This document shows positions 1-64,000 of a stretch of 64,000 nucleotides of DNA, in pieces. Numbering within the stretch: position 1 is the stretch's first letter; each line of letters begins with the position of its first letter. This DNA is from Tubulanus polymorphus (taxonomy: Eukaryota; Nemertea; Palaeonemertea; Tubulaniformes; Tubulanidae). A program made the translations under genes and the position numbers. Where the stretch lies: positions 1,180,501-1,244,500 of the forward strand of contig NC_134032.1 of the NCBI RefSeq assembly GCF_964204645.1, given 5' to 3'. The notes beneath the pieces were generated by a model, which had not been told where the DNA came from, made no database searches, and saw nothing but the letters and a program-made list of their open reading frames with translations.

Positions 1-1164
1 GCTGATTGGTCCATTTAACGGGAAAACCAACAGAAGTCTACTGTCGGTTTGTTACAAGCGCTGTAATTGGTACGACCGGATTCTGGTCGGCTAGTAACGA
101 CTCCAACGACTCGTGAGGTCAAGGGGTGCGGGGAACAGCTTTAGCGTAGTGGGTTCGAATCCCTTGACGGGTGAAGATGAGAGTAGAAACAAATCTCTAA
201 AAGAAACTGACTGTAATACACGCCATCTAGCGTGACCGGTGACGTGTAAAGAGTCCCCATATTCTATCAGTAAATCGATTATACTTATTCACTCACGACT
301 GCTAGTTACTATCGGGCAGCCGAAACCTTGTTTTAGTTCTACGAACGAGAACCAGGTTTTTTGGCGTTTTATAGCCGCAATACCACGTAAATCACTTGCC
401 GCAGACTGCTCCCTTGGTCGCACTACTCTAATTCGAATATTCGCCTAAATTGAATTATTTCTACGTTAACGGCGACGAATACCGGCAGATAAAAAGCGAT
501 TGAGACGGAGAGGAAAGGAATTTGATCGGCACAATCTCAATTTCTCGCTTTTTTTTTCGTCGTCGATTCCGAAAACAGATTTTCGATTTGCTCTCGCGTT
601 ATTGAATTTCAATAAATGTCGCTTTGCGCCGCGTTGACAACCGAGAAGAAACCGACTCGCTTTTTAATCGGTTTTCTTCTTACCGTCGCTCTCTATCATT
701 CTCTTCCTCTGACTACCTCCCTCCTCTCGGTTAACCTCCCTCCTCTCCTCACGCTATTCCCTCGCAAAACCTCTCATTTCTACCTCTCGCATTCACTTCT
801 CAGATCGGCGCGCTGATTTTATCGCGTTAAAACTACGTTTTTCATTTTCGCTTCGCCAGTTTTTCGATTGAATATCACGCGCAGGAACGGTTCACCGATT
901 CGACGCTAAGCGAAATCGACGACAGATTCAGTCTCTGCAGATTTCGATGAAATCCAAACTAACGTCAAAAATACTCGTAAATCGCGTATCGAACTGAAAC
1001 CATCGATGTATAATTTTACACTTCGGCGGATTTCGATAATTTCACGATCCAAAGTTCCATATATCAAAGTATAGCTAAATCTCGACAGGGCTGATGAGTG
1101 CGTGGTGCGCTTAATGTTTATATGTTTATATTTGAAACACATTATTTTCTGCTGTTGTTGATTT
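1..1164. other. Non-coding stretch, probably intron or upstream of the K2P gene
   Basis: No convincing exon is visible; the open frames are short, unlike known families and lack splice context. A tRNA B-box-like motif (GGTTCGAATCCC near 152-163) follows a stretch resembling one near 29400-29480, so a tRNA-derived SINE remnant is likely. If the K2P gene's first exon lies further upstream, this is part of its intron. Confidence 0.5.
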
Positions 1165-1555
1165 GCAACTACAGCCCCTGATAAAAACCACAGTAACTAT
1201 GAACTTTGAATTGTCACCACGTCAACTATCCACTGGTTAACTCTAACCAACTTTTGAGCAACTACAGCCCCTGATAAAAACCACAGTAACTATGAACTTT
1301 GAATTGTCACCACGTCAACTATCCACTGGTTAACTCTAACCAACTTTTGAGCAACTACAGCCCCTGATAGATACTATATTAACAATGGACTTTGAATTGT
1401 CGCTATATCAACTATCCACTGGTTAACTCTAACCAACTTTTGAGCAACTGCAGCCCTTGATAAATACTATAGTAACAATGAAATTTTAATTGTCACCACG
1501 TCAACTATCCACTGGTTAACTCTAACCAACTTTTGAGCAACTACAGCCCCTGATA
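1165..1555. repeat. 93-bp minisatellite, locus 1
   Basis: About four head-to-tail copies of a 93-bp unit that begins GCAACTACAGCCCCTGAT and contains CAACTATCCACTGGTTAACT. The period is read from successive starts at 1165 and 1258. The same unit recurs at 3480-3855 and, inverted, at 43164-43441 inside a TMEM241 intron. Confidence 0.9.
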
Positions 1556-3357
1556 TGGATATGTTTATGTCTCCCTATCAACAAACCCGTCGAAGAAGGC
1601 TGGATCCTGCTTGTCAAATATAAAAACTACAACTCCGTTCGACGGCTGTTCTATGCACCCGGTACTGGGTGTATTTATGCAGTGACGTTACGTTCGCGTC
1701 GCTGTGAACCTCAACAAAGTCAACAATTCTAGCGCGTTTCGGTTTGAATTTCGAAAAATACGATCGATATTTCAACGTCGTCGACATACGTTTATAGAAA
1801 TGTGCGGAAAAATATACCACGTGCGGCGTTTGAATTTAGTTAAAGAAGAGGAAATATAAAGATCGATAAATTTAGCGTCGCCGCCGCGCGTGAAAGAGCC
1901 GGAAATTGATGCGAATATTTTCTGATTCGGCGAAAACCCCGTAAACTCGATACGGAATTGTATTATCTCAATATGCAGACGTACGTTTGAGGAGCGATAG
2001 GTCGCGGCCTCCGCTAACGTTATGTCTGACCGAATAGAGTTTATCTTGCACACTTGAATTCACCAGAACGGGATTTCTTCGTTTAATTAAATAAAATAGT
2101 TTCCAGTGAATGCGCTAGGTCGTTCTTTGATGGTTAAAATCAGGTTATCTTAAAACGAGAAAGTAGTTACAAAATTTACCTTTTCCAGAATTGATGCTAA
2201 ACACTATGATCAATGCGTCGAAAAAAAATACCTGAAAATATGTTAGATATTTGGTGAATGACAATGACGCTGGTCGTTTTTTTGGTTGGTTAAAATCAGG
2301 TTATCTTAAAACGACAAAGCAGTTGATCTTAAAGTAGGGATTGACCCTATCATTTATTTGATTGGTAGATTTCGTTTGATTTGCTTTGATTTGATTGTTG
2401 TCCCTTATATAGACCCACCACACCTGCCGGCAGCGAAACAGGGGGTTTGATTTTGAAATCGGAAATCGAAGTACGGATATAGTTGTGTGATCGGCGGTCG
2501 AATTTACAGAGTCTTGTGTTTAAATCGAAGTACATAATTGGGAAATTTGGTTCCGGTTCAATCATTCAAACTATCTTCCGAACAGCCTGAGGCGGCAAGC
2601 GAGAACAAGAAAGTAGTTACGCAGTTCACCTCTGAATAGGAATTGGCAGAATTGATATGCTAACCACTGAGATGGCTGCGTCGAAAAGAAATATCGAACA
2701 TGTTAGATATTTACATCCTCCCTCTGCAGGGACTCGAACCTGATGGCATCGCTACACTCAGCCACGGCACGAACCCCTGCATCAGTAGACTTGGTGCGCA
2801 GGTACATGCGCAGCTTTCCGAACGAAAACTGGCGGCACCAATCAGATCGCTCGTTGTATAATCGTTGAGGCAAATTTCAAGGAAGAACTATAAATGGGAA
2901 AATCCGGGCTAAAATAAAACGGGATTTCTGATTGGCTAAAAATCACATCATCTGAACTGCGCATGTATCTGCGCACACGGTCGATTATGGCAGGATTTCG
3001 TGCCGTGGCAATCTCGATGCCATCAGGTTCGAATCCCTGCCGGGGGAGGATGGATATTTAGCGTACGGCAAAATACGCACGAGCCAAAAACTGCGCCTGC
3101 GCACTTCGCGTGCGTATTATTCGGCTGATGAAGCGGGGCCCTTGTCGACAGTTATAACTTTCTAATACATTATATGACTCGTGCATGCGCCCGATGATCG
3201 ATTGGACCCTGGCGGCCATGTCATTATCGGTAGATATCACACCATACCGCTGTATTTAATCGTTTAATTCGAATAGTCAATTATATTTTTGCGCGCGTGA
3301 TATCCGTCAACAAGTGCGTGCGTATCCCCTAATCATCTAACAAAAATATACATTTTG
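1556..3357. other. Non-coding stretch with tRNA-derived SINE remnants
   Basis: No gene is recognised. A short direct repeat (GGTTAAAATCAGGTTATCTT) occurs near 2134 and 2287. Two B-box-bearing segments face each other: one on the minus strand around 2705-2790 and one on the plus strand around 2985-3055, with GGTTCGAATCCCTGCC on the latter. They look like tRNA-derived SINE heads inserted in opposite directions. Short open frames on the minus strand have no recognisable domain. Confidence 0.5.
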
Positions 3358-3446
3358 GTCCAGTTCAACAGTTGTGAGTTTAGATTTAACTCTGAGTTCA
3401 CTCATCGAAAATGAACTTAAACTTAGAGTCTAACTCACAACACTGT
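3358..3446. repeat. Degenerate copy of the CCAGTTCCACAG palindromic MITE
   Basis: The left half reads GTCCAGTTCAACAGTTGTGAG and the right half returns CTCACAAC, around the central pair AACTCTGAGTT / ATGAACTT. It is the most diverged of eight copies in the window (others at 9054, 38173, 42261, 53213, 54768, 59316 and 62063). Confidence 0.7.
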
Positions 3447-3479
3447 GTGTTGGGTCAGGTTGGGTCATTACCAATGGAT

Positions 3480-3855
3480 AAATTACATAGTAACAATGAA
3501 CTTTTAATTGTCACTATGTCAACTATCCACTGGTTAACTATAACCAACCTTTGAGCAACTGCAGCCCCTGATAAATGTGATAGTAACAATGAACTTTTAA
3601 TAGTCACCACGTCAACTATCCACTGGTTAACTCTAACCAACTTTTGAGCAACTGCAGCCCCTGATAAATACTATAGTAACAATGGACTTTCAATTGTCAC
3701 TATGTCAACTATCCACTGGTTAACTATAACCAACTTTTGAGCAACTGCAGCCCCCGATAAATACTATAGTAACAATGAACTTTTAATTGTCACTATATCA
3801 ACTATCCACTGCCATTAACTCTAACCAACCTTTGAGCAACTGCAGCCCCTTGATT
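3480..3855. repeat. 93-bp minisatellite, locus 2
   Basis: About four copies of the unit seen at 1165-1555, in the same orientation, with changes such as ACTGCAGCCCC in place of ACTACAGCCCC. The array begins soon after the degenerate palindromic element at 3358-3446. Confidence 0.9.
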
Positions 3856-6114
<2,259 letters not shown>

Positions 6115-9053
6115 CGCATGCGCGCAGTGCTCTACGGTTTTCAGCGGAATGGAATTTTGAAAGAAAAAAATGAAATTTACCTCAATTTTTGCTTCTTATA
6201 AATGAAATAATAATCGTTTTAAGATCGCCGGTGTCGCGGGGTTATCATCGTTTAGATCATCGCCATTTTCATCCTCCGTATTTGTTCATTACTATTTATC
6301 CATTTATTTTTCTATTTTATCTGGTTTTAGAATTTATTGTAAATAGGATTTGTCTATAATAATGATAATAATGGTTACTGAAAAAAAGGGATGTTCAAGG
6401 GTATAAATCGCAGTGGTCGATCGTGTTCGAATCCGCAATTTCTGCCACTCTCAGTCTACGGCCGCGGTGCCTACAACTAATTTCGCTTTCAAGGTCATGT
6501 GTTTTATCTTATATACCATAATACGGTTGATAACGATCTTTTTTTCTAAATTTCTTTTTCGATTGATTATCACGTGATCGTGATCGTGATTATTATCACG
6601 TGATATTTTAACTACGAAAATCCGACCGAGCAGACGGCGTTTAATTCACCGTACTCTGCTAATACGGTGTGTTGACCACGATCGCCGCTAGGTGGCGCTT
6701 GCGTGTGAAATTATCTTCGAAAACGCAAAATAAAAAAAAACGTTCCAGTTAACAAATCGTGTGTGTAAATGTTTGTACGTCGTGTATTATAAGACTAGAG
6801 GTGATTATCGATTGAACATGATGTAAAAAGTAAACAATCTATCTGTATATAGAGGTGACCCTGATTCTGGTCAAAATGGCTTCCGATTGATATACATATA
6901 TATATATATATATATTAACATACATCCATGTATAGATATAATTAGGACTTCGTGTTTTTTTTTTAAATTCGCTTCGATGTTTTGCCGGCAGAGGATGCGT
7001 CGATCTAAGACGTGTGTGGGGTGGACCAAAAACCGGTTTTGCTAACAAGGTCCTATATAGCACGGTCAGGACTTGAGAGTCCAAAACCGGTCTTTAATAA
7101 AAGTGGTCTTCGGTTATTAGATTTTGGTATATTACCAAAATGAACTCGTCCTGGCCTTAAACGTCAGCCTTTTGGTGGCTGCGCATTACTGGTCCCTGGG
7201 TCCTTTTGCCCAAAAGTTGTTTACAGGTTACGATATAATGATAATAATAGTAATATTGATAATGATAATTTTATTTCTTTTATACCGCGCTCCGTAAAGA
7301 GTTCAGTGCGGTACACACACATATGTAGGGCTATGAAATTTACGAATTGAAATTGAAAACGATTAATTGGAATGTTGCGCCAAGAGAAATGTTTTTAAAA
7401 CTCTGTTTAGAAGATTAGAATAAATTAGTGCAGGATCTGATTCTTAAAGATAAAGCATAACCGCAGATATCACTCTGTTATTGTTACCATATTTAGTGGT
7501 CTGTACGCAGTGAAATACATGTTCCAAATCACTCACAGCACATATCAAAACATGATTAAACTACAGGACTACAAAAATGCCTTGATAAAAAGATTGATTT
7601 CCAGCAACTTCTTGAAACAGTTGTTGAAACTATCAATATCGTGTAAATATTAAACAACTTTCACAATAAAAACGTCCACCATTTTGCACGGGGCACTTTT
7701 AAAAGATTTATTATATATGACTAGATGGGCGTAACGGACGCATACGTGGACCCGCATTGTCACCGCGGGCTATTATTCGATGATAAACTTGAAACGAATT
7801 TTTGAGCAACCGGTCTCCGGGCGGGTATCAACTTTATGCACTCGTTTCTTAGTTAACTAGGTTCGCTAATTAAATACTATTTTCATAACAAAACACTTTA
7901 TCACACTTAAAAGAGTCTTATAATCTATTATTGGAGGTGTTTTGACCTTATGAAAGCTCAAAATTGCTCAAAAAGTAATTCTTTTCTCGGAATAATCTCT
8001 GGATGAAGTTGTTGTTTAAAGGTCAGGTCGATGATTACGACACGTTTCGTTGTCGATGGCCCGATAGTTAACTCCACACACCGTCTCCGCGGCGCTTTGC
8101 TCCGAAGCCGAAACCGCATCCGAATATTTTTCAATTAAGGCATATTGTTATCGTTCGATTTTTGTGAACGTGTTTCCGATTTGCAGATGTATATGTTAAG
8201 TTAGCGACCTTGTCCTAACAGTCTTTCTATCGATGCGTTAGTAGCGAAATTGATGAAAGTGAAATGATATCGTCCGATTCTATTTTTAAGATATCCTGAG
8301 AAGAATAATTAATTGATTCCCCATTAGTACACACACCACCCCCTCCCACATGCCAGACGGCTACTAAATTTCAACAGGATAAGCAATCGTTGTTTTACTA
8401 TCAATGCGCGACTTGGTCCACGCAGCTTCTGCTGCGCGTGTCGTAAGTACAGATCCACCAGGTGGCGATAGAGTACGGTAGTGCGTCGAAGCTTAATTTT
8501 GTCCCAGATTCGTTAAAAATTTTATCCCAATTTAGAAAATTAATGAACTACACGTTCAGTCTCCGAATCTGTATAAGATCAAACGGGATTCAAAAATAAC
8601 TTTAAATTTTGATTTAGTAGAAATTCTAGTACGGACGACCGAGTAACCCGCAAGTGAACAAGGTGGATCCAGTATTACAACAGAGTGTGCGTAATTAATT
8701 ATCTTTGGATGGACACAAATTATATCACATATGACGACTTTGTTTGTTTATTTTTTGGAAATCTTTCAAAACCAAAACGAATGGAAAAGTTGGGCCTACT
8801 CGCGGCATTTTTCCGGTTAGGGCCATCGCGTTCACTGTTAGTTTGTCGCTCGTCCGTATAGACAGTGTCGTCAACCCGGGACACATCAGCAGCTAGTTCA
8901 TTATTCCTATCGTAATCGAGAGCTCGGTAGGACCTTGTGGACTCTAAAACGTGTTTTTCGTTTCGTCAAGTCGCTTCGTTTTAGAGCCCATGGTTCAATA
9001 AATTCAACCCTGGAGTTGACGCACTATTGTTAACTGTGACAGGGTCCCTAGAG
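6115..9053. other. K2P 3' UTR and downstream intergenic DNA
   Basis: No further coding exon is recognised. A candidate AATAAA poly(A) signal is at about 6728. A palindrome around TCACGTGAT (6568-6604), a TA dinucleotide run (6891-6916) and ATAATGATAATA-like simple sequence (7230-7275) are present. Open frames here are short and lack domain features. Confidence 0.5.
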
Positions 9054-9156
9054 TCCGGTTCCGCAGTTCTAAGATTTGACTCTGGGTTAAAACATTGAAA
9101 ATGAACTAACTTTAACTCTGAGTTAACTCTTAACTCGCATCTGTGGAACTGGGTCC
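9054..9156. repeat. CCAGTTCCACAG palindromic MITE
   Basis: About 103 bp. The left arm (GTCCGGTTCCGCAGTTCTAAG) is complementary to the right arm, which ends CTGTGGAACTGGGTCC. Central pairs are TTTGACTCTGGGTTAAA and TTTAACTCTGAGTTAA. It is non-coding and abuts a second kind of hairpin at 9158. Confidence 0.8.
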
Positions 9157-9157
9157 T

Positions 9158-9296
9158 GGGGCCGGTTGCACAGGTTTGCCTTAGACTTAAGACCAGTCTG
9201 AGACCAACTTAGTTCTATAGCCAATCTAACGACTTTAGACCAGTCTCAAGATTAAAGACTAATTTTGGACTCACGACTGTGCAACTGGGTCCTGGT
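9158..9296. repeat. GGTTGCACAG hairpin element, copy 1
   Basis: The terminal inverted repeats are CCGGTTGCACAG and CTGTGCAACTGGG. The internal arms pair AGACCAGTCT-type segments around TTAGTTCTATAGCCAATCT. A related copy lies at 28963-29132 with a duplicated core. The element is non-coding and MITE-like. Confidence 0.75.
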
Positions 9297-10517
9297 TGTT
9301 TTCTGTAAACTGTGGTTTAGTAGTGACCGGTACGCTTGAATCCAACTCTAAACTACGGCTGCGACTAGGATACTCTATATCCTTCCGTGAACTGTAACGT
9401 GATAGCGACAGGGGTGCTACAGTCCTACTTCGAGGTAATATATTTTGGGGTGCTATAGTCGTTTTTTCGTCTTGTCCAGTTCAAGTCCGAACTTAATTCT
9501 CCGAGCAGAGTTTAATCTCGAGATTAGTTGGAACATAATAGTAATGATAATATTTGTAAATGTTTTATTCCGTTGTTCAAGAAAGTTCCATTAGCTAACG
9601 GTGGAAATAATGGTTCTACGCCTAAATTCCGAGGGGAGAGAAGTGTCAATGCAGAGTAATGATATCGTTATTCCTTCCTTCGACTTGTGATTGCGTGGCA
9701 TCGCTATATACCCTGTCACATACGAGGTCGATATGTCCCGAACTAGAAGTAGCGTCTCTAAACTCAGTAACAGGCGTAACGACGATTGTATCTACAACAC
9801 GCGTGTGTGCTAGCGTTAAAAAACGCTGGAAAACGGTATTGTATGTATATAATACTAACTAGCATCGATTGCGTCATAATACCCTAAAGATGGGGATGAC
9901 GTTTTCGTATATTGGTACTGGCGCGAATGTTACGCCCTACCTTGGAGTAACCATTTGTCAAATGATTACTCCAAGGCCCCAAAAAAGGTCGACGTGACAT
10001 GATATATATATATGTAAAGTGTTCAGACGGTTGTGACGTCACTTCAATTGCCACAGGGGACTGAGGCGTTAATGATGACGCGATAAGTGATGTAAACATG
10101 CTACGTGGGACTTTCAGCAGAACGGATATGACGTCACTCTCCTCGGATTGTAGAATGATATTTTTATTCTCTTGTCAATAGTAATCCGTGTGCGTGTATA
10201 TACGCGTGTGCGCTCGTGTGCGCTCCCTCCTTCTCTTCCTCTCTTTTCTCTATCATGTTTGTAAATTTTCATCATTAAGAATACTTCGAACTCTATATTC
10301 CGACACAGGGTTAGTTCTGCGGCGCGCCACGCGGATCATCAGTATACGCGGCCAAATCTACCAGTTTCAGAACCAAAATACGATTGCGAATACATTCCCA
10401 CAGCGATCCCCAGCAGGAGACGGGAACATATGCATTAAGGATTTAAATATTTCAAAATCATGATTCGTTTCAAATTCGATTAGTATTGATCATTATTTTC
10501 AAACGAATATAAAATTT
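9297..10517. other. Non-coding stretch
   Basis: No gene is recognised. A clean short hairpin occurs at 9939-9976 (CCTTGGAGTAACCATTTG and its complement CAAATGATTACTCCAAGG). The small open frames have no domain, codon or splice support. Confidence 0.5.
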
Positions 10518-10676
10518 ACAATCGGAAGTTCAGATAGTACCCGGAAGTTCAGATAGTACCCGGAAGTTCAGATAGCACCCGAAAATTTAGATTGTACCCG
10601 GAAGTTTAGGTAGAAGCCGGAAGTTCAGATAGTACCCGGAAGTTCATTTAGTACCCGGAAGTTTAGATAGTACCCG
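10518..10676. repeat. 20-bp minisatellite (CGGAAGTTCAGATAGTACCC)
   Basis: About eight tandem copies of a 20-bp unit with point variation, for example GTTTAGATAG and GTTCATTTAG in place of GTTCAGATAG. It lies just outside the repeat complex that starts near 10829. Confidence 0.9.
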
Positions 10677-13469
10677 TGTTTGATTTTCGCCGCGCACGCA
10701 GAACAATCCGTGGCCTCGGTTTCGGTAGGTTTTTTTATACGAAATTAAAAAATAAATAATTTTAAACTATCAAAAAGACGATGAGTTGACTTTTCTCTTT
10801 TCTATCGAAAAGACTGTGTTTCTTGTGAATATGATACTATGAATATGTTCTGAATTTTGGATGATATTTCCTTATTTCTTTAGGTAACGATATTCTTTTT
10901 TTAGCTAAAATTCCCACTTACTTATCAATTAATTAATGAATTTGAATGGTCATTTATCATCTGAATTGACAAACTTTCCATATTTTTCCTGCGATATTAT
11001 TTTAATTGCGTGCAAATAAGCGGAGAACATACAAACACCTGTCGCTCTTTGCCAGACGATACTAGAAATATCCCGATTCAAATTACTCTTTTAATGCTTA
11101 TTCTCTTATATGAAAATTGTTTGGTTCAATAGTGTCTGAGCAGATTTCAGAGTTTGAGAATTTTCCGCGGCATCCGGCCCGCAAATCGGTAATTAGTTCG
11201 TCCACTACGGCCGTTCGAAGACTCTGGCAAGCGAGTATTATGTAGTTGGTTTCATTAGGGAGAGTTTTATTGTATCCCGGACGAAGAATGGTCGACCTTA
11301 ATAGGATGTTTAAGCGTTCATGTGCTGCAACGTTGATGGTAACTTTGGATTAATGCACAATTTTGGAAAATAAAATTTAATTTGCTTGAAATTCTTTCTG
11401 TGGCATGTGAGTCTACCGCTTTACGGATGGTAAAACATTCCGCTGACAAATGAGTTCTATCAAAAATAGCTTGAAAATCATTATAAGAATAAGATCCTCT
11501 TAAATAGACCTTAGACGAAGATATAATTATTCATATACAACGAAATCGTGCTAAAGAATGAACGAAATTCGGCAAAAAATGTCTGCATTACTCGCATGCC
11601 ACAGTAAGATGACTAGGCTGGGTTTGATGTCAACCGTATAGTGCTGCCGCTATGAATAACGATGGCGGGATTTCTGTGAACTAAAATACTGGCGCATATT
11701 TACTGCCGGAATATAAAGTACATTATTACGTAGAATACGGACCAGTTTGTCGTCTAATTCTGATTAAATATGATATTATGAATACGTCCTTAATTTTTGA
11801 TGATATTTCCTTTTTTTTCAGGAAACGATATTCAATTTTTTCTTTAGCTAAAATTCACTTACTTATCAATTAATTAGTATTATATACAGAGTGAATTATT
11901 CATTTACATTTTTGAATGATCATTTATCATCTGAATTGACAAACTTTCCATATTTTTCCTGCGATATTATTTAAATTGCGCGCAAATAATTGGTACATAA
12001 AAACACCTGTCGCTCTCTGCCAGACGATACTAGAAATATCCCGATTCAAATTTACTCTTTTAATGCTTATTCTCTTATAGATATTGCATGGTTCAAACGT
12101 TTCAGAAAAGTTTTAAGAGTTTGAGAACTTTCCTCGGAATCCGGCCCGCAAATCGGTAATTAGTTCGTCTACTACGGCCGTTCGAAGACTCTGGCAAGCG
12201 AGTATTATGTTAGTTCACGTTTTACCCGCTATCGTTATACATAGGGGCAGCACTAGACGGTCGGCTCGGAAATCGCGCACTCAATTCAATCGCTAATTCT
12301 TTATTTACAATGAAACTATTCTCTCGATAAGAATTCATGAGATTTCTTGTCCTCAAAAACACGGGAACCTCAGTGTTTTTAACCTTGCTGTGGCCGTGGC
12401 CACCGACCTTCACTACGTCCTACAACCACCTACTGACACTATAATAGGCCCGTAAGCAGGTAAGTAAAATAATTCATGAGATTTCATGTCTTCCAGGGAC
12501 ACAAGGGGGGACCTCACGCAGTGAACTCGCAGACACAGGGGGCCTCACTCAGTGACCTCACATACACAGGGACCTCACTCGATATCAATAACCACTTTCA
12601 CTAGGCCATGCTAGCAGGTTACCATCAGCTGGCTTGACCAGTTTCACGATCTTACTCCCAGTCCCACAGCAACTCGTATCAGCGGAGTTCACCCGGTCCT
12701 GAGAATGGCCGGTTCGCGGAGCTCCGTATACTGCCTATACCAAAGAGCTCGCGTGAACCACCCACCCAGTCACGTAGTCGTTATTTTACGTCGAAATTGC
12801 CGACTGGGGCTCAGTCGGCACTTTAACCACTCGGTACTCGGCAACTACTCATCCGATTTCAATAAATAAACTACCTACACTGACCTGATGTTGTTATCTT
12901 TTCATTGTTAACACTCCAAAGAATATATTTGAAGTTCAAGTGGCTGGAAATTGCCTCTATAAATATTTTAGTACCGCTTTTGTTTTACTAAAAAACGGTT
13001 CCTCGCGAGACTCACCCGCATGAAAAAATCAATATCTTAGCAACACAACAATAGATACCGCTTTGCGCGACTCGTGGATATTTGACAAGTCATGAAAAAT
13101 CGTTTCATACACAAAATACGATGACAAAATGACTAAATAAACACAACAGTAAGAACAAGAAAGATCAGAGGTTTGCAATGATGGTTTATTTTTTGAAATC
13201 GGATGAATGAGAGCTGAGTAGTGATGATATAATTAGAGTTGAATTAAAAAGAATTTAAAATCACCGCGTATATGGCTTCCGCGACTTAGTGTCAGGGGTC
13301 GCGTTAGCGGTATACCACTGACACTAAGGTTCTCAGTGAACAGCGGAGGTTCGTGAAAATAATAATCTGTTAATCCAGCAAACAAGTGCTGAAGACTGCT
13401 GATTACTTTTGCTTAAGCCTTTACCATGTCTTAGAGTAATCGTAGGTTTTGCTTCCCTTATCAACCAGT

Positions 13470-14090
13470 CCCTCAACCTCTCACCCCATCCTCCCTCAAC
13501 CTCTCACCCCATCCTCCCCAACCTCTCACCCCATCCTCCCTCAACCTCTCACCCCATCCTCCCCCAACCTCTCACCCCATCCTCCCCCAACCTCTCACCC
13601 CATCCTCCCCCAACCTCTCACCCCATCCTCCCTCAACCTCTCACCCCATCCTCCCTCAACCTCTCACCCCATCCTCCCTCAACCTCTCACCCCATCCTCC
13701 CTCAACCTCTCACCCCATCCTCCCTCAACCTCTCACCCCATCCTCCCCCAACCTCTCACCCCATCCTCCCCCAACCTCTCACCCCATCCTCCCTCAACCT
13801 CTCGCCCCATCCTCTCACCCCATCCTCCCCCAACTTCTCACCCCATCCCCCAACCTCTCACCCCATCCTCCCGCAACCTCTCACCCCATCCTCCCCCAAC
13901 CTCTCACCCCATTCTCCCTCAACCTCTCGCCCCATCCTCTCACCCCATCCTCCCCCAACCTCTCACCCCATCCTCCCCCAACCTCTCACCCCATCCTCCC
14001 TCAACCTCTCGCCCCATCCTCTCACCCCATCCTCCCCCAATTTCTCACCCCATCCCCCCAACCTCTCACCCCATCCTCCCGCAACCTCTC
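13470..14090. repeat. 21-bp minisatellite (CAACCTCTCACCCCATCCTCC)
   Basis: About 29 tandem copies of a C-rich 21-bp unit inside element copy L. Because 21 is divisible by 3 and the unit has no stop codon in the forward frames, it produces overlapping heptapeptide-repeat open frames (SPHPP-type) that are artefacts. The same array is at 23699-24470 in inverted orientation in copy R. Confidence 0.95.
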
Positions 14091-14221
14091 AGTCAGTTTC
14101 CTTGTTAATGTGATTTCAATTTTATATTTCAGGATCGTGGGTAAACTTCATCATGAATACTGGATGTGGACTTCAACTGAAATTCATCAGTTTAACTTCT
14201 TCAGTCAACCTCTGGACTTAC

Positions 14222-14375
14222 CGGACTACTAGTGAACTAACCGGACTACACGTGAACTTACCGGACAACATGTGAACTAACCGGACTACTAGTGAACTAA
14301 CCGGACTACTAGTGAACTAACCGGACTACTAGTGAACTAACCGGACTATACGTGAACTAACTGGACTATAAGTGG
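14222..14375. repeat. 20-bp minisatellite (ACCGGACTACTAGTGAACTA)
   Basis: About seven to eight copies of a 20-bp unit. The inverted counterpart at 23160-23565 in element copy R has about 20 copies, so this array differs in length between the two element copies. Confidence 0.9.
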
Positions 14376-15484
14376 ATTGATACTCCTGAAAAACAGTCAG
14401 TGGTGGACACCTGGAGATGTGGAACTCTGTATGTGGAATTGTGGAATTCAGCGAACTATTATTACTGCTAGTGTGAGTAGAATTTCAGTCTCAAGTCTCA
14501 GAAACAATTATGAGAGAACAGTTTATCTGTAAACATAGTGTTTACTGCATTTCATAAGAATTGTCAGTGGAGTTATTTGTAGCCGCTTGTAATAGAATTA
14601 TGATTCGTGGTTTTAGTAACAGCATCAAATTTTACCTAAAAATGAATTGAATTCTTGGCTCAATAGATGAAAAATTGTATTTTTGGACCAAATTTTATCA
14701 AAATTTGTGACGAAAATTAGGGTCAAAACACAAAATCGTGAATATCTAATTTTAGGGGCCTCAGATCCAAAAACTAACTTCATATTCGTGATCAGCACCC
14801 CAAAAACCATGGCTGTACCAAATTTTATTAAAATTGGGCCAAAAAAAAATTTTGACTTTGTACCCCATTTTTGGGGTGCATATTTTGGGCATTAAAACCC
14901 TTATTTGCCAATGAAGATGAATTCCGATTCAAAATCTGGTTGCATATCCGGAATCTACACCTCGGAATACATCTTCCCACCAAGTTTCGAAGGAATCAGA
15001 GAAAAAAAATTTTTCGCCGAAAAAAAACTCCTGGACCTTAGATTTTTGCCGTTTTTGGCCAAAAAATCGAATCTCATCGATTTTCTTTAAATTTTAGTCC
15101 ATACTATTTTCAGGGGTGCTGATTCCAAATCTGCAATCAGATTTCGAATATCTTGAAAATTCTGGGGTCCAAGGCCTTTTGAAAATTTAGGGGTCCCCCC
15201 AAAAATTCGAATTTCTCATTTTTGGGACCTCGGATCCGAAAAATTCTTTCAGATTTGTGATCAGCACCGCAGAATACATGTCTGTACTAAATTTCATCGA
15301 AATCGGAGACAAAAAATATTTGACCCCTGACCCTCATTTTGGGGTTACCTTAGATTGCCATTTTTCTGATACACCGGTAACTAGACTTAACTCTAACTCT
15401 GTATGTTTGATTGATGGCCTTAAATCTATTAAGTTTCATGTATATTTTTAGGATGTTTGTCATCAATATGGTGGAACTATTGAC

Positions 15485-15756
15485 GTTTGTGTTTGATGAT
15501 CAGGACTACATCAGATGAACTGGATAAATACGTGTGGCCAGCGTTAGAACTCACCGGGAGGATAAACAAACAAACGAACACATATTGGGAGAACTTGACT
15601 TCAGTTATAGTGAACTTTATGTCCACGAGGACGAAATAATAACATTGCTGCTGATGGGATAAATATCTGTTTGAACTAAAAACTGTAAAACTGCTGACAG
15701 CATCCTAGATAGAAAACAAGAGGAACATAGAAGTGCAGGTGATATGCCGTCTTATC
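15485..15756. other. Non-coding stretch after the truncation point of copy L
   Basis: The homology to copy R stops at ATTGAC (15484; counterpart 22258). No gene or known repeat is recognised in this segment. Confidence 0.4.
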
Positions 15757-16317
15757 TATCTCTTTCTCTCATTCTCATCTCTCACTCTCTCACTCTCTCA
15801 TTCTCATCTCTCACTCTCTCATTCTCATCTCACTATATTCATTCTCATCTCTCCTTACTCTCTCCTCACTCTCTCATTCTCATCTCACTAGTCTCATCTC
15901 TCCTTACTCTCTCATTCTCATCTCACTAGTCTCATCTCTCCTTACTCTCTCATTCTCATCTCACTAGTCTCATCTCTCCTTACTCTCTCATTCTCATCTC
16001 ACTAGTCTCATCTCTCCTCACTCTCTCATTCTCATCTCACTAGTCTCATCTCTCCTCACTCTCTCATTCTCATCTCACTAGTCTCATCTCTCCTCACTCT
16101 CTCATTCTCATCTCACTAGTCTCATCTCTCCTTACTCTCATCTCTCCTCACTCTCTCATTCTCATCTCACTAGTCTCATCTCTCCTCACTCTCTCATTCT
16201 CATCTCACTAGTCTCATCTCTCCTTACTCTCATCTCTCCTCACTCTCTCCTTCTCATCTCACTAGTCTCATCTCTCCTTACTCTCTCATTCTCATCTCAC
16301 TAGTCTCATCTCTCCTT
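15757..16317. repeat. 38-bp CT-rich minisatellite
   Basis: Tandem units of about 38 bp built from CTCATTCTCATCTC, ACTAGTCTCATCTC and TCCTTACTCT, about 12 full copies plus a degenerate start. The period is read from successive CTAG sites at 15888 and 15926. Confidence 0.9.
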
Positions 16318-16324
16318 ACATCTA

Positions 16325-16368
16325 CCGGGTCGTGATAGGAACTAGTTCCTGTCTCGCCCGGTAGATGG
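16325..16368. repeat. Short palindrome
   Basis: TACCGGGTCGTGATAGGAACTAG pairs with the following CTAGTTCCTGTCTCGCCCGGTA arm, with mismatches near the middle of each arm. It is a hairpin next to the 38-bp array, with no assigned function. Confidence 0.6.
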
Positions 16369-16436
16369 CATTATTTTTTTTGATAAAATTTGCTTAAGCA
16401 ATGGATAAATAGGAGTTCCTCTGTGTGCTGTCAGTA

Positions 16437-16503
16437 CGTCCCCTATAGCGTAGTGGGTAGGGTGCTGGGCTGCTAGTCGAATGGTTGGTGGTTCAAATCC
16501 CAT
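16437..16503 (+). repeat. tRNA-derived SINE head
   Basis: It looks like a degenerate tRNA: an A-box-like TAGCGTAGTGGGTAGG and a B box GGTTCAAATCC at tRNA spacing. The 3' acceptor-stem strand is absent and the sequence runs into ATAATAATAAAATG simple repeat, so a functional tRNA is unlikely. The antisense open frame across it (16342-16776) contains the typical spurious peptide seen opposite tRNA-like sequence. Confidence 0.7.
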
Positions 16504-16828
16504 AATAATAAAATGATAATTGATAATTGAGGTGAATTTTATTTTATTTTGATGTTTCAATAAAATGTTGAATTTTACTTTTGAATTTGGAATAAATGCT
16601 TTGATTTGTACTTTGCGTTTGTCCTTTCCTTTTTGACTTTGTCCTTTCCTTGAACGTGAGAAGTTGTAAGCGGAAGAGTCCTTTCCGGAGCAGTGTCGAA
16701 TATGAAGTTGTGAGGGGAAGAGTCCTTTCCGGGGCAAAGTGCCCGAGACAGAGAGATTCTTAGTAAAGACGAGCATTTTATGTAGATGGACGTTTATTTA
16801 TTTACGTTACTTTATAACATGCGGCAAA

Positions 16829-17135
16829 ACGAAATAATGACGGAGTAGAGTCTGCGTCTCGAGGTTTGGAGATGGTTCTGTAGTCGGAGTAGAGTCTGCA
16901 TCTCGAGGTTTGAAGATGGTGCCGTAGTCGGAGTAGAGTCTGCATCTCGAGGTTTGGAGATGGTTCTGTAGTCGGAGTAGAGTCTGCATCTCGAGGTTTG
17001 AAGATGGTGCCGTAGTCGGAGTAGAGTCTGCGTCTCGAGGTTTGAAGATGGTGCCGTAGTCGGGAGTAGAGTCTGCGTCTCGAGGTTTGAAGATGGTGCC
17101 GTAGTCGGAGTAGAGTCTGCGTCTCGAGGTTTGAA
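16829..17135. repeat. 44-bp minisatellite
   Basis: About seven copies of a 44-bp unit (GTAGTCGGAGTAGAGTCTGC, GTCTCGAGGTTTGAAG, ATGGTGCC). Alternate copies end TGGTGCC or TGGTTCT, suggesting a two-unit higher-order period. Long minus-strand open frames across it are repeat artefacts. Confidence 0.9.
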
Positions 17136-17278
17136 GTTGCTGTTACTCAAATATTGCCGGCTGAAAAAGAAATCGGATGAATTGGAAAACGATTCCTGAT
17201 GGGTGTAGTTTAATATAGTTACCTTATCTTAGTGTAAAGATACCGAAACAGCAAAATGTGGGTTGATGCGGTTCCCAA

Positions 17279-17279
17279 T

Positions 17280-17361
<82 letters not shown>
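17279..17361. repeat. (CAG)n / (CTG)n microsatellite, about 27 repeats
   Basis: An uninterrupted CAG run on the plus strand. No flanking exon structure supports a polyglutamine or polyleucine protein. A second, shorter and interrupted CAG run occurs at 17703-17744. Confidence 0.95.
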
Positions 17362-17702
17362 ACGAGTCGTGTACATGTAGTTGTAGTAGCAAACTGGTTT
17401 CGGTTTAACCCTAAAAAGACACAATATTCATAATGTATAAAATTGCGACTAATATAAATCTTTGATAACCGAACTAGAATTTGAAACTAAAAACCTTTAA
17501 CTTCAAAATGCAATTTCGATTCAAATTAAGCCGAATTGGGTTCAACAATCAAAACGCGATAATTTTCGAAAGATTCGATTCCGAGTTTTGAATTCTATAT
17601 GAAATTTCTAACCTGATCAAAATGTGTGTAACTTGAAATAGAACATCGGAAATCGGCAACAACAGCAACTCGTCCTCATCAGCAAGTGAGTATCCGACAT
17701 TA

Positions 17703-17703
17703 A

Positions 17704-17744
<41 letters not shown>
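17703..17744. repeat. Second CAG-rich microsatellite
   Basis: About 13 CAG units with one TAG interruption. It is embedded in CAG/CAA-rich DNA (17655-17790) that might once have been a Gln-rich exon, but no continuous frame with splice sites could be assembled. Confidence 0.8.
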
Positions 17745-17746
<2 letters not shown>

Positions 17747-17789
17747 TCGGGATCTCCTCCGCAATCGTCAGCACCAACAGCCGCCAGTC

Positions 17790-18833
17790 TCATCTTGCGT
17801 TCTCAATCGCTAGGCGTCACAAATTCCTTCACGTTCCAGTCTCTCCTAACATCATCAGCCGCTAATTAGTAGGTTGTTCGCTTGAAGCCACACGTTCTTC
17901 ACGCCTTGTTGCAGAGCTCTTATAGGTTGACCTTCATCACTGGACATCGGTTCTCCGACTGGCATCGGGAGGCTCGAACCGCGCTTCTAATACCTACGTC
18001 GACCAATCAGCGACGGTGCATCATCGAGGCGACCGGAATGGGTCAATCAGAGAGCTCGATCGCGCATTCCTGTGACAGAACCGAGTCCGTGACGCTAATC
18101 CTCAAGAACCATTCAATTCGTGCCAAACATTTTCAATGGGGCCTACAGGTCATCGAGTTTAATTCGACTATTCATAGAGACACATATTGTTAAAGATAGA
18201 AATATCGAATGCTACGATTTTAGCCTAAAATTGTATGCTGAAATTTTATCTAAACTATCCAACAAACTTTAGTGTAGATTTCCCTTCTATCTCCGTCTGG
18301 TTTTGAACTATAATACCGGCTCAGTTTTACTATTTTCGAGTTCTGCTTTAGGATATTGAAGTTTGCTTAAGGGTTTGTGCAGTGACGCGGCACTATTGTG
18401 TAGTAGAGCGTATGACAGGTCTCCAGACAGTGATTCTCTATTGGATAGAGTCAATTTGAAGCCGAATTTATACACACGTTCACCAGACATTGCCGCGTGC
18501 ACATCTACTCTGACTGGAATTTGGTGACGCTAAAAAATCATCGAAATTTTGTCATCAGTCGAGAAAGACCTGTGATTGATCATCGTCCGCGTTGCATGCA
18601 GATACCACCGAATTCTCGCTTGGATTTCTTCAGTTCGAGGAATTAAATAAATATAAAAATTTCCCAAACCCTCACAACTAAACTTAAAATAACAAACTAA
18701 AATTGTAAAAAAGTCGAAGGTCCCTGGGGGAATTACTCCGCTGCCGGGACCGGTATTGTGGGATAAATAAATAATTCAGCCAGAAACGACTGAATTAAAC
18801 ATAATTTACCCCACACCAGTTATTTTGTAGGAC
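17790..18833. other. Non-coding stretch
   Basis: No gene is recognised. A 103-codon open frame at 17882-18193 lacks ATG and any domain. A TAAATAAATAA tail near 18763-18775 may be the 3' end of an old retroelement. Confidence 0.45.
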
Positions 18834-18834
18834 T

Positions 18835-18990
18835 CACGCATTAGCAACCTCATTCCAGGGAGGACAGTACTCTCGACTCGCCCGCTTACCGGAGATCATT
18901 TGCCACATCCTGACCCGCCTCCTCCGAGACTCGAACCCGGGCCACAGCGGTGACACGCAAGTCGCCGACCGACTACGCCATCCGGTCCGC
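18835..18990 (-). repeat. tRNA-derived SINE, minus strand
   Basis: Read on the minus strand from about 18990: GGACCGGATGGCGTAGTCGG (A-box-like), then GGGTTCGAGTCTC (B box) about 35 bases later, followed by a non-tRNA body to about 18835. Two small open frames covering it are spurious. Confidence 0.7.
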
Positions 18991-19582
18991 CCGATTTTGA
19001 CAGGAAAACATTCGAACATATTCGACTGCCATTCGAACATTCGGATAAAAGACATGACGTCACAATGGTCAACGCCGTGACGATGTCGACTCGGACTGAA
19101 ATCGCCAGTTTCTGACCAATCTTAGATATCGCAGCTAGTACCACAGCACTATAAATTTCTGTGAATTCATTCAATGCTTTTTTGAAGAAAAAAAAACATT
19201 CCCATCTAGACGATAAATATAATTCATATCTAATTTAAACACGAACCGAAATCAAGCGATTTTTAAACTGATTTTCGTATTTCTTGTCAAAGGTAAGTCG
19301 GGGTTATCTGGGTTTCCCGATGACCTAATTAGAAACCCGGAAGGGGATTCCGTCACCAGTAAATCCGACTACTATTGACGAGCTTCGCGCGATACTTACA
19401 GGAGGTTCATTTTTACAGGCGAGAAATCAAACACTTCATCAAACTCTATTACAAACATTTCAATCATTCAATTTCAAACTCACGTCATTTATCTAGCTAT
19501 CTGTACACAAAACCGCGTTCGGGCGACTTGAATACGTGTGATTTAATCGTACACTGTACCGATATTTAAAAAAAAACTTAAC

Positions 19583-19802
19583 TTAGGCCAAAAAAAATTG
19601 ATACCTTGTTTCTCCGCTCTGCTGAGCTTAAATGTTGACCCGGCCGGCCGCCTATCTACCCTATACATTAATTTTTTTTAAAGTGTGATCAATTTCACCA
19701 GACCCGGCCGCTATAGAAATGAACTGTTTATAAATTTTATCATATTTTACAAAAATGACCCGGCCGCTGCGGAGAAACAAGGTATCATTTTTGTTTAGCC
19801 TT
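19583..19802. mobile_element. MITE with ~35-bp inverted repeats (GATACCTTGTTTCTCCGC), copy 1
   Basis: The left end TTAGGCC...GATACCTTGTTTCTCCGC is complementary to the right end GCGGAGAAACAAGGTATC...TTTAGCCTTAA. Internal GACCCGGCCG motifs occur three times. Other copies are at 46632-46854 (TMEM241 intron 10) and 51681-51855 (MTHFSD intron). It is about 220 bp, non-coding and present in several copies, typical of a MITE. Confidence 0.85.
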
Positions 19803-22079
19803 AACAAACAATTAGAATTTATTCATTTCGTCGAAAAGTTTCTCACATGGTTGTCATTAGTTTGCCCAGAATAAACGACGCATCCTCGTGAAATAGTGAC
19901 GATATTAATACTATATCTCATATGATATCGAACTACGTTTGGGGTGACTGACCTACGCGGGGGGTCGGGGGTATGGTGCAATGAATTCGATTTTCAGTGT
20001 TTTATAACTACAGTTTAAAGATAACATAATACTCGCTTGCCAGAGTCTTCGAACGACCGTAGTGGACGAACTAATTACCGATTTGCGGGCCTGATTCCGA
20101 GGAAAATTCTCAAACTCTGAAAACTGCTCAGACACTATTGAACCAAACCATTTTTCTATAAGAGAATAAGCATTAAAAGAGCAAATATGAATCGGGATAT
20201 TTCTAGTATCGTCTGGCAGAGAGCGACAGGTGTTTTTATGTACCAATTATTTGCGCGCAATTAAAATAATATCGAAGGAAAAATATGGAAAGTTGTCAAT
20301 GAAGATGATAAATGATCATTCAAAAATGTAAATGAATAATTCATCCTGTATATAATACTAATCAATTGTTAAGTAAGTGAATATCGTTACCTGAAAAAAT
20401 AAGGTAACAACATCAAAAATTCAGAACGTATTCATAATATCATATTTAATCAGAATTAGACGACAGGTCTGTATTCTAAGTAATAAGGAAATTGTATTTT
20501 AGTTCACAGAAATCCCGCCATCGTTATTCATAGGGGCAGCACTGTACGGTTGACATCACACCAAGCCTCGCTATCTTACTGTGGCATGCGAGTAACACAG
20601 ATATTTTTTTAGCCAAATTTTGCTCATTATTTAACACGATTTCGTTGTATATGAATAATTATATCTTCTTCTAAGCTCTATTCAAGAGGATCTTATTCTT
20701 ATAATGATTTTCAAGCTATTTTTCATAGAACTCATTTGTCGGCGGAAGGTTTTAGCATCCGGTTAAGCGGTAGGCTCACATGCCACAGAAAGAATTTCAA
20801 GCAAATTAAATTTTATTTTCCAAAGTAGTGCATTAATCCAAAGTTACTATCAACGTTGCAGCACATGAACGCTTAAACATCCTATTTAGGTCGACCATTC
20901 TTCGTCAGGGATACAATCAAACTCTCTCTTATGAAACCAACCGCAAATTGACGACTTGAACCTCGTTAATACGACTTCATCTGTGTAAAGACGAAACCAG
21001 TTTGATTCAACAATTGCACTATCCCACAAGATTGTTATTAACGAGATTCCACTTAAACTAGAACAGAAAATCAGTTACAACTACCACAAAATTAGTGAAT
21101 AATTAATTCATTGTGAATTATGCATTTATTTCAGTGAAAAATGTGCATCAGAGTTAAATATCAAACTTAAGTCTTGAATAAAGCGAACATGTGATCAACT
21201 CCGCAATGAACTGACTGAACTAACCCAGGAATCGAAACCTGAAATCAGATTTACAATATCAGACATCAGATTTACAATATCAGACATCAGATTTATGACG
21301 CATCAGTATCACACATGTTGTTTCTGGTGCGTTATGTTATTACAGTACAGTAGAGTCTGTTCCTAACTCGAATCAATGTGATACCAGTGATTTTCCATTG
21401 ACTGATGATTTAATTTCCGTGGTCGAGAATTAAACATACCGTAAACCTAGCAATCTAACTCAGAAATGTCTAAAAACTCCTGCACTTTTGTCGAATTCAG
21501 ATAGAAATGAAATCATTTTCTGACTTTCTAACGGAATTTTCTGATCCTCAACTCAGATTTTTGCTTAGCAAGTATAAATTTAGCCAGTCTCAGTTTGAGT
21601 TAGACAAGGTTTACTGTTTTTGAGTTAAAAGCCGACAGCAATTTGCACCGTCGTGGAGAAATAAAATTTGAAATTAAATTTCCTTCCAAAATATGGAGTG
21701 AGTGATGTTTTAGGAGTGTTTTCAATCTAGAGAAATTGAGACTTACCTTAAACGGAAAGAATTGATCGTCAAAGTTTCCTAAACCTTATGAGCCGTGTTT
21801 ATTTCTACCCCACACGTACAGATCATTGTTATCTACAATATAATAACATTGCAAACATTGTAACATCATTCTAGATACTAGGCTAGGGATTGATAGAGAT
21901 AGGGAATAGGGTTTAGGGATAGAGGGAGCAGGGCCAGGGAGTTTCAGAGTTACTAGGCATAAGAATAGAAATAGCGTGTTTCAGAAATCCTCAGAAATGT
22001 CTCAAGCCTCCATTGCCTACCTATTGATAACTATTAAAATAAGACATCAATTTCTAGCATTTCTTCCATAAGTCACGGC

Positions 22080-22175
22080 TCTACTTGGTTCATCTGGGTT
22101 CATCCTGGTTCATCTTGGTTTATCTGGGTTCATCCTGGTTCGTCTTGGTTCGTCTTGGTTCATCTTGGTCAATCT
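22080..22175. repeat. Short tandem repeat (GGTTCATCTTGGTT units)
   Basis: About eight copies of a 10-11 bp motif (GGTTCATCTT, GGTTCATCCT and similar) inside the unique part of element copy R. Its counterpart is not present in copy L, which is truncated before this point. Confidence 0.8.
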
Positions 22176-23159
22176 GCTTCACTGCATCAATGTCTGTAGT
22201 GTTCAAATCAATTATCTACTGATTGTAGGTAAAGGGGGAATCACCACCATAAGATCAGTCAATAGTTCCACCATATTGATGACAAACGTCCTAGAAAATA
22301 TACATGAAACAAGATTTGAGTTAGAGTTAGACATACAAAGTTAGAGTTAAGTCTGGTTACCGGTGTATCAGAGAAATGGCAATCTAAGGTACCCCCAAAA
22401 TCGAGGGTCAGGGGTCAAATATGTTTTGTCTCTGATTGCAATGAAATTCAGTGTAGACATGTTTTTGGGGTGCCGATCACAAATCTGAAAGAATTTTTAG
22501 GATCCGAGGTCTCAGAAATGAGAAATTCGAATTTTTGGGGGACCCCTTCAATTTTCAAAAGGCTTTGGACCCTAGAGTTTAAGTGCTATTCAAAATTTGA
22601 TTGCAGATTTGGATTCAGCATCCCGAAAATATAGGCCTAAAGGACTAAAACAAAAATTAAGCAAATCAAAGTGATTCAATTTTTGGCCCAATTTTAATAA
22701 AATTTGGTACAGCCATGGTTCTTGGGGTGCTGATCACCAATATGAAGTTAGTTTTTAGATCTGAGGCCTCTAAAATTAGATATTCAGGATTTTGTGTTTT
22801 GACGCTTATTTTCGTCACAAATTTTGATAAAATTTGGTCCAAAAATACAATTTTTCATCTATTGAGCCAAGTATTCAATAAATTTTTAGGTAAAAATTGA
22901 TGTTCTTACTAAAACCACGAATTATAATTCCTGCAACACAATTACAGAGGCTGCTACAAATAACTCCACTGACAATTCTTATGAAATGCACTTAACACTA
23001 TGTTTACAGATAAACTGTTCTCTCATAATTGTTTCTGAGACTTGAGACTGAAATTCTACTCACACTAGCAGTAATAATAGTTCGCTGAGTTCCACAATTC
23101 CACATACAAAGTTCCACATCTCCAGGAGTCCACCACTGACTGTTTTTCACGAGTATCAA

Positions 23160-23565
23160 TCCACTTATAGTCCAGTTAGTTCACGTATAGTCCGGTTAGT
23201 TCACTAGTAGTCCGGTTAGTTCAAATATAGTCTGGTTAGTCCACTAGTAGTCCAGTTAATTCACGTATAGTCCGGTAAGTTCACGTATAGTCCGGTTAGT
23301 TCACTAGTAGTCCGGTTAGTTCAAATATAGTCTGGTTAGTCCACTAGTAGTCCAGTTAATTCACGTATAGTCCGGTAAGTTCACGTATAGTCCGGTTAGT
23401 TCACTAGTAGTCCGGTTAGTTCAAATATAGTCTGGTTAGTCCACTAGTAGTCCAGTTAATTCACGTATAGTCCGGTAAGTTCACTAGTAGTCCGGTTAGT
23501 TCACATGTTGTCCGGTAAGTTCATGTATAGTCCGGTTAGTTCACTAGTAGTCCGGTAAGTCCAGA
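23160..23565. repeat. 20-bp minisatellite, inverted counterpart
   Basis: About 20 copies of the complement of the ACCGGACTACTAGTGAACTA unit. A 120-bp block of six units recurs about three times, indicating a recent higher-order expansion that copy L lacks. Confidence 0.9.
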
Positions 23566-23698
23566 AGTTGACTGAAGAAGTTAAACTGATGAATTTCAGT
23601 TGAAGTCCACGTCCAGTATTCATGATGAAGTTTACCCACGATCCTGAAAGGAAAACCTGAAATATAAAATTGAAATCAGATTAACAAGGAAACTGACT

Positions 23699-24470
23699 GA
23701 GAGGTTGCGGGAGGATGGGGTGAGAGGTTGCGGGAGGATGGGGTGAGAGGTTGCAGGAGGATGGGGTGAGAGGTTGCAGGAGGATGGGGTGAGAGGTTGC
23801 GGGAGGATGGGGTGAGAGGTTGCGGGAGGATGGGGTGAGAGGTTGCGGGAGGATGGGGTGAGAGGTTGGGGGAGGATGGGGTGAGAGGTTGGGGGAGGAT
23901 GGGGTGAGAGGTTGAGGATGGGGTGAGAGGTTGGGGAGGATGGGGTGAGAGGATGGGGCGAGAGGTTGGGGAGGATGGGGTGAGAGGTTGGGGGAGGATG
24001 GGGTGAGAGGTTGAGGGAGGATGGGGTGAGAGGTTGGGGATGATGGGGTGAGAGGTTGAGGGAGGATGGGGTGAGAGGTTGCGGGAGGATGGGGTGAGAG
24101 GTTGGGGGAGGATGGGGTGAGAGGTTGGGGGAGGATGGGGTGAGAGGTTGAGGATGGGGTGAGAGGTTGGGGAGGATGGGGTGAGAGGTTGGGGGAGGAT
24201 GGGGTGAGAGGTTGGGGGAGGATGGGGTGAGAGGTTGAGGGAGGATGGGGTGAGAGGTTGGGGATGATGGGGTGAGAGGTTGAGGGAGGATGGGGTGAGA
24301 GGTTGAGGGAGGATGGGGTGAGAGGTTGGGGGAGGATGGGGTGAGAGGTTGGGGGAGGATGGGGTGAGAGGTTGGGGGAGGATGGGGTGAGAGGTTGAGG
24401 GAGGATGGGGTGAGAGGTTGGGGAGGATGGGGTGAGAGGTTGAGGGAGGATGGGGTGAGAGGTTGAGGGA
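23699..24470. repeat. 21-bp minisatellite, inverted counterpart
   Basis: About 37 copies of the G-rich complement of the 21-bp unit. Irregular 12-bp and 18-bp units are interspersed. Two minus-strand open frames of 269-284 codons crossing it are artefacts of the stop-free repeat. Confidence 0.95.
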
Positions 24471-25532
24471 CTGGTTGATAAGGGAAGCAAAACCTACGAT
24501 TACTCTAAGACATGGTAAAGGCTTAAGCAAAAGTAATCAGCAGTCTTCAGCACTTGTTTGCTGGATTAACAGATTATTATTTTCACGCACCTCTGCTGAT
24601 ACGAGTTGCTGTGGGACTGGGAGTAAGATCGTGAAACTGGTCAAGCCAGCTGATGATGGTAACCTGCTAGCATGGCCTAGTGAAAGTGGTTATTGATATC
24701 GAGTGAGGTTCCAGTGTCTGTGGTGAGGTCACTGAGTGAGGCCCCCTGTGTCTGCGAGTTCACTGCGTGAGGTCCCCCTTGTGTCCCTGGAAGACATGAA
24801 ATCTCATGAATTATTTTACTTACCTATATTAGTGTCAGTAGGTGGTTGTAGGACGTAGTGAAGGTCGGTGGCCACGGCCACAGCAAGGTTAAAAACACTG
24901 AGGTTCCTGAGGTGTTTTTGAGGACAAGAATTCTCACGAATTCTTACCGAGAGAATAGTTTCATTGTAAATAAAGAATTAGCGATTGAATTGAGTGCGCG
25001 ATTACCATGCCGGCCGTCTAGTGCTGCCCCAATGTATAACGATAGCGGGTAAAACGTGAACTAACATAATACTCGCTTGCCAGAGTCTTCGAACGGCCGT
25101 AATGGACGAACTAATTACCGATTTGCGGGCCGGATGGCGAGGAAAGTTCTCAAACTCTTAAAACTGTTCTGAAACGTTTGAACCATGCATTGTTTCTATA
25201 AGAGAATTAAGCATTAAAAGAGTAAATTTGAATCGGGATATTTCTAGTATCGTCTGGCAGAGAGCGACAGGTGTTTGTATGTTCCGATTATTTGCGCGCA
25301 ATTAAAATAGAAGGAAAATATGGAAAGTTTGTCAATTCAGATGATAAATGATCATTCAAAAATGTAAATGAATAATTCATTCTGTATATAATACTAATTA
25401 ATTGATAAGTAAGTGAATTTTAGCTAAAGAAAAATTGAATATCGTTACCTGGAAAATAAGGAAATATCATCAAAAATTCAGAACGTATTCATAATATCAT
25501 ATTTAATCAGAATTAGACGACAAACTGGTCCG

Positions 25533-25660
25533 TGGTTTAGTTTCACGATCGGATATTTTCACAAACCACAGCATAAAAAATATGCAGTAGGTCACAGCTT
25601 ATACTGCGCAGTTGGTATCCGATTATAAAAAGGTTACCGCCAACGATTAGGTAACTAACT
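25533..25660. mobile_element. Truncated copy of the AGTYAGTWACCT MITE
   Basis: It contains GGTTTAGTTTCACGAT...GGATATTTTCACAAACCAC and ends CCAACGATTAGGTAACTAACTT, matching the copies at 47581-47718 and 53062-53179. The left terminal repeat is missing and is replaced by the end of element copy R, so the two are abutted at 25532. Confidence 0.75.
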
Positions 25661-26430
25661 TAAGACACAGGGACCTCACTCAGTGACCTCACAGACACAG
25701 GGACCTCACTCAGTGACCTCACAGACACGGGGACCTCACTCGGTGTTAATAACCACTTTCACTAGGCCGTACTAGCTGCGTGCACATGGTGCAGACGATA
25801 GTTTCACAGATTTAGACGAGCTGTTACAATTCCTGTTATTTCCTCCTCTTTTCGACATCTTCAGCAGGTTACCACCAGCTGATTCAACCAGTTTCGCCAT
25901 CTTACTCCCATAGCAACTCGTTTCAGCAGAGTTGTGTGAAAATGATAATCTGTGAATCCATTAAACAAGTGCTGGAAACTGCTGAACACTTTTGCTTACT
26001 AGAGTAATTGTATAGGTTTAGCTCCCCTTTTCAACCATCCTCCCCCCAACCTCTCAGTCAGTCTCCCTGTTAATGTGATTCTCTAGACTGTTTCAATTTT
26101 ACATCGTAGGTTCTCCTCTTTGGACTGCCGTGTAAACTTCATCATGAATACTGGACGTGGACTTCAACCGAAATTCATCAGTTTTACTTCTTCAGTCAAC
26201 TTCTTCTGGACTACTATACTAACCGGACTATACGTTAACTAACCGGACTACTGTAGTGAACTAACCGGACTATTAGTGAATTTACCGGATGTGAACTAAC
26301 TGGACTATATTAGTTCACTGACTAGATAGTGGATTGATACTCGTGGAAAAACGATCAGTGGTGCACTCCTGAAGGTCAGACACAGATCAGTCGAACTTTC
26401 TATGGCAGTGCCACGCAGTTGCAATGTTGG
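25661..26430 (+). mobile_element. Third, internally deleted fragment of the composite element body
   Basis: It repeats landmarks of body B in the orientation of copy L: the GGGACCTCACTCAGTGACCTCACA repeats, AATAACCACTTTCACTAGGCC, the AACAAGTGCTG segment, a remnant of the 21-bp unit (26039-26058) and the GAACTAACCGGACTA units. The 21-bp array is nearly absent, so about 0.6 kb is missing. It is inverted relative to copy R next to it. Confidence 0.75.
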
Positions 26431-26591
26431 TTGATTACATGTCAGTAAATATGTTGTAACATACCCATCTCAAACAATGGCTGTACTGTGATAGCCTTGT
26501 CTTACTGTCATGTAGCTGTATTTGTTGTCTGAGAATAAAACGGCTTTCATATTCATTATTCATGTTAAATCTTTCATTTGTTTGGTTAAAT

Positions 26592-26742
26592 TCCAGTAAA
26601 TCGCCCCTTAGCCCGACCCTGCCAGTAAACAACCCCATAGCCCGACCCTGCCAGTCAATCGCCCCATAGCCCGACCCTGCCAGTAAATCGCCCCATACCT
26701 CACCCTGACGGTAAATCGCCCCATAGCTCACCCTCGCAGGTA
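26592..26742. repeat. 30-bp minisatellite
   Basis: About five copies of AAATCGCCCCATAGCCCGACC...CCTGCCAGT. The overlapping minus-strand 131-codon open frame (26435-26830) is explained by the repeat and has no domain. Confidence 0.85.
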
Positions 26743-26899
26743 CATCGTCGTCCAAAACAGTTCGGTTCTGCCAGTTGTATCGGTTTTTGTTGTTAGTAGC
26801 CGTCATATTGGCTCCCTCACCGAAGACCATACTATTTTTTCTGACTTAATTAATGTAATTTTTCTGACTTCATAAAACGTACAAGTTTCCGATCCATAC

Positions 26900-28280
26900 A
26901 TTGTTACAGCTCCGGACAAATATTTACCACATGCAGTTTGTCTGAATTTGGCGTGCACATTTATATAACCGATCATCCGCCGCCTTAGCTATGAGGCTTG
27001 TGTGAGGGTGAAAATATTGATATTCTGACACTGAATACACTTTTTTCTTAGACTTTTTAAACTTCCTGCAACGAAGCGACGAGTCGAAAAGCGACTCGAC
27101 GCCTACCAACGCAATTCGCCGGATTATCGTCGATTAGCGGTACTTCATAACCCCAACGTATTCAAACTTCAAAAGAAAAGATGCCATTGATCGCAATTCA
27201 AGAATGGCCAGTGACCTACCTGCGATACCTTTTGAAATCATTCGCCGAAGCTTTTATTATCGGTGATGCAACCAATCACCGGCTACGAATTTGAAGGGGG
27301 TCAGTTAAAAACGGGTGGGCGCTCCTACAAGTCGTCCATACACTACAATTCTACACAGTGTTGAAGTCTCTGTCGCTGGATATTGCACAGATAGGACACG
27401 TTTTGGAAAAAGAGAATTTTCATTAGATTGTAACAAACGCAGCTGAGCTGATATGAACTATTTGTTGTAAATACAACTGGATTTTGGCAACAGGACACGG
27501 AATTAAAAATGACTTCAAAATTGACTCATGAATAAAAGAAGGATTAAATTGACCTCTGCCTCCATCGCGTTACAAGGTTGCTGTAAGGTAGGTGGAGCAT
27601 TTATTTAACATTAGCGGTCGAAATTATGTTTTATAGGTTCAGATTTAGGAAAAAATAGTTGCGCTTTAGGTTAGGGGTAAGGTTAGGTTTAATTAACAGG
27701 TACCGGTACCCAGTGTTACAGCTTCATGGAAGATACAAAAGACTCGCCTACTGATGAAAAACAAGAGCGATCCGAATTGAATAAGGTAGGACATATTTCA
27801 GCGTGGACTTGTCAACTAGAGTTGATACGTCCATGATTTCAGTGAGAAGAAAAAGACCCCCGGGCCACGGAAGATCGAACCCGAAGTTGAATGATGATGA
27901 CAGAGTGGCTTGAAAAATTCAGGTGCGACTTGTATGACATGTCTAATAATTCTCGTAGATAAATAGAATTAATAGAACTTAGTAATAGCTAGTTATGACC
28001 CCCAATTAAAACATAATTTCAGCCGTTAATTCTTAGGTATTTTGAATATATTTCACAATCATCCACCACCAAACCCCATCCCTTAAAACGAAGCTTCCAC
28101 AATTTTTGTGGGTTAAGCGTGACTTTGGTACGATGATGAATTGACGATTTGGACTTGACAAATTTTTACAAAATACAAACTACACATGTAGAACTAGGGA
28201 AAGATACAAAACCACGTGACTCTAAACGGGTCAATTATTGCGCGATTTGTTGAGATTCTTGTCGCTAACTCTGTTGAGCC
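26900..28280. other. Intergenic stretch, one weak exon candidate
   Basis: No gene is recognised. The only exon-like feature is an ATG at 27726 opening 20 codons rich in charged residues, up to a GTAGGA donor-like site after 27785. No matching downstream exon was found. Confidence 0.4.
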
Positions 28281-28283
28281 ATT

Positions 28284-28660
28284 TTATTTCGAAGTCTTAT
28301 CTCGCGCCATTTTTTACGAAGTCTCAACTCGCGCCATTTTATTTCGAAGTCTCATCTCGCGCCATTTCATTTTGAAGTCTTATCTCGCGCCATTTTAGAA
28401 GTCTTTTCACGCATCCCAGATGACTCCCAGCATCACTCAGGGGTTGCGTTTGATGTTGAATTTTGGGAATTTATTTTAATTTGATGCATTTTATTTTGTT
28501 GTTGTAATATGTAATATGTATTCTGATATGTATTGTATTATTGTATCATGTATTGTAATATATATTGTAATATGTATTGTATTATTGTATCATGTGTTTT
28601 AATATGTATTGTATTGTCTTGTCATGTATTGTAATATGTATTGTATCATGTATTTGTATA
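28284..28660. repeat. Two simple tandem repeats
   Basis: About four copies of a 28-30 bp unit (TTTCGAAGTCTCATCTCGCGCC) at 28284-28396, then a TGTAATATGTATTGTAT-type A/T-rich tandem repeat at 28497-28650. Confidence 0.8.
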
Positions 28661-28962
28661 ATTACCCTGCTCACTCAGATCTCTCTAATTAGAATCAGTT
28701 TACCTATAAATATTATGTTCACTTAGATGTCAGCCTCTATAGTAGTGAAAGCTTGTGCGTCAAATAAACTAGTCACACCTATATTGTACTACTCGTCTTG
28801 TTACATTTATTCTAAACCCGGTTTACACCCCAGGCTCCGCTACGAATTCCTGATTTGGACCCGCTGTCGCTGTCGCTGCCATCGTGGACACAGAGGAAAA
28901 CTGGCTGGTTTCGAACCCGTGAAAGCAGCAGGCCCATTTCTCTTGGACATTGAGGAAAACTT

Positions 28963-29132
28963 GGTCGGTTGCACAGTCACGGCTTAGACTAAAGACCAGT
29001 CTTAGACCAACTTAGTTCTATAGCCAATCTAACAACTTAAGACCAGTCTAAACTCATTTTAGTTCTATAGCCAATCTGACAACTTAAGACCAGTCTTATA
29101 GATTTAGTCACGACTGTGCAACTTGCCCGGCT
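28963..29132. repeat. GGTTGCACAG hairpin element, copy 2
   Basis: The ends GGTTGCACAGTCACGGCTTAGACT and AGTCACGACTGTGCAACTTG are inverted repeats. The core segment TTAGTTCTATAGCCAATCT occurs twice, compared with once in the copy at 9158. Confidence 0.75.
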
Positions 29133-29704
29133 GAGAAGTTAACATTCGATTTTTAGCCTTCTTTGACGAAGAGAACTTCAGTGGGACAATACTCAGAACC
29201 TGTTTTGAAATTTTCTGCGAAAGCTTCATTTTTCTAGAGGGAAATCAATCAATTTCATCATTTTCGGTAAATACGACGAGAAATTTTGCCGAAATTGAGA
29301 GTATTGAAACAAGCTACACGGCTGTCTAGAATCAGTTAGTTCGGGGTGAAAAATTCGCAGAAAATTCCAAAACATTTTATTTCTACATCACGAGGAGACT
29401 GATATTGACCGGTGACCACGTACGCTAAAGGATTCGATCGAACCCACTACGCTAAAGCTGTTCCAAGCGAGTTCGGGGAGCGATACCGGACCCCTGGCAA
29501 GCGAGGATGGGCGAACTTCGGTTATCGGAGTTAGTCGACTATTGTCGAACTAAGTGAAACCGAATGTTAGTTTAGTCGGAACTATATTCTGGAAATAGTT
29601 CGGAAATTAACCCTCATCGGTTATTAGTTCCGCCCTAAACATTCCTCCTCGCTTGCCAGGGGTCTGGTATCACTCCCGAACTTGCTTCCAGGGCAGCACT
29701 TGTC
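29133..29704. other. Non-coding stretch with an old dispersed repeat
   Basis: No gene is recognised. The segment 29512-29577 (GAGTTAGTCGACTATTGTCG region) recurs inverted at about 62463-62540. A B-box-like GATTCGATCGAACCC segment occurs near 29432-29446. Confidence 0.4.
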
Positions 29705-29835
29705 GGGCGTACTCTTTTATCAGATCGGAGAGTATCCGTTCGCCTCCGATCGTGCTCTATTACTGGTCACGTGACTTTTTGGAGCCACCCGGAGATTTCG
29801 GACGGATACTTTGGAGGTCATAATAGAATACGCCC
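29705..29835. mobile_element. GGGCGTACTCTTTTAT MITE, copy 1
   Basis: It starts GGGCGTACTCTTTTATCAGA and ends TAGAATACGCCC, with subterminal complementary CGGA segments. The internal GGTCACGTGACTTTTTGGAG is shared almost base for base with the copy at 40897-41020. Confidence 0.8.
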
Positions 29836-29932
29836 GATATGAGCTCCCTGCATTTCGTATGTCGCGCGAAGTCAAGGTTTATACAATTACAAGAATTAAG
29901 AATTACGTTTTACGAACGTTTTCCATTGACTT

Positions 29933-30461
29933 TTGGCTATTGCTCCATGAGATTTTCAGAAAAACACGGGCTTTGCAATGAAGTCGAATCATGACGAATG
30001 ATAGAATAAATCTGACTGAATTTATTTTGCATTGCGAAATAACACTATATCAATAGTAAAATTGACGGAGTTTCGTATGCATTCTTTTAGTACCAGAGTA
30101 ATAATGAGGAATTAGGAAGTCAAAAAGTGACTTGATGATAATTTCAAATGATTTAAAGTATAGAGATTCAGCCTGGGGCACACGATGATGCAAAACTGGA
30201 AATTATTCGGGGTTCATGGAGATTAAAAAAAGCTTATTTCGGTGGTAATACAATTGTGCGATTGTAACAAATGACCAGAACAAGTCTTAGCTTTTGATAA
30301 TTATATCTACATTTGAAAGCACAGCGTTTGGGCTGCAAAGTCATCCATCATCGTTATTAGTTAAGGAAGCATTCGGCAAAAAATTACAACCGATCACATT
30401 ACAGCGCTGCCTCCTGCCTGTTAGCTACCCAAGTGGCAATTTTTAATTGTTTTTTTTCTGT
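29933..30461 (-). repeat. Left arm of the inverted repeat flanking the receptor gene
   Basis: Its reverse complement matches 38899-39493, including the GGCAGGAGGCAGCGCTGT, CGAATGCTTCCTTAACTAA and CCGAATAATTTCCAGTTTTG segments. The right arm carries an extra 75 bp or so near 39186-39252. The arms lie on either side of the receptor gene, about 8.4 kb apart. Confidence 0.85.
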
Positions 30462-30720
30462 GTTACGGAATATTTTGCCCATATCAGATCCGATGCTATG
30501 ACACATCAATGTAGCAGTTTTTGAATCGAGACCTCGATGTCTGTTCCAATCTGTCAGTATTTGATAGCATTGTTTATCTATGAATACCCAACCAATTGTA
30601 CAGTTCGAATCGTTAAAATCAGTATTTTGAAATAGAAATGTGTCGTTTTTGGTTATATTCAACAACTCTAATGATGCGCTGATTATTTACGAGGTCAATT
30701 CGTCTTTTATTTTCATGAAC
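30399..30720 (-). pseudogene. Partial duplicate of the receptor's second C-type-lectin-like region
   Basis: On the minus strand an 88-codon frame (30665-30399) resembles residues about 950-1035 of the receptor at 31231-37229. Shared blocks are LNITKNDTFL, SNCTIG against SSCTIG, and HRGLD.KTAT. Similarity extends weakly upstream to about 30720 but with stops. It ends inside the left arm of the inverted repeat (30461 and below), where the reading frame runs into unrelated codons. There is no start, signal peptide or complete domain. It is read as a broken tandem duplicate lying 3' of the parent gene; use as an alternative 3' exon is possible but unsupported. Confidence 0.75.
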
Positions 30721-30969
30721 CTGAATTAGCAGGAAAAACAAAAAATAACAAATTCAACATCTCACGGTAATTTTGGGCAATTTGATATTCGCACCACATT
30801 TCTTATCCAATTCATAAGAATTTTACGGTTCCCTCGTTTCCACGCGTCGTGAATACCCACGTCCGATTATATTTCAGAAATATCCTGATAACTTCTGATA
30901 GATTCTGATGTCATTTTCTCAAATTGTATTTATGTGTGTATATTAATTATTTGTAATTAGAGAGAATAA

Positions 30970-31020
30970 AGCATTCATTCATTCATTCATTCACTCATTC
31001 ATTCATTCATTCATTCGCTC
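30970..31020. repeat. (ATTC)n microsatellite
   Basis: About 11 units of ATTC with one ACTC and a terminal GCTC variant, preceded by GAGAGAATAAAGC, a plausible retroelement tail. Confidence 0.9.
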
Positions 31021-31230
31021 GGGTTTTTAAGAAATCGACATCATGTTTAAAATTCCAATATTTTCTATAGTTTTCAGACGCATCTTGCAGAGAGGGCATG
31101 ATTTTGGGTGAAATGTGCGAACTTTAATTGCTCGAACGAATAATTAAAAAAAAAAACTATTCCTGAGCTTAGATAGGACAACCCGATAATATTTGCCGGA
31201 TCAATGCGTTTAGACTGTTTAAAACGTTTA

Positions 31231-34200
31231 TTAACGAAAGCGTTTTGTTTTTGCTCGTATGGATTTCATATCGATAGTCAGTATTGTGTAAAGTAGGGGA
31301 TTGAGGGACGAGTTGATCGGTAGGAAAAGAACGGCCAGCCAAGCCGCCACCTGATTCGGTATTTCGACTCGTAACACCGCGCAGAACTGAACGATAATCA
31401 ACGGCAGCCAGCAAAATAAATTACAAAGATTTATCACCAAACTCCTGCGTGCTAAAATCAGTTCGGTAGGGTCGATTCTACCCGAACCGGACCTGCTTCC
31501 AGAGACGAGTCTGTACATCTGCGCATAAGTCGTCATTATCGTAGCGAGTATGAAGGTGTTGAATACGGCAAAAATTGCGAAGGAATATTGCCAGGCGTTG
31601 ACGTCAATTGATATTAAATTCATAGGCAAACAAACTCCAGTTTTTCCGTAGAATTTAATACCGAAATAAGATAATTCTGACAACGGCAATATGGAGATTG
31701 TACTTATAGTAACCCAACACACGCCACAAATAATGCACACGTATCTCGGTGATGTAATCGGGCTTCCAGAAAATGGATTAACGATATTTGAAAATCTATG
31801 ACGTGTTAGAATGAATAGAAACGTCAATGAGCCTTCGCAAGAAAGAGTCACCGTAACTCCAGCGAAACTGCACAATGAACTGTCCGTCCAAGTTTCCGAA
31901 TTCAGGAAATAAACTCCTTTAAAAACGTAATCCGCGCCCGCGATCGAAAACAAATAAATCGACATGAGAAAATCACAAGCTGCGATGTTAATAATTAGGA
32001 TGTCGGAAGATGTGTTGCGCTTTTCGGAGGATGAAAGTCGAATTGATCGAAGACGAAATAAAATGACAATTGTGTTCGCGAAGAGACTGAACGCGGCGAT
32101 GACCCAGATGATAGCTCTGAGGACTGTGTTACCCATCAGATCAGAACAAGAGGAAAACTGATCAGCTTTAGGGAGGCACCGGTCGACATTCGGAGCCATG
32201 CAGCAAAATTTGTAAGCGTCAGACGATAGAGATACTAGCGATGTCAGATTGATGAAAACTTCTCTTTCTGTGGAAATGAATTTAGAATTGTTGGTTATAT
32301 CGAGAATTCTAAGTTTATTTAATCCTGAAAAAGCATATCGTGAAATATTATGGATTCTGTTGCTGCTGATATTCAACGACTGTAATGCAGATAAACCTCT
32401 AAACACATTTCTACCAAGCAGCAATAGCGAAAGTCCTTGAAGGTTCAGAATTTGTAATGACATTAAATCTCGAAAGGTATTGTCGTCTAAATGGCGCAGT
32501 GGATTTGCAGTTATCAATAATTCTTTTAAATTATACAAACCGATGAACGTGTTTGCGGATAATGACGTTATGTTGTTGTATGTAAGATCTAATGTATGCA
32601 AATTATGCAGGTTTGTGAACGAGTTCGGTAAAATATGAGACAATTCGTTGGAAGAGATGTTCAGCATTCGAAGATAAACGAATGAAGAAAACGTCGATTC
32701 ATTGAATCGAAATTCGTTTTTTGACAGAATTAAAACTCGAGTTGATTCCGAGAAAAGACCAGTAATATTTGTTAAACCGGCATTCGCGCAATCAATCAAA
32801 TGACCTTGGCATCTACAGCCCATCTGACACGTGACGTTACAGAAAGCCTCGTCATCAATTGTGAATTTACAATTTACGACACCATCACAAACTTCAGATT
32901 GTGGAATACATCGATTTTCGTGGCCACATTTAAACATTCCTGGACAAGCAAATGTCTCACAGTTTTGTTCATCTTCTGAATTAGGACAATCTGATTGACC
33001 ATCGCACACTTGGCTGATCGGTATACAGTACGATGCTGGACATTTTACAGTACCAGCTGGGCATTCAAATTCTTCACATCTCAACACGTGCTCAAGATTT
33101 CTACAAACTGGGTAACCATTCGTCATTCTTTCTAGAATACATCTGTGACGCCCTGAATAACAGTGAGGAGAATTGAAAGAACATCTTTGTTCATCTGATT
33201 CCGTACAGAGATTTGTGAAGTTAGTTGTGCAGTAGTTTTCATTATTGCACTGAACAGTAGGATTCACTGTAATACTAGTTGTTGTTACTAATTCATCTTC
33301 TTCGAGGCTTCCACTACAATCCACGACACCATCCTGATACAACTGAGAACTGATACATTCTCCACTGTTACACTGGAACCCCTGACACAATTCAGTAGTG
33401 CATCCCATTTCATCTGATCCGTCTTTACAATCAGTGACTCCATCACATCTGTTAGCCCTACTGATACATTGACCACTTTTGCAGCCAAATTGTTCCGACA
33501 AACACGGGGGATGAAAACAAGATTCCTCATCCGAACCATCCACACAATCTTGTACGAAATCACAAAAACCACTTATTGATATCACCCGACCATCATCGCA
33601 TTGAAACTGACTGTGTAGATTTATATCCGTACAATCGAGTTCATCTTCACCGTGTTGACAGTCGTGTCTGGTATCACATACGCGATGGTCGCTGATACAT
33701 CTTTGATCGTTACATTTAAACTGCCTCGATTTACAACCGCTTATAGAAGCTGACTCTTCATCAGTTACATTATATGAACACAAAACAGAATGCGCTGTAT
33801 CTGTCGCATTATCAAAATATTTCATCATCCATTTAACTGATTGAATATAAGTATTTTCATCTCTAGTGATTATTGGGTTTATAACTTGCAGTCTGTCATT
33901 AGACGTTATCGTTAGTACAGAGCCATATTGATGTTGATATTGAAATGCTGTTATCAAATTTAAGATATCTTTTTCAGTATTACTGTTAATACTACCTACT
34001 TCGGCCCGGACGCAATTACACATCTCTGTCGCAGTTTTTATATCAAGACCTCGATGTTTGTTCCATTGCGTCAGTATTTCATAGCATTGTCTGCCTATGC
34101 TTACCAAACCAATCGTACAGCTCGATTCATTGGAATCAATATCTTGAAATGTATTTTCCAGTATTAGAAATGTGTCGTTTTTGGTTATATTTAACATTGT

Positions 34201-37200
34201 TGCTGTTCTATTTTCGTAATCAATTCTTTCCGATTCGCAAATGAAACTCGTATGAACCTCTTCAATTTTGCAGGGGAATCGAACCCAGTTCGCTGATCCT
34301 CGTGGATTACTCAGTATCATCGCTGTACACGGCATATTGACGTCATTTATTGGTTGCTTTCTGCTTGAAGATATCAATCCTTGAACAACTTCTGGTATCG
34401 TGTCGTTATTTGTAGGTTTATACCACTCTGTGTAGCTCAATGGTTTCCCATCAGTCCACGTGTAGTAACCAAAAGTAGGCTAAAAGTTTAAGTTGCAAAT
34501 TCATGATTAAGACATCGAAATGGTATATAAAATTCTTTTGACGAGATAGATTTAGAAATTAAGAATTTTACCTGCATTTTTAATCCAATCATCATTATGA
34601 GCGCTTTCTGTGAATAGGCATTTAGAAGAAGTTCTGTAGCGAATAATCTTTTGATGGAAATCATTTCCTGTTGTGAGTTGATACTGAGTAGATGTCCCGC
34701 GTACTTCTGTCTACAGTATATTTCAGCGTTCTCCCAATTCAGACGTTCATCTCTGATGTATTTTACGCATGAAATTCCCGAATCTAGAAATTCCGATTGA
34801 CAGACATTTTCAAACTGTTTAACCGGTAACGACTGTTCTAATGTGTATTGTATTTGAAATATCGGGATGTAATGTTTCACCTCAAACCACAGAGTGTCAT
34901 CTATTAAACTATAAAACACAAGTCCCGTTATCGCGTTATTGTCACATATTTTATGCTCATGTGTGATTCTTCTAGTATCCGATTCATATATCGATTGTTT
35001 GTAGATTATCGGATCATTGTCTCTCGCACCCGATTTCGTGCACAGGACCCTGCCTATGTATTTGATTAGAAACCGGTGGTAGGAAAATTTGCCCCGCCTG
35101 ACCACTACAGGATAGTTATAATATAGTGGTTGATGTTGATACTCAGATGATCCCGGATAATTTGGTGACTGCAACAACCCGCATTCATCTTCGAATACGA
35201 TCCCACCCAGTATTTCTATAACGGCAGATTTCAATTTTTGACATTTACTCCGAAGTTCAACCATCAAATAATAACTCCAGAATAAACTCGCGGTTCGCAT
35301 TTTCACGGTGTTTAATACCAGGCTGTTATTGAGCGACTGACTACTCAAGCTAACGTACGTACCACATGACCCGAATGGTATAGCACCCTGAAAACATCGG
35401 TCGATTTGATATTCGTGTTCTGATAATACGTAAATGTTTCTCAAAGGTAGGCGTCGGTTTTCGGGTGTAATCACGAGACAGTGTGACGTCATATCGACCT
35501 GCTGTTCTCCCTCCCGGAGGATGTACCCGTCACAGTCGGTAGGACGAAATCTGAGATATGATTCTTTTTCAACGGTTAACTGATCATTCCACTTATACGC
35601 GTATGCTGCTACAGTTACCGACCGACCGGATGTAATCAGACTGACGACGTTACGGTCGTACGGGGCGTATAAACGAGGACAATACGGACCGTATCGTCTA
35701 GCCGTGAAATTACCACCGTCGAATATGTAAAATCCAGCTCGCTCGCAGTTCTCTGATAAAACTGTTAGTCCCATATTCTCTTCATAAATATCAACTTTCC
35801 ATTTAAACTCGTATCTAGTGATGCGATAATTTACAGATACTTTTTTTTGTTTCGGAAACAGCCAGTTTGGCGTCAAAAACCGCAGCTGGTTCACGGGGAC
35901 CTAGAGTTCGTCAATAATAAGTATATCAGACAGATTTTTGATAATACATGTTATTCCCGTACGGGGTAACATAATTACAGAGGTTATACTCACCCGACGG
36001 TTGTTGACCTTGATATCGTCTATCGAAATAGATTCCATTTTATAGCTTATTTCAAATCTTACATCATCGTGAACTGTTGTTTTTAAAACGCACAGTATGA
36101 CGAGAAAGCCGTCAGATTTGACACTCAGTGATTGCAGGTAGTTGTGACCGAGTAAAACATCAGTTCCTACAACGAGTAGCCCTTCTAGTTTATATACACC
36201 AATGACGTCACCGGATGTGACGAGATCACGTGTCCAGTTGAAGACGACGTACTGTAACACCTGTCCTGTGATAGACCAGCAGTGTAAGTGTTTTGATCGA
36301 GTTGTTACGTGTAAACTGTTGTCATCGGGAATGAGCACTCCCGACTCGTTATTAGAGATCTGAATCAACGGATTAGCGACGTTCCAATCTGACATTTTAT
36401 ACAATTGGACTAAAAGCAGTGACTGCACAGTCGTCTTCCGTAAAACGAATACAGCTTTGTTTGTTTTAGTATAAAATGATGAAGGTGGATGTCCACATTG
36501 TTGTGGTATTAAAGCGAAAGGATCACTGCTGGTGTTCCATCCGTCGTGGAGTATAATGGACACCGATGATGATTCCCCAAATCGATAGAATTTGAAATCG
36601 ATATCAATTAACGTAAGATTCATCGCATAACCTCGCGGCATACCGCTCCACTCAACAAACAACTTACAATTACGTAATTTATGAATCGCGAATTTATAAC
36701 CCCGCTCAGCTTTTAGCCGCTCTAATTTTAAATCGTTTCTTGAACCGTCGTGGAAAATATTTATTTGACCTCGCCCATAACGATAAATGACATAAACGCG
36801 ACTACCTCGCGCTCCAGCGACTTTACTCCTAAACATCAACGAGATCGAATCGTCACGGCGGATTTCATGTTTTCCATCACCGCACAATCTGTTATCGGAC
36901 TCACTGACGAGAAGGTAGTTATCACTACAGAATATTGAAAGCTCGATGTTGTGGTAAACTAGGACGTGAAAAGTCCCCGGTAAAGAGCTGTTGATGAACC
37001 ACCGACATTCAACACCGCGCGATAACGAAGGGTAATTCGGCGAAACGATGTAACCGGACGTAGAATCTAACGGGTACCACGTATTGTTACAAGACGAACT
37101 TACCGTCACAAACGACTCCTCGATAGAGTCTGCTGCGCGATCAGCGCGCGCGATGCGAACTTGACAGACGATCAGCGACGCTGTAAACAGCGCTCTCAGT

Positions 37201-37229
37201 CGCCGCTCCATACCGAACAGCATCGACAC
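31231..37229 (-). CDS. CUB / C-type lectin / LDLa / LRR seven-transmembrane receptor (GRL101/relaxin-receptor type)
   Basis: Three coding exons joined by GT-AG introns of 92-93 bp, all phase 0: 37229-35994, 35900-34572, 34479-31231, giving about 1937 residues. The N-terminus has a signal peptide (start at 37229, or the in-frame Met at 37211). Order: a CUB domain (about 45-165, with SGYIVSPNYP), a divergent region, a second CUB-like segment (about 650-760, with LLQSPNYPG), a C-type lectin domain (about 780-938, split by intron 2, with GYYTWTDGKPL), a second lectin-like segment (about 976-1090), six or seven LDLa modules (1104-1402; typical CDGVTDCKDGSDE; the fourth has lost its CDG Cys), an LRR block (1404-1600), the hinge YKFCCMAP and 7TM. 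The 7TM part has LTRHRF in place of DRY, NPLLY in TM7 and Cys at the TM3/ECL2 positions. It is a plasma-membrane G-protein-coupled receptor of leucine-rich class; the ligand is unknown. Confidence 0.95.
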
Positions 37230-37639
37230 GATACGAATTATGCTCGGCTGTCCACAGATTTTGAAGTTCTGTTTATAAATGATGTAGAACTTTAATTGAC
37301 TGCAGAAATCAAAGTTTGTACCACTCAGAAATTTAAGGATCCGAATATATTTTTCAGTCCATCATATTTTGCAAAGGCGATTTTGGTATCATTTACTCGT
37401 TTAGTCATTATTTCACGTTTTCCCTGACTCGAGGGTATCTATTTCTCAGTAATTACCATCAGTAAATATATGTGCAACAATTTCAGCTCGTGGTTTTACG
37501 CATCGTAGATATCGATGTCCAATTATATATTTTGAACCTTTCGTCGTTGTACTGCGTGTATATCGAGCACACCAATCGGACTAAACTCACGGCTGACAAC
37601 TACGAAACTATCAAACTTACTTAAATCTTATCGACGTCT

Positions 37640-37865
37640 TGGAAAAGTGGTTATAGCGTTCGACTGTGGTAGGCCAGGTCGTGGGGTCGAACCCCGTACA
37701 CAACCGTAGTGTCCGCGGGCGCTTAACACTTATCCGCATCGCCTCTCTCCACCCAGGGGTAAAATGGGTACCTGGTCTGATATGACTTTTGAGCGTCTAG
37801 TAACTGCTTGGATGTTATGTTTTTTCCCCAGAGTATTTATGTCTTTTATGTCTTTTTTTACTCAT
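37640..37865 (+). repeat. tRNA-derived SINE with conserved 3' domain
   Basis: The head has A-box-like TGGTTATAGCGTTCGACTG and a B box GTGGGGTCGAACCCC. The body includes CCACCCAGGGGTAAAATGGG TACC, a motif found in the conserved central domain of widespread animal SINEs. The tail is T-rich. It sits upstream of the receptor gene on the opposite strand. Confidence 0.75.
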
Positions 37866-38172
37866 AAATGGTTAGAGTTAAAGGCTGGGGGTAAAAATAC
37901 CGATTTAATAGCGAGCGCCATTGAACATTGATTGCATCGCAGTGAAAAGGGCGCTATCGAAATTAAATTTTCATGAATTACTGATACAGAGTCCTAGCTC
38001 AGAAGTAAAGACTACAATTATTAGTTAGAAAATGTGATTTTATTGTAGTACTCGAGGCGAGAGCTGAGTATAAGTGACCACGAATCAGAGAAAAGAGAGA
38101 GCGAGCGACCTGTGTCTCTGGGTTTTTATACCCATGAGGACCACGTCATCAGAAAAGTTAAAACAATAGCCA
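37866..38172. other. Upstream region of the receptor gene
   Basis: No gene is recognised. The receptor's promoter should lie between 37230 and this segment, but no TATA or other clear motif stands out. Confidence 0.3.
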
Positions 38173-38284
38173 GGACCCAGTTCCACAGTTGTGAGTTAGA
38201 GTTAACTCTGGGTTAAAGTTTGTTCATTTTCAATATTTTAACCCAGGGTCAAATCTTAACTCAGAACTGTGGAACTGGACCCAG
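38173..38284. mobile_element. CCAGTTCCACAG palindromic MITE
   Basis: It runs from GGACCCAGTTCCACAG to CTGTGGAACTGGACCC, with arms about 50 bp long around TTCATTTTCAATA. It is one of the best preserved copies. Confidence 0.85.
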
Positions 38285-38742
38285 AAAGCTAGACATATTA
38301 TCATTATTATCAGTACTGACCATATGACCAGCACACAGGACTTTGATTGATCAGGTCATGTGTCCTGAGCGGAACAGTACCGCCTATAAATTATTATTAA
38401 CATATATTCTATATCAAATCATTACTATGTGGTACTATTACTAAATCGGATCGGTATTTTCGCGGGGTAAACATTGAGGTAGATACTTTTCGCGAGTTAA
38501 ATTGAGGAGGGCCCAGTCCGTACGAAAAAAAAAAACTCGCAGATACAAATACAAACTGTTATATTTCTGACCACGACTGCCAATGCGTTTGGGACGCATT
38601 GGCAGTCGAGTTTGATTAACAATCAATGTATAATCAAACTCGAATACGATTGGTTGCTTTTAGTGCTAGATTCCAAACTTACTGTATGGAAGCCCTGATA
38701 TGGAATACCTCAAGGGCCATACGTATGGAAGCCCTGAAACGA

Positions 38743-38825
38743 CATTACGAATTACGTTTTACGAATTACGAATTATGTTTTACGAATTACGTCTTACGAG
38801 TTACGTTTTACGACTTACGTTTTGG
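38743..38825. repeat. ACGAATTACGTTTT tandem repeat
   Basis: About six copies of a 12-14 bp unit (ACGAATTACGTTTT). Shorter runs of the same unit occur at 29893-29920 and 39508-39560, next to both arms of the inverted repeat around the receptor gene. Confidence 0.8.
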
Positions 38826-38898
38826 GCAACGATTTACCACCGCATTTCGGTTCAATTTATGACCAGAGGTCAAGGTTGTAGTGCACTCTCCGTGAATA

Positions 38899-39493
38899 AC
38901 AATTAAAAATTGCCACTTGGGTAGCTTACAGGCAGGAGGCAGCGCTGTAATGTGATCGGTTGAAATTTTTTGCCGAATGCTTCCTTAACTAATAACGATG
39001 ATGGATGACTTTGCAGCCCAAACGCTGTGCTTTCAAATGTAGATATAATTATTAATAGCTAAGACTTGTTCCGATCATTTGTTACAATCGCACAATTGTA
39101 TCTACACCGATATGGAGTCCAATTAAACTTTTTTTATCTCCGTGAACCCCGAATAATTTCCAGTTTTGCATCATCGTGTGCCCTTGCCAAACAGGACAGT
39201 GTCGGTGCTTGTAATTTATTAATTAGTGAATCCGGGACTTTGTATGCGGGCTGAATCTCTATACTTTAAATCATTTGAAATTATCATCAAGTCACTTTTT
39301 GACTTCCTAATTCCTCATTATTACTCTGGTACTAAAAGAATGCATACGTAACTCCGTCAATTTTACTATTGATATAGTGTTATTTCGAAATGCAAAATAA
39401 ATTCAGTCAGATTCATTCTATCATTCGTCATGATTCGACTTCATTGCAAAGCCTGTGTTTTTCTGAAAACTCATGGAGCAATAGCCAAAAGCA
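38899..39493 (+). repeat. Right arm of the inverted repeat flanking the receptor gene
   Basis: It matches the reverse complement of 29933-30461. It starts AACAATTAAAAATTGCCACT and ends GAGCAATAGCCAAAAG. An insertion of about 75 bp (39186-39252) is absent from the left arm. Confidence 0.85.
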
Positions 39494-39577
39494 TTGAAGC
39501 CCTGAAACGACATTACGAATTACGTTTTACCAAATACGTTTTACGTTTTACGAATTACAAATTACTAGTTACTTGTG

Positions 39578-40512
39578 TTCCGTTGTACCCAGTGACATTT
39601 AAACAACTTGTGTTCTTTGGTACCCAGTGATAATTAAACAACTTGTGTTCCGTGGTACCCAGTGATAATTAAACAACTTGTGTTCCGTGGTACCCAGTGA
39701 CATTTAAACAACTTTTGTTCTGTGGAACCCAGTGATAATTAAATAAAATGTTTTCTGTGGTACCAAGTGATTAAATGTAAAATAACATGTGTTCTGTGGT
39801 ACCCAGTGACAATCAAACAACTCGTGTTCCGTGGTACCCAGTGACAATTAAACAACTTGTGTTCTGTGGTACCCAGTGACAATTAAACAACTTGTGTTCC
39901 GTGGTACCCAGTGATAATTAAACAACTTGTATTCTGTGGTACCCAGTGACAATTAAACAACTTGTGTTCCGTGGTACCCAGTGATAATTAAACAACTTTT
40001 GTTCTGTGGAACCCAGTGATAATTAAATAAAATGTTTTCTGTGGTACCAAGTGATTAAATGTAAAATAACATGTGTTCTGTGGTACCCAGTGACAATCAA
40101 ACAACTTGTGTTCCGTGGTACCCAGTGACAATCAAACAACTCGTGTTCCGTGGTACCCAGTGACAATTAAACAACTTGTGTTCCGTGGTACCCAGTGATA
40201 ATTAAACAACTTGTGTTCTGTGGTACCCAGTGATAATTAAACAACTTGTGTTCCGTGGTACCCAGTGATAATTAAACAACTTGTGTTCCGTGGTACCCAG
40301 TGATAATTAAACAACTTGTATTCTGTGGTACCCAGTGACAATTAAACAACTTGTGTTCCGTGGTACCCAGTGACAATCAAACAACTCGTGTTCCGTGGTA
40401 CCCAGTGATAATTAAACAACTTGTGTTCTGTGGTACCCAGTGACAATCAAACAACTCATGTTCCGTGGTACCCAGTGACAATCAGACAACTTGTGTTCTG
40501 TGGTACCCAGTG
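39578..40512. repeat. 35-bp minisatellite
   Basis: About 26 copies of a 35-bp unit (ACCCAGTGATAATTAAACAA, CTTGTGTTCCGTGGT). A variant block (ACTTTTGTTC...AAATGTAAAATAAC) occurs at 39711 and again at 39995, a 284-bp higher-order duplication of eight units. A remnant of the array continues at 40841-40860 after the foldback element. Confidence 0.95.
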
Positions 40513-40517
40513 ATCGG

Positions 40518-40840
40518 AGGCGTTTTTACGAGCATTCGATTTTTGCGATCGATCGTAGGAACGCATTTACGAGCACCGATTTTTGCGATCGATTTCACGA
40601 TCGGTGTTTTTACGAACACTATTTTCCGATCGATTTTTGAAATCGACCAACTCGTTCGGCGAGCGATTTGGCGATTCGATTTCCAAGATGGCGGCACCGG
40701 GTAGTTCAAAACCATACATATTTATGTCATGTGATTAGCCAAATCCATCGTCATTTTTACGAACGTTCGATTCGATCGTACGATCGGAGCAAATCGTTCA
40801 CGAAATCGATCGCAAAAATCGGATGCTCGTAAAAACGCCT
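40518..40840. mobile_element. Foldback element (AGGCGTTTTTACGAGCAT)
   Basis: About 323 bp. The first about 40 bp, including AGGCGTTTTTACGAGCATTC and TTTTTGCGATCGAT, are complementary to the last about 40 bp. The core contains further GATCGATTT repeats. It interrupts the 35-bp array, whose sequence resumes on the other side, so it inserted after the array formed. Confidence 0.8.
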
Positions 40841-40896
40841 TAAATGTAAAATAACGTGGTCTACTGCGGCATGCGAGTAATAAGTCAGTTGACGTT

Positions 40897-41020
40897 GGGC
40901 GTATTCTTTTATCAGATCGGATAATCCGTTTGCCTCCAATCGTGCTCTTGGTCACGTGACTTTTTGGAGCCACCCGGAGATTTCGGACGGATACTTTGGA
41001 GGTCATAAAAGAGTACGCCC
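40897..41020. mobile_element. GGGCGTACTCTTTTAT MITE, copy 2
   Basis: It starts GGGCGTATTCTTTTATCAGA and ends ATAAAAGAGTACGCCC. It is nearly identical to 29705-29835, and the two copies lie outside the two arms of the inverted repeat around the receptor locus. Confidence 0.85.
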
Positions 41021-41533
41021 CTTGTTTGGTAAAAAAGAGACAACATTCTGAAGGTCGTCGCGCGAGTCGTGCTAAAAAAACAAAATTATTAAGCATATTT
41101 ATTACTATACTCGTCGTGATACGGTTTCGGTACCGATAATTACATTTCGTGGATGCTCTAAGACATTACCAAAATTTCCGATAGTCTCAAGATAAAAACT
41201 GCAGCTAGGGTGGTAATTTATTGCAGCAGGGTTTAAACTATTAGTATTAGACCGAGTACTGCCTCTACTAACAACTGTCTATTAGTCAATTAGACAGCAG
41301 GTCTTCTATCGAGCCGTAAGGGAGCAGAAACTAGAGGTGAGCTCGAGTTCAAATCAATCAATTTCTGCGTGGCTGAGTGTAGCTAAATCCCTGCCGACGG
41401 AGGATGGTTGTCACGAGCAGACACATTTCACATGCAAAAACACGGCCCACTGCCTGTGAACAAATTACTCAAGTCTTAATTGTCTTATATTTTATCTTAT
41501 TTTAGGTTGTTTTTATCACTGTGAAATAACAAC

Positions 41534-44500
41534 ATGATTAAAACTTATCAGGTTCAAATAGCTTTCATCCTTTTATCCCTTTGTACTGTATTTGTGAATA
41601 AGGTAAGATCCCTCCAGGATTCTAACCCTGTAATTTGAGACTACATCTATTAATTCAAACCCTTTGATTATTTTCAGTATGTTTTGACGATTCTCAAATT
41701 TACATACCCGACGATCTTCCAGGGGTAAGAGACGACAAGCGTTAGGCCTTGACCTCGTTATATCAGCACTGACTCGTACCACACTTCTTTATCGAAACAT
41801 TAGATTTATAATTTCTTAATTGTGCTACTTCGTCCAGAACTGTGGAATCAATTTGAACTATTCTCCATTTAACCCTTTCAGTGTTGACTAGTTAATACCC
41901 TATAGTGCTAGAGATAATTTGAAAATGTTTAAAAATTCCACCCTAGTGTGTTGAATAATGGGAATACCACTATAGTGCGTCTACACCGCGGTGCAGTGTA
42001 TCGTTAGTTACTAGTATTTTACTATGTTTGACAGGTGCTGCCATTTCTCAAGAGAGATAATTACTAATTACATCAATACGCTGCATTGCAGTGTACTAGC
42101 AAAGTCTTTAGGATTGTAAATTTCTAGGATAGGATTGTAAATTAGGATTGTAAAAAACTGATTTATACACCGCACTGCGGTGTAGGCGCACTGAAAGGGT
42201 TAAGTCCCCGCAGAAGGCGATTAGTGACTATATCCACTACATCGACCTGGTCTAATGGAGGTCCAGTTCCACAGTTGTGAGTTAGTTCATTTTCAATGAG
42301 TTAACTCATAGTCAAATCTTACGTAACTCAGAACTGTGGAACTGAGCCCCAGTATTCTAGACTCTAAATCTCCTGGGCCCGGTTTCATAGACCGAGTATC
42401 TAAGCTATCCCTAGGGATAAATCCTCAATCTGGGTAACAACCACCGTAGTAACAATGAGAAACCATGGTTATGACTGACGAATTTCGAAATGTTCCCAGG
42501 AACTATTTTTCTTCCACGTCTATGAAACCCAGCCCTGTTGACCAGACTAGAATTTACCAAATACTGTGTCCATTGAACCGAGCGAAAAAACTGAACATTT
42601 GAAATATATTAGACCAGATTAATTAACCGAATATTTGATAGAAACTAAATCTGGGTCGAGAACTGTAGTATTTTTAAGGTTGTTTCATTTACAGATGGCA
42701 GACTCTAGTCGGCGCCATTGTGTTGAGATTGCTGTGTTCGCACAAGAAAATCAAACTCAATTTTACGACAGTTCACAGGTAACGACAGTTTAGTATTTGC
42801 GCTCATCTCAACTCTCTACGATTCAGCATTTTGAAAACCTGTATTAATTATTGAATATATTTTCAGGAATGATTTGTTTCGATCATTTCCGTGTTTGATT
42901 TTGTTTGTAATAAGTATTTACTCCGGCTCAAAGGCCCTCTCCAAACTGGTAAGTCGCGTTTATGGCCATCGCAAAACAATGATCTGAGTAATGAGTAATG
43001 GATGATTTAATTTTCTGTTTTCAGCCGATTCCGATTTTCCTCGTTTTGCACAGTTTGACAAGTTTGATTACGATGATCGGTGAAGTCGCCATTCATCGGC
43101 GGGTAAGAGTAAAATACGGCTACAGCTGCAAGTCCGCAGCGTTCTCGTGCGATACACAATGGACAACGGGCCGGTTGCTCAAAAGTAGGTTAGAGCTAAC
43201 CAGTGGATAGTTGACGTGGTGACTATTAAAAGTTCATTGTTACTATAGTATTTATCAGGGGCTGCAGTTGCTCAAAAGTAGGTTAGAGTTAACCAGTGGA
43301 TAGTTGACGTGGTGACAATTAAAAGTTCATTGTTACTATAGTATTTATCAGGGGCTGTAGTTGCTCAAAAGTAGGTTAGAGTTAACCAGTGGATAGTTGA
43401 CATGGTGACAATTAAAAGTTCATTGTTACTATGGTATTTATTGTACAACGTTTGAGCAACATGACCCAACATTTTTATGGAATATCCTAAAAATAACACA
43501 CAATGAAGCTTGTGACGGATTGGACGAGTCATTCAATTGAATTTTGGGAGCCCAAGGTTGATGTATAGATTCAGTCTGAAGATTCAGGCCGATTAGCGAA
43601 TCAAATGATCGCACGATTCAGTATGTAATATTTCACCGAGTATATTCACTGATCGCTCATAACATCAAGCACGTTTGATTTGATTTTCAGACCGATCAAA
43701 ACCTGCCTAAATATTCCTGACAAAATGATGGAAAACTCAAAGAAATAGTCTGCGGTTAAAGATCAGCATCCGGCCTCCTCCTCTGTGGTTAACGCGTTGT
43801 TTCTCTGTATCTGCAGGTTGTATTTGGTATTAAGTATATATTAGTGATGTTATCTATGGCGTCTGCTGTAATGGCCGCCAGACAGGATATATTCCTGAAT
43901 CCGGTCGCGTACAAGTGGATGATCGTTCATATTTTATCGTCAGGTGAATTCATACTGATTTTTTACTCGATCACGAATCACTGGGTTTAACCCTTTCAGT
44001 GCGTCTACACCACAGTGCGGTGTATAAATCAGCGATGGATTTTGCTAGTACACCGCACCGCGGTGTATTGATGTAATCAGTAATTAGCTTTTATCTGTAT
44101 TGAAAGATGGCAGCACCTGTCAAACATAGTGAAATACTAGTAACTAACGATACACCGCACCGCGGTGTAGATGCGGTATTCCCGTTATTCAACACACTGG
44201 GGTGGAATTTTTAAATTATCTCCAGCACTATAGGGTATTAATTAGCCAGCACTGAAAGGGTTAAACTAAAGATTTTTGGTTTAATTATTATCCGTTACAT
44301 TATGTTTTCAGTGAAAACAACTATTTCAGCTTTAACTGTTTCATGAAACTGGTCCTAGGTCTCACAAGTTAAGAGCAGCGCAGGATCCAGACTATCGCGC
44401 ATGCAGCACGTGCGGTAGTCGCAGTTTTCAAATGCCAATGAAAAATTGTTGTTTCGGGAAAAAAGTAAATAAAAAGGCACACAATTTGTGAGCCATAAAA

Positions 44501-46080
44501 AATAATTCCCTTTCTGCCTTTCTGTACTAGGACTAAAGCAAAATGTGAATGAAAATAAATTGCCCAAAATCATAAAAGGCAACTGACGGCATTTTTTTTT
44601 TTACTCAAAGGGGCACTATTCTAAAAGAGACATTATTTTTGCTCTATAAATCTAATCGAAAAAGGGCAAATTTCGCCAAAAATCTAAAAAGGCACAAGCA
44701 AATTGAATGTTAAGGCAAATTTAGTGGCATGATACCAATAAATGGCACTCAAACTCAAACTCGCTCGCCGGGCATTAATACTGGCCCTTTTCAAAGTTGG
44801 TGCCCTTATTCACTGTGCTGTAGTCACTGGATGGCCCTGCAGTGTTAATACTGAACGCTCTCTCTTCTCATCCAATTATTTCAGGTGTTATGAACGTTTG
44901 GTCGTCGGTCTCTGAATCGAAAGTTTCGGCGATTGAGAATTTATTTATGAAATACGTTTTCAGGTGAGTAGTGTATCGGTATGTGTACCCCCCTGGGCCC
45001 AGTTTTTACGAAAAGGATTTAGACCCAAATCGATTTAAGATAAACTGAATTAATGAAGAAATTAAATCGATTTAAGAGTTTAACCTGTTTGTGAAACTGG
45101 TCCCTGGGCCTAGTTTCACAAAAAGGTTTAACTCTTAAATCGATTTAATTTCTTCATTAATTCAGTTTATCTTGAATCGATTTAGGCTTTAATCCTGTTT
45201 GTGAAACTGGTCCCTGGTCCGCGATGTTACACTATTATTAAACGGTTTCTGTTTTTGTTTTACAGTGTTGTGATACTTGCTCCTTCCAGTGTGTTTCTAG
45301 GTAAGTATTCTGCCACCCCCGCTGGTCTCTAGTTGCGCCCCCTGGTGGCTTAACATAGCACACCCGGGTGATTCCACGTAGCCTCCACTGTGTACACAGC
45401 AGATCCAGGATTTCGGGAGGAAAAATTGGTACATTTCACTGTTTATCGCGTGATTGATAATCAAAATTAAATCCATTTCAAAAGCGCATCGCTCCTCAAC
45501 TCTACAGAGAAACATTAAAGCTGCTTTAGCGAATGTACCCTAATGTCTATTTCAACTTGACTTGAGAGCATTCCTGGTGGCCTAATTCAGTCAGTTTTCA
45601 TGGTACAAAAGTCTTATTAGGACCAGAAAGGACTGGCAGTCGACCTAAAACATCATTTTTTAATCCATTTGAAACTGTATTGAAGGATATCCAAATATCC
45701 TTCATTGAAAGGGGTTCATGAGAGAAAATTGACTCCATGATTTGAAAGTTTAACAATATGTTTCCATGCCTACGTACCGAACTTCAGTCGGTAGGCATGG
45801 AAACATATTGTTAAACTTTCAAATCATGGAGTCAAATTTCTTTTTTCAACCCCTTTCAATGAAAGCGTTTTGGAATCCCTCGATACAGTTTGAATTGGAT
45901 TAAAAAACAATTATTCAGGTCGACTGCCAATGCTTTCTGGTCCTAATAAGACTTTTATCAGGTACCGGTATATACAGTCAAAAATGAGCGAGCCACCTGA
46001 TATACTCTCAAGACATTAGATGAACCACACACAACATACACTGGCAACATGAACCCTGAATCAACCCGTAACATGATAAT

Positions 46081-46132
<52 letters not shown>

Positions 46133-48868
46133 CTTTATTTCAGGGAAAATTTTACAATTAGTTATATTTGCTAAGGTCAAAAATTGACATAATAATAGCA
46201 AAGTTATAAATATTTAATATTGAAAAGACCGCTATGTAGAAAAAATACTATTACAATTATTAAGAACAAAACAATAAGAATAATAATAATAATAATGATA
46301 ATAAAAATAATGATAATAATAGCCCGTAGCATGATTGTTCTCTCTCTCTTGTCTCTTAGGTGATGCGCTTGCTGCTCGTAATTTCGAGTATTTATATTTC
46401 TACAAATTCTACGTCGGATGCGTTTTCAGGTAAAGACATTTCATACTTCGCTGCGATGACATCGTAGGGGGATTTCAATTCAGTTACGACATCATAAAGA
46501 CGATCGTGATATTTTTCAGCGGCGTTTATGGCGTGTTTCTAAATTTGTGTACGATTCGACTGAAAGCTCGCGAAAATACGAACTTCATTTCTAATGAGGA
46601 ATTCATGGAATCGATCGCGAAGGTTCGTATTAAGGCTGAAATAATCGATACCTTGTTTTCTTCGCTCTGCTGAGCTTAAATGTTGACCCGGCCGGCCGCC
46701 TATCTACCCTATACATTACTTTTTTTTAAATCGTGATCAATTTCACCATAACAGACCCGGCCGCTATAGAAATGAACTGTTTACAAATTTTATCATATTT
46801 TACAAAAATGACCCGGCCGCTGCGGAGAAACTAGGTATCATTTTTGTTTAGCCTAAACTTCCTTGAATACCGATTCAGGACATACACCATCAGCCTGAAT
46901 CCAGTCGATTCAACGTTTTAATATTATCAGCTTCAATTAGTTCATTTTGAAAAAGAGCCTAGAATGGAATTCTCAGCGCAAAAACTATCGAATTGTCGAT
47001 GTTACAATTATTTTAATTTCTTTCAGATTTTTACCGCATTTCTATCAATATTTGTATTTGGAAACACATTTCCAGCAACCGGAATTTTCTGGTGAGTTTA
47101 TGATAATAATAATTATTTATATATTCAGCCTAAAATCCATCAGTTGCCTATGATCTGAGTTGATCTTGATCACTGATCTGTGTTGATCTTGATCACTGAT
47201 CTGAGTTGCATACCATGGTTCCCACAGAACAGGGAAATTGGAAAAAACTTGGGAAATTTTGAAATGATAATTCCCAACTGGGAATTATTTCAAAATTCTC
47301 AAGTTTATACACCCAAGAAATATTTGGGAATTTGAAAAAATTTTCCTCAAATCAAGGAAATATTTGGGAAATTCATTTTCGGGAACTTTCTTCAGCTATT
47401 TCCTTTGAAAATCAACATCAACCAGTCACCACTGAAATGTTGATTGTAGCACGATGATATGTGTTCATTTGCATTTGGGAAAATTGGAAAATCACCCATG
47501 AAATACTTGGGAATTTTGAATTCATATAACTGTGGGAGCCATGTGCATACAATCTGTTAAACCGGGTCTAAGTTGATCTTAGTCAGTAACCTGACTGTGG
47601 TTTAGTTTCACGATGGGATATTTTCACAAACCACTGAGTTGGTGTTGAAAGAAACCACTGAGTTGGTATAAGCCCATCCGATTATAAAAAGCTTACCACC
47701 AACGATTAGGTTACTAACTAAGTTGATCTGGACCACTGATCTGTTGATCCGGGTCTAAGTTGATCTGGACCACTGATCTGTTGATCCGGGTCTAAGTTGA
47801 TCTGGACCACTGATCTGTTGATCCGCGTCTAAGTTGATCTGGACCACTGATCTGTTGATCCGGGTCTAAGTTGATCTGGACCACTGATCTGTTGATCCGG
47901 GTCTAAGTTGATCTGGACCACTGATCTGTTGATCCGGGTCTAAGTTGATCTGGACCACTGATCTGTTGATCCGCGTCTAAGTTGATCTGGACCACTGATC
48001 TGTTGATCCGGGTCTAAGTTGATCTGGACCACTGATCTGTTGATCCGGGTCTAAGTTGATCTGGACCACTGATCTGTTGATCCGGGTCTAAGTTGATCTG
48101 GACCACTGATCTGTTGATCCGGGTCTAAGTTGATCTGGACCACTGATCTGTTGATCCGCGTCTAAGTTGATCTGGACCACTGATCTGTTGATCCGGGTCT
48201 AAGTTGATCTGGACCACTGATCTGTTGATCCGGGTCTAAGTTGATCTGGACCACTGATCTGTTGATCCGGGTCTAAGTTGATCTGGACCACTGATCTGTT
48301 GATCCGGGTCTAAGTTGATCTGGACCACTGATCTGTTGATCCGGGTCTAAGTTGATCTGGACCACTGATCTGTTGATCCGCGTCTAAGTTGATCTGGACC
48401 ACTGATCTGTTGATCCGGGTCTAAGTTGATCTGGACCACTGATCTGTTGATCCGGGTCTAAGTTGATCTGGACCACTGATCTGTTGATCCGGGTCTAAGT
48501 TGATCTGGACCACTGATCTGTTGATCCGCGTCTAAGTTGATCTGGACCACTGATCTGTTGATCCGGGTCTAAGTTGATCTGGACCACTGATCTGTTGATC
48601 CGCGTCTAACCCGTTCCCTCTTGGGTCTGACTTACGTTTAATCGCTGAAATACATTATTTCAGGATGGTTGTTAATTTCGGCGCTGTTACGTTCCTGTCG
48701 TATATCTCGTGGTCGCAACACCGTACAATCATCACTACGGCAACGATGAGTCCTCCGCATCTACTGCACTCGTCGCCCCGGCAACAGTCTCCACCTCCTC
48801 CCTCTCCCCCGCAGCAGCAGCAGGTTACTATCGACAACCATTCCAATACTCTTAACGCTTCCTCTTGA
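41534..48868 (+). CDS. TMEM241: TMEM241 orthologue (nucleotide-sugar-transporter-like, Vrg4-type)
   Basis: Twelve exons assembled by frame and splice phase: 41534-41602, 41678-41724, 42695-42778, 42867-42948, 43025-43102, 43817-43943, 44885-44963, 45266-45300, 46360-46429, 46520-46622, 47027-47091, 48664-48868, totalling 347 codons. All introns are GT-AG with matching phases. Diagnostic blocks are NKYVLTILKFTYP, FQGWQTLVGA, SGSKALSKLPIPIFLVLH and FEYLYFYKFYVGCVFSG, which align with vertebrate TMEM241. The protein is a multi-pass membrane protein of the drug/metabolite-transporter fold related to yeast GDP-mannose transporter Vrg4, expected in the Golgi; substrate is not shown by the sequence. 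A Pro/Gln-rich tail of about 40 residues follows the last helix and is longer than in vertebrates. The introns carry many MITEs and minisatellites. The start is the only ATG with the right phase upstream of NKYVLT. Confidence 0.87.
41873..42199. mobile_element. piggyBac-like MITE 1 (TTAA target)
   Basis: TTAA duplications at 41869-41872 and 42200-42203 flank termini CCCTTTCAGTG and its inverted copy CACTGAAAGGG. The interior holds CACCGCGGTG and CACCGCACTGCGGTG palindromes. CCC...GGG ends plus a TTAA target fit the piggyBac superfamily. It lies in TMEM241 intron 2. Confidence 0.88.
42261..42350. mobile_element. CCAGTTCCACAG palindromic MITE
   Basis: GTCCAGTTCCACAGTTGTGAG pairs with CTCAGAACTGTGGAACTGAG. 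It is shortened in the middle relative to other copies. It lies in TMEM241 intron 2. Confidence 0.8.
42375..42535. mobile_element. GGGCCCGGTTTCATAGAC MITE
   Basis: 161 bp with termini GGGCCCGGTTTCATAGAC and GTCTATGAAACCCAGCCC as inverted repeats. The interior is non-coding. It is a single copy in this window, in TMEM241 intron 2. Confidence 0.75.
43164..43441. repeat. 93-bp minisatellite, locus 3 (inverted)
   Basis: Three copies of the unit found at 1165 and 3480, in reverse orientation (AGAGTTAACCAGTGGATAGTTGACG), in TMEM241 intron 5, 40 kb from the other arrays. Confidence 0.9.
43991..44260. mobile_element. piggyBac-like MITE 2 (TTAA target)
   Basis: 270 bp between TTAA at 43987-43990 and TTAA at 44261-44264. 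Termini are CCCTTTCAGTGCG and CAGCACTGAAAGGG. It has the same interior palindromes as 41873-42199 in opposite orientation. It lies in TMEM241 intron 6. Confidence 0.9.
44995..45216. repeat. Double hairpin element (AGTTTCAC...GTGAAACTGG)
   Basis: Two adjacent units: 44995-45107 and 45108-45216. Each pairs TAAATCGATTTAA-type arms and ends GTGAAACTGGTCCCTGG; the second begins GGGCCTAGTTTCACAAA. The units are inverted relative to each other over their AATCGATTTAATTTCTTCATT portion. They occupy TMEM241 intron 7. Confidence 0.75.
45602..45965. repeat. ~364-bp near-perfect hairpin
   Basis: The left arm (from GGTACAAAAGTCTTATTAGG) pairs with the right arm (to CCTAATAAGACTTTTATCAG GTACC), meeting around a short loop near 45776-45790. 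The innermost 45 bp or so (CATGGAAACATATTGTTAAA and its complement) are nearly perfect. It lies in TMEM241 intron 8. A partly similar hairpin lies at 51113-51290. Confidence 0.85.
46087..46131. repeat. (AT)n microsatellite
   Basis: About 22 AT units in TMEM241 intron 8, followed by ATAATAATAATGATAAT simple sequence near 46278-46322. Confidence 0.95.
46632..46854. mobile_element. GATACCTTGTTTC MITE, copy 2
   Basis: Same family as 19583-19802. It sits in TMEM241 intron 10, immediately upstream of the segment that was duplicated together with exon 11 to 51681-52089. Confidence 0.85.
47581..47718. mobile_element. AGTYAGTWACCT MITE, copy in TMEM241 intron 11
   Basis: The ends AGTCAGTAACCTGACTG and GATTAGGTTACTAACT form inverted repeats. 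The body shares GGTTTAGTTTCACGATGGGA, the CAAACCACTGAGTTGG repeat and CCGATTATAAAAAGCTTACC with the copies at 25533 and 53062. Confidence 0.8.
47719..48608. repeat. 37-bp minisatellite in the last TMEM241 intron
   Basis: About 24 nearly identical 37-bp units (TCTAAGTTGATCTGGACCAC, TGATCTGTTGATCCGGG). A G-to-C variant (CCGCG) marks units at 47823, 47971, 48156, 48378, 48526 and 48600, spaced by exact multiples of 37 (148, 185, 222, 148, 74). Confidence 0.95.
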
Positions 48869-49009
48869 ATTCAAATCTCTTTTTATCGATTTAAGTTAAT
48901 TTATTTTATTTTGTAAAAACTGATGATAAATAATGCATTTATTCGATGTCCGTCTGTGAAAATATCGAGTTGAATTTATTGAAAATCAGGGAACTCTTTT
49001 ATTCTTCTT

Positions 49010-49330
49010 GAAGTTAGGGAATCAAATTTTTGGCGTCTCGTTGTTCTTGCTGGTGATGAGTGGCACATGGAACCTCTTGATAAGAAACAGCCCTCACTGA
49101 GGATATCTTAGAATTTAATCAGGGAATTTACCATTTTTGGTGTCTTGTTGTTCTTGCTGGTGACGAGTGACACAAGGAACCTCTTGATATGATAAGAAAC
49201 AGCCCTCACTGAGGATATCTGATAATATAATCAGCAAATTTGAATTTTCGACATCTTGTTGCTGGTAATGAGTGGCACTAAGAACCTCTTGATGATACCG
49301 CCCTCACTGAGGATATCTTATGGTTTATTC
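49010..49330. repeat. ~115-bp tandem repeat, three copies
   Basis: The landmarks TGGTGATGAGTGGCAC, GGAACCTCTTGATA and CCCTCACTGAGGATATCTTA recur three times. It lies just past the TMEM241 stop, in the convergent intergenic space with MTHFSD. Confidence 0.85.
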
Positions 49331-49866
49331 AAAAAGAATTTGATATGGTCAAGGGTCTGGGAAAAATCAAGAGTATTTCAGATTCCCAGATTTGTAAGAA
49401 CCTTGGTTATTTAACGGCCAGCCAGCCAGCGTTATTTACAATTCATCTGATATGCCTTGTATCAGGGGGGTGCACCCCTCCCTGAATCAGACCCTAGATC
49501 GGCCCCCGAGTACACTAGCGATCCTGGTGGATTTTCGCTCGCTACTGTAGCCTCCCCTCATTTGACTGTGACTGACCGCGATTCCAGTATTGCATCAATG
49601 AATCCTCTAAGGCAAATGTTAAGTTTTTATGTCGGTTATTTTAGAATTTTATTTCATTTTCTGTAAAATACAAGTTAAAGAGTTTCTAATTCAGGAGTTT
49701 CTATTTGACTAGATATTGTATTTACTATATACATGTATTACGATTCCTGTATTCCTGCAGCTCCATTTGTTCAATCCGTGTCACGAATCTTCCTTCTGAA
49801 AAATTTAGACCATTTTAGTCACAGATTGATCCAAGCAGTTTATAATTGGTTTCTACTGATTCTTCA
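49331..49866. other. Convergent intergenic stretch between TMEM241 and MTHFSD
   Basis: No exon is recognised on either strand. The missing terminal exon of MTHFSD would be expected between about 48870 and 50578 on the minus strand, but no RRM-like coding segment could be found. Confidence 0.4.
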
Positions 49867-50122
49867 GGGTCCGATCTAAGGAACGAAAGCCAAATGCCCG
49901 GGGTTGAAGCATATCTGAAACTTCGCTTGCCCCCTCCAAAATCTACCTGCCCTACACAGGCAGTCCGATTGGTGGCGCTATCATCCGTTGTATCGAGCGG
50001 GAAAAAAAGCTTTGTGACATAAAATTGCACTAGCCCGGCGGACAACTGATAAATGATAACCTACTCGCCCTGATGAGAATATACTTGTCCCGGGCATTTG
50101 GACGAGTGCTTAGATCGGACCC
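49867..50122. mobile_element. GGGTCCGATCTAAG MITE
   Basis: 256 bp with ends GGGTCCGATCTAAG and CTTAGATCGGACCC as inverted repeats and subterminal CCAAATGCCCGGGG / CCCGGGCATTTGG. An open frame of 76 codons inside it is not credible. Confidence 0.8.
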
Positions 50123-50332
50123 CGATTCTTGAATTCTCTTCAGATGCATTCGTTTTGATCGGAATACACTCTACCTATTACTGAGAGCACCCGATATAAA
50201 CGGCCGGTTGAGAGTTCGTAATCTGTAAATTGCTATTACTAAACCAGAATACATAACCAGACACTGAACGCCCTCGTGAAGTCTGCTCAGGAACTGGTCG
50301 GTCTGGTATCACAGCCCCCACATAATGTATAA

Positions 50333-50450
50333 GGGATTATTCATTTATTACGTACGCATAAAATTTGAAATTTTCCAACCCCCCCTCCCCTTCTGCACGC
50401 AAAATCAGCCCCCCTCCCCTAATGCGTACGTAATAAATGAATGACCCCTA
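50333..50450. mobile_element. CATTCATTTATTACGTACGCA MITE, copy 1
   Basis: The ends ATTCATTTATTACGTACGCA and TGCGTACGTAATAAATGAAT are inverted repeats. The interior is C-rich on the plus strand. A longer copy is at 53789-53957. It lies about 130 bp beyond the MTHFSD exon ending at 50579. Confidence 0.85.
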
Positions 50451-50578
50451 AGGGATCTCTGCCAGAAAATATTTTGAAATCTTATAGACTCCAGATGCAT
50501 TTTGTGGCACAAAAATTTTAATTTTCCACACACCAAAGAATCAGGGGATCTCGCAATCCAGATCATCTGTAGGCCTAC

Positions 50579-53500
50579 CTGTTTAATATCCTTGCTGCTA
50601 GGCGGCGCTGCTGGTTTTAAACTGGTATCTACGCCAGCGATTTGTTGTCGTTTTTGCAGTAAACGCAGAACCGGTATTTTATTCAGTTTCTCGAGCGTCA
50701 GTTCGTTCCAATAAATACCGCTAGGTTTCGCAAACGTCCTGAATTTACAGCATTTACAACAGTCAAATTCATCTCAGGTACTTCTAGGAAACGGATAACT
50801 TCTAGGAAATGGATATTTTGCCAAAACAACATTTTTCTAGTACTGGTACAGCAGACTCCACCCTTTTCAGTACCGGTTGACTCAGTAAACCGTCGGCATT
50901 AACATTTACCGATCTTTATGCATGACTATACTAATGTCTATTTATTAATGGATGAGACCTGTTTTTCTTGGATATTTTGCTTACTTTTTGGGGTACATAC
51001 CTCATTTATGTCTTAACAGAATGCCAAAAATCGCGGACAACAACTGAATATCCGATATATTTCCAGTTCTGTACCAATTAGATGGATTGGCAAAAAGACT
51101 CCTTAAGTCCAGTTGAATGAGAGAGAAAATCCACCATTTTGTGAAATTTCTTGAATTTTTACATTGTCACCATGCCTACGAAATGAAGTTATTTTTCTTG
51201 TGGGGTCTCAACAACTAAATCAGGGTGGCGTAGGCATGGTAACAATGTTCAAATCCAAGAAATTTCACAAAATGAAGGATTTTAACAAATAACATTAATA
51301 AATAGACATTAGATTTTCTCATACGCAGAAGAGCATATAAACCCGATAGAAGTAGCCGGTTGAGTTTATAACCTGGAATAGCTTTTATCTTAACTGGAAT
51401 CCGTTTAGTCGAAACCGGGCTTATATTTACAACAGTCAAATTCATCTCACGTACTAATAAACTTCTAGTAAAAATGGATATTTTGCCAGTACGACATTTT
51501 TCTTGTACAGCAGACTCCACCCTACTCGGTACCGGTCGACTCGGTGAACCGTCTGCATATAGACATTTTCTGATCTTTATTCATGCCTTATTAGATTCAT
51601 CCCATACTCAGGGAAGCGTAATCTGGTTGAGTTCGTAACCGGCTTTACTCTAACCGGAATACACTTAGTCGAAACCCGGCTTAGGCTAAAAAGAAAATTG
51701 ATACCTTGTTTCTCCGCTCTGTCGAGCTGATAAGTTGACCCGGCCGGGCGCCTATCTACCCCGCTATAGAAACGAACTGTTTACAAATTTTATCATATTT
51801 TACAAAAATGACCCGACCGCTGTGGAGAAACAAGGTATCATTTTTGTTTAGCCTAAACTTCCTTGAATACCGATTCAGGACAAACACCATCAGCCTGAAT
51901 CCAGTCGATTCAACCTTTTAATATTATCAGCTTCAATTAGTTCATTTTGAAAAAGAGCCTAGAATGGAATTCTCAGCGCAAAAACTATCGAATTGTCGTT
52001 GTTACAATTATTTTCATTTCTTTCAGATTTTTACTGCATTTCTATCAATATTTGTATTTGGAAACACATTTCCAGCAACCGGAATTTTCAAGCTATCATT
52101 ATTGTTGACCCTTTCAGTGCGTCTACACCGCAGTGCGGTGTACGAATCAGTGATGGATTTTGCTAGTACACTGCACTGCGGTGTATTGATTTAATTAGTA
52201 ATAACTAATTATCTCTCTTGAAAGATGGCAGCACCTGTCAAACATAGTGAAATACTAGTAACTAACGATACACCGCACCGCGGTGTAGATGCACTATAGT
52301 TGTATTCCCGTTATTCAACACACTAGGGTGGAATTTTTCACAATTTTCAAATTATCTTCAGCACTATAGGGTATTGATTAGTCATCACTGAAAGGGTCAA
52401 GCCTTATATTAACAGGTTCTAACAATCTATACCTCGGGCATGAGATGATTTGAGTCGGAGTCACTATATAATCGACCGGAACGTCGTGCTGTTCGAATAA
52501 CTTGTCGGGTAGATCGACGATCTGACAGTCGTGTATACAGGTGATCACCGGCGTCTCGTCGCTAACGGCGTTCATACAACGCATCATAGCGTACTCCAGG
52601 TCCGCGTAACCTTCACCTTTACCCAGACGTAATCCTGCGTGAGAAAAATATCTACGTATAATAATCATACGAGGAATAGTCTTTATCCATGGTTCCTACA
52701 GCCCCTCAAATCCTTCAAAAACTCCTCAAATTCCAAAATGTATTTTTGAGGGTACAAAATCCCTCAAATTCTGAGTTTTAGCCCTTGGCTCCTCAAAAAC
52801 CCCTCAAATTCCAAAATCCATTTTTGAGGGTACATAATCCCTCAAATTCTGAGTTTTAGCCCTTGGCTCGTCAAAATCTCAAATTCTGACAATTGTATCT
52901 CTCTGCATTAGAAAAATATCTACGTAAAATCATACGAGGGATAGTCTGGTTTAAACGCTATCGGGGTGACCACTATTCCATCCACTTCCGAATTCCCCGT
53001 ATTTTCCCGGTAAAAACAGAACTTTCCCCATGTTCTGATGAACGACAGTTCGAAAGATCATAGTCAGTAACCTGTCTGTGGTTTAGTTTCACGATCTGAT
53101 ATTTTCACAAATCACGTATTGGTTGGTATAAGCCCATCCGATTATAAAAAGCTTACCACCAAAGATTAGGTAACTAACTAGAAAGATCAGAGATTTGATA
53201 CTTTGACGAACCAGGACCCAGTACCACAGTTGTGAGTTAGAGTTAACTCTGAGTTAAAGTTAGTTCATTTTCAATGTTTTAACCCAGGGTCAAATCTTAA
53301 CTCAGAACTGTGGAACTGGACCCAGAGTTGTAAGCTAGCGCAATAGACCTTAATATTCTGACTTTCAGCTGATATATCTTCATAGGGATTTCGAAATTAA
53401 CCGTATTAAATGTTTTTAAGTTCATATGAAAGTGCTGATCGGCCATCTTGATTATAACGAGACAGGCGATCGAGTAGCTCTTACCGTTCCTGGAAACAGC

Positions 53501-55039
53501 CACCGAACCGATGACTATGACGTCTATACGAACGGCAGCGTCTAGTCCGACCGGTGAACTGAACTGTTGAACGCCGCGACTAGTCGAACACACGTTCAAT
53601 ACGCGATGGTTACAGCCTAGCGGCGGATTTATACGATTGAATAATCCACTCGACAATCTCGGCGTCGGCACCAGCAGAGTTTTATTAGCCTGCAAAAAAG
53701 GATCATAGAATTTATGGCTAAGTTAAAAACGATAACTCATATCTCCTAATCGGACTGGTCATTTTGTAAACGGCAATAACATTTGTAAGGGGGTCATTCA
53801 TTTATTACGTACGCATAAAATTAGAATTTTTCAACCCCCCTCCCCCTCTGTACGCAAAATCGGCCATTTTTTCATATACATTAAGCATTACAGTACGCAA
53901 TTGCACTGACCCCCCTCCCCCCTCCCCTAATGTGTACGTAATAAATGAATGACCCCCTAATGAGTAAATTTCTATAACTGCCAGGTCGGTTATTGTTAGT
54001 TTGATAATAGCTTTTTAAAAAGCTAGACAGGTGGCCAGTCAAGCCGAAATGAGAACCAGGGTATCAGTTTTTACTAGAAATAATAGGGGCAGGTGCCACG
54101 TCAGCTACGGTATCTGTCTGGATGTAGTGTGTTGTATCAATTGAATTTTTCAATCGAAATTGAGTTCATTTTCAATGAACTTTTGTCTAGATTTTTAGCC
54201 TCCCTCTGATCAGAAATTAAGGCAAATCACTCTTCCTGACTTTTGAAAAACTTTTGATGATAAACTTACGACGAGAGTGAGGAATCTCGCTTGTTGTTGA
54301 GCTTTATCCGGGTTGATTTTAACGGTTTTCGCCGTTTTGAAAAAGTCGAGCGTCGCCAGGCGATTACACGCTACGTCCGCTCCTTTATAGTTCGGTATCC
54401 GACGGTGACAAGGTCGCGGGAACGCGGCGATGTCGTAACGCTCTAAATAATCCCACACGCAGTTCCGAATACTGTCTTTAGTCAAATCTAGCGCAAAATG
54501 AGAAAGAAAACATGTTCTATATTTGGACATTAGCCTAGTATGTCTATTTGTAATACCCTCAATCCACTGGGCGCCACACAGAGCTACCTCAATCCACTGG
54601 GCGCCATGAGCTAAAAATCTTGTCGATCACAGCGACACAGCGATTTGAACGCAGCATCTTTCACTTGCCAAATGTACATGCTCCAACCAATTGAGGTTTT
54701 GGGCGAATTACAAATGTTAACCACGGGTGGATTGAAGGGGAGGGTCTACTATCCAGATTAACCATCTGGGTCCAGTTCCACAGTTGTGAATTAAGAGTTC
54801 ACTCCTAGTTAGGCTCAGTTCATTTTCCATGAGTCTAACTCTGAGTCAAATTTAACTCAGAATTGTGGAACTGGGTCTTGAGAATAGCAACAATGATTTA
54901 TATTCATTGTTTTGTGATACTTACTGGTTGGTAATTCAAGATTCGGTAATTCTTTCGGTACAGCAGTCTTATTCTTGTTAGACCCTGTGGAACTTCCTTG
55001 ATATTGAACTGCAGCTGCTGCTGCTGGGTGATGCGGCAT
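50579..55039 (-). CDS. MTHFSD: MTHFSD (methenyltetrahydrofolate synthetase domain-containing), 3' end not found
   Basis: Five exons on the minus strand: 55039-54925 (first in-frame ATG; the exon itself starts at 55104), 54487-54270, 53689-53485, 52634-52433, 50738-50579, with splice phases 1, 0, 1, 2 and 0. The 300 codons include [47 protein letters not shown] and [14 protein letters not shown], the last being the counterpart of the cyclo-ligase GxGxGYYD loop. Vertebrate MTHFSD adds an RRM at its C-terminus; none was found, so the last exon is missing, diverged or absent. The first exon encodes a disordered N-terminus (Ala run, Gln/Ser). If translation begins upstream, a Gly/Arg-rich stretch (GCGGGRGGGRS) is added. 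The domain belongs to the 5-formyl-THF cyclo-ligase superfamily; an RNA-related role is known in vertebrates. Confidence 0.9.
50759..51600. repeat. Direct repeats around a foldback element in the MTHFSD intron
   Basis: The segment 50759-50930 (CAGTCAAATTCATCTCA, GGATATTTTGCCA, CAGCAGACTCCACCCT) recurs at 51429-51590. Between them a hairpin pairs CTAATGTCTATTTATTAATG (about 50932) with CATTAATAAATAGACATTAG (about 51292), and inner arms near 51125-51185 and 51225-51275. The inner arms resemble the hairpin at 45602-45965. Confidence 0.75.
51681..52089 (+). pseudogene. MITE-plus-exon duplicate: copy of TMEM241 exon 11 and its upstream intron
   Basis: 51681-51855 is a GATACCTTGTTTC MITE (shortened), followed without a break by a copy of 46855-47089: part of TMEM241 intron 10 plus exon 11 (52027-52089). 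The exon copy differs by one synonymous change (ACC to ACT). Homology stops after GGAATTTTC, two bases before the exon 11 donor, so no 5' splice site follows. The copy lies antisense in the MTHFSD intron 50739-52432, about 3.2 kb downstream of the parent gene's stop. It cannot be spliced as the original is, and no other TMEM241 exon accompanies it. Confidence 0.85.
52109..52396. mobile_element. piggyBac-like MITE 3
   Basis: Termini CCCTTTCAGTGCG and CACTGAAAGGG, interior very close to 43991-44260. The flanks are TTGA (52105-52108) and TCAA (52397-52400) rather than TTAA, i.e. mirror changes at both ends. It sits 20 bp from the end of the TMEM241 exon 11 duplicate and about 35 bp from MTHFSD exon 4. 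Confidence 0.85.
52690..52900. repeat. ~79-bp tandem repeat, two copies plus remnant
   Basis: CCCTCAAATTCCAAAAT, TTTTTGAGGGTACA and CTGAGTTTTAGCCCTTGGCT recur twice. Each unit has its own small hairpin (CCCTCAAA / TTTGAGGG). It lies in the MTHFSD intron between 52635 and 53484. Confidence 0.8.
53062..53179. mobile_element. AGTYAGTWACCT MITE, copy in MTHFSD intron
   Basis: It starts AGTCAGTAACCTGTCTG and ends AAAGATTAGGTAACTAACT; about 118 bp, with both terminal repeats intact. Confidence 0.85.
53213..53325. mobile_element. CCAGTTCCACAG palindromic MITE (MTHFSD intron)
   Basis: Full-length copy, GGACCCAGTACCACAG to CTGTGGAACTGGACCC, with an interior nearly identical to the copy at 38173. Confidence 0.85.
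53789..53957. mobile_element. CATTCATTTATTACGTACGCA MITE, copy 2
   Basis: The ends GGGGGTCATTCATTTATTAC and GTAATAAATGAATGACCCCC are perfect inverted repeats extended by CGTACGCA-type bases. The interior is C-rich. It lies in the MTHFSD intron 53690-54269. Confidence 0.88.
54768..54877. mobile_element. CCAGTTCCACAG palindromic MITE (MTHFSD first intron)
   Basis: GGGTCCAGTTCCACAGTTGTG pairs with the end CAGAATTGTGGAACTGGGTC. It ends only 48 bp downstream of the MTHFSD exon 1 donor at 54924-54923. Confidence 0.82.
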
Positions 55040-55104
55040 CTGACGGTCTGATCTACCGCCTCCTCTACCACCGCCACACCCTCTATTGGTACCTCGAACA
55101 GACA

Positions 55105-56751
55105 CTGAAAATGGACAAAATTCCGGCATGGAAACAGAGGTTACCGGTAACAGTCCGACACGTCGGACCAATATTTCAGATATCTCGGTGGGGAAATGGA
55201 CTGTAACAACGACCGGTATTTAGACACTATTCTGCGGGGTAAAACTCTAGTTCTTCAAGAAGGGTTTAATTCTAAGACGCAGGTTTTGTCTGGTATTCTG
55301 ATTTATTGGCTGATTGATACGAATTGAAATTGAAAGTTCACAGAATGGATGGATCGTCGATGCCAAGAGGCAAGACGAGAACTGAAACCAGTCAATGATC
55401 AAATAAATGTCAACCTCAAATTCGCCGACGAGTTAAAAGTTCCAGACTTGAACTTACTTCCCGATGACTGTATCTCGCTATAGGCCGCTCCGGTAGGTCA
55501 ACATTCGGATTCGAACCTGAACTGCGGTGATCAATCCAGAGTAGTACGAGATAAACAATCCATACCGTCCCGTGCTGCCACCTCGTGTTATTTATGTTAA
55601 CTAGTTTATATAACCTCCCATCGTCTTGGTTCGAGTACGATTTTGGGACATGATTTTTGAAGAATCTCTAGTTAATTTAGTTCTCTTCTAAAGCCCGATT
55701 GTGGTCGAAAACTCGTGAAAGATAAATCATCTTGAAACAAATTAACAATCTCTCGTTAATTTAGTTCTCCTTGCTCGCTTTTCTTCGAAAAACTCGTGAA
55801 AGATAAATCATCTTAAACCTGAGTAGAAATTAACAATCTCTCAAAAAGTAGAATGTGATATTTATGTTTTTTGTCTGGTCACTAAACAAAATTCGACGAA
55901 AAAACAACGATTCAAGATGAAAGAAATTAGATTGTTGAAAAGTTACAATTTATTTCTCAATGAAGTCCCCAATAGATGTAAATAACAACAATAAAATTCA
56001 TATAAAATCGGAATGCTTTTACACGAATTGAGGGGTGCTGGGCGGGGTTCTATCGAATATCGAATAACTCGTAGGCTTATCAAATAGATCTGATACGTAA
56101 TTAACAAAAACTAATCAGTCGATTAGAAATAATTGAATTGTTCCAATATCAATAATGGTAATGATCGCGATTTCACCCGCTTTACAATAGTTATAGAACC
56201 ATGAAATCAATACAAGAAATAAAAACAGCTTGAGCCGAGTTTTCTTCGAATAAATAGACTTTTATCACACTTAGTGTCGGAGGCGAATTGAAATGCTCAA
56301 ATTTTTCTTTATTTCTATATGGAATGATAATGTTTTTCAAAATAAAAGTAAATTTCTCGCTGCCTCGTTCGTTTATTTGTTTATTTATTACGTTTATTTC
56401 CGACCTAACTCGTTCAGAACTGTTGATTTAGGGCAAAATAACAATTTAAGTTTTAGACCGGTCGCCTGTCCTACTGAGACCGGTAACCAGTCTATCAATC
56501 GATCTATCCAGCGTTTCACGAATTTCCCACACTTGCCCGAGGTCAGTGTTTAGATGATTTCGTTTCTCGCGTCAGACCTGGAGCCGTGTAATTTACTTCC
56601 TGGTTGTCTATAGCGCTAAGCCCGAGTTCTGAACGTCTCTCGGTGGCGCTTCTCTTTCACTTTTTGAACCTGTGTAAGAAAACAAATCAGAATCGCTTGG
56701 ATTATCTGTGGTGATTCGTGTGGAATATAAGATAGTTACACAACAGACAGT
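55105..56751. promoter_or_regulatory. Head-to-head intergenic region between MTHFSD and ASAP
   Basis: The two first coding exons point away from each other with about 1.65 kb between them, so both promoters should be here. A possible non-coding MTHFSD 5' exon ends at a GTAAGT donor on the minus strand near 55457-55462. No other gene is recognised, and no specific promoter element can be named with confidence. Confidence 0.4.
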
Positions 56752-56895
56752 ATGGGACCGCCACCACCATCGCCTGACAGTTTGACAGTCAGTGAATTCC
56801 TCACTCAAACCTGGGACGATCTCAGTTCACCGACCACTTCTAGTTTCGTTGATTTGATGCCGCAATGTCGCAGTACAGTTTCCAGTCTAGAAGAG
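56752..56895 (+). CDS. ASAP1-like: ASAP-family Arf GTPase-activating protein, first coding exon
   Basis: 48 codons from ATG 56752 to a GTGAGT donor after 56895, phase 0. After a short Pro-rich start comes LTVSEFLTQTWDDLSSPTTS and then CRSTVSSLEE, which closely follows the conserved N-terminus of ASAP1/ASAP2 (VSEF..., SPTTSSF, CR.TV..LEE) just before the BAR domain. ASAP proteins (BAR-PH-ArfGAP-ankyrin-SH3) stimulate GTP hydrolysis on Arf1/Arf5 at membranes and adhesions. The BAR-coding exon that should begin with an LDxDR-type motif was not found in the remaining 7 kb, so intron 1 runs off the window. Paralogue identity (ASAP1, 2 or 3) cannot be told from this exon. Confidence 0.82.
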
Positions 56896-57596
56896 GTGAG
56901 TGAGAGTTTGAGAGGCGGAAGGGAGTCGGGTGGGAGGCAGGGCTGGAAGGGATCAAGAAACTGACCGACTCGGTCCGGAGACCAAGGACAAGGAGGTAAA
57001 ATGGTTAGTCTGAAAAGTGAACTGGGATTGTCAGTGGGTCTGATTAGGACAGTCCACAGGGACTTGTCGCAATAGATAGTGAAAATGTCAAAACCAGTAT
57101 CAATGACAAACCCTAGTAGGCCTACTGTAACCCGGTTTTTTACTAATACTATACCGGGATTGCAGGCACGGATCCGGACAGGAGGGGGGTTTCAGGGGTC
57201 ATGAACCCCCCTCCCTAAAAATTTTTAAAATCATTTCCTTGAAGGAATGTACTCAAGACAAAGTGGGCGAACGGTACTATATAATCGGTACCATATTATC
57301 TTATAACAATATGCCGTATAGGACTCGGCTATTATTAGAGATTTTGGTCGGCTGTTTAGAACATTTTTATGAACCCTCCTGGAAAAAGTATAGGCCTATA
57401 TATTGATAGGCCTACTAGTTTTCATTCACTATCAATTATGATAAGTCCCTGTGGTAGAGTGATCATTAATGTTGGGCGAATAGGAAAGTATTCTAGAGGC
57501 TAGTAACTCAATTGGATCAGATAAGGAATTTATTCTAGAGGCATAATGTAAGCCAAACTAGGCTGAAAGAAATACAAACTTCAAGTAATTTGACAA
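56896..57596. other. ASAP intron 1, 5' part
   Basis: No exon or identifiable repeat family is visible apart from G-rich sequence just after the donor. Confidence 0.5.
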
Positions 57597-58102
57597 CTAC
57601 TGTCTGTCACACCTACTCTCCGTGCGACGTTTTGGTCCGTAATTTCGTTAATAATCGGTTTATCTACCTTTATTATGCATCAATTTGTTCAGTGAGGAAT
57701 TTGCATTCAGAAATAAACAACAATTTTCACTTAAGTTGTTTTTGTTTTCATTTATGAGCGATAGTTTACTAAGCATACGCTCGCGTAATGCTGAAAAATC
57801 CGCTCCGCGGACGCTCGGAAACGTTACAGTGACGTCATCACCTGCTCATTAGCATATCAAAATACAGTAGGTGGCGCCACGTGACGGGCCATAAAAGCCG
57901 TTTTTCAGCATTACGCGAGCGTATGCTAGGTAAACTATCGCTGATAGAAGAAAACACTAACAAATTTCTGCCAGTTCATGGTTTATTTCTGAATGCAAAT
58001 TCCTTACTGAACAAATTGATGCATAATATTTACAGATCAACCGATTATTAACGGAATTACGGACAAAAACGTCGCACGAAGAGCATGTGTGACAGACAGT
58101 AG
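57597..58102. mobile_element. 506-bp foldback element
   Basis: CTACTGTCTGTCAC at the left end is the exact complement of GTGACAGACAGTAG at the right end. The arms extend about 200 bp each, including GCATACGCTCGCGTAATGCT (57772) and AGCATTACGCGAGCGTATGC (57915). The central loop of about 100 bp contains GTGACGTCATCACC. It is non-coding and lies in ASAP intron 1. Confidence 0.87.
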
Positions 58103-59105
58103 TGAAGAATTCATCCATCTTTTAGGCTAATTTTAATTACTGAATAACACTTATTCCAGTTAGGTCGTAAAATTTATCATTCCTTTTCGCAAAAATATTG
58201 AGTTCTCGGTTAAAGTGCTCAATTAAAAGCCCTTAGTTTATTTAAATCGTTTTATGTATGCCTATATATAATCAGTTAAATCAACCGACGGTAATAGCCA
58301 GTAACTTTGGAACCTTGCCACGAAGTCCCTTGGGAGAAATGAAAGAGTGTTTGAGTTTAATTAAAGAAGTTAGGCCTAGTTATTTATAATCGAAAACCCA
58401 AATTAAGATTTGATACAAGAGTTTAACTAAATTGAAAATGAACTAGGATTATTGGGGTCGGACCTGGTACTAAGTTGAACCGTGTCACAGGTTCTATAAA
58501 GTTAACCAAAACAGTAAACGCGGCCGATACTGGTCACTTTGCAGCTGCTGGAAGCATTTCTCGCGTTTTATTATTCGCTGCGGCCAGGATATTTTCGGCA
58601 CAAACCAGGACTATGGCAACATGTCGCCTCCCTGTGATGAAGCTCTGTAGATGTGATTACCCATGGTTTCGGAGGCATTTTTTAGCATGAATGTCGTGGG
58701 ATTTAAGCCTGTTTGTAAATGGAGATATGTTTTTATGACCTCGCGTAAACTTTATGGAAATTAATGGATTAGACACAGCTAAATGAAGACGAATTGAATT
58801 TGCTGCCACTGACACTGGCTCCTCGGGGGAGGGGACAGAGAGAGGGGTGTTTGCGTTAGGTCTCTAGACGGGACATTGACACAGTAAATACATGAATGGC
58901 CACAAATTGATGATAATTCTGGCGTGGTAATTACTGACTATAAATATTACTGTCTAAAGTAATTAACCTCATGAAATATGATGGTAGGTCTAATTGAGGT
59001 CAATGCGTTGTAATACACCCATACACAGACATACCTCATACAAACACCCTCACTGTCCATTATCCTACTCTAATATAACAATTGGTTGCCTTTTTTAGAT
59101 TTTCA
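58103..59105. other. ASAP intron 1, continued
   Basis: No exon is recognised. A 71-codon open frame (58475-58690) opens at a non-ATG codon and has no domain. Confidence 0.45.
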
Positions 59106-59139
59106 TACATAGACTATGATTTGATGTTATAGCCTAGGT

Positions 59140-60485
59140 TCCTGTGGTATAGAGTAATACCTGGGGTTGCTGTGGTACTGTAACAGTAATACCTAGATAG
59201 TTGCTGTGGTATCGGGTAATACCCAGAAAGTTGCTATGGTATTGGGTAATACCTAGATAGTTGCTGTGGTATCGGGTAATACCCAGGTGGTTGCTGTGGT
59301 ATTGGGTAATACCCAGGATCCAGTTCCACAGTTGTGAGTTAGAGTTAACTCTGAGTTAAAATCAGTTCATTTTCAATGAGTCTAACTCAGAGTTAAATCT
59401 TAACAGAGAACTGTGGAACTGGACCCAGGGTTGTAATGGTATACTGTAATACCCAGATAGTTTCTGTGGTATATACTGTAATACCCAGATAGTTGCTGTG
59501 GTATATACTGTAATACCCAGGGTTACTGTGGTATATACTGTAATACCCAGATAGTTGCTGTGGTATATACTGTAATACCCAGATAGTTGCTGTGGTATCG
59601 GGTAATACCCAGATAGTTGCTGTGGTGTACTGTAATACCTAGATAGTTGCTGTGGTAAACTGTAATACTCAGGGTTGCTGTGGTATATACTGTAATACCC
59701 AGATAGTTGCTGTGGTATTGGGTAATACCCAGATAGTTGCTGTGGTATATACTGTAATACCCAGGATTGCTGTGTTATAGGCCTACTGTAATACCCAGAT
59801 AGTTGCTGTGTTATACTGTAATACCCAGATAGTTGCTGTGTTATACTGTAATACCCAGTTATACTGTAATACCCAGATAGTTGCTGTGTTATACTGTAAT
59901 ACCCAGATAGTTGCTGTGGTATATACTGTAATACCCAGATAGTTGCTGTGGTATACTGTAATACCCTGATAGTTGCTGTGGTATACTGTAATACCCTGAT
60001 AGTTGCTGTGTTATACTGTAATACCCAGATAGTTGCTGTGGTATATACTGTAATACCCAGGGTTACTGTGGTATATACTGTAATACCCAGATAGTTGCTG
60101 TGGTATACTGTAATACCCTGATAGTTGCTGTGGTATATACTGAAATACCCAGATAGTTGCTTTGGTATACTGTAATACCCAGATAGTTGCTTTGGTATAC
60201 TGTAATACCCAGATAGTTGCTTTGGTATACTGTAATACCCAGATAGTTGCTGTGGTATACTGTAATACCCTGATAGTTGCTGTGGTATATACTGTAATAC
60301 CCAGATAGTCGCTGTGGTATATACTGTAATACCCAGGGTTACTGTGGTATATACTGTAATACCCAGGGTTACTGTGGTATATACTGTAATACCCAGGGTC
60401 GCTGTGGTATATACTGTAATACCCAGGGTTACTGTGGTATATACTGTAATACCCAGGGTCGCTGTGGTATATGCTGTAATACCTC
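59140..60485. repeat. 32-bp minisatellite (GTTGCTGTGGTATATACTGTAATACCCAGATA type)
   Basis: About 40 tandem units of 23-33 bp carrying GTTGCTGTGGTATA, CTGTAATACCCAG and AGATA, with many small-length variants. It is interrupted at 59316-59427 by a palindromic MITE. A 63-codon valine/isoleucine-rich open frame at 60314-60505 is an artefact of the repeat. Confidence 0.95.
59316..59427. mobile_element. CCAGTTCCACAG palindromic MITE inserted in the 32-bp array
   Basis: GGATCCAGTTCCACAG to CTGTGGAACTGGACCC. Array units lie on both sides and ACCCAG occurs at both junctions (59311 and 59423), so the insertion is younger than at least part of the array. Confidence 0.87.
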
Positions 60486-60674
60486 CAGTTTACTCTCCTC
60501 TATGATGCTTACAGTTACAATGATTTAGTATCATTGATTTTATAATATATGTCAATATTTTAAGCTTCTCTCGTCGAACACTACATAAACACTGCCATAC
60601 ATCGACAGCGTCTCCTCTTACAGCTCACAATATCACTTTATGATACCATTGCGAGGATTGATGCGGTGGTGGCT

Positions 60675-61832
60675 GGTCCAGTTGATAGCCACAGCCTACT
60701 ACAACGCGGGGCTAGAATATGCTCCAGGCACAGATTCAAACCGTATCCACTCGATGTATTCCATAATGGGTTATAGCCACAGCCTACTACAACGTGGGGC
60801 TAGAATATGCTCCAGGCACAGATTCAAACCGTATCCACTCGATGTATTCCATAATGGGTTATAGCGACAGCCTACTACAACGTGGGGCTAGAATATGCTC
60901 CAGGCACAGATTAAAACTGTATCCACTCGATGTATTCCATAATGGGTTATAGCCACAGCCTACTACAACGTGGGGCTAGAATATGCTCCAGGCACAGATT
61001 AAAACTGTATCCACTCGATGTATTCCATAATGGGTTATAGCGACAGCCTACTACAACGTGGGGCTAGAATATGCTCCAGGCACAGATTAAAACCGTATCC
61101 ACTCGATGTATTCCATAATGGGTTATAGCGACAGCCTACTACAACGTGGGGCTAGAATATGCTCCAGGCACAGATTCAAACCGTATCCACTCGATGTATT
61201 CCATAATGGGTTATAGCCACAGCCTACTACAACGTGGGGCTAGAATATGCTCCAGGCACAGATTAAAACTGTATCCACTCGATGTATTCCATACTGGGTT
61301 ATAGCCACAGCCTACTACAACGTGGGGCTAGAATATGCTCCAGGCACAGATTAAAACTGTATCCACTCGATGTATTCCATAATGGGTTATAGCCACAGCC
61401 TACTACAACGTGGGGCTAGAATATGCTCCAGGCACAGATTAAAACTGTATCCACTCGATGTATTCCATAATGGGTTATAGCCACAGCCTACTACAACGTG
61501 GGGCTAGAATATGCTCCAGGCACAGATTAAAACTGTATCCACTCGATGTATTCCATAATGGGTTATAGCCACAGCCTACTACAACGTGGGGCTAGAATAT
61601 GCTCCAGGCACAGATTAAAACCGTATCCACTCGATGTATTCCATAATGGGTTATAGCCACAGCCTACTACAACGTGGGGCTAGAATATGCTCCAGGCACA
61701 GATTAAAACTGTATCCACTCGATGTATTCCATAATGGGTTATAGCCACAGCCTACTACAACGTGGGGCTAGAATATGCTCCAGGCACAGATTCAAACTAT
61801 ATCCACTCGATGTATTCCATAATGGGTTATTG
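60675..61832. repeat. 88-bp minisatellite
   Basis: About 13 copies of an 88-bp unit (TAGCCACAGCCTACTACAAC, GTGGGGCTAGAATATGCTCC, AGGCACAGATT, CACTCGATGTATTCCATAAT). Period from successive GCTCCAGGCA at 60721 and 60809. Units are more than 95 % alike. Variants (ATTCAAAC/ATTAAAAC, GCCACAG/GCGACAG) are distributed in blocks. Confidence 0.95.
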
Positions 61833-62614
61833 AAAAACTGTCGTTTTCCCTGCAAATGATGTTTTGAATTTCTACATCACGTTCCATGGATAAACAGAAA
61901 ACGATTTTTGCTTGTGACACGTCGAATGACAATCTCTCTGATATAACTTGTTTACGACATTTCCTCAAGTATAAGGGTCCCAGTACGATGCATGCTATAC
62001 GGGGAACCTGTCAGTTAGTCAGTGGCCACAAAAAAGCGCCCTGTGCTGATTATGAAATGCCCTGGGTCCAGTTCCACGGTTCTGAGTTAAGATTTGACCC
62101 TGGGTTAAAACAATGAAAATGAACTTTAACTCAGAGTTAACTCTAACTCACAACTGTGGAACTGGGTCCTGGTTCTCAAATCCCGGGTGCGGTGTGGAAA
62201 ATTGGTGCTGGATTTGCCCGTGATCCTAGAAGTCCTCATCTTACCCCGATCGCGACGGTCTGTTTTTTCATTTCTTCCCCGGATGAAAGCGATGTTATCG
62301 TATCTGAGTGGGTGAACTTCAGGTTTCACGCGGTTCGTCGACTCGTGGTCGGAAACCACCACACATAGTTCGGTCGTATTTCACCATCTCGTTCAAATAG
62401 GTCCGAAATACAGCGCGACAGCGTGTTCAAACCCGTGATCGACGATCTCTAGACCCAACCATACTTCCGACTAACTGACATTCGGTTTCATTTAGTTCGA
62501 CTATTGTCGACTAACTCCAATATCTGAAGTTCAGTTGGATCGAGCGTAGCAAAAAATACAGGTTTTAATTGTTGGCCATGACATAATATAATAACATTAA
62601 GCGTACACAATAAG
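61833..62614. other. ASAP intron 1, 3' part in window
   Basis: It contains the palindromic MITE at 62063-62171 and an inverted copy of the 29512-29577 repeat at about 62463-62540. No exon is recognised; overlapping 70-78 codon open frames on both strands lack domains. Confidence 0.45.
62063..62171. mobile_element. CCAGTTCCACAG palindromic MITE
   Basis: CTGGGTCCAGTTCCACGG to CTGTGGAACTGGGTCCTGG, in the inverted internal orientation relative to the copies at 38173 and 53213. Confidence 0.85.
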
Positions 62615-62984
62615 CAGGGATGAAAATCTTCCGACCGTAGACGGATTTCCGACCTTTTCTAACATTTTCTTTATTCCCGAGACCGGTGTAAATCACCTCA
62701 ATCGCTTTAATCACCTCAATCGCGGGCGTCACATCGGAGTGCTCCGTAGTTAGAGGAGTGCTCCTTAAGACGGTTTTCGGCAGTTGTTAGCGCAACTGCG
62801 GAGTCGGAGAAACCAATATGGCGTCTCATTCAAAAAGCGGCTCTAATTCAGGCCCAAACTATTAACATTTTGACCGAAAGGAAGTAAGTTTTTTGGCTAA
62901 AAGTTACTGATTTTTGTTCCCCAAAATAATCCTTTTTTTTTAAATATTTTCCGACTTTTTCAGTATGGGTCGTTTTCATCCCTG
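62615..62984. mobile_element. hAT-like non-autonomous element
   Basis: 370 bp with termini CAGGGATGAAAATCTTCCGACC and the inverted GGGTCGTTTTCATCCCTG. A direct AATAAG lies on both sides (62609-62614 and 62985-62990). CAGGG-type ends fit hAT elements, although hAT usually makes 8-bp target duplications and here only 6 bp match. The subterminal CCGAC repeats are also hAT-like. No transposase is encoded. Confidence 0.75.
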
Positions 62985-62990
62985 AATAAG

Positions 62991-64000
62991 ACCTTATTGA
63001 AATAGATGAGCTACTTTCACAGAGCGTAACAACACTGACCAAGTTCGAAATACCGATAAGAATTTATTAACATTTGACTTATTCTCATTTATGCTAGATG
63101 ACAAACTTGTATTATTAAACGCACAGTAATAGATATAACATGAATCTAGATAGTCGAAATTGAAATCGGTAATTATTGCTATAAAAAATTAGACAGTCGG
63201 CATGAAAATAACATCGGACGTGATAGTCATATTTACACTAGATGACATTTAGATACAATATTTTTCTTGATTTTTGGAAATGAATGCGCAGTTTAGATAT
63301 AACACATATTTCTAGATTAATGCAATTGAAAAAGTAAATAATATACAGTCATTTATTTGTATTTTTTATTTGTGATACGCGGAAATAATGCCATAGATCT
63401 GGGTAGAGGTATACAATAGGTAAAAATACCCGAAGGAAATATACAGCAGAATTAAATAGATGTGTGGATGGGAAATAAATCGATTCTGTGTTATAGGCCT
63501 ATAGTAAAACGGAAATAATTTTACTTCCATTTGATTTAGAAATCTGGATGGTCTGCGTAACTTTTGTAAAAATTTTTCATCCCGATAAAATTTCTACGAA
63601 ATGATTTTCGAAGATTTTCATCAGAGTGGAAATCTCTGTCCGGGCCACGAGGCTAGATTCGAATCATGACGGAGGGGACGAGTCGCCGATGAAATTTCTG
63701 AAATGCTGCCAAAAACGTGAAAAATTGCTTTAGAAGTTTTCTGGTAGAGGATCCCCAGACAAGTCTTTCAGGGCTTCGCGCCTCGTGCAAATGAAGCACT
63801 TTCACACATACTAATTTCAGTGTTTTCATCTGATTGTAATTGTATATATGTTTCAACACCTATAACATCGATAACTCATTTGTGTAATTCAATCATTCGC
63901 ATTGGAATAACTGTAGGGACCCTGAATTAGAATCTTACTCTCTTGACTTGATGCAATAGTTAACGTAGTATACTTTATAATTAATGAAATACTAAACATG
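62991..64000. other. Non-coding end of window
   Basis: AT-rich DNA without a recognised exon or repeat family. A B-box-like GATTCGAATC at about 63656-63665 hints at another tRNA-derived remnant. ASAP exon 2 is not seen. Confidence 0.45.

Follow-up and report, generated by a model that had tools for sequence, protein, structure and literature searches.

A nemertean receptor gene combining CUB, C-type lectin, LDLa and LRR modules with a relaxin-receptor-type 7TM is one of roughly 300 related copies

Introduction

The window, a 64,000-nucleotide stretch of the genome of Tubulanus polymorphus (contig NC_134032.1), carries on its minus strand a predicted gene in which an unusually mixed outer region precedes a relaxin-receptor-type 7TM. 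This raises the question of whether the predicted exons belong to one functional gene and, if so, what a receptor of this composition might detect.

A three-exon gene

The gene model comprises the following parts.

37223-35994, minus strand: exon 1, encoding a signal peptide (about residues 1-29), a CUB domain (about 43-150) and an orphan segment (150-410)
35993-35901, minus strand: intron 1, 93 bp, phase 0, GTGAGT...TAG
35900-34572, minus strand: exon 2, encoding an orphan segment (411-630), a putative CUB-like segment (640-770) and the first half of CTLD1
34571-34480, minus strand: intron 2, 92 bp, phase 0, GTAAAA...TAG, splitting CTLD1
34479-31231 (stop), minus strand: exon 3, encoding the second half of CTLD1, a CTLD2-like segment, six LDLa modules, the LRR, the hinge and the 7TM

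The signal peptide was called by inspection of the sequence only. A preliminary description of this locus had proposed a single minus-strand gene with two introns of about 92 bp, and the exon frames, their order and both introns are confirmed on the sequence. Its protein length of 1937 residues is corrected to 1,935, because the first in-frame ATG lies at 37223; a GTG starts at base 37229. Among 33 paralogous loci, a splice finder biased toward fit to the window protein places intron 2 in phase 0 every time and intron 1 in 30 cases. Comparison of the window copy with its three nearest copies gives dN/dS of 0.28-0.29, and thus the joined three-exon frame is under selection and not a product of chance. 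Common splice sites and purifying selection together rule out chance or mis-joined exons, and the window gene is confirmed as real.

Domains of the encoded protein

Six features can be placed within the protein.

34231..34817, minus strand: CTLD1, residues about 772-936, interrupted by intron 2; Pfam Lectin_C 1.6e-8
33754..34146, minus strand: putative CTLD2-like segment, residues about 965-1095, degenerate; NKG2-D E 0.01
32833..33744, minus strand: LDLa region, Pfam 5.5e-38, six modules pass
32239..32826, minus strand: leucine-rich repeats, Pfam LRR_8 3.9e-30
32191..32214, minus strand: hinge YKFCCMAP, read in the sequence
31264..32142, minus strand: 7TM core, Pfam 7tm_1 2e-21; RXFP1 2.9e-50

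The inner half of the protein is as previously described, with an LRR block, a rhodopsin-like 7TM and, where six or seven LDLa modules had been counted, six that pass Pfam; all of these matches are well over the Pfam cut-off. Among solved structures, the 7TM part is best matched by RXFP1 (7tmw), followed by the LH receptor (6.1e-27), which together with the six LDLa modules upholds the suggested relation to LDLa-LRR-7TM receptors. TM7 contains the NPxxY motif (NPLLY in the window copy; 29 of 31 members in all).

The outer half is less easily read. A Pfam scan of the whole protein with E up to 0.5 reports neither CUB nor Lectin_C, and both are recovered only with exon-sized or domain-sized queries. 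Lectin_C improves from E 0.019 with exon 2 alone to its listed value on the spliced segment. The CUB match in the window copy (E 0.00093) is just under Pfam's cut-off, CUB is matched at E up to 0.1 by all 19 family members scanned, with 8.5e-7 as the best value, and the profile of family exon 1 hits cubilin (E 5.7e-12). The CUB domain and the first C-type lectin domain of the preliminary description therefore stand, whereas its second member of each kind, the CUB-like segment and the divergent lectin domain, is not proven and should be regarded as putative. One CUB model matches the CUB-like segment in only two of 19 members (best E 0.031). This segment and CUB1 have an SPNYP start in common (21 columns, E 6.6e-5), the only repeat that emerged from a profile comparison of eight ectodomain segments, in which CTLD1 against CTLD2 gave E 0.059 and two other low E-values reflect overlapping segment borders. 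There is no Pfam match to the CTLD2-like segment in the window copy; its family profile matches NKG2-D at the E-value listed above, and the lectin-like UL45 model matches five of 19 members (best 0.01), as does an unrelated syntaxin model in four of 19, also at 0.01. Searches among solved structures with residues 420-640 and with the CUB-like segment returned nothing significant, and AlphaFold runs on two single window sequences gave mean pLDDT values of 30.7 and 29.8.

A family of roughly 300 copies

There are 307 exact matches of the exon-3 7TM motif in the same 268-Mb genome, along with 291 of the CTLD motif, 273 of the CUB motif and 209 exact codon-pattern matches of the hinge, and the backward-pattern control is 0 for each. 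The window gene is thus one of roughly 300 related copies in one genome, many of which stand in tandem arrays and which are spread over several chromosomes. On C3-C6, the contigs where all three motif lists are complete, the CTLD motif lies 2.5-5.5 kb upstream on the same strand for 77 of the 88 TM7-motif matches (median distance 2,912 bp), the CUB motif lies 4.5-8 kb upstream of 66, and both are present upstream of 60, with opposite-strand controls of 0 and 0.

All three exons are matched by 36 of 38 fetched loci. The other two, L033 and L038, form a pair in opposite orientation on C7 and differ from the three-exon family in having many introns and DRF in TM3; two such copies were seen. L033 has CUB (2.2e-6) and Lectin_C (1.3e-7, on an approximate join) in addition to LDLa, LRR and 7TM, carries the same hinge motif as the window gene, and is 33% identical to it over LRR-7TM. 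L038 has LDLa, LRR and 7TM matches plus the hinge. Because L033 holds all five domain types, their combination is not unique to the window gene.

The C12 array comprises 17 copies at a spacing of about 7.65 kb, and near-identical recent duplicates also exist in the family. Three C8 copies that seemed to be pseudogenes, with an in-frame TAG in exon 2, were cleared of this suspicion: the TAG is the retained intron-1 acceptor, followed by a 6-base deletion, and the simple splice finder had picked a shifted pair of sites. In-frame stops occur in two of the 17 array members, and one more is without a gene model. The alignments and dN/dS values below leave aside L003, L030 and L034, which have no splice model, and four further fetched loci; L007 and L014, which carry in-frame stops, are kept in alignments and distances and left aside for dN/dS.

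Variable outer segments and a mosaic array

Four segments vary strongly between array members.

36414..36818, minus strand: hypervariable segment 1, residues 136-270; array identity 0.55-0.69 per 45 aa; 6 types in 17 sequences
35781..36143, minus strand: hypervariable segment 2, residues 361-450, spanning intron 1; array identity 0.73-0.77; 7 types in 17
34836..35375, minus strand: hypervariable segment 3, residues 586-765; array identity 0.62-0.81; 11 types in 17
33934..34203, minus strand: variable segment 4, residues 946-1035; array identity 0.74-0.79; 4 types in 17

Within the array, the 7TM, LDLa, LRR and CTLD1 are conserved, and the strong variation falls around CUB, before CTLD1 and in the CTLD2-like segment, so that conserved and hypervariable stretches alternate along the outer part. 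In a wider set, comprising 13 members, the LRR (0.65-0.73 per bin) is not above several outer blocks in conservation. Over 91 pairs from 14 intact array members, dN/dS is 0.19 for the 7TM, 0.25 for LDLa, 0.28 for LRR and 0.34 for CTLD1, versus 0.52 (residues 136-270), 0.56 (361-450), 0.54 (586-765) and 0.57 (946-1095) for the variable parts. Close pairs give 0.60, 0.45, 0.63 and 0.87 for the four variable segments. Positive selection is therefore not shown, since dN/dS is below 1 for every segment as a whole, close pairs included, and relaxed constraint together with conversion would give the same pattern of variability. Single pairs with dN above dS number up to five of 91 per segment, and 12 of 41 close pairs at residues 946-1035. 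There is no elevation of dS at residues 946-1095 (0.168 versus 0.164 in the 7TM).

Pairwise distances among 16 array members agree between adjacent segments (A-B r 0.75, E-F 0.86, I-J 0.78, J-K 0.69), are uncorrelated between distant ones (B-K 0.04, F-K 0.01, F-H 0.03, H-K -0.05), and are weakly correlated between the neighbours G-H (0.37) and H-I (0.22). The distant pair B-F is still correlated (r 0.30, p 0.0005). Distances in variable segments are possibly inflated by gaps, and the power of the test is limited because exon 3 varies little within the array. The array is a mosaic in which distant segments have been reshuffled between members.

Lectin sugar site and TM3 motif

EPN and QPD are motifs of calcium-dependent sugar-binding C-type lectins, and WND is a further one. 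In the CTLD of 31 aligned members, the site where EPN or QPD would stand is occupied instead by KPTN (14), QPTN (7), EPTN (3) and other variants, and the WND position reads WVR in 30 and WIR in one. The carbohydrate binding proposed earlier is thus unsupported in its classical form, the canonical motif being missing in 31 of 31 members.

The signalling half departs from a canonical class A GPCR at the end of TM3.

31792..31800, minus strand: TM3 motif H-R-F instead of D/E-R-Y, residues 1747-1749

This HRF aligns with EKY of RXFP1, ERW of the LH receptor and DRF of L033. The acid is replaced by H in 22 and by Q in nine of the 31 aligned members, and five more have H, Q or F there; all 31 retain the arginine, and the next residue is F or Y. 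Both intron-rich relatives have D at the acid position, and its loss in the three-exon family suggests that coupling differs between the two groups. The receptors of the family may be more active in the basal state, use another transducer or depend on a co-receptor.

Possible functions of the family

The reading we consider most probable is a massively expanded type-C LGR (relaxin-receptor / GRL101-like) family that detects diverse external ligands, because an outer part that varies between copies is the pattern expected of receptors for many different outside molecules. The variable segments would bind ligands from outside the body, most likely microbes or their products and next chemical cues, and the LDLa-LRR-hinge part would relay binding to the 7TM in the manner of RXFP1. 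Tandem copies may undergo unequal crossing-over and gene conversion, which would reshuffle the outer segments and at the same time homogenise the signalling half.

One alternative is that the family is a chemosensory repertoire for dissolved or contact cues, expressed in sensory cells like expanded olfactory receptors. Tandem GPCR families this large are typical of chemoreceptors, but these usually vary in the 7TM pocket, whereas in this family constraint is strongest on the 7TM and it is the large outer modules that vary. A GRL101-like receptor of the crown-of-thorns starfish has higher expression in the sensory tentacles than in the tube feet (PMC6267866). We consider this alternative possible but rather unlikely, and we infer that an immune role of the family is the likelier of the two. 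Self/non-self or gamete recognition, in which polymorphic copies would label individuals or act in the binding of sperm to egg, would fit the mosaic hypervariable segments and the near-identical duplicates. The known single-locus allorecognition systems look different from hundreds of copies spread over several chromosomes, and we consider this reading quite improbable.

Equally doubtful is that these are hormone receptors for insulin/relaxin-like peptides with the outer modules as accessories. Of the solved structures, RXFP1 comes closest to the hinge-7TM part, and GRL101 has been suggested to have an insulin-like ligand (PMC8286064). Against this, the family numbers about 300 copies, their outer segments are hypervariable, and irp-related LGRs have one orthologue per type in the ambulacrarian species studied (PMC8286064). 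If tandem duplication had simply run away and left mostly non-functional copies, this would explain in-frame stops in two of 33 loci, the three loci that failed simple splice modelling and the C8 copies, which are segmental duplicates with flanks in common. We judge this reading improbable to a similar degree, given that the frame is uninterrupted as far as read in 28 of 33 loci (for three, up to where the fetched DNA ends) and that dN/dS is well below 1 in all segments.

Returning to receptors for diverse external ligands, the immune or gamete role raised in the preliminary description gains circumstantial support, because there are some 300 copies with hypervariable outer segments in a mosaic array and a snail cluster, SudRes2, of similar receptors; this role is still something we infer. 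A bolder and tentative proposal is that the family constitutes a GPCR-borne non-self repertoire of some 300 receptors, with outer cassettes that are reshuffled and differ between individuals and with a modified TM3 switch. If true, an invertebrate immune repertoire would feed straight into G-protein or arrestin signalling. So many copies with a mosaic ectodomain would represent a different use of the same LGR scaffold, and loss of the TM3 acid in all members read, versus D in the intron-rich pair, offers a handle on signalling change during the expansion.

Comparison with known receptors

Snail FREPs, sea urchin 185/333 genes and plant NLR arrays have tandem, segmentally reshuffled, variable recognition parts, and resemble this family in their tandem mosaic layout, but they are not GPCRs. 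RXFP1, a type C1 LGR, has one LDLa and is not known to carry CUB or CTLD; its LRR-hinge-7TM part is alignable with the window protein, and the two differ at TM3 (EKY versus HRF). The window protein has the features of a type C LGR, namely an LRR-hinge-7TM part nearest RXFP among LGRs and LDLa modules ahead of the LRRs. Within type C, its multiple LDLa modules alone speak for placing it with GRL101 (type C2) over RXFP/LGR3/LGR4 (type C1), and this placement is provisional. GRL101 of Lymnaea stagnalis likewise has multiple LDLa modules, LRRs and a rhodopsin-type 7TM, but with twelve LDLa versus six that pass Pfam here, and with six LRRs; the available text names neither CUB nor CTLD (PMC8286064, PMC11863921).

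A search of open-licence PMC text found no paper with this architecture. In a bivalve C-type-lectin survey (PMC10140915), the terms 7tm, G-protein, LRR and LDL do not occur in the main text, and the available part of PMC11521371 adds nothing further on domains.

The closest described case is the SudRes2 cluster of Biomphalaria sudanica, which comprises 12 clustered GRL101-like genes (ten complete) within a region linked to Schistosoma mansoni resistance, with six more elsewhere; this CTLD-bearing cluster of 12 genes was itself regarded as notable (PMC12297450). The window protein has the defining features of these receptors, a CTLD at the N-terminal side together with LDLa, LRR and GPCR parts, and both sets form clustered paralogues, whereas no CUB is named in the available description (PMC12297450). 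Judged by that description, the family also differs from SudRes2 in its about 300 copies on several chromosomes, its CUB domain, its long orphan and variable outer segments, its three-exon structure and the H or Q of its TM3 motif. The snail association suggests that GRL101-like receptors with a lectin domain may act in non-self recognition, an idea that this family makes testable.

Gene model and domains of the receptor

The receptor gene, previously described as a single gene with exons joined in frame, is assembled from three long reading frames that connect through two phase 0 introns.

31231-37223, minus strand: receptor gene with three exons and introns of 93 bp and 92 bp, both with GT-AG ends

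The protein has 1,935 residues when counted from the first in-frame ATG. The start proposed earlier, at 37229, is a GTG located two codons upstream of this ATG. A Pfam scan of the whole protein recovers the LDLa (six modules), LRR and 7TM (7tm_1) regions already claimed, all far above the cut-off, but lists neither CUB nor Lectin_C. The first C-type lectin domain (CTLD) is interrupted by intron 2, and its Pfam score improves from 0.019 for exon 2 alone to 1.6e-8 when spliced, which supports this intron. The CUB match in the window copy (0.00093) is slightly below the curated cut-off. There are CUB matches in 19 of 19 aligned family members at E values up to 0.1 (best 8.5e-7), and a family profile of exon 1 matches cubilin (5.7e-12) and MASP1 (2.7e-7), exclusively within profile positions 21-110. 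One CUB domain and one CTLD stand. The further CUB-like segment and the divergent lectin-like segment of the preliminary description are unproven candidates. No known domain was matched at residues of about 150-405 and 420-640, the latter giving no match below E 0.17 in a profile search.

The EPN/QPD and WND motifs characteristic of the classical calcium-dependent sugar site of CTLDs are absent from the first CTLD in all 31 members. Carbohydrate binding had been suggested for this receptor, and in its classical, calcium-dependent form it therefore appears unlikely for this domain.

Other features of the window

Several other features are found elsewhere in the same DNA.

5239-6114, plus strand: partial potassium-channel-like gene, probably a two-pore channel, with two stretches matching Pfam Ion_trans_2 (2.8e-23)
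13469-14091 and 23698-24470: 23-bp satellite of the TCCCTCAACCTCTCACCCCATCC type, about 10 kb apart and in opposite orientation
39571-40513, 47718-48609 and 60685-61830: long minisatellites with periods of 35, 37 and 88 bp

The satellite yields spurious long open frames. The first minisatellite starts about 2.3 kb upstream of the receptor ATG, and its unit is also present at the edge of one near-copy of the gene on contig C8 (L020).

Family size and layout

The receptor observation as a whole holds, and more important still are how large the family is, how it is laid out, the mosaic way in which it varies and its loss of an acidic residue in TM3. Searches of the genome (268 Mb, 77 contigs) gave 43 scored matches out of 798 first-look candidates for exon 3, 95 out of 370 for exon 2 and 102 out of 376 for exon 1. 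Exact degenerate-codon patterns, whose reversed versions each gave zero matches, were found 209 times for the hinge motif YKFCCMAP (including both intron-rich relatives described below), 307 times for the exon-3 motif IPNQVAAW, 291 times for the CTLD1 motif ANWVRFPC and 273 times for the CUB1 motif YIVSPNYP, a few of which may belong to other proteins. These counts are lower bounds for exact-motif copies and may include pseudogenes.

The motifs follow one another in gene order on contigs C3-C6. Of the 88 TM7-motif matches there, 77 are preceded on their own strand by a CTLD motif at a distance of 2.5-5.5 kb, 66 by a CUB motif at 4.5-8 kb and 60 by both, with opposite-strand controls of 0 and 0. 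Widening the CUB range to 14 kb, at the risk of picking up a neighbouring gene, gives 69 with CUB and 62 with both (control 1). Many copies reside in arrays, such as the 17 on contig C12 at 4.818-4.947 Mb with a spacing of about 7.65 kb.

There are 38 fetched loci: the 17 of this array, three C8 near-copies and 18 others. All three exons are matched in order in 36 of them. The first two fetches contributed 33 of these three-exon loci. In 28 the frame is open over all the DNA read, in three of them up to the limit of the retrieved stretch; two contain in-frame stops and three could not be modelled by our simple splice finder. The remaining two fetched loci form an intron-rich pair.

C7:19441300-19448450 and 19450700-19458000, opposite orientation: intron-rich relatives L033 and L038, intact DRF motif

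L033 carries CUB (2.2e-6), Lectin_C (1.3e-7, from an approximate join), LDLa, LRR and 7TM modules in the same order as the window gene, and therefore the domain order probably predates the family expansion. The expanded family appears to be an intron-poor branch that arose from an L033-like gene, and it is possible that the pair represents its unexpanded sister.

The closest relatives of the window copy are three copies on C8, with 96.2-96.7% DNA identity over 31010-37471 or 37551.

C8:2350584-2360571, 3163896-3173883 and 3561170-3571154: near-copies L018-L020, about 99% mutually identical over about 8.2-8.4 kb

Flanking blocks are also common to the window copy and these copies (89-99% identity), so all four appear to be segmental duplicates. 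The C8 copies are spaced 0.4-0.8 Mb apart and are due either to segmental duplication in recent times or to an effect of the assembly. Comparison of the window copy with each of them gives a dN/dS of 0.28-0.29 (dS 0.064-0.067), and thus the window copy is under purifying selection.

Mosaic variation along the protein

The most variable stretches flank CUB and precede the first CTLD, which is itself not among them. Among 16 aligned array members (45-residue bins), identity is 0.91-0.98 in the 7TM and 0.86-0.95 in the first CTLD, and falls to 0.55-0.69 at residues 136-270, 0.73-0.77 at 361-450, 0.62-0.81 at 586-765 and 0.74-0.79 at 946-1035. The outer blocks 1-135, 271-360 and 451-585 also show fair conservation, with identities of 0.77-0.95 and higher and the majority of bins >0.83. 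A wider set of 13 members has the same lowest segments, at 0.38-0.57 in most bins (226-270, 0.66; 361-405, 0.57), with the LRR at only 0.65-0.73 and one 7TM bin at 0.63.

Across 91 pairs of 14 intact array members, dN/dS is 0.19 for the 7TM, 0.25 for LDLa, 0.28 for LRR, 0.34 for CTLD1 and 0.52-0.57 for the variable segments. No segment taken whole has dN above dS in array pairs or close pairs, the top ratio being 0.87 (residues 946-1035, close pairs). Relative to the 7TM (0.16), dS is raised at residues 136-270 (0.46), 586-765 (0.29) and 361-450 (0.25) and is not raised at 946-1095 (0.17). Protein-level selection does not account for this raised dS.

The variable segments fall into discrete types (six at 136-270, seven at 361-450 and 11 at 586-765 among 17 sequences, including the window copy). 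Pairwise distances at 136-270 (r 0.04, p 0.34) and 586-765 (r 0.01, p 0.34) are uncorrelated with those of the 7TM, in a test whose power is limited by the little variation in array exon 3. Distances of several neighbouring segments agree (r 0.75, 0.86, 0.78 and 0.69), two neighbouring pairs are weakly correlated (r 0.37 and 0.22), and one distant pair, 136-270 and 586-765, correlates even so (r 0.30, p 0.0005). Such a pattern is the trace that recombination or gene conversion among copies would be expected to leave.

The signalling half

Of the solved structures, RXFP1 is the best match to the hinge-7TM part (2.9e-50), with the LH receptor at 6.1e-27. TM3 ends in EKY in RXFP1, ERW in the LH receptor and DRF in the intron-rich relatives. 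In the 31 aligned family members, the first position is H (22) or Q (9), the second is always R and the third is F (28) or Y (3). Outside the alignment, the acid position is Q in loci L003 and L037, H in L030 and L034 and F in L035; the TM3 stretch of L036 was sought and not found. NPxxY is retained in 29 of 31 members. We infer that the TM3 change may affect coupling.

Comparison with known receptors

Type-C LGRs comprise two groups, the RXFP-like C1 and the GRL101-like C2 (PMC11863921, PMC4079206). Judging from sequence, the family described here is a CTLD-bearing type-C LGR family that has become a large repertoire. In the open-licence PMC literature we found no description of the order CUB-CTLD-LDLa-LRR-7TM or of an expansion this large, which is weak evidence of absence in both cases.

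The main rival explanation for the role of the family is chemosensing, and a starfish GRL101-like receptor is expressed more strongly in sensory tentacles than in tube feet (PMC6267866). We consider that the family most likely recognizes external, probably microbial, ligands. The SudRes2 region of Biomphalaria sudanica, which is associated with schistosome resistance, is reported to hold 12 GRL101-like genes, ten of them with CTLD, LDL, LRR and GPCR parts, and its receptors are set apart from GRL101, according to the authors, by an N-terminal CTLD (PMC12297450).
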